From positions 1 through 52,889 of the forward strand of contig JAFQQI010000046.1 of assembly GCA_017411305.1 (NCBI GenBank): a stretch of 52,889 bases of DNA. The letters are read 5' to 3'. The notes below the pieces were generated by a model. That model ran no database searches and was not told the origin of the DNA. It saw nothing but the letters and a program-made list of their open reading frames with translations. This stretch comes from Lachnospiraceae bacterium. GTDB lineage: Bacteria > Bacillota > Clostridia > Lachnospirales > Lachnospiraceae. This document shows positions 1-52,889 of this stretch, in pieces. Made by a program: the position numbers and the translations under genes. Position 1 is the stretch's first letter; each line of letters opens with the position of its first letter.

Positions 1-73
1 AATTATATCGGATTATTGGCAGATGTACAATCCATCTGTCTGTTTGTCGTACAAAAAAACAGATAACAAAATT

Positions 74-123
74 AAAAAAACAAGATACAAGTAAGCTTTT
101 CTTAACTTGCATCCTGCTTTTTT
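74..123. terminator. Bidirectional intrinsic terminator
   Basis: Arms 80-95 and 101-117 pair (with some G-U pairs on the minus strand) around a short T-rich loop. A run of A lies at 74-80 and a run of T at 118-123, so a U tract follows the hairpin on either strand. It ends the reverse-strand gene at 145-1260 and could also end any transcript entering from the left. Bases 1-73 hold no gene that I can see. Confidence 0.75.
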
Positions 124-144
124 ATTAACTAAATGACATTGCCC

Positions 145-1260
145 TTATAGGGCTTTTTTTACGGATATGGCTTTTACAGGGCACATTTCCTGGCAACAAA
201 AGCAGGAAATGCAGCCTTTTTTCTTAAACACAGCTTTCCGATTCTTGATTTCAATAATATGTGCAGGACAGCTTTCGGCACATTTACCGCAACCCACACA
301 TTGATTGGACTCAACTTGGGGATAGGATTTTAAAACCTTGGCAGCAAATTTAGCAAAAAGTTTACCGAAAGCACCCGGCAGGAAATCAGAAAAATCCAGA
401 CTCAGGCTGTCAGGTACTTTAAAAGGAGTTATTTCTTTGGGAACCGGATCGCCGATGAGTTCTATCTCATCAGGTCTTGCAAGACCAAGTGCAACAGCCT
501 GAGAGATCATTTCAATTTTCATGGGATCAAGGCCCATAAGCTTTGAGGCAAAATAGTCCTGTGTATAAAAATCTTTGGCAGCAAGAACCATATGTAAGGG
601 ATAAACAGTGCCACCGGTGGGACCATTTCCTTCCATGGCATCAATAGCATCAATTACGGTAACCTGAGGACTGACTGTTTGCGCAAGCTCCACCAGCATT
701 CGGGAGAAGTCCTTAAGTTCCGGCCATAGATAATGAAGCTGGGGCTTCTCCAAGCCGGGAATGACACCGAATAAATTTTTGATGCCGCCGGAATAACCGG
801 TCATGGCATGAGTCTTGAGCTTGCAAATATTAATAATATAGTCTGCTTCTAAAATAGGTGTAATAATATGAAAACTGTGGTTGGCAAAGCCTTCGGGACA
901 ATTGATGTTGCCTGCACTAAAATCCATGTTCAGCTTAATCTGTGGTTCTAATTGCTTCATACCGCAGACCTTATAAATATTATTCATATATTCTGCAGTG
1001 TAAAGACCGCCGGAGCTTTCAGCCAGAGTAATATCCGTAATACCGTGTTCGTTTAGCCACTGTGCCACTGCCTTAATTACCATAGGGTGTGTTGTGGCAG
1101 AAACATCGGGACTTTTGGCAAGAATCAGATTGGGTTTAATAGCCACTTTCATGCCGGGGTGAATATCCTTTGCAATCTCAAGTGTCTCAAAAGCCCGACA
1201 GATAGCAGGATAGATTAACTCTTCCTTGTATTCTTTTACAATATGTAATGTTTGAATCAT
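145..1260 (-). CDS. DUF362 domain protein with C-terminal 2x[4Fe-4S] ferredoxin domain
   Basis: 371 aa. The N-terminal ~300 residues match the DUF362 pattern (a KPNL block near residue 43, KLKTHAMTGYSGGIKNLFG near the middle, then DAIDAMEGNGPTGG). The last ~60 residues carry two cysteine clusters, CVGCGKCAESCP and CISCFCCQEMCP, typical of a bacterial-type ferredoxin with two [4Fe-4S] clusters. No signal peptide or membrane segment is seen, so it is probably cytoplasmic. DUF362 proteins are redox proteins of unknown substrate, common in anaerobes; the iron-sulfur assignment is strong, the reaction is not known. The start has a GAGGAAA ribosome site at the usual distance. It is transcribed away from the LytTR gene and shares the 333-bp intergenic region with it. 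Confidence 0.85.
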   Translation of the reverse strand: MIQTLHIVKEYKEELIYPAICRAFETLEIAKDIHPGMKVAIKPNLILAKSPDVSATTHPMVIKAVAQWLNEHGITDITLAESSGGLYTAEYMNNIYKVCGMKQLEPQIKLNMDFSAGNINCPEGFANHSFHIITPILEADYIINICKLKTHAMTGYSGGIKNLFGVIPGLEKPQLHYLWPELKDFSRMLVELAQTVSPQVTVIDAIDAMEGNGPTGGTVYPLHMVLAAKDFYTQDYFASKLMGLDPMKIEMISQAVALGLARPDEIELIGDPVPKEITPFKVPDSLSLDFSDFLPGAFGKLFAKFAAKVLKSYPQVESNQCVGCGKCAESCPAHIIEIKNRKAVFKKKGCISCFCCQEMCPVKAISVKKAL

Positions 1261-1394
1261 ATGATTTCCTCACAAAGATAGTTGCTTTTCGAATAATATG
1301 GAACTTTATTGTACCATGAGAACCATAAATAGAAAAGTATGGAGTACAGAGATTATGGGTTTTGTCAATACCGTTAGCGCTCATTTTTTTTGTG

Positions 1395-1427
1395 AAATCT
1401 GCGGATTTTACCAAAAATCTGCGGATT
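1395..1427. promoter_or_regulatory. Direct repeat pair (20-bp period) upstream of LytTR gene promoter
   Basis: The 13-mer AAATCTGCGGATT occurs at 1395-1407 and exactly again at 1415-1427, a period of 20 bp. It ends 12 bp before a candidate -35 element. Each copy also has short inverted ends (AATC/GATT). Two same-face direct repeats just upstream of -35 are what a dimeric activator such as a LytTR regulator would use. The binding protein is inferred. The rest of 1261-1592 holds the promoter below and otherwise AT-rich sequence without a convincing gene. Confidence 0.5.
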
Positions 1428-1439
1428 GTGCAGGGAATA

Positions 1440-1467
1440 TTGTAAAATATAGTTTATTTAGTATAAT
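1440..1467 (+). promoter_or_regulatory. Sigma-A-type promoter for LytTR regulator
   Basis: TTGTAA (1440-1445), a 16-bp spacer and TATAAT (1462-1467). Transcription would start near 1474, about 120 nt before the start codon at 1593. Confidence 0.5.
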
Positions 1468-1592
1468 ATATCAGAAATAAAAATCAGATAAGTTTTACAT
1501 AAGGTCTTTTGCAAAAGGAATAATAGTGATAAAATATCTTAACTTTGTTTGTGTTTGCATTAGACGATGTAGCAAATATGGGAGATGTATTT

Positions 1593-2306
1593 ATGAAAAT
1601 TTATATTTGTGATGATTCCCAAAGCGATTTATTGCGTTTACAGCATTATTTGAAAAAATACGCCCAGGAAGAAAATTTAGAAATTGAAATTGAAGAGTTT
1701 CTGACAGCAAGAGATATGTTTTTGGCACATAACGCTGCTAAAGAGAAACCGGTACTTTTGTTCCTTGATATCTATATGAATCAGATAGACGGTATTGAGG
1801 CAGCAAAGAAGCTTCGGGAAGCAGGAATTAAGACAAGCATTCTTTTTACCACTTCCTCCATGGAACATGCTATGGAGGCTTTTCAGGTACATGCAGACGG
1901 ATATTTGCATAAGCCTTTTGACTATGAAGCTTTTAAGCATGCCATGAGCAAGGTAAGCGGTCAGTTGCAGACAGATTATAAGACAATAGAGGTCAGAATT
2001 GAGAGGATGAGCCGGAAGTTCCGCGTTCGTGATATCTGTTTTGCAGAATCGGACAATCATGGTGTACAGATTTACTGTATGGACAATGTTTACCGTGCCA
2101 ATATTACTATGGAGGGGCTGAAGGAGCAATTGACAGAAGAAACTTCTTTTGTCACGTGCGGACGAAGCTACATCATTAATTTGGCATATGTAGATTCCAT
2201 TGACAGTGAAGTAATTAATATGAAAAATAATGAGATGATTCCCATACCGGTACGAATCAGGAAACAGATTAGGGAACAGTATCAACAATATTTACAGGAG
2301 AACTAG
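1593..2306 (+). CDS. LytTR-family response regulator
   Basis: 237 aa from the ATG at 1593, preceded by GGGAG. An upstream in-frame start at 1545 has no comparable ribosome site. Residues 1-120 form a receiver domain: acidic pair DD near residue 6, phospho-acceptor Asp59 in LLFLDIYMNQIDG, and the conserved Lys in HKPFD. Residues ~130-235 form a LytTR DNA-binding domain (CFAESDNHGVQIYC, SFVTCGRSYIINLAYVDSI, the last being the hallmark LytTR helix/strand). Such AgrA/ComE/LytR-type regulators bind paired direct repeats about two helical turns apart and usually control cell-surface or peptide-signalling genes. No histidine kinase is adjacent; an Hpt protein follows 10 bp downstream. Candidate targets are its own promoter and that at 2837. 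Confidence 0.88.
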   Translation: MKIYICDDSQSDLLRLQHYLKKYAQEENLEIEIEEFLTARDMFLAHNAAKEKPVLLFLDIYMNQIDGIEAAKKLREAGIKTSILFTTSSMEHAMEAFQVHADGYLHKPFDYEAFKHAMSKVSGQLQTDYKTIEVRIERMSRKFRVRDICFAESDNHGVQIYCMDNVYRANITMEGLKEQLTEETSFVTCGRSYIINLAYVDSIDSEVINMKNNEMIPIPVRIRKQIREQYQQYLQEN

Positions 2307-2316
2307 GAGAAGCATC

Positions 2317-2685
2317 ATGTCAGAAAATGAAAAACTGGAATATTTAAATGAACGGGGAATTAATACCAAAGCGGGCATGAGATATGCGGATAATTCCCTG
2401 GAGTTTTATGAACAGCTGATAGAAATTTTTTTGCAGGAATATGAAGGAAAGCGTCAAAAGGCAGAGGAAGAGTACCAAAATCCTACAGAAAAATATACAG
2501 TATTGGTTCATGGTCTTAAAAACAGTGCCCGCTATTTAGGTGCGGATGAGCTTGCAGATATGGCATTTGCTCATGAAAAAGCATCCAAGACAGGGGATGT
2601 GGCATACATAACAGATAATTTTGATGCCATGTTACAGATGTGGGAAAAGGTAGTGTCCGTGTTTAGCGGTATCATGGAAGCATAA
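2317..2685 (+). CDS. Stand-alone Hpt (histidine phosphotransfer) protein
   Basis: 122 aa, an all-helical single domain. The segment VHGLKNSARYLGADELADMA carries the phospho-accepting His at residue 65 in the classic H-x-L-K-x-S/G-A setting. It starts 10 bp after the LytTR gene with an AGGAGAAG ribosome site, so the two are probably co-transcribed. Hpt proteins relay phosphate between a hybrid kinase receiver and a terminal regulator. Its natural partners may be the LytTR regulator upstream and a hybrid kinase elsewhere; the hybrid kinase at 9837-12353 has its own Hpt, so that link is uncertain. Confidence 0.8.
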   Translation: MSENEKLEYLNERGINTKAGMRYADNSLEFYEQLIEIFLQEYEGKRQKAEEEYQNPTEKYTVLVHGLKNSARYLGADELADMAFAHEKASKTGDVAYITDNFDAMLQMWEKVVSVFSGIMEA

Positions 2686-2713
2686 AATGCAAATCCGAAT
2701 TATGATGTATGAG

Positions 2714-2743
2714 AGCGTTGATATTTTATCAGCGCTTTTTTTA
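2714..2743 (+). terminator. Intrinsic terminator after lytTR-hpt
   Basis: AGCGTTGATA (2714-2723), loop TTT, TATCAGCGCT (2727-2736), then a run of T to 2742. A strong hairpin with one G-U pair, separating the regulator pair from the surface-protein gene. Confidence 0.85.
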
Positions 2744-2798
2744 TTACAAGAAGAAACGAAAAAAAGATAAGTAATAAACAATATATAAAAATACAACA

Positions 2799-2830
2799 AC
2801 AATTAGGAAGCAAAATCGACAATTAGGAAG
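2799..2830. promoter_or_regulatory. Probable LytTR-regulator binding site (direct repeats)
   Basis: ACAATTAGGAAG is present at 2799-2810 and again, identical, at 2819-2830 (20-bp period). The core ACAATTAGG closely resembles the ComE-type LytTR half-site (aCAnTTcaG) and ends 6 bp before a -35 hexamer, the position expected of a LytTR activator. That the regulator encoded at 1593-2306 binds here is inference from motif and proximity. Confidence 0.6.
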
Positions 2831-2836
2831 AATTAC

Positions 2837-2865
2837 TTGCGAAAAAAATGCAAAAGGAATATGTT
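2837..2865 (+). promoter_or_regulatory. Promoter of the coiled-coil surface protein
   Basis: TTGCGA (2837-2842), 17-bp spacer, TATGTT (2860-2865). The imperfect hexamers suit an activated promoter. The TTG of this -35 is the first codon of the longest possible reading frame, which argues against that start and for the ATG at 2921. Confidence 0.5.
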
Positions 2866-2920
2866 GTACTCAGAAAAAGAAAAGCAACAAGATTTAGTTT
2901 GTGAAGATAGGAGAATTATC

Positions 2921-5900
2921 ATGAAAAAGAACTTTGGAAGCAAAATGGTGAAGAAAGCAATTACCTGGGCAATGGTTATTACAATGTCATTGTCAGCATC
3001 CATGAGCAGCTTGGCAACAGCAACAGTATATGCAGAAGAAAGACCGGAAGCGGTAACGGAAGTACCTGATATGATAGAGGAAGAGGTAAGGGAAGCTGCA
3101 GAAGCAGCAGATGCGGCAGCTGATGCGGCACAAGCGGCAGCAGATACTGCAACAGAAGCGGTGGAAGCTATTGAAAATATAGATATTGTACCTGCACAGA
3201 ATGATATGGCAGCTGCACAAACCGCTATGACAGATGCAACCACAAAAGCAACGAATGCAGCAACTGATGCAGGGGTAGCAAAAGATACAGCAACCGTTCA
3301 GGCAACAGAAGCAGAAGAAGATTTGACAGAAGCAAAGACAATTGTAGCAGAATCCGAGACAAAGGTAGCGGAAGAACAGGCTAAGGTGGATGCGGCAGCG
3401 CAGGCAGTGACTGATTTAGCAGAAGGAAAAACAGAAGAAGTAAAGACAGCAGTTGGTGAAAAGAAAGAGGAAGCCCAGGAAGCAGCTGATGAAGCAAAGG
3501 CAGCTTTGGAAGAAGCCCTGAAAGCAGATAATGCAGCAGATGCCCAGCCGGCTGTAGATGCAGCAAACGCAGCTGCAAAAAAGGCGGAGCAGGCAGTGGC
3601 AGATGCAGAAGCAATTGTAGATGCAGCACAGGCAGAATTAGCTGCAAAAAAGGCAGAGTATACAGTAGCAGTCGAAGCAGCCCGGGAAGTAGAAGCAGAT
3701 TATGAAGCAAAGCTTGCTGCAAAACAGGCAGAAATCGCAGCGCTGGAAGCTCTTTTGGCAGATGCAGAAAATAAATATGCAGGTGCAGTAGAGGCAGCAG
3801 GAGCAGCAACACAGGCAGCAGCAGAAGCACAGGCATTGGCAACAGAAGCAAATAGCAAAATTCAGACAGAAAATCAGACAGCAGCGCAGGCAGCATCAAG
3901 TGCAGCCACAGCAAATGCCACAGCAAGCACACAGGCCGGCATTGCAGAGGATAAGGCAGAAGAAGTAGCAAATATGCATGTTACTCCTGCTCAGGAAGAA
4001 GTAGATGCAGCACAGGCAGTGGCAGATGAAAAGACAGAGAAGTACAATGCAGCAGTGGAGCAGGAAGCGGCAGATAAAGAGGCTGCAGATGTAGTGTATG
4101 AAGAACAAATAACAGCAGCACAAGTTGTAAAAACCGAAGCAGAAAAAGCAGCAGCAGATACAAGAGATGCCGACATAGAAGCAATCAACAATGATACAAA
4201 ATATCAGATAAATATTGAGAATGCGGAAAAAGAGTATCATGCAATCAAGAAACATGATATCTGGTGTTTCCTTGGCTTCTGCGATAAATGTGATGCCGAA
4301 GATAGACTTAATGCAGCGAGAGAAGCAAAACAAAATGATATTAATAAAGTAAACGAAAACTACAATACTGCAATGGCAAGCGCAAGTACTGCATACAGTA
4401 CAGCAGTAGCAAATGCAGAAACGGCAAAACAGAATGCATATGCAACAGCTGAGAGCAACACCCTGACAGCTCAGAATGAAATGAACGCAGCACTGACAGT
4501 TGTGGCTGATAAGATGATTCCGTTAAATGCAGAAACCGAAATCCGTGATACGATTCTTTCAGCAATGACAGATGATGTGGATGCTAACCAGAAAGTAATT
4601 GATGGAGTAAGTGAAGAACTTGGCGAAGAAGGTGCACAGTACCTTGAATTTATGAATGACTTAAATGCTTACATCTGGGCCACAGAAGAAAGAAACGGTA
4701 GCTGGATGTGGGAAGGTTCCTGGTGGGACGGAGAAGACTTAAAGGTTGAAATCGAAACGAAATACGGCGATGGCTTTTTGGAAGATATATGGAATGTTAT
4801 TGCCATTGATAAAGTAAAAAATGAGTTAACAGACAGTAAGGCAACTGCAGAGGAACTTGTAAAAGAACTGCAGGAAAAGGAAGTAACATTACAGTCCAAA
4901 CAATCTGCAGTTGAGGCGGCAAAGGCAGCAACAGAAGCAGCAACAGCAGCACAGACTGCAGCAACAGAAGCAGCGAAAGTGGCAACAGCAGCAACAGCAG
5001 CACAGACTGCGAAGAATGCAGCTGACGCAGCTAAGGCCGATGTGGAAGCAAAAAAAGCAGAAGTAGAAGCATTAAAAGCACAGTTAGAAGCTGCACGCGG
5101 CAATTACAATAAAGTCCAGGAAGCAGCAAAAGCACTTGAAACAGCAAAGTTAGAGTTAAAGGATGCAGAAGCTAAAGTAGAGGCTGCTCAGGTTATGTGT
5201 AAAGAGACACAGGACAGCTTAAAAGAAGCAAAAGCAGCGCAGGCAGCAGCAGAGAATTATGCAAACTGGGCAAATGCATTGGTAGAAGAACATTATACAA
5301 GAGCTTATGCACAGGCAGTAAAAGATGAAAACGGAAACAAGACTCCTTCTACAGAAAATCTTCTTGATTACGATGTAAAGAATGAAAGTGTAGTATCCAG
5401 ACCTACCACCGATTTTGTTTCCGTAACAGGTACAGATTCCGTAAAGGTTCCTTATGCAATCTACAGAGATTACGTTGAAGCGATGTATGAAAAATACGAT
5501 GCTACCAAAACAAACAACGGAAAAGGAACATCAACAGGTTCTAATATGGATGTTCTCTATTGGGAAGTTGTAGATGGTAAATTAACAGGGGTATATTATG
5601 AAACTCTTGATGAACTTGAAGACGGAACCTACTTTGTAGGATATACCTTTAAGAAAGAAAGTGACGGATACCACATTGACGGAGTTATGTATGAATATAC
5701 AGCACCGGTAGAAGAACCTACACCTGAACCTTCAGCAGAGCCTGCACCGTCAGATGACGATGATGAACCTGTTATTGTTACCATTGAGGAAGAAGAGGTT
5801 CCCATGGCAGCAGCTCCCATTCAGGAGGCACCTGCAGCAGCACAGGCACCTGTAGCAGATATGCCTGCAGTACTCGGTGCAGTAAGAGAAGCAGATGCAG

Positions 5901-6070
5901 CAGTACTTGGCGTAACAAGAGCTACCGATTATGCAGTTCTCGGTAAGAGAAGAAGACCCGAAACAGGTGACAGTATGGCAATCGTGCTTTGGGCAATGTC
6001 AGCACTTGGAGGGGCAGGAACGGCAGGAGTATCCGGGGTAAAGCTCTTAAAGGGCAGAAAAAAGAAATAA
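2921..6070 (+). CDS. Ala-rich coiled-coil surface protein with sortase signal
   Basis: 1049 aa from ATG 2921 (ATAGGAG ribosome site). Residues 1-45 form a signal peptide (basic start, hydrophobic stretch, cleavage near VYAEE). Most of the rest is long Ala/Glu/Lys/Gln-rich heptad sequence, i.e. extended coiled coil, in two blocks (about residues 50-415 and 640-780). They are broken by a Cys/Trp island around residues 440-460 (WCFLGFCDKCD) and a Trp-rich segment (WMWEGSWWDGEDL). A small compact region around 820-930 precedes a Pro/Glu-rich linker and three spaced AVLG motifs. The C-terminus has RPETG at 1012-1016, a hydrophobic segment and KGRKKK, a cell-wall sorting signal of the [L/R]PxTG type. 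It is likely an adhesin or stalk protein. Ligand unknown. The promoter and candidate LytTR site lie just upstream; no sortase gene is in the window. Confidence 0.85.
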   Translation: MKKNFGSKMVKKAITWAMVITMSLSASMSSLATATVYAEERPEAVTEVPDMIEEEVREAAEAADAAADAAQAAADTATEAVEAIENIDIVPAQNDMAAAQTAMTDATTKATNAATDAGVAKDTATVQATEAEEDLTEAKTIVAESETKVAEEQAKVDAAAQAVTDLAEGKTEEVKTAVGEKKEEAQEAADEAKAALEEALKADNAADAQPAVDAANAAAKKAEQAVADAEAIVDAAQAELAAKKAEYTVAVEAAREVEADYEAKLAAKQAEIAALEALLADAENKYAGAVEAAGAATQAAAEAQALATEANSKIQTENQTAAQAASSAATANATASTQAGIAEDKAEEVANMHVTPAQEEVDAAQAVADEKTEKYNAAVEQEAADKEAADVVYEEQITAAQVVKTEAEKAAADTRDADIEAINNDTKYQINIENAEKEYHAIKKHDIWCFLGFCDKCDAEDRLNAAREAKQNDINKVNENYNTAMASASTAYSTAVANAETAKQNAYATAESNTLTAQNEMNAALTVVADKMIPLNAETEIRDTILSAMTDDVDANQKVIDGVSEELGEEGAQYLEFMNDLNAYIWATEERNGSWMWEGSWWDGEDLKVEIETKYGDGFLEDIWNVIAIDKVKNELTDSKATAEELVKELQEKEVTLQSKQSAVEAAKAATEAATAAQTAATEAAKVATAATAAQTAKNAADAAKADVEAKKAEVEALKAQLEAARGNYNKVQEAAKALETAKLELKDAEAKVEAAQVMCKETQDSLKEAKAAQAAAENYANWANALVEEHYTRAYAQAVKDENGNKTPSTENLLDYDVKNESVVSRPTTDFVSVTGTDSVKVPYAIYRDYVEAMYEKYDATKTNNGKGTSTGSNMDVLYWEVVDGKLTGVYYETLDELEDGTYFVGYTFKKESDGYHIDGVMYEYTAPVEEPTPEPSAEPAPSDDDDEPVIVTIEEEEVPMAAAPIQEAPAAAQAPVADMPAVLGAVREADAAVLGVTRATDYAVLGKRRRPETGDSMAIVLWAMSALGGAGTAGVSGVKLLKGRKKK

Positions 6071-6105
6071 TAACGAATCAGTCTCCAAACTAATCTTAAT
6101 CCATA

Positions 6106-6139
6106 GAATCGTTCCCTACATTTATGTAGGGAGCGATTC
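6106..6139. repeat. Near-perfect 16-bp inverted repeat
   Basis: Arms 6106-6121 and 6124-6139 pair throughout with one G-U pair (GAATCGTTCCCTACAT and its partner). The loop would be very tight and no T run follows, so it is either a Rho-type/3'-end stabilising hairpin or a protein site rather than a standard intrinsic terminator. Confidence 0.6.
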
Positions 6140-6202
6140 GCCATATATGACATCTAAAAAATCCGGAATTACAGATAAATCGTAGAGCTGATAATACAGA
6201 TG

Positions 6203-6211
6203 TGATATAAT
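6203..6211 (+). promoter_or_regulatory. Extended -10 promoter of the signalling operon
   Basis: TGATATAAT gives a perfect TATAAT (6206-6211) with the TGn extension. No good -35 is seen at the usual spacing, consistent with an extended -10 promoter or an activator. Transcription would begin near 6218, about 60 nt before the receiver-GGDEF gene. Confidence 0.45.
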
Positions 6212-6276
6212 AAGTGAAAAGCAATGTTTATGATATATTAATCCATTCACATTTTAATTGATAACGGAGAAAAACA

Positions 6277-7650
6277 ATGAAACATATTTTAGTAGTAGAC
6301 GATGATATGATGAATCTGGTACTTGTAAAGCATGCACTGTCAGGCATTTACAAACTTACCTGTGTGACATCCGGGCAAGAAGCCATAGCAGCTCTGGAAG
6401 AAAAAATTCCGGACTTGGTTCTTCTGGATATAGAAATGCCTGAGATGAACGGCCGCGAGGTCGCAGCAATTATGAAGGGCAATCCTAAGTGGAAAGACGT
6501 TTCGATTGTGTATCTGACTGCTAATGCGGACCCGGATACGGAAGCGGACTGTTTCAAGACAGGAGCAGATGATTTTATAATTAAGCCTTTTGTACCTGTG
6601 GTGGTGCAGAGACGTATCAGCCGTCTGCTGGAACTGAAGGATTTAAGACAGCGTTTGGAACTTCAGCTGGAACAGAAAGAAAAGCAGATTAAAGATGTAA
6701 CCAGAATCTCTGTTACCGATGCTCTTACAGGCTTGTTTAACAGAAGCTATATGGAAAAGAAAATAGCAGAGCTTCTTGCCGAGGGAAGCAACGGAATGCT
6801 GTTTATCATGGATATGGACAATTTTAAGCAAGTAAATGATACCTTTGGACATATCGCAGGAGATAAAGCATTACAGATATTTGCAGATGCAATCAAAAAG
6901 AATACAAGAAGAATGGATGTCATCGGCAGAATTGGCGGCGATGAGTTTGTTGTATTTTTTGCAGATATGACGGATAAAGAGATTGCAGCAGAAAAGGCAC
7001 GGGCGATTACCAATTCCTTTTTGGAAAAATTCAGAGCAGCCCATTGTATGGATAATGTATCTGTTTCCATCGGAATTGCAAGTGCACCGGAGGACGGAAC
7101 TGATTTTACCACATTATATAAACGGGCGGATAAAGCCCTTTACCATATTAAGAATAACGGAAAAAGTTCTTTCCATTTCTTCGACGAGAAAAAAGAGCTT
7201 ATTTCTCCGGTAGATAATACAGATGTTGATATTAATAATGTGCGTGACCTTATCGAAGGCAAAATGGATACCAGTAAAGGTGCCTTTCAGGTGGCTTATG
7301 ATGAGTTCCAAAAGATATATGACTTTGTATCACGCTGTGTTACAAGAAAACAGCAGAAGGTACAAACCGTGCTGTTAACTCTTCATGTTATGGATAAGCA
7401 GGATGTTTCAACAGAAGAAGTAGAGCATGCTATGGTGATGCTTCAGGAAGCAGTTAAGGATTCCTTAAGAGCCGTAGATGTAGGAACCGGATATAGCAGT
7501 CGGCAGTATATGCTGATTCTGATGGACGCAGATATGGAAAACGGTACCATGGTTGTGGAAAGAGTGGTTTCTAAATTTTATGATTTATACGGACGCAATG
7601 GAATTGAGCTTACCTATGACATTCAAACCATGCATCCGGAATTGAAATAG
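6277..7650 (+). CDS. Response regulator with GGDEF (diguanylate cyclase) domain
   Basis: 457 aa, cytoplasmic. Residues 1-120: receiver domain with DDD at 9-11, phospho-acceptor Asp51 (LLDIEMPEMNG) and Lys in IIKPF. Residues ~150-305: GGDEF domain with intact GGDEF at 220-224 and an RxxD inhibitory site five residues before it, so c-di-GMP synthesis with product feedback is expected. Residues ~325-455: a further region in which RAVDVGTGYSSRQYMLILMD lines up with the RMDVIGRIGGDEFVVFFAD block of the first domain, so it looks like a second, catalytically degenerate GGDEF domain (my reading). It is the first gene of an operon with the two binding proteins (9-bp gap) and the hybrid kinase, which is its likely phosphodonor. 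Confidence 0.88.
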   Translation: MKHILVVDDDMMNLVLVKHALSGIYKLTCVTSGQEAIAALEEKIPDLVLLDIEMPEMNGREVAAIMKGNPKWKDVSIVYLTANADPDTEADCFKTGADDFIIKPFVPVVVQRRISRLLELKDLRQRLELQLEQKEKQIKDVTRISVTDALTGLFNRSYMEKKIAELLAEGSNGMLFIMDMDNFKQVNDTFGHIAGDKALQIFADAIKKNTRRMDVIGRIGGDEFVVFFADMTDKEIAAEKARAITNSFLEKFRAAHCMDNVSVSIGIASAPEDGTDFTTLYKRADKALYHIKNNGKSSFHFFDEKKELISPVDNTDVDINNVRDLIEGKMDTSKGAFQVAYDEFQKIYDFVSRCVTRKQQKVQTVLLTLHVMDKQDVSTEEVEHAMVMLQEAVKDSLRAVDVGTGYSSRQYMLILMDADMENGTMVVERVVSKFYDLYGRNGIELTYDIQTMHPELK

Positions 7651-7659
7651 GAGAAAGGC

Positions 7660-8757
7660 ATGAAAAAATTTGTAGTTACTGCAGCTGTTATATTAACCAT
7701 AATAATTGTAGGAATCTTTTCGATTACTGCAAAAGAGCAGACTGCGGAAATTACCGATGTACAAACAAAGGTGGGACTGATTTTAAACGGAAGCAGCATG
7801 GATAATAACTGGGGGCAGTCACATTTTGAAGGACTTTCAGAATGCGCAACAAGGCTTAATCTGAGTATTCTTTATCGTGAAAATGTGCCGGAGGATGTTA
7901 GGTGCAGAGAAAATATTCAGGAACTGATAGACGAAGGCTGTGAAATAATTATTTGCAATTCCTTTGGTTTTGGCGAATGGGTTGTGCAGATGGCAGAGAA
8001 ATATCCGGATATTTATTTTTACCATGCAACCGGTGTGGAAGAGGGAGATAATCTGGCAAGCTATTTTGGCAGGATTTATCAGATGCGTTATTTAAGCGGT
8101 ATTGTGGCAGGACTTCAGACAGAAAGTAATGAAATCGGATATGTTGCGGCATTTCCTATTTCAGAAGTAAACCGTGGAATTAATGCATTTGCTTTGGGTG
8201 TGAAAAAGGTAAATCCGGATGCAACGGTCTATGTGGAGTGGACAGGCTCATGGACAGATGATGTGATGTGTGAGGAAGCAGTAAATACATTATTGGCAGA
8301 GCATGATATTGATGTTCTTGCCATGCATTCCGATTCTAACAAGCCCCTTGAGATTGCGGAGGAAAAGGGGATTTGGTCTATCGGATATAATATTGACAAC
8401 AGCGCAAAATATCCTAATACCTATTTAACGGCGCCGGTATGGGAATGGCAAAATTTTTATGAACCGCAGATACTGGCATGTCTGCAAAAGAAATTCCACG
8501 GAAAACATTATTGGGAAGGGGTAGAAACAGGTCTTGTATCTCTTGCTCCTTTTACCGTGAATGTAAAACCGGGAACAGCGGAAGTTGTGGAAGCAGAAAA
8601 AGAGAAGCTTGAAAGCGGTCTGTTTGATGTGTTTTACGGACCGATAACCGACAATGCAGGTAACCTTCGGGTAGCAGAAGGGGAAAGTATGTCGGATGCT
8701 TCCATGCTGAATGAATTTGACTGGTACGTGGAGGGGGTAGTGACAGATGAAGAATAG
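7660..8757 (+). CDS. Membrane-tethered BMP/PnrA-like binding protein, copy 1
   Basis: 365 aa. One N-terminal hydrophobic segment (residues ~4-24) without a lipobox cysteine, so probably an uncleaved signal anchor or a signal peptide. The rest matches the Bmp family of type I periplasmic binding proteins (VGLILNGSSMDNNWGQSHFEG, YLSGIVAGL, IGYVAAFPISEVNRGINAFALG, VEWTGSW). Known family members bind nucleosides (PnrA, BmpA, NupN type) and usually feed an ABC transporter. Here no permease or ATPase is present and the neighbours are a GGDEF regulator and a sensor kinase, so it probably acts as the ligand-sensing part of the kinase. The ribosome site is TAGGAGAAAGG. Ligand unknown. Confidence 0.85.
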   Translation: MKKFVVTAAVILTIIIVGIFSITAKEQTAEITDVQTKVGLILNGSSMDNNWGQSHFEGLSECATRLNLSILYRENVPEDVRCRENIQELIDEGCEIIICNSFGFGEWVVQMAEKYPDIYFYHATGVEEGDNLASYFGRIYQMRYLSGIVAGLQTESNEIGYVAAFPISEVNRGINAFALGVKKVNPDATVYVEWTGSWTDDVMCEEAVNTLLAEHDIDVLAMHSDSNKPLEIAEEKGIWSIGYNIDNSAKYPNTYLTAPVWEWQNFYEPQILACLQKKFHGKHYWEGVETGLVSLAPFTVNVKPGTAEVVEAEKEKLESGLFDVFYGPITDNAGNLRVAEGESMSDASMLNEFDWYVEGVVTDEE

Positions 8758-9844
8758 CAGCAAGCGTACACATATATTATTTTTTTTGGGCACAGCAGTA
8801 CTATTATGTATTGTACTGTCGATTGTTTTTTTTAACAGAACAGATGAAAAAAAGATTAAAGTGGGCTTTATCCTATCAGGCAGTATGGACGAAAACGGAT
8901 GGAACGGAGAGCATTACCGGGCTATTTCTAAGGTGTGCGAAGAATATAAGACAGAGCTACTTGTAAAAGAGAATATTGCAGAGTTTTCAGGACAGTGTGT
9001 TACGGCAGTAGAAGAGCTGATAGCGGAAGGTGCCGAAATGATATTTTTAAACAGCTATGGTTATTCGGAAGAAGTAAGCGGTTTGGTAAGTAATTACCCG
9101 GAGGTGGCTTTTTATGCTAATTCTTCAGAGTATCATACGGAAAATATGACTTCATATTTTGTCAGGATGTACCAGGCCAGATATCTGTCCGGAATCCTGG
9201 CCGGAATGACTACGGATTGCGATAAAATCGGTTATGTGGCAGCTATGTCCAATAACGAAGTGAATCGCGGAATTAACGCTTTTACACTGGGGGTAAAAAG
9301 TGTAAATGAAGATGCAAAAGTGATAGTAACGTGGACAGGCAGTTGGGATAACGAAAAAGCAGAGAAATGGGCAGCAAGAGAATTGATTGAGAAAGCCGGT
9401 GTGGATGTGCTTACCTATCATCAGAACCAGAATTATGTGATTCAGGAGGCTGACGCACAGCAGGTGGCATCTATTGGGTATCATAAGCAATTTGAAGGCT
9501 TTTCCCGGTTATATTTGACATCTGCGGTATATAATCTGGAGCCGGTGTATAGTGAATTAATAAAGGAATATATGAAGGGAAAAGGAAATTCCCGTACGAA
9601 TTATTGGATTGGTATTGAAAACGGAGCAGTAGGATTATCCTCTTATTCTGAAGAAGTGACACCGGAGATGCAAACAGCGGTTGATGAGGCAATAAAACGG
9701 ATGCTTAGCGGTGATGATGTATTTTCAGGTGTGATCTATGATACAGAGGGAAATCTACGCTGCGGTGAAAATGAAATCATCAGTGATGAAATACTGTTAG
9801 AACAGTTTGACTGGTTTGTAGAGGGTGTGGAATTCTATGAATAA
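8747..9844 (+). CDS. Membrane-tethered BMP/PnrA-like binding protein, copy 2
   Basis: 365 aa, starting inside the last codons of copy 1 (11-bp overlap), hence translationally coupled. N-terminal hydrophobic segment around residues 8-28, no lipobox. It shares many blocks with copy 1 (QxRYLSGI, IGYVAA, EVNRGINAF, TWTGSW), so the pair arose by tandem duplication and then diverged, perhaps for two ligands or a heterodimer. As with copy 1, the absence of ABC transporter genes and the overlap with the kinase gene point to signalling rather than uptake. Assignment to the family is firm; the role is inferred. Confidence 0.85.
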   Translation: MKNSSKRTHILFFLGTAVLLCIVLSIVFFNRTDEKKIKVGFILSGSMDENGWNGEHYRAISKVCEEYKTELLVKENIAEFSGQCVTAVEELIAEGAEMIFLNSYGYSEEVSGLVSNYPEVAFYANSSEYHTENMTSYFVRMYQARYLSGILAGMTTDCDKIGYVAAMSNNEVNRGINAFTLGVKSVNEDAKVIVTWTGSWDNEKAEKWAARELIEKAGVDVLTYHQNQNYVIQEADAQQVASIGYHKQFEGFSRLYLTSAVYNLEPVYSELIKEYMKGKGNSRTNYWIGIENGAVGLSSYSEEVTPEMQTAVDEAIKRMLSGDDVFSGVIYDTEGNLRCGENEIISDEILLEQFDWFVEGVEFYE

Positions 9845-12353
9845 CAAATTAGGAAAAAACGGCAGAATTATTGTCAGTGCGTTACTTTTTACATTGGTAG
9901 TTGCTTTTGTAGGGATTTTAATGCACTTTAAACTGCGGGAACTGCTGGTAAATTACATGGAAAATCAAGTGGCAAAACAGGCAGAAGCCTATGCAGGCAT
10001 ATATAGTTCTAAGCTGATTATGGAATTTAGGCGTATGCAGAATTCTGTTGAGTTTATTAACTGGGAAAATATTGACGGGGAGGAAACCATCCGGATTGAA
10101 AAAGTATTTGCAGACCCGGTTGAAGGTGTTCAATATGGTATTTTGGGTGTAGGCGGCAAGGTCCTTTTCGGAGAGATGCTGGACTTTGCGGAATTCCCGG
10201 GAATACAGGATTCTTTTCGCGGGAATCCGGCTGTTTGCTATAGTAAAGATAAGGGAATGTTGCTGACGACCCCCGTGTTTAGCGGAAAAAATATTAAATA
10301 TGTATTGTACGAACTTTTTGATGCAGAATTGTCTGATACACAGGTTACCATGAATTCTTATGCAGGAGATGCCAAGATTATTATTGCATCTAAGAGCGGG
10401 CAAACTATTTATTCTATTTCTGATGAGGAATATCATGGATTATTCGAAAGTAAGGAAGCAGAAATTGCATTTGAAGAAATCCGCAAAAAGTTGGATACCT
10501 CCATTGCGGCAGCAGCACTATATGGTGATAACTTTTTGTTTGTAGCAGAGGTTGACCAAACAGATTTCTACATTGTGGGTATTGTTCCGGAGGATGTGGT
10601 TTCGGAAGGCGTTTCGGATATCTTTACTTTGATAGTATGGGTGTTCGGCCTGTTGCTGTTACTGTTTGGTATCGTGATGATTTATTTATTCGGTATGCAG
10701 GAAAAAGCAAGAGAAAGCGAAGAACTGCGTGCAGCTAAGGAAATGGCAGAAAAGGCGAACCGTGCTAAAAACGATTTCCTGGCAAACATGTCTCATGAAA
10801 TCCGTACACCGATTAATGCCATTACCGGTATGAATGAGATGATTATCAGGGAAAGTGCTGAGAAAGATATCCGCAAATATGCTTTGGATATTAAGTATGC
10901 CAGCCAGACTTTGCTATCACTAATTAATGATATTTTGGATTTCTCCAGAATTGAGTCAGGTAAGATGGAAATAATAGAGGACAATTATGAAGTAGCATAT
11001 CTGCTCCGGGATGCAATTAATATGATCCGTGCCAGGGCGAAAAAGAAAGGACTTCAATTCAATATTTCTATCGACAGCAATATGCCGAAAATTTTGTATG
11101 GTGATGCTGTTAAAGTGAAACAGATATTATCCAATATTCTGAGCAATGCGGTGAAATATACAAAACGGGGAAGTGTTCATTTGACAGCGGACAGTAATGT
11201 TCAGGAAGACGGTACGGTTATTTTACGGATGTCCGTAAAGGATACCGGTATCGGTATCAAAGAAGAAGATATTCCCTTATTGTTTGAAGGCTTTGAACGT
11301 CTTAATATCAAAGAAAACCGTAGCATTGAAGGAACCGGTTTGGGACTTGCCATTATTGACAGGCTGACGAAGCGTATGAACGGAAAGATTACCGTAGAAA
11401 GTGTTTACGGAGAAGGCTCTACATTTACGGTATATCTGCCTCAAAAACTAATAGATGCTACGCCCTTAGGAGATTTTGAAGAAAATTATCTGAAAGACCG
11501 AAAAGATGCAATGGTATATCATGAAAGCTTTACGGCACCGGAGGCGAAGATTTTGGTTGTAGATGATAACGAAATCAATTTGTCCGTGGCAAGAAGCTTA
11601 TTGAAGAAAACGCAGATGCAGATTACAGATTGTAAGAGCGGTGCAGAATGCCTTTCCTTGATGAAGAAAGAACAATATGATGTAATTCTGTTAGACCATA
11701 TGATGCCGGAAATGGATGGCATCGAGACATTAAAACGTTCCAAAGAAATGGAAGATAATCTGTGCAGCGAAACACCGGTAATTGCATTAACTGCCAATGC
11801 AATGTCGGGAGTGCGTGAGATGTATCTGAATGAGGGCTTTGATGACTATCTGAGTAAGCCTATTGAGGGCAAAGCGCTTGAGACGATGCTGATGAAGTAT
11901 CTGTCGAAGGACAAGATTGTGTTGTCAACAGAAAAGGAAAAAGTGACGGTTTCCCAAGTGAAGGCGTCAGAAATACCGGAAGAAAAAACTGTTACATCAG
12001 ATGAAGGACAGGAATATTTAAGTGTTTCTACCGGCATGAAGTACTGTGGTGAAAGTGAAGAGATTTATCGGGAAATGTTGTCCATGTTCTGCAATATCAA
12101 GGAACAGAAGAAAAAGCAGTTGGATGACAGCTTTGCAGAAAAAGACTATACCAATTATGTTGTCTATATCCATGCGTTAAAGTCTTCTTCTTTAAGTGTG
12201 GGCGGAAAAGCTGTTTCGACACTTGCGGCAGAATTAGAAAAAGCCGGCAAGCAAAAGGATTTTGATTATATTAGAGAGAATCATGCAGAGGCTATGAGGT
12301 TGTATGATTTGACCGTAGAAGCAGCTACAGAGTATTTGAAGAATCCTTCTTGA
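9837..12353 (+). CDS. Hybrid sensor histidine kinase with receiver and Hpt domains
   Basis: 838 aa from ATG 9837, overlapping the end of BMP copy 2 by 8 bp; a GTG at 9825 is possible but less likely. Order: TM1 (~10-30), extracytoplasmic region of ~230 residues, TM2 (~261-285), coiled linker, HisKA with phospho-His 320 (NMSHEIRTPINAITGM), HATPase (N box near 432, DTGIGI near 469, GTGLGL), receiver domain from ~570 with Asp near 620 (LLDHMMPEMDG), and C-terminal Hpt with His near 779 (YIHALKSSS). It is a complete four-step phosphorelay in one chain. The extracytoplasmic part could contact the two BMP proteins, as LuxQ does with LuxP. The likely output is the receiver-GGDEF protein of the same operon. 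Confidence 0.9.
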   Translation: MNNKLGKNGRIIVSALLFTLVVAFVGILMHFKLRELLVNYMENQVAKQAEAYAGIYSSKLIMEFRRMQNSVEFINWENIDGEETIRIEKVFADPVEGVQYGILGVGGKVLFGEMLDFAEFPGIQDSFRGNPAVCYSKDKGMLLTTPVFSGKNIKYVLYELFDAELSDTQVTMNSYAGDAKIIIASKSGQTIYSISDEEYHGLFESKEAEIAFEEIRKKLDTSIAAAALYGDNFLFVAEVDQTDFYIVGIVPEDVVSEGVSDIFTLIVWVFGLLLLLFGIVMIYLFGMQEKARESEELRAAKEMAEKANRAKNDFLANMSHEIRTPINAITGMNEMIIRESAEKDIRKYALDIKYASQTLLSLINDILDFSRIESGKMEIIEDNYEVAYLLRDAINMIRARAKKKGLQFNISIDSNMPKILYGDAVKVKQILSNILSNAVKYTKRGSVHLTADSNVQEDGTVILRMSVKDTGIGIKEEDIPLLFEGFERLNIKENRSIEGTGLGLAIIDRLTKRMNGKITVESVYGEGSTFTVYLPQKLIDATPLGDFEENYLKDRKDAMVYHESFTAPEAKILVVDDNEINLSVARSLLKKTQMQITDCKSGAECLSLMKKEQYDVILLDHMMPEMDGIETLKRSKEMEDNLCSETPVIALTANAMSGVREMYLNEGFDDYLSKPIEGKALETMLMKYLSKDKIVLSTEKEKVTVSQVKASEIPEEKTVTSDEGQEYLSVSTGMKYCGESEEIYREMLSMFCNIKEQKKKQLDDSFAEKDYTNYVVYIHALKSSSLSVGGKAVSTLAAELEKAGKQKDFDYIRENHAEAMRLYDLTVEAATEYLKNPS

Positions 12354-12378
12354 CAAAAACCATAAATGCTAATAAGAT
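12350..12378 (+). promoter_or_regulatory. Promoter of the valS T-box transcript
   Basis: TTGACA (12350-12355) overlapping the kinase stop codon, 17-bp spacer, TAAGAT (12373-12378). Strong sigma-A match placed just before the T-box leader. Confidence 0.7.
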
Positions 12379-12394
12379 AAGGATAATTAAAAGT

Positions 12395-12682
12395 AAAGGC
12401 GTTGAAAAAGAGGAGTACATGTACCCTGACCGTCAGAGAGTAAACCCTGCAAATCGCAGTGCTGAGAGGTTTTCGGAGAAGGAGCATGGAAGGTAGCTTT
12501 GGAGCCGGAGCGACGAATGCGATAATGCTTATCAGTAGTTGTTCACGGATTATCCCCGTTACAGGATAGGATTTTATGCAAATGCTGTTTGCTGAAATCA
12601 CTGAGTGATAAATGAAGGTGGTACCGCGTAATTAACGCCCTTCACAGATGAAATGTCTGTGGAGGGCATTTCTATTATTTTA
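12395..12682 (+). promoter_or_regulatory. T-box riboswitch leader (tRNA-Val) of valS
   Basis: The conserved T-box AAGGTGGTACCGCG is at 12615-12628 and stem I begins near 12396 (GAGGAGTAC and the AG-bulge region). Ahead of the conserved TTTGGAG lies GAAGGTAGC, in which GTA at 12493-12495 is the probable specifier codon, matching tRNA-Val(UAC) and the valS gene downstream. Uncharged tRNA-Val pairing with the T-box would open the terminator at 12637-12682. The class and function are certain from the motif; the exact specifier is inferred. Confidence 0.92.
12637..12682 (+). terminator. T-box-controlled terminator
   Basis: GCCCTTCACAGA (from 12637) pairs with TCTGTGGAGGGC (to 12667), followed by a T-rich tail. 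The left arm overlaps the bases that would form the antiterminator with the T-box. Confidence 0.8.
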
Positions 12683-12694
12683 AAGTCGGATAGG

Positions 12695-12833
12695 ACAAAA
12701 GAATTTGTTCAAAGCCTATGCACCAAGCATTCCACTGAGCCTCTTAAAGTTAAAATCATGTTCAGCAGAGGCTTCCATGATTTTTGAGTCTCAGTTTCAT
12801 GGCGCAAAAGGCTTTTGAACAAGCTTCTTTTGT
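12695..12833. repeat. Long imperfect inverted repeat between T-box and valS
   Basis: 12695-12717 and 12809-12833 are inverted copies with two small differences (ACAAAAGAA.. and ..TTCTTTTGT). Inside them ACTGAG (12734-12739) pairs with CTCAGT (12790-12795), and AAAATCATG (12752-12760) with CATGATTTT (12776-12784). The whole ~140 nt would fold into one interrupted rod ending about 30 nt before the valS ribosome site. It could be a leader structure or a decayed miniature mobile element. A long reading frame starting at 12784 passes through its right arm but has no ribosome site. Confidence 0.65.
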
Positions 12834-12873
12834 ATTAGCTGACTTGTCAAATAAAGAGAAAAGGAGAGACGAA

Positions 12874-15531
12874 ATGAGTAAAGAACTCGCAAAGACTTAT
12901 GACCCAAAGGGTCTGGAAGACAGACTTTATCAAAAGTGGCTGGATAAGAAATACTTCCATGCGGAAGTAGATCATTCCAAAACACCGTTTACCATTGTGA
13001 TTCCGCCCCCAAATATTACGGGACAGCTTCACATGGGACATGCCCTTGACAATACTATGCAGGACATTTTAATCCGTTATAAGAGAATGCAGGGATATAA
13101 TGCCCTTTGGCAGCCCGGCACAGACCATGCAAGTATTGCAACAGAAGTTAAGATCATTGAAAAAATGAAAGAAGAAGGCATTAGTAAGGAAGACCTTGGA
13201 AGAGAAGGATTTCTTGAGAGAGCATGGGACTGGAAGAGAGAATACGGCGGACGTATCATTAGCCAGTTAAAGAAGCTTGGCTCTTCCTGCGATTGGGACA
13301 GAGAACGTTTCACCATGGACGAAGGCTGTAATAAGGCAGTAACGGAAGTATTTTGCAAAATGCATGAAAAAGGCTGGATTTACAAGGGAAGCCGTATCAT
13401 CAACTGGTGTCCTGTTTGTAATACCTCTATCTCTGATGCAGAAGTAGAATATCAGGAACAGGCAGGTCACTTCTGGCATATCAAATATCCTATGATTGAG
13501 GACGACGGCAGTGTAAGTACTACACGCTTTATTGAGTTTGCAACTACCAGACCGGAAACCATGCTTGGTGATACTGCGGTAGCGGTAAATCCTGAGGATG
13601 ACAGATACAAGGATATGATAGGTAAGAAGCTGATGCTGCCTATCATCAATAGAGAGCTTCCTGTTGTAGCTGATTCTTATGTTGATATGGAATTCGGTAC
13701 CGGCGTTGTTAAGATTACCCCTGCCCATGACCCTAACGACTTTGAAGTCGGAAAGCGTCATAACCTGCCCGAAATTAATATTATGAACGATGATGCTACC
13801 ATCAATCAGAACGGTGGTAAGTTCTGTGGAATGGACCGTTATGAAGCAAGAAAGGCAATTGTAAAAGAACTTGATGAAATGGGCCTTCTTGTTCGTATTG
13901 AGGATTACAGCCATAACGTTGGTACTCATGACAGATGTAAGACTACCATTGAGCCTATGATTAAACAGCAATGGTTCGTAAAGATGGATGAACTGATTAA
14001 ACCTGCGGTAGAAGCGGTAAAGAGTGGTGACATCCAGTTGATTCCTAAGCGTATGGAAAAAACCTACTTTAACTGGACCGACAATATTCGTGACTGGTGT
14101 ATTAGTAGGCAGCTTTGGTGGGGACACAGAATTCCTGCATATTACTGTTCTTGCGGAGAAATCGTTGTTTCTGCAAATACGCCCGAAAAGTGTCCTAAGT
14201 GTGGAAACACTCATTTAGAGCAGGATCCCGATACCTTAGATACCTGGTTTTCATCAGCACTTTGGCCCTTCTCTACTTTAGGATGGCCGGAAATGACAGA
14301 AGACCTTAAGTATTTCTATCCTACAGATGTTCTGGTAACCGGATATGATATTATTTTCTTCTGGGTTATCCGTATGATTTTCTCAGGCTTTGAACAGATG
14401 GGAGAAAGACCCTTCAAGACCGTATTATTCCATGGTCTGGTAAGAGACTCTCAGGGACGTAAGATGAGTAAGTCCTTAGGAAACGGTATTGACCCGCTTG
14501 AAATTATTGAGCAGTATGGTGCCGATGCACTTCGTCTGACACTCATTACCGGTAATGCACCGGGTAATGATATGCGTTTCTACTACGAGAGAGTAGAGGC
14601 AAGCCGAAACTTTGCAAACAAAATTTGGAACGCATCCCGATTCATTATGATGAATATGCCTGAGAACGGATTAGACGTTACAGAACCTGCCCTTGAGCCT
14701 GTTGACAAGTGGATTCTTTCCAAGTTAAATACTCTTGCAAAAGATGTAACCGACAATATGGACAGCTTTGAGCTTGGTATTGCAGTTCAGAAGGTTTATG
14801 ACTTTATCTGGGATGAGTTCTGTGATTGGTATATTGAGATGGTAAAACCCCGTCTTTATAATTCCGACAATCAGGCAAGCAAGGATGCTGCTCTTTGGAC
14901 CTTAAAGACAGTTCTGATTGATGCATTAAAGCTTCTTCATCCTTATATGCCTTTTATTACAGAGGAAATTTTCTGTACTCTGCAGTCCGAAGAGGAATCC
15001 ATCATGATTTCCAAGTGGCCTGAGTATAAGGATGAGTGGAACTTTGTCAAGGAAGAAAAGGATATTGAAATTATTAAAGAAGCCGTAAGAGGCATCCGTA
15101 ATGTCCGTACGGAAATGAACGTAGCTCCCAGCAGAAAAGCCTTTGTTTATGTAGTAAGTGAAAACGAAGATATCATCAATGCATTTACGGAAGGTAAGCT
15201 GTTCTTTGCATCCCTTGCTTATGCATCCGAGGTTTCCGTTCAGAAGGACAAAGCAGGTATAGCAGAGGACGCAGTTTCCGTTGTGATTGCCAATGCAACC
15301 CTTTATATTCCTTTTGCTGAGCTGGTTGACTTGAGCCAGGAAATCGAGCGTCTGGAGAAAGAAGAGAAGAAGCTTATTGGTGAGCTTGCACGTGTAAACG
15401 GCATGTTAAATAACGAGAAGTTTATGTCTAAGGCACCGGAAGCAAAGGTGGCCGAGGAGAGAGCGAAGCTTGAAAAATATACCCAGATGATGGAGCAGGT
15501 AAAAGAAAGACTTGCCCAGCTGAAGAAGTAG
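12874..15531 (+). CDS. valS: Valyl-tRNA synthetase
   Basis: 885 aa from ATG 12874 (AAAGGAGAG ribosome site), the usual length for ValRS. Class I signature HMGH at 53-56 within [17 protein letters not shown] and KMSKS at 530-534. The editing domain lies between ([17 protein letters not shown]), with a zinc-ribbon-like CSCGE..CPKCG segment near 425-445. The C-terminus has the long coiled-coil arm characteristic of ValRS (from about residue 815). It charges tRNA-Val with valine and removes misacylated threonine. Expression is controlled by the T-box leader. folC follows 22 bp downstream, so both are likely in one transcript, an arrangement common in Firmicutes. Confidence 0.97.
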
Positions 15532-15553
15532 GAATCAGAGGAGTTGACAGAGT

Positions 15554-16885
15554 GTGTCGGCAGATTTAAGTTACAGTGATACAGAAAAGTATATTTTAGA
15601 TATTCCCAAGTTCGCAGGCAAGCATACTCTTGAGGATACGCGCAAACTTTTCAAAAAACTTGTGGGAGAAGATTTCCCCGGTAAAGTGATTCATATTGCA
15701 GGCACAAACGGAAAAGGTTCCGTTTGTGCTTATTTGCGTTCCATTTTGATGAAAAGCGGTTGTAGTGTAGGTATGTTTACATCACCTCATTTAGAAATCA
15801 TGAGAGAGAGGATATGCCTTGGAGAAGAAATGATTTCCGAGGAAGAATTTACAGACGCTTTTGTCAAGGTTAAACAAGTATGGGAAGCTTTGTCAGAGGA
15901 AGCGGATGACGAAGAAAGAAAGCGGTTGCATCCCTCCTTTTTTGAAATGCTGTTTTTAATGGCTATGGTTTACTTTAAGGAAAAAGAGCCGGATTATATT
16001 ATTTTGGAAACCGGTCTTGGTGGCAGACTGGATGCTACCAATGTGTTTGATAAGCCGTCCGTTTGTGTGATTACAGAAATCGGATTTGACCATATGCAGT
16101 ATTTGGGAAATACCATAGAAGAGATTGCAACAGAAAAAGCAGGTATTATTAAGAACAAAGTGCCGGTTGTTTTTGTCAATAAACGTCCCGAAGTGACAGA
16201 TATTTTAACAGAATATGCCGAAAAAGCAAAAAGTCAGGTGCATTCTATCGGAAAAGACAGTATTTTGAATGTGAATATCCGCAATAAAACCATTGATTTT
16301 TCCTTTCATAGTGGTTATTATAATTATGATAGTCTTTCTCTTAATACGTCTGCCCTTTATCAGACAGAGAATTCTTCTTTGGCGGTTAAGGCGGCGGAAA
16401 TTTTAGGTGAGGAAGATAAAAGGATTCACCCCGAAAGCATCAGAGCGGGATTAATGGCAGCTCATTGGCCGGGCAGGATGGAAGAAGTATTGCCCGGAGT
16501 CTTTTTAGACGGAGCTCATAATGAAGACGGTATAGAAGCATTTTTGCATACAGTTTGTAATGACAGTTGCAACGGACAACGATTTTTGCTGTTTGGTGTT
16601 GTGGCAGACAAGCAATATGAGAATATGATTAAGCAGATTGTAGCATCCGGTGGGTTTGCTGAGGTGGCAGTTACGCCTCTTGAATCGGACAGAAGTGTTT
16701 CTATTGACAGATTAAGGGAAATATGGGAGCAATATAACATTCGCTGCAGTTTCCACCAAAATGCAGAAGAAGCGTATCATCATCTTGCAGAAAAAGTGAA
16801 AGGGGCAGATGTTATTTATATTGCCGGTTCGTTATATTTGATAGGGCAGATGAAGACCCTGATAAGGAGAATATCAGATGATTGA
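15554..16885 (+). CDS. folC: Folylpolyglutamate synthase / dihydrofolate synthase
   Basis: 443 aa, GTG start with AGAGGAG 10 bp before it. The ATP loop GTNGKGS is at residues 50-56 (HIAGTNGKGSVCAYL), followed by the FolC blocks FTSPHLE, ILETGLGGRLDATN, ITEIGFDHMQYLG, EKAGI, and the C-terminal domain LDGAHNEDG. Mur-ligase-type enzyme adding glutamate to (dihydro)folate in the cytoplasm. The last 8 bp overlap the start of a small gene, so translation is coupled. Confidence 0.95.
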   Translation: MSADLSYSDTEKYILDIPKFAGKHTLEDTRKLFKKLVGEDFPGKVIHIAGTNGKGSVCAYLRSILMKSGCSVGMFTSPHLEIMRERICLGEEMISEEEFTDAFVKVKQVWEALSEEADDEERKRLHPSFFEMLFLMAMVYFKEKEPDYIILETGLGGRLDATNVFDKPSVCVITEIGFDHMQYLGNTIEEIATEKAGIIKNKVPVVFVNKRPEVTDILTEYAEKAKSQVHSIGKDSILNVNIRNKTIDFSFHSGYYNYDSLSLNTSALYQTENSSLAVKAAEILGEEDKRIHPESIRAGLMAAHWPGRMEEVLPGVFLDGAHNEDGIEAFLHTVCNDSCNGQRFLLFGVVADKQYENMIKQIVASGGFAEVAVTPLESDRSVSIDRLREIWEQYNIRCSFHQNAEEAYHHLAEKVKGADVIYIAGSLYLIGQMKTLIRRISDD

Positions 16886-17024
16886 TTTTGAAGAGGAATT
16901 AAAGAAATTTCATCCCAGCCTTGAAGTAGAGGATGCGGAAGAAGCAATATACAATGAAGATTTGACGGATATGGCAGATATCTTAATTAAAATGGTTGCA
17001 AAGGCAAAACCCGAAGAAGAATAG
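16878..17024 (+). CDS. 48-aa acidic protein of unknown function
   Basis: ATG 16878 overlaps the end of folC by 8 bp and has a GGAGAATATC ribosome site; the frame ends TAG at 17022-17024, and the next gene starts 9 bp later with its own ribosome site. The product (starts MIDFEEELKKFHPSLEVED) is very acidic with a short hydrophobic helix (DMADILIKMVAK) and no cysteine or export signal. Tight coupling on both sides supports a real gene. I do not recognise the family. Confidence 0.7.
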   Translation: MIDFEEELKKFHPSLEVEDAEEAIYNEDLTDMADILIKMVAKAKPEEE

Positions 17025-17033
17025 GAGAACGGC

Positions 17034-18449
17034 ATGATTTGTTATAATTGCGGATGCCGTTTGTCAGAGCATGATTTTTGTACAGGCTGTGGCGTAGACG
17101 TCGGCCTTTACAAAAAAATAATCTATATGTCTAACCGTTATTATAATGACGGTCTTGACAAAGCGTCGGTAAGAGATTTATCCGGTGCAATTGTAAGCTT
17201 ACGGCAAAGTTTAAAATTTAATAAGAATAATATTGATGCAAGGAATTTGTTGGGACTTGTGTATTTTGAAATGGGTGAAACAGTGGCTGCCCTAAGCGAA
17301 TGGGTTATCAGTAAGAACCTGCGTCCCAAGAAGAATATTGCTGATGATTATATTGATATGATACAAACCAACCAGTCCAGACTGGATGCCATTAATCAGA
17401 CAATTAAGAAATATAATCAGGCACTTTTGTATTGCTATCAGGATAGTCAGGACCTGGCGGTTATTCAGTTAAAAAAGGTGCTTTCCTATAATCCTAAATA
17501 TGTGAAAGCCCATCAACTCTTAGCGCTTTTATATATTAATATTGAGGAATGGGAAAAGGCTCACAGAGAACTTTTAAAATGCAGTCAGATCGATACCAAT
17601 AATACCACGACGCTCCGTTATCTGAAGGAAGTTGAGCACATGCTTATGCCGGAAGAAGGAGAGAAGGCAACCAATAAGAAAAAGCTGTTTTCGGATGATG
17701 TAATCCGCTATCAAAGCGGTAATGAAACCATAATCCAGCCAATCAATATGAATGAGCGTAAGGGAGTAACCTCCTTGCTGAATTTAGGAATTGGTCTGAT
17801 TATCGGGATTGCAATTGCATGGTTTTTGATACTCCCGGCTCAAATCCAGAATGCCAAAGCAGGTATTAATTCCGAACTTCGGGTAGTCAGTGAACAGTCG
17901 GATGCCAAGACAGCGACCATTGATGAATTAAATCAAAAGGTTCAAAGCCTCACGGATACCAATGCAACCTTGAAGGAAGAATTGCAGTCTTATCAGGGAA
18001 CGGATGGTGCACTGAAAGCTACGGACGGACTGATGATGGCAGTCAGTACTTATCTGGCAAACCCTGAAGATATTGAAACCATAGCTCTTTATATGGAGTC
18101 TCTGGAAACAGAGGAAGGCGACAATGTTACAAGGACAGCATCCTTTGAAACCTTGGAGAGCAGTTTCCTTACTCTGGTATCTCCACGTTTGGCTACGCAC
18201 TATTATGATATCGGTTATGCAAGCTATCGTAGTGATGATTATGAAAATGCGATTCCGAATTTGGAGAGAGCGTACCGATATGACAATACAAACGGTGATG
18301 CATTATTCTACCTCGGTACTTCTTACAGAAGAACAGGTGACAATGCGAAAGCGAAAGAGATTTATGCACAGGTGATTGATGATTTCCCCGGAACCGAAAA
18401 GGCAAGAAATTCTGAAACCTATCTGGCAGAAATCAATAATGAAAATTAA
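17034..18449 (+). CDS. Zinc-ribbon / TPR single-pass membrane protein
   Basis: 471 aa. N-terminus MICYNCGCRLSEHDFCTGCG: cysteines 3, 6, 16 and 19 form a zinc ribbon. Residues ~25-210 are TPR-like helical repeats (LRQSLKFNKNNIDARNLLGLVYFEMGE and ALLYINIEEWEKAHRELLK regions). A single membrane segment lies near 247-267 (IGLIIGIAIAWFLIL), followed by a coiled coil (~275-320) and an outside TPR pair near the end (YDIGYASYRSDDYENAIPNLERAYRYDNTNGDALFYLGTSYRRTGD region). Cytoplasmic zinc ribbon and TPRs plus extracytoplasmic TPRs suggest an assembly or scaffold protein spanning the membrane. Function unknown. It lies downstream of folC and is closed by a terminator. Confidence 0.8.
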   Translation: MICYNCGCRLSEHDFCTGCGVDVGLYKKIIYMSNRYYNDGLDKASVRDLSGAIVSLRQSLKFNKNNIDARNLLGLVYFEMGETVAALSEWVISKNLRPKKNIADDYIDMIQTNQSRLDAINQTIKKYNQALLYCYQDSQDLAVIQLKKVLSYNPKYVKAHQLLALLYINIEEWEKAHRELLKCSQIDTNNTTTLRYLKEVEHMLMPEEGEKATNKKKLFSDDVIRYQSGNETIIQPINMNERKGVTSLLNLGIGLIIGIAIAWFLILPAQIQNAKAGINSELRVVSEQSDAKTATIDELNQKVQSLTDTNATLKEELQSYQGTDGALKATDGLMMAVSTYLANPEDIETIALYMESLETEEGDNVTRTASFETLESSFLTLVSPRLATHYYDIGYASYRSDDYENAIPNLERAYRYDNTNGDALFYLGTSYRRTGDNAKAKEIYAQVIDDFPGTEKARNSETYLAEINNEN

Positions 18450-18464
18450 TAATGTGATTACGAA

Positions 18465-18493
18465 AGAGAACATGGAAGCATGTTCTCTTTTTT
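18465..18493 (+). terminator. Intrinsic terminator after the valS-folC-TPR unit
   Basis: AGAGAACATG (18465-18474), loop GAAG, CATGTTCTCT (18479-18488), then T to 18493. Perfect 10-bp stem. Only 17 bp separate it from the spoIIAA start, so the sigma-F operon promoter must lie within or before it; I could not identify a clear sigma-H promoter. Confidence 0.9.
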
Positions 18494-18510
18494 GATAGAA
18501 AGGGGAAGAA

Positions 18511-18819
18511 ATGGAAGAGGATTTTAAAGTAATTGATAATTATCTCATGGTAAAAATGCCGGAAGAGGTTGACCATCATAAGTCCACCTATATCAGTCAG
18601 ACAGCAGACAGCTATATCGTGAGGGAGGGGGTAGGCAATGTGGTGTTTGATTTTGAAGATACAAAATTTATGGACAGCTCAGGTATCGGCATTATTTTGG
18701 GAAGATACAAGAAGATTTCTTATTTTGGGGGTAAAATATTTGCTATTAATGCAGATACCAGGATTAAGCGCACATTAATGATATGCGGTTTACATAAAGT
18801 GATTGAGATTATGGAATAA
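18511..18819 (+). CDS. spoIIAA: Anti-sigma-F factor antagonist SpoIIAA
   Basis: 102 aa STAS-domain protein. The segment FMDSSGIGIILGRYKKI carries the serine that SpoIIAB phosphorylates and SpoIIE dephosphorylates. Unphosphorylated SpoIIAA binds SpoIIAB and frees sigma-F in the forespore. Length and the order spoIIAA-spoIIAB-sigF are canonical. Ribosome site AAAGGGGAAG. No dacF gene precedes it. Confidence 0.95.
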   Translation: MEEDFKVIDNYLMVKMPEEVDHHKSTYISQTADSYIVREGVGNVVFDFEDTKFMDSSGIGIILGRYKKISYFGGKIFAINADTRIKRTLMICGLHKVIEIME

Positions 18820-18851
18820 AAGTGAATTCGAAAAGAAAGGACAGTTGCAAA

Positions 18852-19364
18852 ATGGAAGCGGAAAAAAGTATACAGGAAAAGGTTAGAAGCAGGAGAGAAT
18901 TGAAAAATGAAATGAAACTGGAGTTTGATGCGGTTTCAGAAAATGAAGCATTTGCAAGAGTGGCAATAGCTGCATTTGTTGCACCGCTAAATCCTACCAT
19001 AGAAGAACTTGCAGATATCAAAACAGCGGTATCTGAAGCAGTAACAAATGCCATTATCCACGGCTATGAGGAAGCCTTTTATTTGCCGGAAGAAAAAGAG
19101 AAAAAGGTTGTGATGCACTGCTTACTTTTGGGAGATGTATTGCATGTGGAAATAATTGATGAAGGAAAAGGAATTGAGAACATTGAACAGGCAATGGAGC
19201 CCTTGTTTACCACAAAGCCGGAGATGGACCGTTCGGGAATGGGATTTGCTTTTATGGAAGCCTTTATGGATGATTTAGAGGTTATTTCGGAACCGGGAAT
19301 GGGAACTACTGTATTGATGAAAAAGAAGCTGGGTATTACCCCGTGGATTAATCAAGAGGAGTAA
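18852..19364 (+). CDS. spoIIAB: Anti-sigma-F factor / serine kinase SpoIIAB
   Basis: GHKL-fold protein kinase that binds sigma-F and phosphorylates SpoIIAA. Core motifs: DIKTAVSEAVTNAIIHGYEE (N box), IIDEGKGIENIEQA (G1), PLFTTKPEMDRSGMGFAFME (the SpoIIAB hallmark). The start is open. ATG 18852 (AAAGGA 10 bp before) gives 170 aa. The homologous N-terminus of known SpoIIAB proteins (KNEMKLEF) begins right at a TTG at 18900 preceded by AGGAGAGAA, which would give 154 aa, close to the usual ~145; a GTG at 18822 is also in frame. Identity is certain, the start is not. Confidence 0.93.
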   Translation: MEAEKSIQEKVRSRRELKNEMKLEFDAVSENEAFARVAIAAFVAPLNPTIEELADIKTAVSEAVTNAIIHGYEEAFYLPEEKEKKVVMHCLLLGDVLHVEIIDEGKGIENIEQAMEPLFTTKPEMDRSGMGFAFMEAFMDDLEVISEPGMGTTVLMKKKLGITPWINQEE

Positions 19365-19367
19365 TCT

Positions 19368-20096
19368 ATGACAGAAACAACAGTACTAATCAGGCGGGCA
19401 CAGTCAGGAGAAAAGGAAGCGAGAGAAGTACTGATAGAAGAAAATCTGGGACTGGTTCATCATATTGTAAAACGGTTTGCCGGCAGAGGCTATGAAATGG
19501 AGGACTTATTTCAAATCGGTGTTATCGGTTTGATGAAGGCAGTAGATAAATTTAATACATCCTTTGAAGTGAAATTCTCTACCTATGCAGTTCCGCTTAT
19601 TTCAGGTGAAATTAAACGTTTTTTACGTGATGACGGAATGGTAAAGGTGTCCAGAACTTTAAAAGAAAACGGCATGCGGGTTAAATATGCAAGAGAACGG
19701 CTGTGTAAGGAGGAAGGGCGTGAACCATCCTTAGAGGAAGTGGCAAGAGAGGCAGCATTGACTGTAGAAGAAGTGGTATTGTCTATGGAAGCAACCATAC
19801 AGGTGGAATCTATATACCGCTGCGTATACCAAAATGACGGAAGTGAAATTTGTCTGGCTGACCAGTTGGCAGATGACAGAAAGGATGAGCAGGAAATGCT
19901 GCTGAACCATATGGTAATCGGACAACTGCTGGACGGCCTTCCTGATAAAGAAAAACAGCTGATCAGGCTACGTTATTATCAGGACAAGACCCAGACAGAA
20001 GTAGCAAAAATGATGGGAATCAGTCAGGTCCAGGTGAGTCGTATGGAAAAGAAAATTTTGCTTGGTATGCGAAAAAAGATACAGGATGAAAAGTAG
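19368..20096 (+). CDS. sigF: Forespore RNA polymerase sigma factor SigF
   Basis: 242 aa sigma-70 family protein, starting 3 bp after spoIIAB with an AAGAGGAG ribosome site. Region 2 (LVHHIVKRFAGRGYEMEDLFQIGVIGLMKAVDKF, STYAVPLISGEIKRFLRDDG), region 3 (VSRTLKEN), region 4 (LPDKEKQLIRLRYYQDKTQTEVAKMMGISQVQVSRMEKKIL). It directs the first forespore-specific genes and is held inactive by SpoIIAB. Its presence with spoIIAA/AB marks an organism from an endospore-forming lineage. Confidence 0.95.
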   Translation: MTETTVLIRRAQSGEKEAREVLIEENLGLVHHIVKRFAGRGYEMEDLFQIGVIGLMKAVDKFNTSFEVKFSTYAVPLISGEIKRFLRDDGMVKVSRTLKENGMRVKYARERLCKEEGREPSLEEVAREAALTVEEVVLSMEATIQVESIYRCVYQNDGSEICLADQLADDRKDEQEMLLNHMVIGQLLDGLPDKEKQLIRLRYYQDKTQTEVAKMMGISQVQVSRMEKKILLGMRKKIQDEK

Positions 20097-20109
20097 AAAA
20101 GGGAATTAG

Positions 20110-20138
20110 TTGACATAATTCTTGCGTTATAGTAAAGT
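20110..20138 (+). promoter_or_regulatory. Promoter of the glucosaminidase-like gene
   Basis: TTGACA (20110-20115), 17-bp spacer, TAAAGT (20133-20138), about 50 bp before the start codon at 20186. Confidence 0.6.
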
Positions 20139-20185
20139 AAATGTGGAAGCGTATGTATAACTGTTAAGATACAGAGGAATTACAG

Positions 20186-23100
20186 ATGAAGAAAAGAAAA
20201 ATAGCATTATTATGTTTATGTATGGCAGGCGTACTGTTTTGTAACAGCATGTCTGCTTTTGCTACAGAAAATACAGAAAGTGAAGTACGTGTAATTACCG
20301 GATTTGAGGAATTGGAGGATAATTGCATTGTACTGGATGAAAGGGGAACACAGGAGGAACTGATAGAGCAAATGCCGGAATCTCTTGTGGTGGAACTGGA
20401 CGGAGAAGAGGAAGAGGAAATTTCCGTTACATGGGAAAGCGAAGATGATTATGATGAAACCAATTATGATTATTATGAATTTTTCCCTTGCTGGGACGAT
20501 GAAAAATATGTACTGTCCGAAGATTTGGACTCTTATTGGGACGTACCCTGCATGCAGGTAGTAGCACCTGCCAAAATGTCTGAGGAGGAGCTTGCGTACA
20601 TAGAAGAAGCAAAAGAAGAGCTTAAGGAGCTTTTGGAAGAAGAAACGGTTCTGGCACTGGTATATCTTTGTGATAAATACGGTTTAAAGGAAGAAGCAGA
20701 TGGAGACAGTGATACCCTGATAGAGCTGACTACCGGTACTACAGTGGAAATTCGCGGAGTAGTAATTGATAAGGCAAGAAACATCTGGTATCAGGTGGCT
20801 TGTCCTTTTGAAGAAGAAACATATATCGGCTACGTGGAAAGAAGTAATTTAGCTTATTCCAATGAATCCTTCCTTGAATGGGAAGCAGAATATATGTCTT
20901 CCTACATGGCTATGATGATTAGTACGTTTTCCCGCTCCTATCCGGATGTAGATACATTTCCGGAATCCTATCAGGATGCACTGACAGAACTGAAAGAGAA
21001 GCACCCGAAGTGGATTTTTGTAAGACAGGATGTGAATTTGGACTGGGAAGATGTCATTGAGGGAGAAAGCTATGGAGCCAGAAATGTAATCAGCAATAGA
21101 AAGCCTGATGCTTATCTGGACGGTGATTGGGGACAAGGATATTCTTATGCCTCCGATGAAGCCATAGCATATTATATGGACCCCAGAAACTTCCTGGATG
21201 ATACCAAAGTGTTTCAGTTTGAACAATTGACGTTTAACCATTCATATCATACCACCGGTGCGGTACAACTGATGTTGAAGGGAACCTTTATGCAAGGAGA
21301 ACTGCCGAATGAAGATATGAGCTATGCTGAAGCTTTTTATGAAGTGGGTGCGGACTTGAAGGTTAGCCCCTTCCATTTGGCCAGCCGTGTATATCAGGAG
21401 CAGAACCCCGGAACATCACCGCTGATTTCAGGAACCTATAAGGGCTACGAAGGCTATTACAATTATTTTAATATCGGTGCATCAGGAGATGATGATAAAG
21501 AAGTTATTGTTGCCGGCTTATCTTATGCGAAAGGTGCCGGATGGAATACCCGTTATAAATCTATTAAAGGCGGTGCCAAAGTAATTGCAAGTTACTATAT
21601 TTTGAAGGGGCAGGATACCCTTTATTTGCAGAAATTTAATGTAGACGGCAGATATAACAGCTACTTTACCCACCAGTATATGCAAAATATTGTGGCGCCG
21701 GCTTCTGAGTCTTATAAAATTAAACAAGCGTATGTCAATTCAGGAACCGTTGAGAATTCATTTGTATTTAAGATACCGGTGTATCGTGAGATGCCGGAGG
21801 AAGCATGCCCGGTACCGGGAACAGTTGTAAAAGCAACACCGACTCCGACAGCAACACCGATACCAACAGCGACGGCAACACCGACGCCTACACCGACGGC
21901 AACACCGTCACCAACACCGACGGCGACACCAACACCGACGGCAAGTCCTACGCCTAAGGCAACGGAAACACCGACACCAACGCCCAAGGCCACAGCGACA
22001 GCAAGTCCTACGCCTAAGACCACGGAAACGCCGACACCAACGCCCAAGGCAACACCGACGACAAGTCCTACGCCTAAGGCAACGGCAACACCGACACCAA
22101 CGCCCAAGGCCACAGCGACAGCAAGTCCTACGCCTAAGGCCACGGAAACGCCGACACCAACGCCTAAGGCAACAGCGACGGCAAGTCCAACCCCTACGGC
22201 AACAGCGACGGCAACACCGACGCCTACACCGACGCCTACACCGACGGCAACACCGACACCAACGCCTAAGGCAACAGCGACGGCAAGCCCTACGCCAAAG
22301 GCAACGGAAACGCCGACACCAACCCCTAAGGCAACAGCGACGGCAAGTCCTACGCCAAAGGCAACGGAAACGCCGACACCAACCCCTAAGGCAACAGCGA
22401 CGGCAAGTCCTACACCCAAGGCAACAGCGACAGTAAGTCCTACGCCTAAGGCCACAGAAACGCCGACACCGACCCCTAAGGCAACGGAAACACCGACACC
22501 AACGCCCAAGGCCACAGCGACGGCAAGTCCTACGCCTAAGGCAACGGAAACGCCGACACCAACGCCAAAGGCAACAGCAACGGCAAGTCCTACACCTAAG
22601 GCAACAGAGGCTCCTACTCCTGAGGCAACAGAAACACCTACGGAGAATCAGTTGATTCCGGTATTGCCGCAACCGACAAATAAGCCGGATTCCGCTTTAA
22701 ATAAACAGCAGGAAACAACTACAGTTTCAGAAGAAACAGCCACGGAATCACCGACGGCTACTCCTGAGAGCAGTAATAATACACAGAATTCAGAGACGCA
22801 AACAACACAAAGCACAGAGCCTGCTAAGGAACAGAAAACTGTTGTAATGACCATGGAAGAGAATACCAAGGTTTATGCAGAAACACTGGAAAAAATCAAA
22901 GAGGAAGGAACAGAAATGGTTCTTGCTATGAACGAAGAAGTAACATGGACCATTAACGGAAGTGAGATTACGTCTGATTCCTTAACAGATATTGACTTTG
23001 CAGTGACGGTAGGCAGCAGTGAGATTCCGGAGGAAAAACTCACAGAATTGGTTGAGGGAGAAGAGAAGTATGTAGAGATGTCCCTTGCCCATGAGGGCGA

Positions 23101-23494
23101 ATTCGGATTCGATGCAGTCCTGACCATAAGCCTCGAAAACGCAACACCGGGAGAATATGCAAATCTGTTCTACTACAATGAATCAACAGAGGAGTTTGAG
23201 TTCCTGTGTGCAGCGCCTATCGGAGAAGACAACAACGCAGCATTTAACTTTAAACATGCTTCCGATTATGTGATTGTGATTAGTGAGCAGACGATGGATG
23301 ACAAAGTTGAGATAATTCAGGAAGCAAGAGAACAGACAAAGCTTTTGCAGGAAGCAGAGCATAAAGCAGAACTGGCGGCAAAGGATGCGCCTGCAGAGGA
23401 ACCGGTTAAAGCAACGGGAATCATTATTCTGATTTTGCTTGGAAGTATTGCAATAGCAATTGGCGGAATTCTGATTATTAACAGAAAAAAATAG
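20186..23494 (+). CDS. Surface glucosaminidase-like protein with Thr/Pro repeat stalk
   Basis: 1102 aa. Signal peptide 1-26 (ends SMSAFA). Residues ~50-180 are acidic; ~185-240 resemble an SH3-type wall-binding domain ([20 protein letters not shown]). Residues ~265-520 match the LytD/GH73-like endo-beta-N-acetylglucosaminidase fold: [19 protein letters not shown] with likely catalytic Glu405, then [12 protein letters not shown]. Residues ~550-815 are Thr/Pro/Ala/Lys repeats of 20 residues, a probable wall-spanning stalk. A folded domain follows (~885-1040). The C-terminus has a membrane helix ([21 protein letters not shown]) and NRKK but no LPxTG, so it is a membrane anchor. It probably remodels peptidoglycan while tethered to the membrane. 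It follows sigF but has its own promoter. Confidence 0.82.
21936..22605 (+). repeat. 60-bp tandem repeats encoding Thr/Pro stalk
   Basis: Units of about 60 bp, encoding variations of [20 protein letters not shown], repeat in the coding strand with a few shorter or altered units (for example around 22200-22260). Near-identical units make copy-number change by slippage or recombination likely. It is coding sequence, not a CRISPR array, as there are no unique spacers. Confidence 0.85.
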
Positions 23495-23509
23495 AAGGAA
23501 TGAAACATC

Positions 23510-24265
23510 ATGGGAAAGGCGGAATATCCTTATCTTTATGAAACACATTTGCACACCTGCCAAAGCAGCAGGTGTGCAAGAAATACCGGAGAAGAAATGG
23601 CAAAAGCCTGTAAGGCAGCCGGTTATACAGGAATGATTGTTACGGAACATAATTGGTACGGTAATAATTGCTTGGACAGTGATTTGCCCTGGGAACAATG
23701 GGTGGAACAATTTTGCAAAGGCTACGAGAATGCAAAGGCCTGGGGGGATGAAAACGATTTTGATGTATTTTTCGGTTATGAAGCCAATTATGCAGGTACG
23801 GAATTCTTAATTTACGGTGTGGACAAACAATGGTTAATGGCACATCCGGAAATAAAAGACGCTACTATGGAAGAGCAGCTTTCATTAATTCACGAAGCAG
23901 GAGGGCTGGTGGTACATGCCCATCCCTTCCGGGAAGAACCATATATTCCGGAAGTGAGACTTTTTCCTGAGTATGTGGACGCAGTGGAAGCAATTAATGC
24001 GACACATTCCAATCATTTGAGTGCCAGTCATAATAACCCTACGTGGGATGAACTGGCAATTGCCTATGCAAAGAAGCATGATTTGCCTATGACAGCAGGC
24101 TCTGATGTACACGGTATCCAAATTCTTGGTGGCGGTGTGGCATGTAAAAAAAGACTGACTTCCATACAGGATTATTGCAGGCTGATACGGAGCCGGGAAA
24201 ACTATCTTTTGACTAACGGAGATGAATACTACAATAAATCAGGAGATAAAGTAGAAACAGAATAA
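23510..24265 (+). CDS. PHP-domain phosphoesterase
   Basis: 251 aa, cytoplasmic. PHP (polymerase and histidinol phosphatase) metal-binding motifs are visible in order: THLHT (~11-15), VTEHNW (~44), GYEANY, VVHAHPF (~138), and SDVHG near the end. Metal-dependent phosphoesterases of this type act on small phosphorylated compounds or nucleotides; the substrate is not evident. It begins 15 bp after the glucosaminidase-like gene (AAGGAATG ribosome site) and is closed by a terminator. Confidence 0.82.
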   Translation: MGKAEYPYLYETHLHTCQSSRCARNTGEEMAKACKAAGYTGMIVTEHNWYGNNCLDSDLPWEQWVEQFCKGYENAKAWGDENDFDVFFGYEANYAGTEFLIYGVDKQWLMAHPEIKDATMEEQLSLIHEAGGLVVHAHPFREEPYIPEVRLFPEYVDAVEAINATHSNHLSASHNNPTWDELAIAYAKKHDLPMTAGSDVHGIQILGGGVACKKRLTSIQDYCRLIRSRENYLLTNGDEYYNKSGDKVETE

Positions 24266-24300
24266 GATGCGGGTATGCTTGAAACACCCCATGACATGGA

Positions 24301-24329
24301 AAAGATGCCGCTACATGGGCATCTTTTTG
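24301..24329 (+). terminator. Intrinsic terminator after PHP gene
   Basis: AAAGATGCC (24301-24309) pairs with GGCATCTTT (24318-24326) followed by T. Separates the surface/PHP unit from sbcDC. Confidence 0.85.
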
Positions 24330-24362
24330 CATCATTAGTTATTATGTGAGGAAGAGAAAAAA

Positions 24363-25517
24363 ATGAAGTTTTTGCACACAGCGGATTTGCACATCGGAAA
24401 AGTAGTGAATGATTTTTCCATGTTACAGGACCAAAAACTGATATTGGAACAGATAAAGGAAATCGCTCTGGCAAGAGAAGTTGACGGAGTTCTTTTGGCA
24501 GGAGACATTTATGACAGAGCAATTCCTGCAGGAGAAGCCGTGTTATTACTGGATGATTTTTTGACAGCACTTTCTAAGGAAGGAATCTGGGTATTTTTAA
24601 TCAGTGGAAATCATGACTCACCGGAACGACTTTGTTTTGGAGAACAAATGCTGGCAAAGCAGAAAATCGGAATCGGTAGTGTGTATCGCGGGGAACTGAC
24701 TTCTTTTGTTTTAAACGGTGAAAAGGAAAATGTGGAAATAGTATTGCTTCCCTATGTCAGACCGGCAAATGCAGATGCAAAGACCTGTAACGAGGCAGTG
24801 GAAAAAGTACTTCGTAAATACCGGGAGAATGCGGACAGTAACAAGATAGGGAAAGCAGATGAGAATAAGCCTTTCAGAAGAATATTGGTAACCCATTATT
24901 TTGTTACGGATGCAGGAAAAGAGCCGGAACTGTCGGATAGTGAAAGCACAGTTCATGTAGGAGGCCTTGATAATGTAGAGGCATCTTTGTTTGACGGCTT
25001 TGATTACGTGGCACTGGGACATATTCATAAACCCCAACAGATAGGAGAAAGACCCGTTTATTATGCGGGTTCGCCCCTGAAGTATTCCTTTGGAGAAACC
25101 CTGCAGCAAAAGTCTGTGAGGTACTTGGAACTAAATGAGGACCTGCCTATACTCAGTGAGACAATTCCCCTCCGGCCTGTGCGGGAAATGCGTAAGGTGA
25201 AAGGGACCTTACAGGAGATTATGAACCGGGCTGTTTTGGAAGGCCCGGAGAGAGAAGACTATATACAGGCTGTTTTGACAGACCGAAACGAACTGATAGA
25301 TCCTATCGGCACCTTGCGGAGTGTCTATCCCAATGTGATGCAGATTGTCAGGGAAAATAAGAACGATGTCAAAGGAACACAGAATGCAGGAACCTTAATG
25401 AAGGAAAAGGAGCCGCTTGCATTGTTTGAAGAGTTTTATGAATTGGTGTACGAAGAACCGCTGAGGGAAGAAGAACGGGAAATTATACAGGAAATAATGA
25501 AGACTGCGGCAGAATAA
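24363..25517 (+). CDS. sbcD: Exonuclease SbcCD subunit D (Mre11-type nuclease)
   Basis: 384 aa. Metallophosphoesterase motifs: TADLHIGK (D8, H10), LAGDIYDRA, SGNHDSPERL, VTHYFV, ALGHIHKPQ. With SbcC it forms the nuclease that opens hairpins and cleans blocked DNA ends. Ribosome site GAGGAAGAG. sbcC follows 30 bp downstream, the standard pair. Confidence 0.95.
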   Translation: MKFLHTADLHIGKVVNDFSMLQDQKLILEQIKEIALAREVDGVLLAGDIYDRAIPAGEAVLLLDDFLTALSKEGIWVFLISGNHDSPERLCFGEQMLAKQKIGIGSVYRGELTSFVLNGEKENVEIVLLPYVRPANADAKTCNEAVEKVLRKYRENADSNKIGKADENKPFRRILVTHYFVTDAGKEPELSDSESTVHVGGLDNVEASLFDGFDYVALGHIHKPQQIGERPVYYAGSPLKYSFGETLQQKSVRYLELNEDLPILSETIPLRPVREMRKVKGTLQEIMNRAVLEGPEREDYIQAVLTDRNELIDPIGTLRSVYPNVMQIVRENKNDVKGTQNAGTLMKEKEPLALFEEFYELVYEEPLREEEREIIQEIMKTAAE

Positions 25518-25547
25518 GTATCATTTCAGGAAATGTGAGAGATAAGA

Positions 25548-28169
25548 ATGAAACCGAAAAAACTGATCTTGTGTGGATGGGGACCATACAAAAATAAACA
25601 GGAAATTAATTTTGAACAATTGGATGGCAGAGGTCTTTTTCTGATTACCGGACCTACGGGAGCCGGAAAGACTACACTTTTTGATGCAATTACTTATGCA
25701 TTGTATGGAAATATGAGTGGACTTGTCCGGGAAAAAAACAGTGTCAGAAGTGATTTTGCCGGGGAAGATATTCCGACTTATGTGGAACTTTTTATGACGC
25801 ATGCAGGAGAGTGCTATCATATTTACCGAAATCCGGAGTATTTGCGTCCTAAAAAGAGGAAAACGGGAACCTGTGACATGACTAAGGAGAAGGAGCGTGC
25901 GGTTCTGACTCTTCCGGACGGAAGTAAGATAGAGGGAGGAAATGAGGTTAGTAATAAAATCAGGGAGATTCTTCGACTGGATTACAGACAGTTTAAGCAG
26001 CTTTCCCTAATTGCCCAAGGCGAGTTTGCCAAGCTCATGACAGCTTCTTCCGGAGAAAAATCCCGGATTCTCCGGGAAATTTTTGATACAGAGCTGTTTG
26101 ATAAAGCAGCAGGCCTTTTGCGCGGGCGCAGCGGCAGTCTTTTTAATCAGGTAAAAGAATATCGGCATAAAATAGAGGAAGATGTGGCATTCTTTACTCC
26201 GATGGAAGAGAATGCCTGCAGGTGGCAGGAACTGACAGGTTCTACCGGTCTTTGTTATGATGAGATTCTTAGTTTTTTACAAGATATAGGGAAAGAGCAA
26301 GAAGGCTTATTAAAAGAAATCAATCTTAAGAGCAGTAAAATCCAGCAGGAAGTGGATTTACTAACGGCACAGGTAGCGGAAGCAGAAAGAAGGCTTTCTT
26401 TGGAGCATCGGTATGAGGAAGAAAAGAAGAAAAAAGAAAAGCTTTCAGAACAGACATTACTTATGACAGAATATGAGGAGCGACTTAGTAAGGCTCAAAG
26501 GGCCTTGTCGGTGAAAACTTACGAGCAGGCATGGCAGTATGCTACCCAAAAAGCGCAGGAACTGCTGTTAAAAAATACTGCATTGGAAGAAGAAACCGAA
26601 AGAATGAAAGGCCAGTTAAAGGAAAAGACGGAATTTGTATCCAAGCAGAAGCTGATAGAGCTTGCATATGAACAAAGACAGCAGGAGCAACTCCTTTCGG
26701 AACAGCAAAAAGAACTTTCCGATTCTCTTGCAAAGCAGCAAAAAGCTCTTGCTTCTTTACAGGAGGAATATTTAAGCGCGGAAAAGAAAGAACTGGAAGC
26801 AAAGGCGGATTATGAAAAAGCAGATCAAAGCTACCGCCATGCCGTAGCAGGAATTTTGGCAAATGATTTACAGGATGAGGTACCATGTCCGGTATGCGGT
26901 TCTTTACATCATCCCAAGAAAGCAGTACTTTCAAAGGATATGCCTACTGCAGAAACGGTAAAGGAAAAAAAGCAACTCTTTGAAAGAAAACGGCAAGACA
27001 GTCTGTCTCTTCACGGAAAGACTGCTGCCTGCAAAGAAAGAGCAGAGAGTATTGCCGAAGCTGCAGCAACGGCCCGAGAGAAAAGAGAGGTACTTCTGGC
27101 GGAAATAGAGAAACAGGATTCCTTTGTCAAGGAGTATACACAAAAAACACCGGTCAGTAGTTTCCTACAGGAAAAAAAGGCCTGTGAGGTGTTGCAGATA
27201 CAGTTAGAGGAAAAAGAAGGGCTTATAGTAACCGGAAGAAAAGAGTGGAAGCAGCAGTGCATTCATGAGAAAGAAGCAGCAGAGCACTTTGAAGGAAAGT
27301 GTGCAGAAAACGGATTTGAAACAAAAGAGGCATATCATCTGTCCTTTATGCCGGAGGAAGAAATGGAGAATCTACGAAAGGTAACCGCTGCCTACCGGGA
27401 AGAAAAGCATGCCAATGAACAGATGCTTTTACATCTGAAGGAAGAGCTTTCCAAAATACAGCTTGAAGATATTTCGATATTACAGGAGAAGCTTTCCCGG
27501 GAAAAGAAAAGGAGAGAGGAAATCAGCAGTCAGCAGTCGGCTAGAAATCATTATGTCCGGGATATCAGGCGACTGAAGGACGCTTTGCAACAAAAAATCC
27601 AAAAGCAGCAGAAGCTGGAAGCAGAGTATGGTATTATAAAGAGGCTGGATGATGCGGCTAATGGGAATAACCGCTTACGTCTTATGTTTGAACAGTATGT
27701 GCTTGCCGCTTATTTTGAGGAAATCTTAAAAGCGGCCAATATCAGACTGCGCACCATGTCGTCAGGAAGATATGAATTGAGGCGGGCAGAAACGGTAGGA
27801 GACGGACGTAAAAAAGATAATCTGGATATGGAAGTATTGGATTATTACACGGGGAAATACCGTTCTGTTAAGACTCTGTCAGGAGGGGAAAGTTTTAAAA
27901 CTTCTCTTGCACTGGCTCTCGGAATGAGTGATGTTGTGCAGGCATTAAGCGGCGGTATTAAAGTAGAGACGCTGTTTATTGACGAGGGATTCGGAAGCCT
28001 TGACAGTGAATCCCTTGAGCAGGCTTCGGTAACCCTACAGTCGTTGGTGGAAAAAGACAGACTGATCGGAATTATTTCCCATGTGCCGGAACTGGCGGAA
28101 AAGATTACAAATAAAATCAGAATTCATAAAACCAATGCTGGTAGCAGAGCAGAAATTGTGGTATCCTAA
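25548..28169 (+). CDS. sbcC: Exonuclease SbcCD subunit C (Rad50-type ATPase)
   Basis: 873 aa SMC-like ATPase. Walker A GPTGAGKT at 35-42, Q-loop region AQGEFAKLM, long coiled coils (~190-730) with the zinc hook CPVCGS near 446-451, ABC signature LSGGES at 777-782, Walker B LFIDEGFGSLD with Asp812. It drives ATP-dependent conformational change of the SbcCD nuclease; two molecules join at the hook. The shorter coiled coil is typical of Firmicutes SbcC (E. coli SbcC is about 1050 aa). Confidence 0.95.
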   Translation: MKPKKLILCGWGPYKNKQEINFEQLDGRGLFLITGPTGAGKTTLFDAITYALYGNMSGLVREKNSVRSDFAGEDIPTYVELFMTHAGECYHIYRNPEYLRPKKRKTGTCDMTKEKERAVLTLPDGSKIEGGNEVSNKIREILRLDYRQFKQLSLIAQGEFAKLMTASSGEKSRILREIFDTELFDKAAGLLRGRSGSLFNQVKEYRHKIEEDVAFFTPMEENACRWQELTGSTGLCYDEILSFLQDIGKEQEGLLKEINLKSSKIQQEVDLLTAQVAEAERRLSLEHRYEEEKKKKEKLSEQTLLMTEYEERLSKAQRALSVKTYEQAWQYATQKAQELLLKNTALEEETERMKGQLKEKTEFVSKQKLIELAYEQRQQEQLLSEQQKELSDSLAKQQKALASLQEEYLSAEKKELEAKADYEKADQSYRHAVAGILANDLQDEVPCPVCGSLHHPKKAVLSKDMPTAETVKEKKQLFERKRQDSLSLHGKTAACKERAESIAEAAATAREKREVLLAEIEKQDSFVKEYTQKTPVSSFLQEKKACEVLQIQLEEKEGLIVTGRKEWKQQCIHEKEAAEHFEGKCAENGFETKEAYHLSFMPEEEMENLRKVTAAYREEKHANEQMLLHLKEELSKIQLEDISILQEKLSREKKRREEISSQQSARNHYVRDIRRLKDALQQKIQKQQKLEAEYGIIKRLDDAANGNNRLRLMFEQYVLAAYFEEILKAANIRLRTMSSGRYELRRAETVGDGRKKDNLDMEVLDYYTGKYRSVKTLSGGESFKTSLALALGMSDVVQALSGGIKVETLFIDEGFGSLDSESLEQASVTLQSLVEKDRLIGIISHVPELAEKITNKIRIHKTNAGSRAEIVVS

Positions 28170-28213
28170 GGTACGTGCAATAACAGTAAGTAAGGATTAA
28201 AGGAAAAAGAAGA

Positions 28214-29263
28214 ATGAAGCAAAAAATATTATCTGTGATATTGATGCTTATGTTAGCGGTTTGCACCGGATGCGGCAATGGCGGAGAGCCTACCAAAGTG
28301 ATTTTAACAATGGGCTTTTCGGAGGATGAAGTCTTTCGAATTGAAAATGCTTCCTGCAGTAAGCAGGAAATCATGCTGTTGCTTACCAATATACAGAATC
28401 AATATGAAAATATATATGGAGCGGAAATTTGGGAAAAGGATTATGACGGCATCACTTTGGAACAGAACGTGAAGGAAAACGTACTTGCCCAGATATCCCG
28501 TATTAAGACCATGAGTCTTCTTGCAGAGCAGTATGGTGTCTCTTTAACCGAAGAACAGGAGCTTTGCCTTCAGGAAGCGGCTAATGCATATTACGAAACG
28601 TTAAATGAAACTGAAATAAAGGTACTGGGAGTGACACCGGAAATGATTAAGGAGTTGTATCGGGAATATGCCTTGGCTGATACAGTGTATGAATATATCA
28701 TAAAGGACATTAACCCGGAAATCAGTGATGATGAAGCAAGAACCATTACGGTGCAGCATATTATGTTCAAAACCTATGAGATAGACGGAACGGGACAGGT
28801 GATTGAATATTCCGATGAAAATAAAGAAGAAGCCTATCGACGCGCCCGGGAAGTGTTAAAACTTGCAAAACAGGAGGACAGTGACTTTGAAGAACTGGTG
28901 CTTATGTACAGTGAAGGGGAAGAAGGAACTGTTTCTTTTGGAAAAGGAGAAACAGAGAGTGCTTTTGAAACAGTAGCATTTAAATTGGAAACAGGAGAAA
29001 TTAGCGAGATTATAGAAAACTCAGACGGTTTTCACATCATTAAATGCATCAGTACCTTTGACCGGGAACAGACTGATATTAACAAAGTGAAAATTGTAGA
29101 AAAAAGAAAAGAAGAGGTATTCGGGCAGGAGTATGAAGCTTTTGCACAGACACTGAACAAGAAGCTGAATGAGGAACTGTGGAAGAAGATTTCTCTTTGC
29201 AGAAATGAGGAAATTGTAACCTCATCGTTCTTTTCGATTTATGAGCAGTATTATGAAAACTGA
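28214..29263 (+). CDS. PrsA/SurA-like peptidyl-prolyl isomerase lipoprotein
   Basis: 349 aa. N-terminus is a lipoprotein-type signal with probable lipidated Cys20 (AVCTGCGNGG; the -3 residue is Cys, slightly unusual). Residues ~40-165 form a SurA-N-like helical chaperone region. Residues ~175-275 hold a parvulin (PpiC) rotamase domain: ITVQHIMFKT, FEELVLMYSEGEEG, FGKGETESAFETVAFKLETGEIS, DGFHIIKC. It probably helps fold exported proteins outside the membrane. It follows sbcC with a 44-bp gap; the link with DNA repair is only positional. Confidence 0.87.
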   Translation: MKQKILSVILMLMLAVCTGCGNGGEPTKVILTMGFSEDEVFRIENASCSKQEIMLLLTNIQNQYENIYGAEIWEKDYDGITLEQNVKENVLAQISRIKTMSLLAEQYGVSLTEEQELCLQEAANAYYETLNETEIKVLGVTPEMIKELYREYALADTVYEYIIKDINPEISDDEARTITVQHIMFKTYEIDGTGQVIEYSDENKEEAYRRAREVLKLAKQEDSDFEELVLMYSEGEEGTVSFGKGETESAFETVAFKLETGEISEIIENSDGFHIIKCISTFDREQTDINKVKIVEKRKEEVFGQEYEAFAQTLNKKLNEELWKKISLCRNEEIVTSSFFSIYEQYYEN

Positions 29264-29335
29264 CATCATGCAGACTACTTTATAAAAATTTAAGAATTAA
29301 TAAAACCTTGTATTTCCAAGGGAAAACGGCAATTA

Positions 29336-29362
29336 TTAGCACTCTGTCAAAATGAGTGCTAA
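29336..29362. promoter_or_regulatory. CIRCE operator (HrcA binding site)
   Basis: TTAGCACTC (29336-29344), 9-bp spacer, GAGTGCTAA (29354-29362): a perfect match to the CIRCE consensus. It lies 8 bp before the -35 element of htpG. HrcA binding represses transcription in the absence of heat or misfolding stress. Confidence 0.95.
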
Positions 29363-29369
29363 TTTTGTC

Positions 29370-29398
29370 TTGACTTTTAAAGATAAGGGAATTACACT
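29370..29398 (+). promoter_or_regulatory. htpG promoter
   Basis: TTGACT (29370-29375), 17-bp spacer, TACACT (29393-29398), directly downstream of CIRCE. Confidence 0.65.
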
Positions 29399-29452
29399 TG
29401 TCTTTAGTGAATATTTTATCAGTACTATTTTTACAAAGAAGGAGTGATTATC

Positions 29453-31510
29453 GTGGCAGCAAAGCACGGCAGTTTATCAATTAACAGTGAAAATATTTTT
29501 CCGATTATTAAAAAGTGGTTATATTCCGACCATGATATTTTTTACAGGGAATTAATTTCTAACGGATGTGACGCCATTACCAAATTGAAGAAGCTTGATA
29601 TGATGGGTGAGTACGAGTTGCCGGAAGGATATAAGGCAAAAATACAGGTACTTGTAAATCCGGAAGAAAAGACATTGAAATTTATCGATAACGGTATCGG
29701 TATGACCGCAGATGAGGTAGAGGAATATATCAATCAGATTGCATTTTCCGGTGCAACGGACTTTATCGAAAAGTATAAGGATAAGACAAATGAAGACCAG
29801 ATTATCGGTCATTTCGGTCTGGGCTTTTATTCTGCATTTATGGTAGCGGATGAGGTGCATATTGATACCCTTTCCTGGCAGGAAGGTGCCAAGCCTGTCC
29901 ATTGGGAATGTGACGGCGGTACTGAGTTTGATATGAAAGACGGCGACCGCACAGAAGTGGGTACCACCATTACCCTGTTCCTTAACGAGGATGTACTTGA
30001 ATTTTGTAATGAATATAAGGCAAGGGAAGTAATTAAGAAGTATTGTTCCTTTATGCCTACCGAAATATATCTTTCCAAAGAAAATAATACAGATACCCAG
30101 ATTATCAAAGTAGATGAGAAGCTGGATACAGATACGGTAATTGAGACCATTAAACCTGAGAAGGAAGAGGATGAATACAAGCTTAAGATTGCAAAAAGAC
30201 CTGAGCTTTTAAATGAAACCCAGCCTTTGTGGATGAAACATCCCAATGAGTGTACCAGAGAAGAATATCTTGAATTTTACCGCAAGGTATTCCAGGACTA
30301 TAAGGAGCCTTTGTTCTGGATTCATTTAAACATGGACTATCCGTTTAATTTGAAGGGTATTTTATATTTCCCCAAGATTAACATGGAATACGAATCCATT
30401 GAAGGCGTGATTAAGCTTTATAACAATCAGGTATTCATTGCCGATAACATCAAGGAAGTAATTCCGGAGTTTTTGATGCTTCTTAAAGGTGTCATCGACT
30501 GTCCTGATTTGCCGCTTAATGTATCAAGAAGTGCCCTTCAGAATGACGGTTTTGTAAAGAAGATTTCTGATTACATTTCTAAGAAGGTAGCTGATAAGCT
30601 TTCCGGTATGTGTAAGACAGAAAAGGAAGAATATGATAAGTATTGGGATGACATCAGTCCCTTCATTAAGTTTGGCTGTCTGAAGGACGATAAGTTCTGT
30701 GAAAAAATGACAGACTATATTCTCTTTAAGAATTTGGACGGTAAGTACCTGACACTGCCCGAATGTTTGGAAGTAAACAAGATTGACCCTGACGAAGCCA
30801 CAGAGGGTGAAGAGGAAAACAGCAAAGAAGCAGAGGTTGTAGATGCAGACGGTAATGTGGTAAGCGGCGAGGATGAGGCTGATACAGAAGAAGCAAAAGA
30901 AAAAGTGATTTACTATGTAACCGATGAAAAGCAGCAGAGCCAGTATATCAGCATGTTCCGTGCTGCCAAGATGGATGCGGTTATTTTAACTCACAATATT
31001 GACCAGCCCTTTGTATCCCAATTAGAGGCTAAGAATGAAGGCATTAAGTTCCAGAGAATTGATGCAGACCTGACAGATTCCTTTAAGTCCAAAACAAGCA
31101 AAAAAGCCGAGAAGGAAATGGAAGCAGCAGCAGAAGCCATCGGCAAGGTAATGCAAAAAGCTCTGAAGAAAGAAAAGATTGCTGTTAAAGTAGAAAAACT
31201 GAAGAATAAAAAGATTTCTTCCATGATTACTCTTTCCGAAGAAAGCAGAAGAATGCAGGATATGATGAAGATGTATTCCATGCCGGGTATGGATATGGGT
31301 GCATTTGGTAAGGAAGGTGAAACACTGATACTGAATGCAAACCATCCGTTGGTGCAGTATATCATGGAAAATACAGACAGCGATAACGTTGGCATGATTT
31401 GTGAGCAGCTTTATGATTTAGCACTGCTTCAGCATGCACCTCTTGAACCGGAAGCTATGAGCAAGTTTGTAGCAAGAACCAATGATATAATGATGTTGCT
31501 TACGAAATAA
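29453..31510 (+). CDS. htpG: Hsp90-family chaperone HtpG
   Basis: 685 aa from GTG 29453, with AAGGAG 9 bp before it; this gives the natural N-terminus (M)AAKHGSLSINSENIF. The GTG at 29444 lies inside the ribosome site. GHKL ATP-binding domain with ELISNGCDAITK, DNGIGMT, and the lid/GHFGLGFYS block; middle domain LYFPK..LPLNVSRS; C-terminal dimerisation domain. A low-complexity acidic insertion lies near 440-480. Cytoplasmic ATP-dependent chaperone. Regulated by CIRCE. Confidence 0.95.
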   Translation: MAAKHGSLSINSENIFPIIKKWLYSDHDIFYRELISNGCDAITKLKKLDMMGEYELPEGYKAKIQVLVNPEEKTLKFIDNGIGMTADEVEEYINQIAFSGATDFIEKYKDKTNEDQIIGHFGLGFYSAFMVADEVHIDTLSWQEGAKPVHWECDGGTEFDMKDGDRTEVGTTITLFLNEDVLEFCNEYKAREVIKKYCSFMPTEIYLSKENNTDTQIIKVDEKLDTDTVIETIKPEKEEDEYKLKIAKRPELLNETQPLWMKHPNECTREEYLEFYRKVFQDYKEPLFWIHLNMDYPFNLKGILYFPKINMEYESIEGVIKLYNNQVFIADNIKEVIPEFLMLLKGVIDCPDLPLNVSRSALQNDGFVKKISDYISKKVADKLSGMCKTEKEEYDKYWDDISPFIKFGCLKDDKFCEKMTDYILFKNLDGKYLTLPECLEVNKIDPDEATEGEEENSKEAEVVDADGNVVSGEDEADTEEAKEKVIYYVTDEKQQSQYISMFRAAKMDAVILTHNIDQPFVSQLEAKNEGIKFQRIDADLTDSFKSKTSKKAEKEMEAAAEAIGKVMQKALKKEKIAVKVEKLKNKKISSMITLSEESRRMQDMMKMYSMPGMDMGAFGKEGETLILNANHPLVQYIMENTDSDNVGMICEQLYDLALLQHAPLEPEAMSKFVARTNDIMMLLTK

Positions 31511-31571
31511 GTATTACGACAGTTTATGATGAAATAAAGCTGTAATGGCTGTAATGTGACAAAATGAAAAG

Positions 31572-31615
31572 CCTCTGCATATGATAAAAATAAAGTCATA
31601 TGCAGAGGTATTTTT
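31572..31615 (+). terminator. Hairpin: htpG terminator overlapping next gene's ribosome site
   Basis: CCTCTGCATATGA (31572-31584) and TCATATGCAGAGG (31596-31608) form a perfect 13-bp stem with an 11-nt loop, followed by TATTTTT. The AGAGG at its 3' edge is the only ribosome site for the gene that starts at 31616. Thus the structure can end htpG transcripts or mask translation initiation. Confidence 0.75.
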
Positions 31616-32878
31616 ATGCCTGAACATCATTTGCGCATGCAACAGACAGATAACACACAGCAGGGAAGACTGCAAATCAATGTCACCTCTTCTTTGGGAT
31701 TAATTCCCATACAGGATGCAACAATTACCATTTCTTATACAGGGGTTCCTGATGTTACCATAGAGAGAATTACTACGGACTCTTCGGGACAATCAGAAGT
31801 CATAGAGCTTGCGGCGCCTCCCATTGAATATAGTATTGAGCCTACCCGGCAGATGCCCTATTCTGAGTATAATATTCAGGTGGAGGCACCGGGATATGAA
31901 ACGGTAAATGTATCCGGAACTGAGATTCTGCCGGAGGTAACTGCGCTCCAACCGATTACCATGACCCCTCTTGCAGGGGCAGGGGAGCCTTCTGAGACGA
32001 TTGTCATTCCGGACCATACCCTGTACGGAGAATATCCGCCCAAGATTCCTGAAGCCGAAATCAAGCCCATGGATGAAAGCGGGGAAATCGTTCTTAGCCG
32101 TGTTGTAATACCGGAATTTGTGGTGGTACATGACGGTGTGCCCCAGGACTCTACGGCACCAAATTACTACGTGAGATATCGGGATTATATTAAAAATGTG
32201 GTTTCTTCAGAGATTTATGCTACCTGGGATGAAAATGCCATTTATGCCAATACGTTAGCCATTATGTCATTTACCCTTAACCGGGTTTATACAGAATGGT
32301 ACAGAAACCGCGGATTTAATTTTACCATTACATCATCTACGGCGTATGATCAGAAATGGATTTATGGCAGAAATATTTATGCAAATGTGGGGAGAATCGT
32401 AGATTCTATTTTTGCAAATTATCTTTCAAGACCCGGTGTCAGACAGCCTATTTTTACCTCCTATTGCGACGGCCAGAGGGTAACCTGCGACGGCCTGAGC
32501 CAGTGGGGCTCTCAATATCTGGCAAATGAAGGGTACAGTCCTATTGAAATTATCCGATACTATTACGGAAGTGACATGTTTATCAATACTGCAGAAAGTG
32601 TTTCCGGAGTGCCGTCCTCCTGGCCGGGTTATGACTTAAATCTTGGTTCCTCTGGTGATAAGGTGCGTCAGATTCAACAGCAGCTTAACAGGATTGCAAG
32701 AAATTATCCTGCCATTCCTACAATATCGGCAGACGGTATTTACGGTCCTGCAACACAGGAAGCGGTAAGAACCTTTCAGGGGATTTTTAATCTGCCGCAG
32801 ACCGGGATTGTGGATTATCCTACCTGGTACAGCATTTCTAACATTTACGTAGGGGTTTCCCGCATAGCAGAACCTTAA
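31616..32878 (+). CDS. SpoIID-like / peptidoglycan-binding domain protein
   Basis: 420 aa with no signal peptide or membrane segment. Residues ~20-115: beta-rich carboxypeptidase-regulatory-like domain (GRLQINVTSSLGLIPIQDATI). Residues ~165-320: helical region ending in TCDGLSQWGSQYLANEGYSPIEIIRYYYG, which resembles the C-terminal block of SpoIID/LytB-type proteins (MSQWGA..GYSYEEILKHYY). Residues ~340-410: PG_binding_1 repeat (LGSSGDKVRQIQQQLNRI, DGIYGPATQEAVRTFQGIF). Peptidoglycan binding or cleavage is likely, perhaps of the spore cortex or at lysis, since export is not explained. The start is fixed by the ribosome site in the hairpin before it. Confidence 0.72.
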   Translation: MPEHHLRMQQTDNTQQGRLQINVTSSLGLIPIQDATITISYTGVPDVTIERITTDSSGQSEVIELAAPPIEYSIEPTRQMPYSEYNIQVEAPGYETVNVSGTEILPEVTALQPITMTPLAGAGEPSETIVIPDHTLYGEYPPKIPEAEIKPMDESGEIVLSRVVIPEFVVVHDGVPQDSTAPNYYVRYRDYIKNVVSSEIYATWDENAIYANTLAIMSFTLNRVYTEWYRNRGFNFTITSSTAYDQKWIYGRNIYANVGRIVDSIFANYLSRPGVRQPIFTSYCDGQRVTCDGLSQWGSQYLANEGYSPIEIIRYYYGSDMFINTAESVSGVPSSWPGYDLNLGSSGDKVRQIQQQLNRIARNYPAIPTISADGIYGPATQEAVRTFQGIFNLPQTGIVDYPTWYSISNIYVGVSRIAEP

Positions 32879-32884
32879 AAGCGG

Positions 32885-32914
32885 TTGCGGAAACGGTTTG
32901 GATAATGGTATACT
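32885..32914 (+). promoter_or_regulatory. Promoter of the DUF5717/5716 operon
   Basis: TTGCGG (32885-32890), 18-bp spacer, TATACT (32909-32914) with a TGG extension before it. About 50 bp from the start codon. Confidence 0.55.
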
Positions 32915-32965
32915 ATAAATAGCGGTTTTTATGAGCAGAAGCAGAACGAGTAAAGGAGTACCACG

Positions 32966-35900
32966 GTGCAAAGCGCAGTAGATAAAATCCTGTCAGGAGA
33001 ATTTAGCGTAAATACCCATTCTTTGGATTTTTCCTGTCCGAGAATTGAGCTTTCAGTGCGTCCAAATGAGCAATATGAAGGCAGCTTTACGGTTTTCGGT
33101 CCCGAAGGTCAGGTAACGGAAGGCAGAGTCATGACCAATAGGCTACGTATGAGGTGCCTGACAGAAAAATTCTACGGCAATGAGGAAGAAATTGCATACT
33201 GCTTTGATGCTTCTGATATGGAAGAGGGAGAGTGTGTCAAGGGAGAATTCAGCATTATTTCCAATCGGGGAGAATATGTGATTCCTTTTGAAGTTACGGT
33301 TGCTACCGTGGGATTAACTTCAAGTCTCGGAGACATCCGTAATTTGTTTCACTTTACCAATCTTGCCAGAACGAATTGGGAGGAAGCGGTGAAACTGTTT
33401 TATACCGAAGAGTTTGCCAAGGTATTTCAGGGAGCAGATAAACAGTACTATGCCGTGTACCGAGGTCTTTGCGCAGGAAAAGAGAACCAGCAGAATGTAG
33501 AAGAATTTCTGTTGGAAATTAAAAAGAAGCAAAAGGTAGAATTCCTGCTGGAAGAAGATGAAATCCGCATTTCCAATCCCAAGGAGGATGTGGAATATAA
33601 AATTGTAATCAATCGTAACGGCTGGGGATTTTCTACGCTTAAGGCAGAAACCGACAGCGGATTTATTGTAATAGAGAAAGATACCGTCAGAGACGAGGAT
33701 TTTTTGGGAAATTGCTACAGGCTTCCCTTTTATATTGCAAAGGAAGCCTTACATGCCGGAAAGAACTACGGAGTAATAAAGCTGTATAATGCTTATGTGT
33801 CATTAACAGTAACGGTGACGGTGCATTGTCAGTCCGTTTCCATGAAAGTGCCGGGAAAAAGACTGCGCAAAAATCACCTTATCATGGAGTTGATGCAGTA
33901 TTATGAAGCATTCCGCGCAAAAAAAATACACGCGTCTTTGTGGATGCAGGAAACCGAAAAAATATTAGAACAGTTAGAGCAGACAGATAGCAGAGATTTA
34001 AATACCAAATTGTTCAGGGCACAGCTTTTGATTACCCAGGAGCGATATAATGAGGCAGACTGGTTGTTAAAACAGGTGGATGCTCTGATAGGAGAGCCTT
34101 TTGAGCCTAATAGTTATTGCTATTATTTATATCTGACAACTTTGATTCATACACAGGAAGAATACGTGGAGGATGTTGCTGCCCGGGTAGAACGGATTTT
34201 TGTGCAGAATTCCGAGCAATGGAGAATAGCATGGCTGATGCTGTATTTATCGGATGAATACAGTAAGAGTCCTTCCCGTAAGTGGATGGCACTGGAAGAG
34301 CAGTTTATGAAGGGCTGTAACAGTCCGGTGCTTTACATAGAAGCCTATCATTTATTATTATCTAATCCTACATTGCTGATGAATCTGAAGGATTTTGAAC
34401 AGCAGGTACTTTATTATGCTGCCAAAAAAGATATTTTAAATGAGACAATGGCCCAACAGATTGTATATCTGGCTGCCCGGGAAAAGACTTTTTCTAAGAG
34501 GGTATTCTTTTTGCTGAAGAAATGCTATGAGCTGTTGCCTGAGGATGAAACACTCCAAGTAATCTGTTCCCATCTGATGAAAGGTAATTTAACAGGAAAA
34601 GAATATTTTAAGTGGTATGCTTTAGGAATTGAAAGTAAGCTCAGAATAACAAGATTATATGAGCATTATATGATGTCCTGTGATTTGTCGGAACAGATAC
34701 AGATTCCTAAGATTGTACTGATGTATTTTGCATTCGACAGTAACCTGGACAGTGTACATAATTCCTTCTTGTATGCTTATGTATACAAGCACAGAGAGGA
34801 ATTCCCTGAACTGTATGAAAGCTATCGTATGCAGATAGAGCGGTTTACCGTATCCCAGGCATTGCAGGGTAGGAACAATAAATGGCTGGCGACATTGTAC
34901 AGTCACATTTTCACACCGGCGATGATGACACCGGAAATTGCAGCAGGACTGTCCGAGGCATTGTTTATTCACAGTCTGAAAATTAAAAGAGATAATATAC
35001 GCAAAATTATTTTAATCTACGAAAAAGAACGCAGAGAACAGGTATTTCCTGCTCCCGGGAAGGAACTGTATCTGCCTGTTTTCGGCAGTGATGTGTGTCT
35101 GCTTTTAGAGGACGGAGAGGGAAACCGTTATTGCAGGGAAGAAGATTATGAATTGCAGCGTCTCATGATTCCTGATAAGCTTGCCTATATGGCTGCTCCT
35201 TATGTGGAGAATAAGGAGGAGTTCTTGCTGTGGCAGTGTGAAAGAGGAAAAGCGCTTGCAGTAGTCAATAATGAAAATATCAGACAGATGAGAGTTTTGG
35301 CAGAATCAGAGCTTATTCTGGAATCATTGCAAAAAGAAATCTGTATGAAAGTAATCCATTATTATTATGACAGTGACATGATTCAGGAATTGGATGAATT
35401 CCTGACAGACCTTTCCATCGATCAGATAGCAGCAACTGATTATGCGCAGGCAGTAAGGTTTCTGATTATCAGAGGAATGTATGAGAAAGCATATGAATGG
35501 ATTAAAGCAAGGGGAAGCTTTGCAGTAGAGGCTAAAATGCTGATGCGCCTTTGCAGCTATATGATTGCACTGGAACCGGATATTTGCATAAATGAACTTA
35601 CCGTTCTTGCCATGGCAGCCTTTACGGCAGGCAAATATGATGAAAATATTCTGAACTATCTGGTGAAAAATTACAACGGAACATTAAAGGAAATGCGTAA
35701 CATTTGGAAAGCAGCAAAAGCCTTTGGTGTGGATACCTATGAAATCAGTAACCGGATTTTGGTGCAAATGCTTTATACAGGGGCCTTTATCGGTACGAAA
35801 ACAGAGATTTTCAGGGACTATGTATCGGGAGGTGCTAAAGCAGAGCTGGAAATAGCAGTGCTTGCACAAAGCTGTTTTGATTATTTTGTAGGTGAAAAAA

Positions 35901-36523
35901 TAACAGACGAATATTTGATGCAGGATTTGCAGAGAGTTATTGAAAGACAGGAAGAAATCCCATTGGTATGTAAGCTGGCGTATACTAGATTTTATGCTGA
36001 AAATAAGAAACTGATTAATGAGAATATTTCCAGATACTTAATTGTTTTTTTGCGCCAGTTGCTTGCAGAAAATATGTATTTCCCGTATTTTAAGGAGTAT
36101 GCGGACCATATTGCTTTTATGAGGCAGTTTTCGGACAAGACCATGATACAGCATAAGCTGGAAGAAGGAAGCAGTGCAGTTATCCATTACTTTATGGAAA
36201 AGGATGGCAATAGGCAGGGAGAATATATCCGGGAAGAAATGAAGGATATGTTTTATGGCATTTGTGTGAAGCAATTTATCCTGTTTTTTGGTGAAAGATT
36301 GCAATATTACATTACAGAAACGGATGACGACAAAGAGAGCCTTACCAGAAGCGGAACCTTAAGCCGCAGTGATACCGACAGAGAACAAAAAGAAAGTAAA
36401 TACAGTTTGATTAATGATATTGCCATCGGCAGAACCCTCCATGATGATAATACAATGGAGATGCTTTTGCAGGAGTACTTCGAACAGGAATTTTTGGTAA
36501 AGGAGTTGTTTCATACAATCTGA
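32966..36523 (+). CDS. DUF5717-type large helical-repeat protein
   Basis: 1185 aa, GTG start (AAAGGAG 7 bp before). No signal peptide or membrane segment. Residues ~1-110 and ~215-295 look like beta-sandwich segments; from ~300 onward it is almost entirely helical with TPR/solenoid character (ERYNEADWLLKQVDALIGEPFEPNS region, many YEKAYEWIKA-like pairs). I recall such ~1100-aa proteins as DUF5717, restricted largely to Lachnospiraceae; that name is from memory and unchecked. Its downstream neighbours in the same operon are an Hsp70/actin-fold protein, a TPR protein and a coiled-coil membrane protein. Likely role: large cytoplasmic scaffold. Function unknown. Confidence 0.7.
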   Translation: MQSAVDKILSGEFSVNTHSLDFSCPRIELSVRPNEQYEGSFTVFGPEGQVTEGRVMTNRLRMRCLTEKFYGNEEEIAYCFDASDMEEGECVKGEFSIISNRGEYVIPFEVTVATVGLTSSLGDIRNLFHFTNLARTNWEEAVKLFYTEEFAKVFQGADKQYYAVYRGLCAGKENQQNVEEFLLEIKKKQKVEFLLEEDEIRISNPKEDVEYKIVINRNGWGFSTLKAETDSGFIVIEKDTVRDEDFLGNCYRLPFYIAKEALHAGKNYGVIKLYNAYVSLTVTVTVHCQSVSMKVPGKRLRKNHLIMELMQYYEAFRAKKIHASLWMQETEKILEQLEQTDSRDLNTKLFRAQLLITQERYNEADWLLKQVDALIGEPFEPNSYCYYLYLTTLIHTQEEYVEDVAARVERIFVQNSEQWRIAWLMLYLSDEYSKSPSRKWMALEEQFMKGCNSPVLYIEAYHLLLSNPTLLMNLKDFEQQVLYYAAKKDILNETMAQQIVYLAAREKTFSKRVFFLLKKCYELLPEDETLQVICSHLMKGNLTGKEYFKWYALGIESKLRITRLYEHYMMSCDLSEQIQIPKIVLMYFAFDSNLDSVHNSFLYAYVYKHREEFPELYESYRMQIERFTVSQALQGRNNKWLATLYSHIFTPAMMTPEIAAGLSEALFIHSLKIKRDNIRKIILIYEKERREQVFPAPGKELYLPVFGSDVCLLLEDGEGNRYCREEDYELQRLMIPDKLAYMAAPYVENKEEFLLWQCERGKALAVVNNENIRQMRVLAESELILESLQKEICMKVIHYYYDSDMIQELDEFLTDLSIDQIAATDYAQAVRFLIIRGMYEKAYEWIKARGSFAVEAKMLMRLCSYMIALEPDICINELTVLAMAAFTAGKYDENILNYLVKNYNGTLKEMRNIWKAAKAFGVDTYEISNRILVQMLYTGAFIGTKTEIFRDYVSGGAKAELEIAVLAQSCFDYFVGEKITDEYLMQDLQRVIERQEEIPLVCKLAYTRFYAENKKLINENISRYLIVFLRQLLAENMYFPYFKEYADHIAFMRQFSDKTMIQHKLEEGSSAVIHYFMEKDGNRQGEYIREEMKDMFYGICVKQFILFFGERLQYYITETDDDKESLTRSGTLSRSDTDREQKESKYSLINDIAIGRTLHDDNTMEMLLQEYFEQEFLVKELFHTI

Positions 36524-36544
36524 AACAGATAGTGTGAGGAAAAT

Positions 36545-37864
36545 ATGCTGACAGGACAAAAAGAACAGGCAGGGAAAAAGAATAGCGGAAAAGTAATTGT
36601 GGGCTATGACTTAGGCAGAGTAGTGTCTCAAATCAGCTATTGCCTGCCGGACGGCAGCATGGCAGAAACGGTTTCCAGTGTTGCCGGAACAGAGCAATAT
36701 AACATTCCTACGGTGTTGTGTAAGCGCAAAGGTGTCAATCAGTGGTTTTACGGAAAAGAAGCACTGAAATATGCAGCTGACGGTGAAGGAATACCGGTAG
36801 AGAACCTATTGCTTTTGGCAGAGAGAGGCGAGGATGTTGTAGTGGAAGAGGAAAGCTATGATCCGGTTGCCCTGCTTACCTTGTTTGTGAAACGTAGTTT
36901 GGGTCTTCTTAATATGCAGGTTTCCTTAAACAGAATGGATGCACTTATGTTTACGGTGGAGGATTTGTCACCTCGCATGGTGGATGTGCTTTCCAAGATT
37001 GCAACAGGACTGCAGCTAAAAATACAAAATATTTATTTCCAAAGTCATGTGGAAAGTTTTTATCATTATGTACTTTACCAGCCAAAAGAATTATGGAAAA
37101 ATAATGTGCTTATTTTTGACTACAGCACTCATTTAAAGAGTCTGCATCTGGAATGTAATAAAAGGACAACTCCTCAGGTTGTTTTTATACGCAACAGAGA
37201 ATATCCGTCTATTCAAAGAACTGTTTTTGCTGAGGATGAAGCACAGAGAAATAACGAGAAAAAACGTCTGGATGAGGCTTTTTTACAGGTTGTGGAGGAA
37301 GAAACGGAAGGAAATATGATTTCCACGGTATATTTGCTGGGAGACGGTTTTAAAGATAACTGGGCATCGGAATCCTTAAGGACCTTATGCAGAAACAGAA
37401 GAGTGTTTCAGGGAAATAATCTTTACAGCAAAGGTGCCTGCTATGGTGCAGTAGAACGCTTGACGCCGGGGCAGGAAGGTAAAAATCATGTATTTTTAGG
37501 AAGAGATAAGTTGAAAGCCAATATCGGAATGAAAATCCTGCGCAGAGGTGAGGATTCCTATTTTGCCATATTAGATGCGGGAACCAATTGGTATGAAGTG
37601 ACAGCTGATTTTGAAGTAATCCCGGAAAAGGAAAGTGTATTAGATTTCCTGATAACTCCGCTTACGGGCGGAAATGTAATTGACAGACAGATTGTACTGG
37701 ATGGTTTACCCGAACGACCGGAGCGTACCACCAGACTTAAGATTCATATGGAAATGTCAGCAGTAGATCAGGCAGTGATTACCGTAGAGGATTTGGGCTT
37801 CGGGGAGCTGTTTCCCAGTAGCGGAAAGGCTTGGACCCATACCATCAGCCTGACAGAGCGGTAA
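36545..37864 (+). CDS. Hsp70/actin-fold protein (DUF5716-type)
   Basis: 439 aa, starting 21 bp after the giant helical gene (GTGAGGAAAAT ribosome site). Features of the actin/Hsp70 ATPase fold: phosphate-1-like VIVGYDLGRVVSQISYC near residue 18, a phosphate-2-like but degraded LIFDYSTHLKSLHLE near 190, adenosine-motif-like TVYLLGDGFKDNW near 260, and NLYSKGACYGA near 300 (Hsp70 has V.GAA there). A ~130-residue C-terminal beta-rich region follows, in the place of an Hsp70 substrate domain. Nucleotide binding is likely; hydrolysis is doubtful because the second phosphate loop lacks the usual Gly. I recall these as DUF5716, unchecked. No membrane segment. Confidence 0.7.
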   Translation: MLTGQKEQAGKKNSGKVIVGYDLGRVVSQISYCLPDGSMAETVSSVAGTEQYNIPTVLCKRKGVNQWFYGKEALKYAADGEGIPVENLLLLAERGEDVVVEEESYDPVALLTLFVKRSLGLLNMQVSLNRMDALMFTVEDLSPRMVDVLSKIATGLQLKIQNIYFQSHVESFYHYVLYQPKELWKNNVLIFDYSTHLKSLHLECNKRTTPQVVFIRNREYPSIQRTVFAEDEAQRNNEKKRLDEAFLQVVEEETEGNMISTVYLLGDGFKDNWASESLRTLCRNRRVFQGNNLYSKGACYGAVERLTPGQEGKNHVFLGRDKLKANIGMKILRRGEDSYFAILDAGTNWYEVTADFEVIPEKESVLDFLITPLTGGNVIDRQIVLDGLPERPERTTRLKIHMEMSAVDQAVITVEDLGFGELFPSSGKAWTHTISLTER

Positions 37865-37893
37865 CGGGGCAGAAAAAAGGAGGTGTGAAAGCA

Positions 37894-38727
37894 ATGGGAA
37901 GAACCTTATTATGTACGGGCAAATATGCGGAAAAGCCCTATCATTTTGAGAATATTTTCGTGAATGTTTATTGCATAGAAGAACTTTGCTATTTGCTTTC
38001 AGCAAATCCTTTTATCATAGATGCAAGCATCATGGACAGAAAGCTGGCAGAATGGATAGATACAGAATGCGGACTATCAGAACTGGGGCATCAGTTACTT
38101 AATCTGCTGCATAAAGGAATTCAGCCGGGGATTTTTGTGGATGCAATTCTTGACTATGTAAATTATAATACCAAAGCAGAGCGGGAAAGAATCCAGGAAG
38201 CCTTACAGGGAAGTGCGGGACTTACGGAGCTTGAGCGCGCCAAAAAGCAGGGAGACTATCTGGTAAAGAACAGAAAGTATCAGCTTGCTATAGCAGAGTA
38301 CGACAAGATATTAATGCAATTACCGGAGGCAGAAACAGAGCTTCGGGCATCGGTATATCACAATATGGGTGCCGCGTACGGAAATTTGTTTCAGTTTGAA
38401 AGTGCGGCCAAATACTTTAAACGCGCTTATGAACAAAATGGGCAGGAGGAATCCTGCATCCGGTATCTGATAGCACAACGTGAGTTAATGTCAGAGGGAG
38501 AATACATTGCTTTTCTTGCGGAAAATGCAAAGTATTATGAAGCTTCATTAAAGGTGGAGCGGCTACTTCAGCAGACAAAAGCTCAGTTTGAAGCAACAAG
38601 GGAAAACCGAATGTTATCTGCCCTTAAAATCTACAAGGATGAGGGAAATGCCGCTTCCTACTATGAAGAAATGGACAGAATTATTTCAAGGCTGAAGGAA
38701 AACTATAGGGAAAGCGTAACAGGCTAA
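37894..38727 (+). CDS. TPR-repeat protein of the DUF5717/5716 operon
   Basis: 277 aa from ATG 37894, which has a full AAGGAGGTG ribosome site; earlier in-frame starts lie inside the preceding gene. N-terminal ~110 residues: helical domain with no match I know. Residues ~125-200: two TPRs (AKKQGDYLVKNRKYQLAIAEYDKIL, YHNMGAAYGNLFQFESAAKYFKRAYE). C-terminus helical/coiled. Soluble. It probably links the Hsp70-fold protein to the others. Function unknown. Confidence 0.72.
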   Translation: MGRTLLCTGKYAEKPYHFENIFVNVYCIEELCYLLSANPFIIDASIMDRKLAEWIDTECGLSELGHQLLNLLHKGIQPGIFVDAILDYVNYNTKAERERIQEALQGSAGLTELERAKKQGDYLVKNRKYQLAIAEYDKILMQLPEAETELRASVYHNMGAAYGNLFQFESAAKYFKRAYEQNGQEESCIRYLIAQRELMSEGEYIAFLAENAKYYEASLKVERLLQQTKAQFEATRENRMLSALKIYKDEGNAASYYEEMDRIISRLKENYRESVTG

Positions 38728-38769
38728 TCGTGAAAGCAAAAAAGCACTTGAGAGGGAATAGGAAGACAG

Positions 38770-39954
38770 ATGGGTATTATACAGAAATTCCTGGAATGGA
38801 AAAAGAATAGAGAAAATCCCATATATGAAATAGATGACTGGAACGAAATTGTTTATGACAGAGACGACCTGCAGATAAACGATAAGGGACAGCGTCAGGA
38901 GTACGTGAAAGGGTGCCTGGAGCAGATTGCGGAGGCTTCCAAAGAACTTGAGAACCTTCAGTTTGAGTACAATATGGTAACCTCCTACCTTAAGGATATG
39001 GAAGAAATTGAAGCCCTTCCGGAAGGAGAAAAAGAAATTCTCAGGGAACGGGCCAAAAAAATTGATGCGCTGGAGAATCAGCAGTCCGGTTATCGTGAAC
39101 GGAAAAAACGTATGGATGAAGCCCAGTTCCGTCAGATGGAGCGCATGGAAGAAGAGGTTTTGGAAGGGTGCAGAAAGCTCAGTGAAGCAGAGGAATATCA
39201 GGATCTTATCAAGCGTGATTTACGAAGACTGGACGGCGAAAAACAGGCCTATTATTTCCGTAAGAATGAACTGCACAGAATACTGGAGGATACCAGAGCC
39301 ATGGCTGTTGTGTGCAGTACTGCGGTAGTAGTCTGCATCCTGATTCTGATGGTAATGCAGTTCGGCTTTGAAATGAATACCAAGCTTGGTTATTTTGCAG
39401 CTGCTGCACTGGGTGCCGTTGCCATTACCGCAATTTTTGTAAAGCATAATAATTCCGTAACAGAGCTTGCCCGGGTGGATAATGCCATCGGCAGGTTAAT
39501 CCGCCTGCAGAATACGGTCAAAATCAGATATGTGAACAATACCAATCTTTTGGATTATCTGTATTTGAAATATAAAGTTTCCAGTGCAGGGGAACTTAGT
39601 AAGAACTGGCAGCAGTATGTGGAAGAAAAAGAAGAAAGAGAACAGTACCGACAGGCAGAGCGTGACCTTGATTTATATCAGAAGGAACTTTTACATGAGC
39701 TGAGACGTTATCAGGTGAAGGACCCGATGGTATGGTTGCATCAGATACCTGCACTTCTTGACAAGAAGGAAATGATAGAAATTCGTCATAGTCTGATTAT
39801 CAGGAGACAGTCTCTGCGCAGACGGATGGATTACAATAAAGAGGTGATTGCCGGAAAGGCACAGGCAGAAATTAAGGACTTGGTAGAAAAGTATCCTAAG
39901 TATGCGAAAGAAATTTTAAGTATCGTCGATGATTACGAGAAAGACTTTTCATAA
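38770..39954 (+). CDS. Coiled-coil membrane protein of the DUF5717/5716 operon
   Basis: 394 aa. Long charged coiled coil (~55-175), then two membrane helices close together (AVVCSTAVVVCILILMVMQFG near 180-200 and YFAAAALGAVAITAIFV near 205-222), then a second coiled coil (~225-340). The two helices place both coiled coils on the same, probably cytoplasmic, side. It would anchor the operon's soluble partners at the membrane. I do not recognise the family. Confidence 0.72.
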   Translation: MGIIQKFLEWKKNRENPIYEIDDWNEIVYDRDDLQINDKGQRQEYVKGCLEQIAEASKELENLQFEYNMVTSYLKDMEEIEALPEGEKEILRERAKKIDALENQQSGYRERKKRMDEAQFRQMERMEEEVLEGCRKLSEAEEYQDLIKRDLRRLDGEKQAYYFRKNELHRILEDTRAMAVVCSTAVVVCILILMVMQFGFEMNTKLGYFAAAALGAVAITAIFVKHNNSVTELARVDNAIGRLIRLQNTVKIRYVNNTNLLDYLYLKYKVSSAGELSKNWQQYVEEKEEREQYRQAERDLDLYQKELLHELRRYQVKDPMVWLHQIPALLDKKEMIEIRHSLIIRRQSLRRRMDYNKEVIAGKAQAEIKDLVEKYPKYAKEILSIVDDYEKDFS

Positions 39955-39978
39955 ATTTCATGTTATAGAGGTCTTTGC

Positions 39979-40010
39979 TTGACGAATTAACTTTACCATG
40001 ATAGCATGGT
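39979..40010 (+). promoter_or_regulatory. ABC-transporter promoter with palindromic operator
   Basis: TTGACG (39979-39984), 17-bp spacer, TAGCAT (40002-40007). The palindrome ACCATG-ATAG-CATGGT (39995-40010) covers the -10 element, a repressor-type position. Binding protein unknown. Confidence 0.5.
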
Positions 40011-40050
40011 GGCGTATAGTTGATACACTTTAGTAGAAAAGAGGAGAAAT

Positions 40051-40830
40051 ATGAAAAAAGTATTAGTATTGATGTTGACAGCAGTAATGACAATGGGACT
40101 TTTGGCAGGCTGCGGAAGCCAGACAGCAGAAGAAAACACTTTTACAGTAGGCTTCGATGCTGAATTCCCGCCTTATGGCTATATGGATGAAAACGGCGAG
40201 TATACCTGCTTTGACCTGGAGCTTGCGCAAGAGGTTTGTGACCGTAACGGCTGGACTCTCGTAAAGCAGCCCATTGATTGGGATTCTAAAGATATGGAGC
40301 TTTCATCAGGAGCCATTGATTGTATTTGGAACGGATTTACCATTAACGGACGTGAAGATGATTACACTTGGAGTGTTCCTTACGTGGACAACAGTCAGGT
40401 ATTTGTAGTGGCAGCAGATTCCGGAATTGCAACAGATGCAGACCTTGCAGATAAGATTGTTGGTGTGCAGAAGGACTCTTCAGCACTTGCAGCATTGGAG
40501 GGAGATGCAGCAGATTTAACGGCAACCTTTGGGGACTTAATCCAATACACCGACTATAATGTTGCTTTTATGGATTTGGAACAGGGAGCAATTGATGCAA
40601 TTGCTATTGATATCGGTGTAGCAGATTATCAGATTGCTTCCAGAGGCGATGCTTTTGTGAAACTGGAAGAGAAGCTGTCCACAGAACAATACGGTATCGG
40701 ATTTTTACTCGGTAATGATGAGTTGAAAAATCAGGTAGAGGAAACGCTTCTGAAAATGGCGGAAGACGGTAAATTTATGGAGATAGCCGAGAAGTATGGT
40801 CTTTCAGACAGTGTTTGTCTTGGAAAGTAA
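40051..40830 (+). CDS. Polar amino-acid ABC transporter substrate-binding lipoprotein
   Basis: 259 aa. Lipobox LLAGC with lipidated Cys21. SBP_bac_3 family blocks: FTVGFDAEFPPYGYMDENGEYTCFDLELAQEV, GAIDCIWNGFTINGRE (in this family the Asn/Thr region contacts the amino acid), VGVQKDSSA, and GIGFLLGNDEL. It captures a polar amino acid outside the membrane for the permease and ATPase encoded next. Ribosome site GAGGAG. Exact amino acid not determined; the neighbouring PurF-like gene makes glutamine a fair guess only. Confidence 0.9.
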   Translation: MKKVLVLMLTAVMTMGLLAGCGSQTAEENTFTVGFDAEFPPYGYMDENGEYTCFDLELAQEVCDRNGWTLVKQPIDWDSKDMELSSGAIDCIWNGFTINGREDDYTWSVPYVDNSQVFVVAADSGIATDADLADKIVGVQKDSSALAALEGDAADLTATFGDLIQYTDYNVAFMDLEQGAIDAIAIDIGVADYQIASRGDAFVKLEEKLSTEQYGIGFLLGNDELKNQVEETLLKMAEDGKFMEIAEKYGLSDSVCLGK

Positions 40831-40849
40831 TTGAAGAATAAAATACGCG

Positions 40850-40875
40850 ACGAGGCAGAGAGTCTTCTGCCTTGT
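40850..40875 (+). terminator. Weak terminator/attenuator between binding protein and permease
   Basis: ACGAGGCAGA (40850-40859) and TCTGCCTTGT (40866-40875) form a 10-bp stem with one G-U pair; only a mixed TGCTTTGT follows. Partial termination here would keep the binding protein more abundant than the membrane subunits. Confidence 0.5.
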
Positions 40876-40939
40876 TGCTTTGTAATCGAATAAGCGGTTC
40901 GCAGGAGCATGCCTGCGTTTCGTCCGGTCGGAGGATAAA

Positions 40940-41587
40940 ATGAGTATATCGGTAATTCTGATGCAATTGGGAAAAGGTATGATAGTGACGGCAGAGATTT
41001 TCTTTCTGACGTTGTTGTTTTCGTTGCCTTTGGGACTGGTGATTGCTTTTGGCCGTATGGCAAAGAATTCGGTTGTTAGTCTTTTATGTAAAATTTATAT
41101 ATCGATTATGCGCGGAACACCGCTGATGCTACAGTTGATTGTAGTTTATTTTGCGCCGTTTTATGTGTTGGGACTAAAAATACCGAATTATAGATTTCCG
41201 GCTATTATTATTGCATTTGCGCTAAATTATGCAGCTTATTTTGCAGAAATATACCGCTCCGGCATTGAGTCAATGCCCATCGGGCAGTATGAAGCAGCCG
41301 AGGTTCTGGGATACAACAAGGGTCAAACTTTTTTTAAAATTATTTTACCCCAGGTAATAAAAAGAATTTTACCTCCGATAACGAATGAAACCATTACTTT
41401 GGTAAAGGATACTTCTCTTGCTTTTGTGCTTGCCCATGCTGAGATGTTTACGCTGGCAAAGCAGATTGCTGCAAAGGAGACAAGTATTATGCCCCTTATG
41501 ATAGCAGGAGTGTTTTACTATATATTTAATCTCATTGTAGCAAGTGCCATGGAAAGACTGGAGAAAGCACTGAATTATTACCGTTAG
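40940..41587 (+). CDS. Polar amino-acid ABC transporter permease
   Basis: 215 aa, about five membrane helices. HisM/GlnP-type family: MRGTPLMLQLIVVYFAPF, EIYRSGIESMPIGQYEAAEVLGYNKGQTFFKIILPQ (the EAA loop that meets the ATPase), then ITLVKDTSLAFVLAHAEMFTLAKQIA. Ribosome site GGAGGA. It forms the channel, probably as a homodimer since only one permease gene is present. Confidence 0.93.
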   Translation: MSISVILMQLGKGMIVTAEIFFLTLLFSLPLGLVIAFGRMAKNSVVSLLCKIYISIMRGTPLMLQLIVVYFAPFYVLGLKIPNYRFPAIIIAFALNYAAYFAEIYRSGIESMPIGQYEAAEVLGYNKGQTFFKIILPQVIKRILPPITNETITLVKDTSLAFVLAHAEMFTLAKQIAAKETSIMPLMIAGVFYYIFNLIVASAMERLEKALNYYR

Positions 41588-41627
41588 CAAAGCAGAAAAC
41601 GGATGTGTGAATCGGAAAGAGGTTAGA

Positions 41628-42392
41628 ATGGAAGAACAGGTATTACTTACAATTAATCATATGAGTAAAAGCTTTGACAGTGAAGAAGTGATAAAGGACA
41701 TTTCTCTTTCTGTAAAAAGAGGTGAAGTTGTTTCAATTATCGGTCCCTCCGGCTCAGGTAAGTCTACCTTGCTGCGCTGTGCCACTATGTTGGAAAAGAT
41801 GGATAGGGGAGACCTTATTTATCTGGGAGAACCGGCTGCATGGGAGGAAGGCGGAAAATGTGTGTATGCGCCTAAAGCAAAATTGAGAGAAATACACAAA
41901 AATTTTGGATTGGTGTTCCAGAATTTCAATTTATTTCCTCATTACAGCGTTATGAAAAATATAATTGATGCGCCCATGACTGTGGAGAAGATATCAAAAG
42001 CAGAAGCAACAGAGCGTGCCGAAAAGCTGCTTGCCCAGTTAGGACTTTCTGATAAAGCGGATGCTTATCCGTATCAGCTTTCAGGAGGTCAACAGCAGAG
42101 AGTATCTATTGCAAGGGCATTAGCATTACAACCCAAAATATTGTTTTTTGATGAACCTACCTCAGCTCTTGATCCGGAGCTTACGGGTGAAGTACTTAAG
42201 GTAATAAAAGAATTGGCAAAGGAGCATATGACCATGATTATTGTTACTCATGAGATGCAGTTTGCCAGAGAACTTTCCGATAGGATTATCTTTATGGAGC
42301 AGGGAATTATTCAGGCAGAAGGAACGCCGGAAGAAATTTTCCATTCTGACAACGAGCGTGTAAGAGAATTTATCGGCAAATTTCAAGCATAG
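41628..42392 (+). CDS. Polar amino-acid ABC transporter ATP-binding protein
   Basis: 254 aa from ATG 41628 (AGAGG before it); the GTG at 41607 in frame has no better site. Walker A GPSGSGKST, Q-loop VFQNFNLFPHYSV, signature LSGGQQQR, Walker B ILFFDEPTSALDPE, H-loop VTHEM: GlnQ-type. The segment APKAKLREIHKNFG is a slightly longer insertion typical of Clostridia. Powers uptake with the two preceding genes. purF-like gene follows 44 bp on. Confidence 0.95.
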   Translation: MEEQVLLTINHMSKSFDSEEVIKDISLSVKRGEVVSIIGPSGSGKSTLLRCATMLEKMDRGDLIYLGEPAAWEEGGKCVYAPKAKLREIHKNFGLVFQNFNLFPHYSVMKNIIDAPMTVEKISKAEATERAEKLLAQLGLSDKADAYPYQLSGGQQQRVSIARALALQPKILFFDEPTSALDPELTGEVLKVIKELAKEHMTMIIVTHEMQFARELSDRIIFMEQGIIQAEGTPEEIFHSDNERVREFIGKFQA

Positions 42393-42436
42393 ACAACACG
42401 GAATTATGACAAAAAACAGACAAGGAGGACACTTTA

Positions 42437-43843
42437 GTGGGTGGATTTTTTGGAGTAGCATCAAAAAAAGATTGTGTATTTGATTTATTTTTCGGAACAG
42501 ACTATCATTCCCATTTAGGAACCAGACGTGCGGGAATGGCAGTATATAATAAAGAAAAAGGATTTGACAGAGCAATTCACAATATTGAAAATTCTCCGTT
42601 TCGTACCAAATTTGATAAAGATGTGAATGAGATGAAGGGAAACATGGGAATCGGATGCATTTCTGACTATGAACCCCAGCCGCTTTTGGTACGCTCCCAT
42701 CACGGAACCTATGCTATCAGTACAGTGGGAAAAATCAATAATATGGATGATATTGTTCAGAAGATTTTCAAAATGGGACATTCTCATTTTTTGGAAATGA
42801 GTGGTGGCGATATTAATGCGACAGAGCTTGTGGCAGCCATCATTAACCAGAAAGAGAACCTGATAGAAGGGATTCAATTTGCGCAGGAACTGATAGAAGG
42901 TTCTATAACAATCTTACTACTGACGGATAAGGGAATTTATGCTGCCAGAGATAAAATGGGAAGAACGCCGGTGGCAATCGGAAAAAAGGAAGAAGCCTGC
43001 TGCGTTGCATTTGAGAGTTTTGCATATTTAAATTTAGGATATTTGCCGGAGAGAGAATTGGGTCCCGGTGAAGTAGTAATCGTAACGCCGGAAGGCGTCC
43101 GGACGTTAGTAAATCCCGGAGAAGATATGAAAATCTGTACCTTCCTATGGGTGTATTACGGATACCCGTCTTCTTCCTACGAAGGTATCAGTGTAGAAAA
43201 GATGCGTTATAATTGCGGAAGTCTGCTTGCGCAAAGAGACGATGTAAAACCGGATATTGTAGCGGGAGTACCGGATTCCGGTATTGCACATGCAATCGGA
43301 TATTCCAATGAGTCGGGAATTCCTTTCTCAAGACCCTTTATTAAGTATACACCTACCTGGCCCAGGTCATTTATGCCTACCATCCAAAGTCAGCGTAATC
43401 TGATTGCAAAGATGAAGCTGATACCGGTGCATGACCTAATTCAGGACAAGAGTTTACTTTTAATTGATGACTCCATTGTAAGAGGAACCCAGCTTAGTGA
43501 GACTACGGAATTTTTGTATCAGAGCGGAGCAAAAGAAGTGCATATCAGACCGGCATGTCCCCCCATCTTATATGCCTGTAAATATTTGAATTTTTCCCGT
43601 TCTACATCAGAGATGGATTTAATTACCAGAAGAACCATTAAGGAACTGGAGGGAGAAGGCAAAAATGTTAATTTAAGTGCTTATTCCAACCCGGAAACAC
43701 CGGAATTTCAGGAAATGGTAAGGAGAATCGGAGTAAAACTGAACTTTACAACGCTGCGATATCACAGACTGGATGATATGATTGAAGCAGTGGGAATTGA
43801 CAGAAGTAAATTATGTACTTATTGCTGGGATGGGAAAGAATAA
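42437..43843 (+). CDS. PurF-like amidophosphoribosyltransferase lacking catalytic Cys
   Basis: 468 aa, GTG start with AAGGAGG 8 bp before it. It shares the two-domain layout of glutamine PRPP amidotransferase: N-terminal Ntn domain (YHSHLGTRRAGMAVY, GNMGIGCISDYEPQPL) and PRTase domain with the PRPP loop LLLIDDSIVRGTQL (Asp344-Asp345). Active PurF has Cys right after the initiator Met (MCGIFG); here the sequence is (M)GGFFGVAS, with no Cys until residue 13. So glutamine hydrolysis is not expected. Cysteines near the end (PACPPILYACKY, LCTYC) could hold the iron-sulfur cluster of the B. subtilis-type enzyme. Possible roles: ammonia-dependent phosphoribosylamine synthesis, or a regulatory/other PRTase. 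It lies at the end of the amino-acid transporter operon. The true purF is presumably elsewhere. Confidence 0.82.
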   Translation: MGGFFGVASKKDCVFDLFFGTDYHSHLGTRRAGMAVYNKEKGFDRAIHNIENSPFRTKFDKDVNEMKGNMGIGCISDYEPQPLLVRSHHGTYAISTVGKINNMDDIVQKIFKMGHSHFLEMSGGDINATELVAAIINQKENLIEGIQFAQELIEGSITILLLTDKGIYAARDKMGRTPVAIGKKEEACCVAFESFAYLNLGYLPERELGPGEVVIVTPEGVRTLVNPGEDMKICTFLWVYYGYPSSSYEGISVEKMRYNCGSLLAQRDDVKPDIVAGVPDSGIAHAIGYSNESGIPFSRPFIKYTPTWPRSFMPTIQSQRNLIAKMKLIPVHDLIQDKSLLLIDDSIVRGTQLSETTEFLYQSGAKEVHIRPACPPILYACKYLNFSRSTSEMDLITRRTIKELEGEGKNVNLSAYSNPETPEFQEMVRRIGVKLNFTTLRYHRLDDMIEAVGIDRSKLCTYCWDGKE

Positions 43844-43857
43844 ATATGATAAATAAG

Positions 43858-43890
43858 AAAGAACCGTTGACATTTGCGGTTCTTTTTATT
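43858..43890 (+). terminator. Intrinsic terminator after purF-like gene
   Basis: AAAGAACCG (43858-43866), 10-nt loop, CGGTTCTTT (43877-43885), then a T-rich tail. Confidence 0.88.
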
Positions 43891-43943
43891 ATACTTTTTT
43901 AGAGCAAAGCGTTAAAACTTTAAATCATATAAGTGAAATCGGA

Positions 43944-43961
43944 CATTGTAAACGTACAATG
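43944..43961. promoter_or_regulatory. cre-like palindrome before acyl-CoA synthetase gene
   Basis: CATTGTA-AACG-TACAATG is a perfect 7-bp-arm palindrome. It contains TTGTAAACGTACAAT, which fits the CcpA cre pattern WTGNAANCGNWNNCW at all but one position. It lies downstream of a TATAAG (43928-43933) that may be the -10. Carbon catabolite repression is therefore plausible; another palindrome-binding repressor is possible. Confidence 0.45.
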
Positions 43962-43989
43962 CAGATAAAAGAAAAGGAAACAAAACAAG

Positions 43990-45624
43990 ATGACAATTGT
44001 AGATGTATTGGAACAAAACAGCAGAAGCTACGGAGACGAAGTGTGTTTAGTAGAAATTAACCCGGAGGTAAAGGAAGTCCGCCGTGTGACATGGAAGGAA
44101 TATGAGCTTATGGAGCCCAGCCCCATGACCCATTACCGAAGAGAAATTACATGGAGAGTTTTTGATGAGAAAGCGAACCGTTTTGCTAATCTTTTGATGT
44201 CAAGAGGCATAAAAAAAGGTGATAAGGTTGCTATTCTTCTGATGAACGGATTGGAATGGTTGCCTATTTATTTCGGCATTTTAAAAACAGGTGCGCTGGC
44301 AGTACCGCTTAATTTCCGATATGCATCAGATGAAATTGAGTATTGTGTCAATTTGGCAGAAGTGGATGTACTGGTTTTCGGACCGGAATTTATAGGGCGA
44401 GTGGAGGAAATAGCAGATTCTGTCAGCAAGAACCGATTGATTTTTTATGTGGGAGATAACTGTCCCAGCTTTGCAGAGGATTATAATGCCCTTACCAGCA
44501 ACTGTTCCAGTGTAGCCCCGAAAGTGGTTTTGACAGAGCAGGATAATGCGGCAATCTATTTTTCTTCCGGAACCACAGGTTTCCCCAAAGCAATTTTACA
44601 TAATCATGAAAGTCTGATTCATTCCTGCAGAGTGGAGCAGAATCATCATAGCCAGGGACGAGATGATGTATTTCTTTGTATTCCGCCTTTATACCATACA
44701 GGTGCAAAGATGCATTGGTTCGGCTCCCTGCTTTCAGGAAGTAAGGCAGTACTTCTTAAGGGAACAAAGCCGGAGTATATACTGGATGCGGTATCCAAAG
44801 AAAAGTGTACCATCGTATGGCTTCTTGTACCTTGGGCACAGGATATTTTAGAGGCGATTGAAAGCGGAAGATTAAATCCGGCAGACTATGAATTATCCCA
44901 GTGGAGATTGATGCATATCGGTGCACAGCCGGTTCCTCCCAGTTTGATTAAGAGCTGGAAAGCTGTTTTCCCTAATCACGAATATGATACTAACTATGGT
45001 CTTAGTGAGTCTATCGGGCCGGGATGTGTACATTTGGGAGTAGAGAACATTCACAAGGTCGGTGCTATCGGTAAACCCGGTTTTGGCTGGCAGGTTAAAA
45101 TTGTTGATGAAGAAAGAAATGAAGTAACAAAGGGTGAAGTGGGAGAACTTGCAGTAAAAGGTCCCGGTGTTATGACCTGTTACTATAATGATGAAAAAGC
45201 AACCGATGAAGTGCTTGATGACGGATGGCTCTTTACCGGTGATATGGCGATGGAAGATGAAGATGGCTTTATTTTCTTAGTTGACCGTAAGAAAGACGTT
45301 ATTATCAGTGGCGGTGAAAATATTTATCCCGTTCAGATTGAAGATTTCCTTCGGAATAATAATAAGATTCATGATGTGGCGGTAATCGGTATTCCTGATA
45401 AGCGTTTGGGAGAGACCACGCTTGCAGTGATTGAGTTAAAGCCGGATACAGAGTGTACCGAAGAAGAGATTAATGAATTCTGCAAAAAGCTGCCTCGTTA
45501 CAAGAGACCTCATAAGGTGATTTTTGCGGATATTCCAAGAAATCCTACCGGGAAAATCGAAAAGCCAAAGCTTCGTGAGAAATATTGCGGAACCAGATTG
45601 GTGGAAGCTCAGAACAGAGGATAA
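43990..45624 (+). CDS. Acyl-CoA synthetase (AMP-forming)
   Basis: 544 aa, adenylate-forming enzyme. ATP-binding loop SSGTTGFPKA from residue 192, YGLSESIGP (A5), GWLFTGDMA (A7), DRKKDVIISGGENIYPVQIED (A8) and catalytic Lys region NPTGKIEKPKLRE (A10). The set fits acyl/aryl-CoA ligases that activate a carboxylic acid with ATP and CoA. No membrane segment. The substrate is not readable from sequence; the paired symporter suggests an imported carboxylate. Ribosome site AAAAGGAAAC. Confidence 0.9.
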   Translation: MTIVDVLEQNSRSYGDEVCLVEINPEVKEVRRVTWKEYELMEPSPMTHYRREITWRVFDEKANRFANLLMSRGIKKGDKVAILLMNGLEWLPIYFGILKTGALAVPLNFRYASDEIEYCVNLAEVDVLVFGPEFIGRVEEIADSVSKNRLIFYVGDNCPSFAEDYNALTSNCSSVAPKVVLTEQDNAAIYFSSGTTGFPKAILHNHESLIHSCRVEQNHHSQGRDDVFLCIPPLYHTGAKMHWFGSLLSGSKAVLLKGTKPEYILDAVSKEKCTIVWLLVPWAQDILEAIESGRLNPADYELSQWRLMHIGAQPVPPSLIKSWKAVFPNHEYDTNYGLSESIGPGCVHLGVENIHKVGAIGKPGFGWQVKIVDEERNEVTKGEVGELAVKGPGVMTCYYNDEKATDEVLDDGWLFTGDMAMEDEDGFIFLVDRKKDVIISGGENIYPVQIEDFLRNNNKIHDVAVIGIPDKRLGETTLAVIELKPDTECTEEEINEFCKKLPRYKRPHKVIFADIPRNPTGKIEKPKLREKYCGTRLVEAQNRG

Positions 45625-45684
45625 AACATAAGAAGGTTGTTTGCAGAAGAAAAAGCAGGCAACGGAAAGGCATAGAATTTACAT

Positions 45685-47223
45685 ATGATTATCAAGATAT
45701 TAATGTTAGTAGTATTTTTCGGCGTTATGCTCGGAATCGGATTTTATTGCAGAAAAAATGCGACCGATGTAAACGGTTTTGTATTGGGTGGCAGAAGTGT
45801 GGGCCCGTGGCTTACTGCATTTGCCTACGGAACTTCTTATTTTTCAGCAGTTATTTTCGTTGGATATGCAGGGCAATTCGGATGGAAATACGGTATTGCA
45901 TCCACATGGATCGGTATCGGTAACGCAATATTGGGGTCTATGCTGGCATGGGTTGTTTTAGGCAGAAGAACCCGCATTATGACGCAGCATCTTGACAGTG
46001 CAACCATGCCTGAATTTTTTGGAAAAAGATTCGGGTCACAGGGACTTAAGATTTGTGCGTCCGTAATTGTATTTATTTTTCTGATTCCTTATACAGCATC
46101 CTTGTACAACGGTCTTTCCAGATTGTTCGGAATGGCGTTTGACATTGACTACACAATTTGTATTATTGTTATGGCTGTACTAACCGGTATTTATGTAATT
46201 GCCGGCGGTTACATGGCAACAGCCATTAATGACTTTATTCAGGGATTAATCATGCTGGTCGGCATTGTGATTGTGATTGCTGCCGTACTAAACAATAACG
46301 GTGGATTCATGGAAGCAATTAATGGACTTGCAATGGTAGAAGATGCTACGGTTACATCTCAGCCGGGTGCATTTGCATCTTTCTTCGGGCCAGACCCGCT
46401 GAATCTTCTGGGAGTTGTGATTTTAACATCGCTGGGAACATGGGGACTGCCTCAGATGGTACAGAAGTTTTATGCCATTAAGAGTGAAAATGCGATTAAG
46501 AAGGGTACCATTATTTCCACATTATTCGCCTGTATTGTAGCCGGTGGTTGCTATTTCCTGGGCGGATTCGGAAGACTATATTCTGACAGAGTAGATATTG
46601 CAGCAGAAGGATATGATGCCATTATTCCTGCCATGCTTTCCGATTTGTCTCCGGCATTAATCGGGTTGGTGGTGATTTTAGTGTTGTCGGCATCCATGTC
46701 TACCTTGTCTTCACTGGTTATGGCATCCAGCTCCACGCTGACCTTGGATGTGCTTAAGGGACATGTAATAAAGAATTTAAACGAGAAAATGCAAGTATTC
46801 ATTATGCGGGCTCTCATTGTCGTGTTTATTGTAATTTCCGTTATTTTAGCGATTGTTCAATACAAGAGTAATGTAACCTTTATTGCCCAATTGATGGGTG
46901 TATCATGGGGAGCATTGGCGGGAGCATTTCTTGCCCCTTTCTTGTATGGTTTATATTGGAAGAAGACAACCAAAACAGCCTGCTATGCAAGTTTCATTTT
47001 CGGTGCAGGTCTGATGGTAGCAAATATGCTGCTGCGTAGCAGCTTTCCGACATTGTTGCAGTCGCCTATTAATGCGGGTGCGGCAGCTATGATTGCGGGA
47101 CTTGTGATTGTTCCGGTTGTAAGTCTTTTTACTGCAAAACCGGATGAAAAGTTGGTAGAAGAGACTTTTGCCTGCTACAATAAGAAAATTGAGGTGCCTC
47201 AGAAGCAGTCTTTGAGCGAATAG
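45685..47223 (+). CDS. Sodium:solute symporter (SSS family)
   Basis: 512 aa, about 13 membrane helices. SSS features: GFVLGGRSVGPWLTAFAYGTSYFSA near the start, GGYMATAINDFIQGLIML (the conserved SSS signature region), and the last helices with SAMSTLSSLVMASSSTLTLDV. It resembles the PutP/PanF group. It probably imports the acid that the preceding acyl-CoA synthetase activates (60-bp gap, no terminator between). The ribosome site is poor (GGAAAGG about 16 bp away), so translation may partly depend on coupling. Confidence 0.9.
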   Translation: MIIKILMLVVFFGVMLGIGFYCRKNATDVNGFVLGGRSVGPWLTAFAYGTSYFSAVIFVGYAGQFGWKYGIASTWIGIGNAILGSMLAWVVLGRRTRIMTQHLDSATMPEFFGKRFGSQGLKICASVIVFIFLIPYTASLYNGLSRLFGMAFDIDYTICIIVMAVLTGIYVIAGGYMATAINDFIQGLIMLVGIVIVIAAVLNNNGGFMEAINGLAMVEDATVTSQPGAFASFFGPDPLNLLGVVILTSLGTWGLPQMVQKFYAIKSENAIKKGTIISTLFACIVAGGCYFLGGFGRLYSDRVDIAAEGYDAIIPAMLSDLSPALIGLVVILVLSASMSTLSSLVMASSSTLTLDVLKGHVIKNLNEKMQVFIMRALIVVFIVISVILAIVQYKSNVTFIAQLMGVSWGALAGAFLAPFLYGLYWKKTTKTACYASFIFGAGLMVANMLLRSSFPTLLQSPINAGAAAMIAGLVIVPVVSLFTAKPDEKLVEETFACYNKKIEVPQKQSLSE

Positions 47224-47232
47224 TAATCAGAT

Positions 47233-47280
47233 AGCTGTTATTTCCGATAAGTAAACGGAAATAACAGCTCTATTTTCTTG
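47233..47280 (+). terminator. Intrinsic terminator after symporter gene
   Basis: AGCTGTTATTTCCG (47233-47246), 9-nt loop, CGGAAATAACAGCT (47256-47269), then CTATTTTCTT. Perfect 14-bp stem. Confidence 0.9.
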
Positions 47281-47306
47281 CAAGCCATAAAATTATGGTG
47301 TATAAT
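47278..47306 (+). promoter_or_regulatory. rho promoter
   Basis: TTGCAA (47278-47283), 17-bp spacer, TATAAT (47301-47306). Leaves a ~100-nt leader before rho. Confidence 0.7.
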
Positions 47307-47411
47307 GCACTTACGGACATATCAAATGACAAATCGTGATAGAAATCCCATAATACACTATTGATAAATAATGAGAGTAGTTACTTTATGATTGTATGAA
47401 TGGAGGAATTT

Positions 47412-48806
47412 ATGAGAGAAAAGTATGAGTCTTTGGCACTTGCTGATTTAAAGGCAATTGCAAAAGCAAGAGGACTGAAAGGTACTTCGACTATGAAAAA
47501 GTCAGAACTGGTAGAGCTGATGCTTGCAGAAGATGAAAAGGACAAGGCTGCCGGTAAATCCGTACAGCCCAAGCCCGTAGTGCAGGTTGTAAAAGCAGCA
47601 GACAAGCCTGATGACACAGCTAAGGATAATACCAAAGAAGAAAACAAAGATGATGAAGATAAATATCCTGCAGAGCTGGACAGCGGTATTACAGCCCACG
47701 GAATTTTAGAGGTTATGCCTGACGGATATGGCTTTATCCGTTGCGAAAATTATTTGCCCGGTGACAGAGATGTGTATGTGGCACCCAGCCAGATCAGACG
47801 TTTCGGCTTAAAGACCGGTGATATTCTTGAAGGTAACACCAGAATTAAAACCCAGGGTGAAAAGTTTGCGGCGCTTTTATTTGTAAAGAGCATTAACGGC
47901 TACACACCGGAGGAATCAGCCAAGAGAAGAAACTTTGAGGATATGACACCTATTTTCCCCAATGAAAGACTTCATCTGGAGATGCCGGGAGCCAGCGTTG
48001 CCATGAGAGTTATGGATTTAATCAGCCCTGTGGGTAAAGGCCAGCGTGGTATGATTGTATCACCTCCCAAGGCAGGTAAGACAACCCTTCTTAAGGATGT
48101 TGCAAAGTCTGTAAAACGCAATGCGCCTGAAGTGCATTTGATTATTCTTCTGATTGATGAAAGACCGGAAGAAGTAACCGATATCAGGGAAGCAATTGCA
48201 GGTCCCAATGTAGAAGTTATTTATTCCACATTTGATGAATTGCCGGAGCATCATAAGAGAGTTTCGGAAATGGTGATTGAGAGAGGTAAACGTCTCGTAG
48301 AACATGGTAAAGACGTTATGATTCTGATTGACAGTATTACCAGATTGACACGTGCTTATAACCAGACCGTTCCGCCCAGCGGACGTACCTTATCCGGTGG
48401 TCTTGATCCGGCAGCGTTACATATGCCTAAGCGTTTCTTCGGTGCTGCAAGAAATATGAGAGAAGGCGGCTCCCTTACCATTCTGGCAACAGCACTTGTG
48501 GATACCGGAAGTAAGATGGATGATGTGGTTTACGAAGAATTTAAGGGAACCGGTAACATGGAACTGGTGCTTGACCGTAAGCTTTCCGAGAAGAGAGTAT
48601 TCCCGGCAATTGACATTCCTAAGTCAGGAACCAGAAGAGAAGACCTTCTGCTTACTCCCGAAGAACTGGAAGCAATCAATATTATCCGAAAAGCACTGAA
48701 CGGACTGAAGCCGGAAGAAGCAGTTGACAAGATTCTTGATATGTTTGCAAAGACCAGAACAAACCAGGAATTTGTAGCAATGGTTAAAAAAATGCGATTT
48801 ATCTAA
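47412..48806 (+). CDS. rho: Transcription termination factor Rho
   Basis: 464 aa from ATG 47412 with GGAGG 5 bp before; ATG 47400 overlaps that site and is less likely. N-terminal Rho_N helix bundle ([18 protein letters not shown]), a charged low-complexity insertion (~40-80), RNA-binding cold-shock fold ([20 protein letters not shown]), Walker [26 protein letters not shown]-loop and R-loop toward the end. Hexameric ATP-dependent RNA translocase. The N-terminal insertion is common in Clostridia. Confidence 0.96.
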
Positions 48807-48816
48807 GAAAAAATAC

Positions 48817-48845
48817 TTGCATACTGTGTTAAGCTATGTTACAAT
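48817..48845 (+). promoter_or_regulatory. rpmE promoter with two inverted-repeat pairs
   Basis: TTGCAT (48817-48822), 17-bp spacer, TACAAT (48840-48845). The -35 overlaps TGCATACTG (48818-48826), whose inverted copy is at 48868-48876. The -10 overlaps CTATGTTAC (48834-48842), whose inverted copy is at 48906-48914. The palindrome TGCACAATTGTGCA is at 48873-48886. Confidence 0.6.
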
Positions 48846-48936
48846 TAAAAAGCTGTTTCAGAAGAAGCAGTATGCACAATTGTGCAGCGGATGAGAACAA
48901 GTACAGTAACATAGTTTTTATAGAGAGGTGAAAGAA

Positions 48937-49143
48937 ATGAGAGAAGGAATCCATCCTAACTACTACCAGGCAACAGTAACATGCAACTGTGGCAACACAT
49001 TTGTAACAGGTTCAACCAAGCAGGATATCCACGTAGAAGTTTGTTCTAAGTGTCATTCATTCTACACAGGTCAGCAGAAGGCTGCAAGAACCGACGGACG
49101 TATTGATAAGTTCAACAGAAAGTACGGTGTAGAAAGCAAATAA
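48937..49143 (+). CDS. rpmE: 50S ribosomal protein L31 (zinc-binding type)
   Basis: 68 aa from ATG 48937 (GAGAGGTGAAAG before it). Begins [19 protein letters not shown] and contains [13 protein letters not shown]; Cys 16, 18, 37 and 40 are the zinc ligands of the C+ form, used when zinc is plentiful. Large-subunit protein at the inter-subunit bridge. Follows rho but has its own promoter. Confidence 0.96.
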
Positions 49144-49152
49144 GTTTATTTC

Positions 49153-49187
49153 AAAAGGTTGAGGTGTTGCATCTCAACCTTTTGTTT
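49153..49187 (+). terminator. Intrinsic terminator after rpmE
   Basis: AAAAGGTTGAG (49153-49163) and CTCAACCTTTT (49173-49183) with a 9-nt loop, then TTGTTT-type tail. Confidence 0.85.
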
Positions 49188-49209
49188 ACATCGTAGGAAG
49201 GATATATTC

Positions 49210-50268
49210 ATGAAGAAGAGAAAGAGACGTAATCACTATTCGGGAATCGGCGGACAGGCGGTACTGGAAGGTGTCATGATGAAAAACAAGGATGACTATG
49301 CAGTAGCCATCCGAAAGCCTGACGGGGAAATAGAAGTTGAGGTTGACGTATTCAGAGGTACCTTATACGGAAAGAAAATAAAAGAAGTACCTTTTATCAG
49401 AGGTGTGTTTAATTTTATTGATTCCATGCGACTGGGCATGAAGACACTGAATTATTCAGCATCCTTTTATGAGGATGAGGAAGCCAAAGAAACAGTAGTC
49501 GATAAAGCACTGAATAAGGTTTCCGGCGGTAAAGCAGAGCAAATCATGATGAGCTGTGTGACTGCATTTTCCATTATTCTGGCAGTTGGTCTTTTCATTT
49601 TATTACCTTATTTCTTAACCGCTTACTTTGCGCAGAATATCAGAAATGCATCTTTGGTTGCGATTATTGAAGGAGCTATCAGGATTGCAATCTTTTTACT
49701 TTATGTGGTAGGAATCAGTCTGATGAAGGATATTCACAGATTGTACCGTTATCACGGTGCGGAGCATAAGTGTATCAATTGTATTGAGAGAGGTTATCCT
49801 CTTACCGTACACAATGTGAAAAGATGCTCCCGTATTCACAAGCGTTGCGGAACCAGTTTTATGTTCCTTGTTATATTTATCAGTATTATTATGTTTTTCT
49901 TTATCAGAGTAGAGAATCCGGTGTACAGAATTCTTCTTCGTATTGCATTAATTCCGGTTATTGCAGGAATTTCTTATGAAATTATCCGTTTAGCAGGAAG
50001 AAGCAACAATATTCTGGTACAGATTATTTCATTTCCCGGTATGCTGCTTCAGAGGCTGACAACAAAGGAACCGGATGAAAGTATGATAGAGGTTGCCATT
50101 GCTTCCGTAGAAGCTGTTTTTGACTGGAGAGCTTATTTAAAGAGTGAATTCGGCTATGATGAAAATGAAGTAAATTCGGAAGATGAAAAGGACGAGAATG
50201 CAGAAGAAGAGACTGTTTTGTCAGAAGAAAGCAGCTTTGAAGCAGATTCAGAAGATAAAGAGAGTTAG
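49210..50268 (+). CDS. DUF1385 membrane protein
   Basis: 352 aa from ATG 49210 (AGGAAGGA before it); an earlier start would run through the terminator. DUF1385 blocks: SGIGGQAVLEGVMMK near residue 8, FIRGVFNFIDSM, and YRYHGAEHKCINCIERGYPLT. About four membrane helices (near 110-140, 150-175, 215-235, 245-265). An acidic tail ends the protein. It is a conserved Firmicutes membrane protein of unknown function that commonly lies between rpmE and prmC. Confidence 0.92.
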   Translation: MKKRKRRNHYSGIGGQAVLEGVMMKNKDDYAVAIRKPDGEIEVEVDVFRGTLYGKKIKEVPFIRGVFNFIDSMRLGMKTLNYSASFYEDEEAKETVVDKALNKVSGGKAEQIMMSCVTAFSIILAVGLFILLPYFLTAYFAQNIRNASLVAIIEGAIRIAIFLLYVVGISLMKDIHRLYRYHGAEHKCINCIERGYPLTVHNVKRCSRIHKRCGTSFMFLVIFISIIMFFFIRVENPVYRILLRIALIPVIAGISYEIIRLAGRSNNILVQIISFPGMLLQRLTTKEPDESMIEVAIASVEAVFDWRAYLKSEFGYDENEVNSEDEKDENAEEETVLSEESSFEADSEDKES

Positions 50269-50270
50269 TC

Positions 50271-51104
50271 ATGACATATAGAGAGTTATATGACTGGGGA
50301 AGCGCACAGCTTACAGAGGCAGGGATTGCTGAGGCATCTTTAGATGCCAGACTTTTATTGGAAGAGGTGTGCGGTACAGACAGAGGTTATATGCTGGTGC
50401 ATGGAGATAATCCTGTTACCGATTTGCAAGCCGAGGCCTATAGGGAGTATATTTCCCGTAGGAAGAGCCGTATTCCGTTACAGCATATTACAGGATATCA
50501 GGAGTTTATGGGACTTCGGTTTCAGGTAACAGAGGACGTACTGATTCCCAGGCAGGATACGGAAACATTGGTGGAAGAGGTGATGCGATATTTGCATGAC
50601 GGAATGCGCATTTTGGACATGTGTACCGGAAGCGGTTGCATTTTACTCAGCCTGTTGCATTATTCCAATGATTGCGTGGGAGTAGGCAGCGATATTTCAC
50701 AAAAGGCGCTTGCTGTAGCAAAAGCAAATGCAGAAAGTCTTGGGAAAGAAGCTACCTTTGTACAAGGCGATTTGTTTGAGCCCATAGAAGGTAAATTTGA
50801 TTTTATCGTTTCTAACCCACCTTATATTCCAACCAAGGTGATTGAGACCTTGGAGGCAGAGGTAAAGGATCATGATCCTATCAGTGCCCTTGATGGTATG
50901 GAGGACGGATTATATTTTTACCGTAAGATAGTAGACCGGGCCGGAGAATATTTGTACCCCGGCGGAATGCTGTTTTTTGAAATCGGCTGTGAGCAGGCAG
51001 AAGATGTAAAGAAGATGATGACAGAAGCAGGATATCATGATGTTACTGTTTGCAAGGATCTTACAGGCCTTGACAGAGTCGTATACGGAACCTTTCCCGG
51101 ATGA
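50271..51104 (+). CDS. prmC: Release factor glutamine methyltransferase
   Basis: 277 aa, starting 2 bp after DUF1385. SAM-binding motif ILDMCTGSGCILLSLL and the catalytic NPPY at 182-185 (FIVSNPPYIP), which holds the glutamine side chain. N-terminal helical domain contacts the release factor. It methylates the GGQ glutamine of RF1/RF2. Its substrate RF1 is the next gene. Confidence 0.96.
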   Translation: MTYRELYDWGSAQLTEAGIAEASLDARLLLEEVCGTDRGYMLVHGDNPVTDLQAEAYREYISRRKSRIPLQHITGYQEFMGLRFQVTEDVLIPRQDTETLVEEVMRYLHDGMRILDMCTGSGCILLSLLHYSNDCVGVGSDISQKALAVAKANAESLGKEATFVQGDLFEPIEGKFDFIVSNPPYIPTKVIETLEAEVKDHDPISALDGMEDGLYFYRKIVDRAGEYLYPGGMLFFEIGCEQAEDVKKMMTEAGYHDVTVCKDLTGLDRVVYGTFPG

Positions 51105-51179
51105 TGATAGCCTGGCTTTGTTTCGAAATATAAATTGTAAGTTTGCATGTGCCGGATGGCGCAGAAATGAGGGATAATC

Positions 51180-52253
51180 ATGTTTGATAAATTAGATGAC
51201 ATATTGATTCATTTTGAAGAAATTATGAATGAATTAAATGAGCCGACCGTAACCAACAATCAGGAACGTTTCCGAGCATTAATGAAGGAGCAGAGTGATT
51301 TAACACCTTTGGTTGAGGCTTATAAAGAGTATAAGCAGTGCAAGCAGGACGTAGAGGATTCTCTTGCCATGCTGGAAACAGAATCTGATGAGGATATGAA
51401 AGAAATGCTGAAGGAAGAATTAAGTTCCGGCAAAAAGCGTATTGAAGAGCTGGAGCAGGAATTAAAGATTCTGTTACTTCCTAAGGATCCTAACGATGAT
51501 AAGAATGTTATTGTAGAAATCAGAGCAGGTGCAGGTGGTGATGAAGCCGCACTTTTTGCAGCAGAAATGTATCGTTTGTATGTTCACTATGCAGAAGGAC
51601 AGCGCTGGAAAGTAGAAACTATGAACGTGGATGAAATCGGTATCGGCGGTATGAAGGAAGTAAACTTCATGATTTCCGGTCAGGGCGCTTATTCCAAGCT
51701 GAAATATGAAAGTGGTGTACACCGTGTACAACGTGTACCTGAAACAGAATCCGGCGGACGTATCCATACATCTACCATCAGTGTGGCAGTTATGCCGGAA
51801 GTAGATGATGATATCGATATTGTGATTGAAGATAAAGATATCAGAATTGACGTAATGAGAGCTTCCGGAAACGGTGGACAGTGTGTCAATACAACAGACT
51901 CTGCCGTACGTCTGACTCACTACCCTTCCGGTATTGTAGTTTACAGCCAGACAGAAAAGTCCCAGCTTCAGAATAAGGCAAAGGCTTTTGCCCTGTTAAA
52001 AGCAAAGCTCTACGATTTAGAGCAGCAGCAGAGACATGATGCAGAAGCAGAGATGAGAAGAAGCCAAATTGGTACCGGTGACCGTTCCGAAAAAATCCGT
52101 ACCTATAACTTCCCTCAGGGCCGTGTTACCGACCATAGAATCGGCCTGACCCTCTATAAGCTGGATAAGATTATGAACGGAGATATTCAGGAAATTATCG
52201 ATGGCTGTATTTCAGCCGACCAGGCAGCGAAGCTCGCAAAGATGAACGAATAA
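51180..52253 (+). CDS. prfA: Peptide chain release factor 1
   Basis: 357 aa. The class I release factor GGQ is at 232-234 ([21 protein letters not shown]), methylated by PrmC. The codon-recognition region [18 protein letters not shown] is of the RF1 type (UAA/UAG). Followed by an intrinsic terminator. Confidence 0.96.
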
Positions 52254-52274
52254 GCTATGAGTGCAGAATATAAT

Positions 52275-52316
52275 AAAGAACGCATGGACTGTTTACAGGA
52301 CAATGTGTTCTTTTTA
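52275..52316 (+). terminator. Intrinsic terminator after prfA
   Basis: AAAGAACGCAT (52275-52285) and ATGTGTTCTTT (52303-52313), one G-U pair, then T-rich. Closes the rpmE-prfA region. Confidence 0.8.
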
Positions 52317-52328
52317 TATTCTATAAGA

Positions 52329-52551
52329 ATGCAAACGAACACTGAAAGGCGAAAGTACGAAGTACGAAGCCTTGAAGTGAACGGTTGCATGGCACTCATA
52401 GCGTGTGCAGAAGGTGGGCGTTCGGGCTATTCGTAACGTGATACTAGGTCAGATAATAAGACTTTTAGGACGAGTTGAGAATTTGAATAGTTGAGCTAGA
52501 AAAGGAAGTGCTTTGCCTTGACTTTAAGTAGTTAAGGTAAGGCATTTTTTA
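52329..52551 (+). ncRNA. Candidate structured non-coding RNA
   Basis: No plausible coding frame. The first 62 nt fold into a long rod: ATGCAA-CG with CG-TTGCAT (52329-52337/52382-52390), CACT/AGTG (52340-52343/52376-52379), AAGGC/GCCTT (52346-52350/52369-52373) and GTAC/GTAC (52355-52358/52362-52365), with a GAA triloop. The internal loops are all purines, including a tandem GA/GA. A second small hairpin GCAC..GTGC follows, and the unit ends in a strong terminator at 52509-52551. Could be a small RNA or the end of a repeated element; no known family recognised. Confidence 0.5.
52509..52551 (+). terminator. Strong intrinsic terminator of the candidate RNA
   Basis: TGCTTTGCCTTGAC (52509-52522), 8-nt loop, GTTAAGGTAAGGCA (52531-52544), then TTTTTTATT. 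14 pairs, three of them G-U. Confidence 0.88.
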
Positions 52552-52607
52552 TTGCAGTTACATTGGAGAGTTGGGGCTGGGGACGGCGCCCATACGTCAA
52601 AATAGTG

Positions 52608-52636
52608 TTGTGGAAATAGTTTGGAAACTTTATAAT
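52608..52636 (+). promoter_or_regulatory. Candidate promoter before the right-end ORFs
   Basis: TTGTGG (52608-52613), 17-bp spacer, TATAAT (52631-52636). It precedes the decayed ORF and the gene running off the end. Confidence 0.5.
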
Positions 52637-52670
52637 GAAATAGGAAAATATATATTGAGGGGTATCTGAT

Positions 52671-52762
52671 ATGTCTGATTACAAAGTTGCGAAGTAAGAA
52701 GATACAAAGAATTAGGTAAATTCCAATAGAACGAACAGTTAGAAAAACTTGAATTTTTATGA
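52671..52762 (+). pseudogene. Remnant of a small coding gene (frameshift and stop)
   Basis: ATG 52671 has a good ribosome site (GAGGGG) but reads only MSDYKVAK before TAA. From about 52690 the +2 frame reads on as CEVRRYKELGKFQ, a TAG, then NEQLEKLEFL and TGA at 52760-52762. Together this looks like one short protein broken by a frameshift and a nonsense change. The reading is tentative. Confidence 0.35.
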
Positions 52763-52779
52763 TAGAGAGGATGGTTGAA

Positions 52780-52889
52780 ATGTATATATCAGAGTATTGT
52801 GAAGTTGATTATGAAGAAAAGTATAATGTGGTTTTAGTAAAATGGAAAAAGTTTTGTTGTAATCAAGATTACAGGAAACCGTTAGAATA
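52780..52889 (+). CDS. Partial gene, possible STAS-like protein (runs off window)
   Basis: ATG 52780 follows GAGAGGA at a normal distance; 36 codons are visible and no stop occurs before the end of the window. The start MYISEYCEVDYEEKYNVVLV with WKKFCC next resembles the N-terminus of small SpoIIAA/STAS-fold proteins found in Lachnospiraceae, but this is from memory and the fragment is short. Confidence 0.55.
   Translation, partial: MYISEYCEVDYEEKYNVVLVKWKKFCCNQDYRKPLE

Follow-up and report, generated by a model that had tools for sequence, protein, structure and literature searches.

In this study, we analysed a 52,889-nucleotide stretch of Lachnospiraceae DNA (contig JAFQQI010000046.1), referred to here as the window, in which four co-directional genes, named A to D, span positions 32966-39954 on the + strand according to the checked ORF coordinates. 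An initial annotation had placed a four-gene operon there, and all four open reading frames were found where it put them. Gene A (32966-36523, +) has a GTG start and encodes 1185 aa, gene B (36545-37864, +) encodes 439 aa, gene C (37894-38727, +) encodes 277 aa when counted from its ATG, the ORF list giving an earlier TTG start, and gene D (38770-39954, +) encodes 394 aa. The intergenic spacing in the window is 21 nt between A and B, 29 nt between B and C and 42 nt between C and D, and Shine-Dalgarno-like stretches can be recognized by eye upstream of A, B and C; across the loci compared below, the median gaps are 15, -4 and 14 nt, respectively, when the most upstream start codon is used for each gene. 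A putative promoter-like site, also identified by eye and below the threshold of our scan, precedes A at 32885-32914 (+) and consists of a weak -35 element TTGCGG (32885-32890), a spacing of 18 nt and an extended -10 element of the form TGG-TATACT (TGGTATACT, 32906-32914). A consensus promoter scan of the 87-nt gap before A found no 9/12 site, and a single promoter ahead of A is plausible but putative. In 32 of 60 loci, A and its upstream neighbour are divergently oriented, and therefore A starts the transcription unit in those loci.

The suggestion that A and B are DUF5717 and DUF5716 proteins was borne out by Pfam scores far above the cut-offs: A matches PF18984 (E=0; 1031.6 bits) and PF18983 (2e-100; 336.4 bits), with a gathering cut-off of 25, and B matches PF18980 (DUF5716_C; 5.6e-110; 367.4 bits against a gathering score of 34.7). 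These families had been thought to be largely confined to Lachnospiraceae, and this holds in the samples that we searched. With one genome taken per genus, DUF5716_C is present in 145 of 150 Lachnospiraceae genomes, and in 122 of the 125 with a completeness of at least 90% and a contamination of at most 5%. Among 291 genomes drawn from the whole class it was found in ten, all Lachnospiraceae, and in none of the 281 others; 261 of the latter are given as a total rather than row by row, but the class-wide listing was sorted by kinship, and its unmatched rows start outside the family. In a phylum-wide draw of 398 genomes, DUF5717_N matched five, again all Lachnospiraceae. Five family genomes have no B, and three of these carry A: in two (G098 and G128) the match to A ends less than 40 bases from a contig end, and in the third (G146) A stands without B, C or D on a 19.6-kb contig. 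A or B is thus found in 148/150 family genomes. DUF5716_C gives a single match in 143 of the 145 genomes, the remaining two being an assembly with 6% contamination and two matches (G129) and one with two pieces on the same contig (G137), and within the genus of the window B is present in 30/30 genomes.

Gene order was compared in 61 loci, namely the window and 60 further loci, which were picked non-randomly for range and long contigs. The A-B-C order on a common strand is kept in 61/61 loci, and since these come from different genera, the arrangement exceeds chance. Among 80 named close relatives, A, B and C were all found in 77, and in the remaining three the contig stops within or right beside the operon. 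A-B-C is thus an invariant unit in the 61 compared loci. The accessible portions of the literature yielded no paper on this operon, and the names DUF5717 and DUF5716 appear there in a lone passing mention on an unrelated subject.

The AlphaFold model of A (pLDDT 87.4, pTM 0.59), together with structural matches, gives a domain order of two MSP/PapD/ASH-like beta-sandwiches, an alpha-solenoid, an inner beta domain, a second solenoid, a C-terminal beta domain and C-terminal helices. The predicted structure of the N-terminal region has the MSP/PapD/ASH domain fold, and structural matches place the tandem sandwiches at residues 16-291 (33011-33838, +). Residues 294-1055 (33845-36130, +) form, according to the secondary structure of the model and Foldseek, a TPR/HAT-like alpha-solenoid with a beta domain inserted at 668-732, which is in agreement with the scaffold solenoid proposed earlier. 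The Foldseek matches of this solenoid are chains from IFT-A, Ski2-3-8, Ctr9/Paf1 and NatA entries. On the basis of this model, A may be regarded as a scaffold protein, with the reservation that these structural matches are to common folds.

The 439-aa protein B had been predicted to have an Hsp70/actin-like fold, and the Hsp70 part of this prediction is well supported. DnaK matches B in profile comparisons, a confident AlphaFold model (pLDDT 89.1, pTM 0.84) contains the Hsp70 nucleotide-binding-domain (NBD) fold, and DnaK and Ssz1 are the top structural matches among those listed. In one structural search, 48 of the 50 listed matches are Hsp70, Hsp110 or Ssz1 chains, while the remaining pair are unnamed chains from ciliary central-pair entries; in a second search, all 50 listed matches are Hsp70, Hsp110 or Ssz1 entries. 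The NBD is followed by a putative SBD-beta-like sandwich, with strands at residues 315-435, and both parts can be aligned jointly to 7kru_A over 390 residues with an rmsd of 6.6 A. In the model the chain stops at residue 439 right after the sandwich, with no alpha-helical lid (SBD-alpha). In 44 B sequences aligned with the organism's own DnaK, and with motif residues named after DnaK, the phosphate-1 GTT, the phosphate-2 GGGT and the equivalent of Lys70 are not conserved as aligned, although the first Asp is retained in 38/44. The stretch corresponding to subdomain IIB is absent from all 44 sequences, and the distance from the phosphate-2 Asp to the adenosine-motif Gly is 59-78 residues, compared with 143 in the organism's own DnaK; in 74 closer relatives it is 59-99 residues. 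As B is without subdomain IIB, the lid and most of the catalytic motifs, we refer to it as a pseudo-Hsp70.

The loss of these motifs together with the missing IIB stretch makes it unlikely that B is an active ATPase, and it has probably lost its ATPase engine. This weakens the earlier proposal that B is a nucleotide-binding protein; however, residual nucleotide binding may persist, since the pocket residues Gly20, Asp22, Gly266 and Lys296-Gly297 are still conserved. The same features bear on the suggestion that the operon encodes a bacterial cytoskeleton, in which B would polymerize in an actin-like manner and A and D would anchor the filament at the membrane. B does have the actin/Hsp70 superfamily fold and the operon does provide a membrane coiled-coil partner in D. 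However, the top structural matches of B, among those listed, belong to the Hsp70 family, its nucleotide motifs are degenerate, and it is missing the stretch for subdomain IIB, which in actin contributes to the filament. B is therefore unlikely to be a cytoskeletal filament, and we give this cytoskeletal reading as a whole very little credence.

By its sequence, C is a TPR protein, as had been proposed. Its conserved N-terminal domain carries the motif VYCIEELCY or IYSIEELCYY and precedes a short TPR array. The Pfam TPR matches of the single sequence are weak and all below the gathering scores (23 against 27 for TPR_2), but a profile built from 26 C proteins matched TPR chains in the PDB, the best being an engineered TPR (E 4.8e-30). 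Apart from weak TPR-like matches, no paralogue of C besides the operon copy was found in the genome of the window, and in the same genome B is single-copy alongside two full-length Hsp70s. In five of the 61 loci (L074-L077 and L079), B and C are a single open frame of 684-723 aa, in which Pfam recognizes DUF5716_C in 5/5 and weak TPR matches in 4/5; all five of these genomes are without D and without flhA. A repeated origin of the fusion was considered, as parsimony requires two changes, and was dropped, as the AU test does not reject a single clade (p 0.084). Judging indirectly, from the B-C fusions and the order of the operon, A, B and C may form a physical complex.

An alternative that has to be weighed here is an active chaperone machine, with B as an ATP-driven Hsp70, C as its co-chaperone and A as a scaffold for clients. 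The Hsp70 fold of B with its putative SBD-beta-like sandwich and the presence of a TPR partner are in agreement with this idea, as is the htpG relative located close by in 34 of 80 close relatives and in the window. Family-wide, however, htpG is near in just 3/61 loci, the window included, so that the proximity is confined to one clade, and we abandoned a functional htpG link for this reason. With the catalytic motifs and the IIB stretch of B lost and no lid present, we consider an active chaperone machine improbable.

D is predicted to consist of a coiled coil, a transmembrane (TM) hairpin and a second coiled coil, as the initial annotation had proposed; the hairpin is read from two hydropathy peaks (sliding-window starts 177-178 and 206). 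Residues 174-226 (39289-39447, +) would cross the membrane as two TM helices joined by a very short loop on the outside, which would place both long, presumed coiled-coil arms in the cytosol. A conserved C-terminal region contains RHxLxxRRQKLR. D of the window has no Pfam match below E 0.02, 26 D proteins gave no consistent Pfam family (the most shared, DUF2207_C, in 4/26), and the D profile matched nothing in the PDB below E 0.069. While the A-B-C part of the proposed four-gene unit stands, D does not belong to its constant portion: it is present in 26/61 loci, directly after C in all 26, and it switches between presence and absence nine times on the tree of protein A. Among the 80 close relatives D was found in 73, the others being two contig ends, four Eisenbergiella loci (L162, L164, L165 and L175) and one further locus (L177). 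A search with a D profile, which recovered 11/11 known positives, found no D elsewhere in 40 genomes (35 D-less and five B-less) and none in 14 genomes outside the family. Seven further family genomes gave D in five, none in G391 and a weak match on a different contig in G427 (E 4.5e-4); the latter two, of which G427 has B, are outside the set tested for FlhA.

The occurrence of D follows one flagellar type. FlhA (TIGR01398) and SpoIVA (TIGR02836) were tested together in 63 genomes, and among the operon-bearing genomes flhA is present in 26/26 with D versus 7/35 without D (Fisher 3.6e-11); one of these FlhA matches (G144) is partial and, if scored absent, the former count becomes 25/26. In the same test, spoIVA shows no link with D (18/26 versus 25/35, p 1.0), and a sporulation link of D was rejected. 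A tree of 34 FlhA proteins has two deep clades with 100/100 support. Clade I comprises all 26 D-positive genomes and G029, and clade II all seven flagellated genomes without D; the remaining 28 of the 35 D-less genomes are without flhA. D and type-I FlhA thus agree in 61/61 operon-bearing genomes, with the qualification that the FlhA types were split after the exceptions to the match between D and flhA had been seen, the tree itself being blind to D. The additional clade I genome, G029, gave no match to A, B or D in an assembly that is 93% complete. FlhF (over the cut-off) and a MinD-like FlhG candidate adjoin FlhA in G116 and in the genome of the window; in two type-II genomes no FlhF was seen by eye within the 40 kb fetched around FlhA, and in both a ParA-like ATPase lies near FlhA in the same 40 kb. 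The part of the literature available on individual species contributes one point: Eisenbergiella tayi is tabulated as non-motile and without flagella (PMC5741734, seen as an excerpt), and its locus L164, without D, fits this listing. The excerpt of PMC7738495 has no motility line for Eisenbergiella porci, and PMC3720852, which deals with the motility loci of Eubacterium and Roseburia, contains none of the words Hsp70, coiled and flhF.

These observations show that D is dispensable and tracks one flagellar type. The link itself could be indirect, through lifestyle or co-regulation. One explanation would be shared ancestry or lifestyle without any functional link, and indeed the two traits cluster on the tree and just six supported independent contrasts are available. 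All six agree, however (p 0.031, on a tree of protein A rather than of species), and the 61/61 agreement is kept although D and type-I FlhA need nine changes each on that tree. As spoIVA shows no link in the same test and flagellated genomes with the other FlhA type are without D, we regard this explanation as unlikely. Somewhat less unlikely, but still a minority view, is that D is an independent flagellar accessory gene, which resides in the operon for co-expression and is no subunit of an A-B-C assembly; D is missing wherever type-I FlhA is missing while A-B-C is unchanged. Against this stand the position of D directly behind C in every locus that has it and its absence from the rest of the 35 D-less genomes, since one would expect a free flagellar gene to have joined the flagellar loci of some lineages.

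The surroundings of the operon are less constant. Downstream of C or D, the genes vary by clade; those named by eye from sequence are a recurrent 880-aa valS-like gene, a folC-like gene and purine genes. A zinc-ribbon/TPR/TM protein is found in 8/61 loci, further along and outside the unit. The initial annotation had stated that no phage, toxin or transport genes accompany the operon and had considered a core role more likely than defence. No defence or phage family matched A-D at E 0.001, and when five neighbours were compared with the defence library, an ABC-transporter ATPase was the sole match, as is usual for ATPases. The statement on transport needs correction, as the genes behind D in the window encode an amino-acid ABC transporter; as a neighbour this transporter is inconstant, a relative of the binding protein being found in 15/61 loci. 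We also considered that the operon replaces FtsA and rejected this idea: TIGR01174 is over the cut-off in 0/30 Lachnospiraceae but also in just 5/30 other genomes, and with 59/60 matching at E <=0.001 the two groups are not clearly set apart.

Taken together, we favour, with moderate confidence, a model in which A-B-C is a cytosolic scaffold assembly based on a non-enzymatic Hsp70, with D as a membrane tether for a task tied to the type-I flagellum. According to this model, A, B and C encode subunits of one assembly that would be core to Lachnospiraceae. A would be the scaffold, with its paired MSP/PapD/ASH-like domains and long TPR-like solenoid, B, like Ssz1, a structural or peptide-holding component and not an ATPase motor, and C the dedicated TPR partner or adaptor of B, joined with it in one chain in some species. 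As A-B-C is retained in 28 genomes without flhA, its main task is not flagellar. D would be an optional subunit, a membrane hairpin with cytoplasmic coiled coils through which the assembly is tethered to the inner membrane, and it would be kept only where a type-I flagellum, that is the FlhF-bearing fla/che type, is built. The tethered form would most likely serve the assembly, placement or control of this flagellum or the linked chemotaxis.

Lachnospiraceae rank with the most abundant bacteria of the human gut, and a single-copy operon in nearly all of their sampled genera may be unrecognized core cell machinery. The evidence for a disarmed Hsp70, the B-C fusion and the match between D and one flagellar type in 61/61 genomes make its role directly testable. 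If the model is true, a bacterial Ssz1-like pseudo-chaperone or a new flagellum-tied factor would be relevant to chaperones, bacterial cell biology and the gut microbiota.

With regard to known systems, the Pfam entries PF18984, PF18983 and PF18980, of which A and B are members well above the cut-offs, carry no function; what this study adds to them is the operon survey, the B-C fusions, the pseudo-Hsp70 assignment and the link to FlhA. The two N-terminal sandwiches of A match the folds of MSP/PapD/ASH proteins such as FimC, VAP, CEP192 and HYDIN, but the identity is about 4-12%, and A is bacterial, presumably cytosolic, and runs on into a TPR-like solenoid. B shares with DnaK and other canonical Hsp70s (PF00012) the NBD fold and, putatively, the SBD-beta-like sandwich, 7kru_A representing the stimulating state, but these proteins have the IIB stretch, the lid and the catalytic motifs that B is without. 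By analogy, the closest model for B may be Ssz1 of the yeast ribosome-associated complex, with its structural or peptide-holding rather than motor role. However, the ATPase domain of Ssz1 has been solved with ATP and magnesium (4gni, according to the entry title), whereas B is without the IIB stretch; Ssz1 works with a J-domain partner, Zuo1, whereas none was seen with B, which is accompanied by a TPR protein and a giant scaffold; and Ssz1-Zuo1 is found in yeast, whereas A-B-C is bacterial and restricted to one family. We therefore place the system among pseudo-Hsp70 complexes, and it is possible that it is a categorically new assembly. More tentatively, and with more doubt than we attach to the favoured model, A-B-C(-D) might represent a family-wide, non-enzymatic bacterial assembly of a pseudo-Hsp70 with a giant ASH-TPR scaffold, which D, as a membrane subunit, would plug into a single flagellar type, where it could serve for instance as a landmark or assembly platform together with FlhF/FlhG.

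Directly upstream of A, the gene for the DUF5717 scaffold, the window encodes a protein with a peptidoglycan-binding domain and a weak SpoIID/LytB match (31616-32878). A relative of this protein is found near the operon in 46 of the 80 close relatives; across the family, relatives are present in only two of the 61 loci, the window counted. A conserved protein of another kind, to which zinc-ribbon, TPR and single-TM features were assigned by eye, lies past a valS-like gene in 8/61 loci (L092:1910-3280, L081:11739-13235, L077:47-1663 and five more) and measures 445-538 aa in complete copies.

Two records of the operon are unusual. All four genes, A to D, are present in L161, a record titled Candidatus Gastranaerophilales, whose B protein is 48% identical to that of the window; this assembly is probably mislabelled or contaminated. 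In L242, from genome G146, A is intact (8415-12154) and is followed by unrelated ORFs, with none of B, C or D after it, so that either the operon has really come apart in this genome or the assembly is at fault.

The type-II FlhA proteins of G046 (L220) and G149 (L222) are placed very near that of G015 (L217), although the A proteins of these genomes fall into clades far apart, which suggests that the second flagellar system has moved horizontally within the Lachnospiraceae. In the type-I flagellar/chemotaxis region, where FlhF lies beside FlhA, two proteins encoded downstream of a sigma-factor-like gene (L234:5342-6934 and L234:3556-4179) had no NCBIfam match at an E value of 1e-5.

Besides B, the DUF5716 pseudo-Hsp70, the window's own genome encodes two full-length DnaK-like Hsp70 proteins, on G000:C68 and G000:C33 (L180 and L181).
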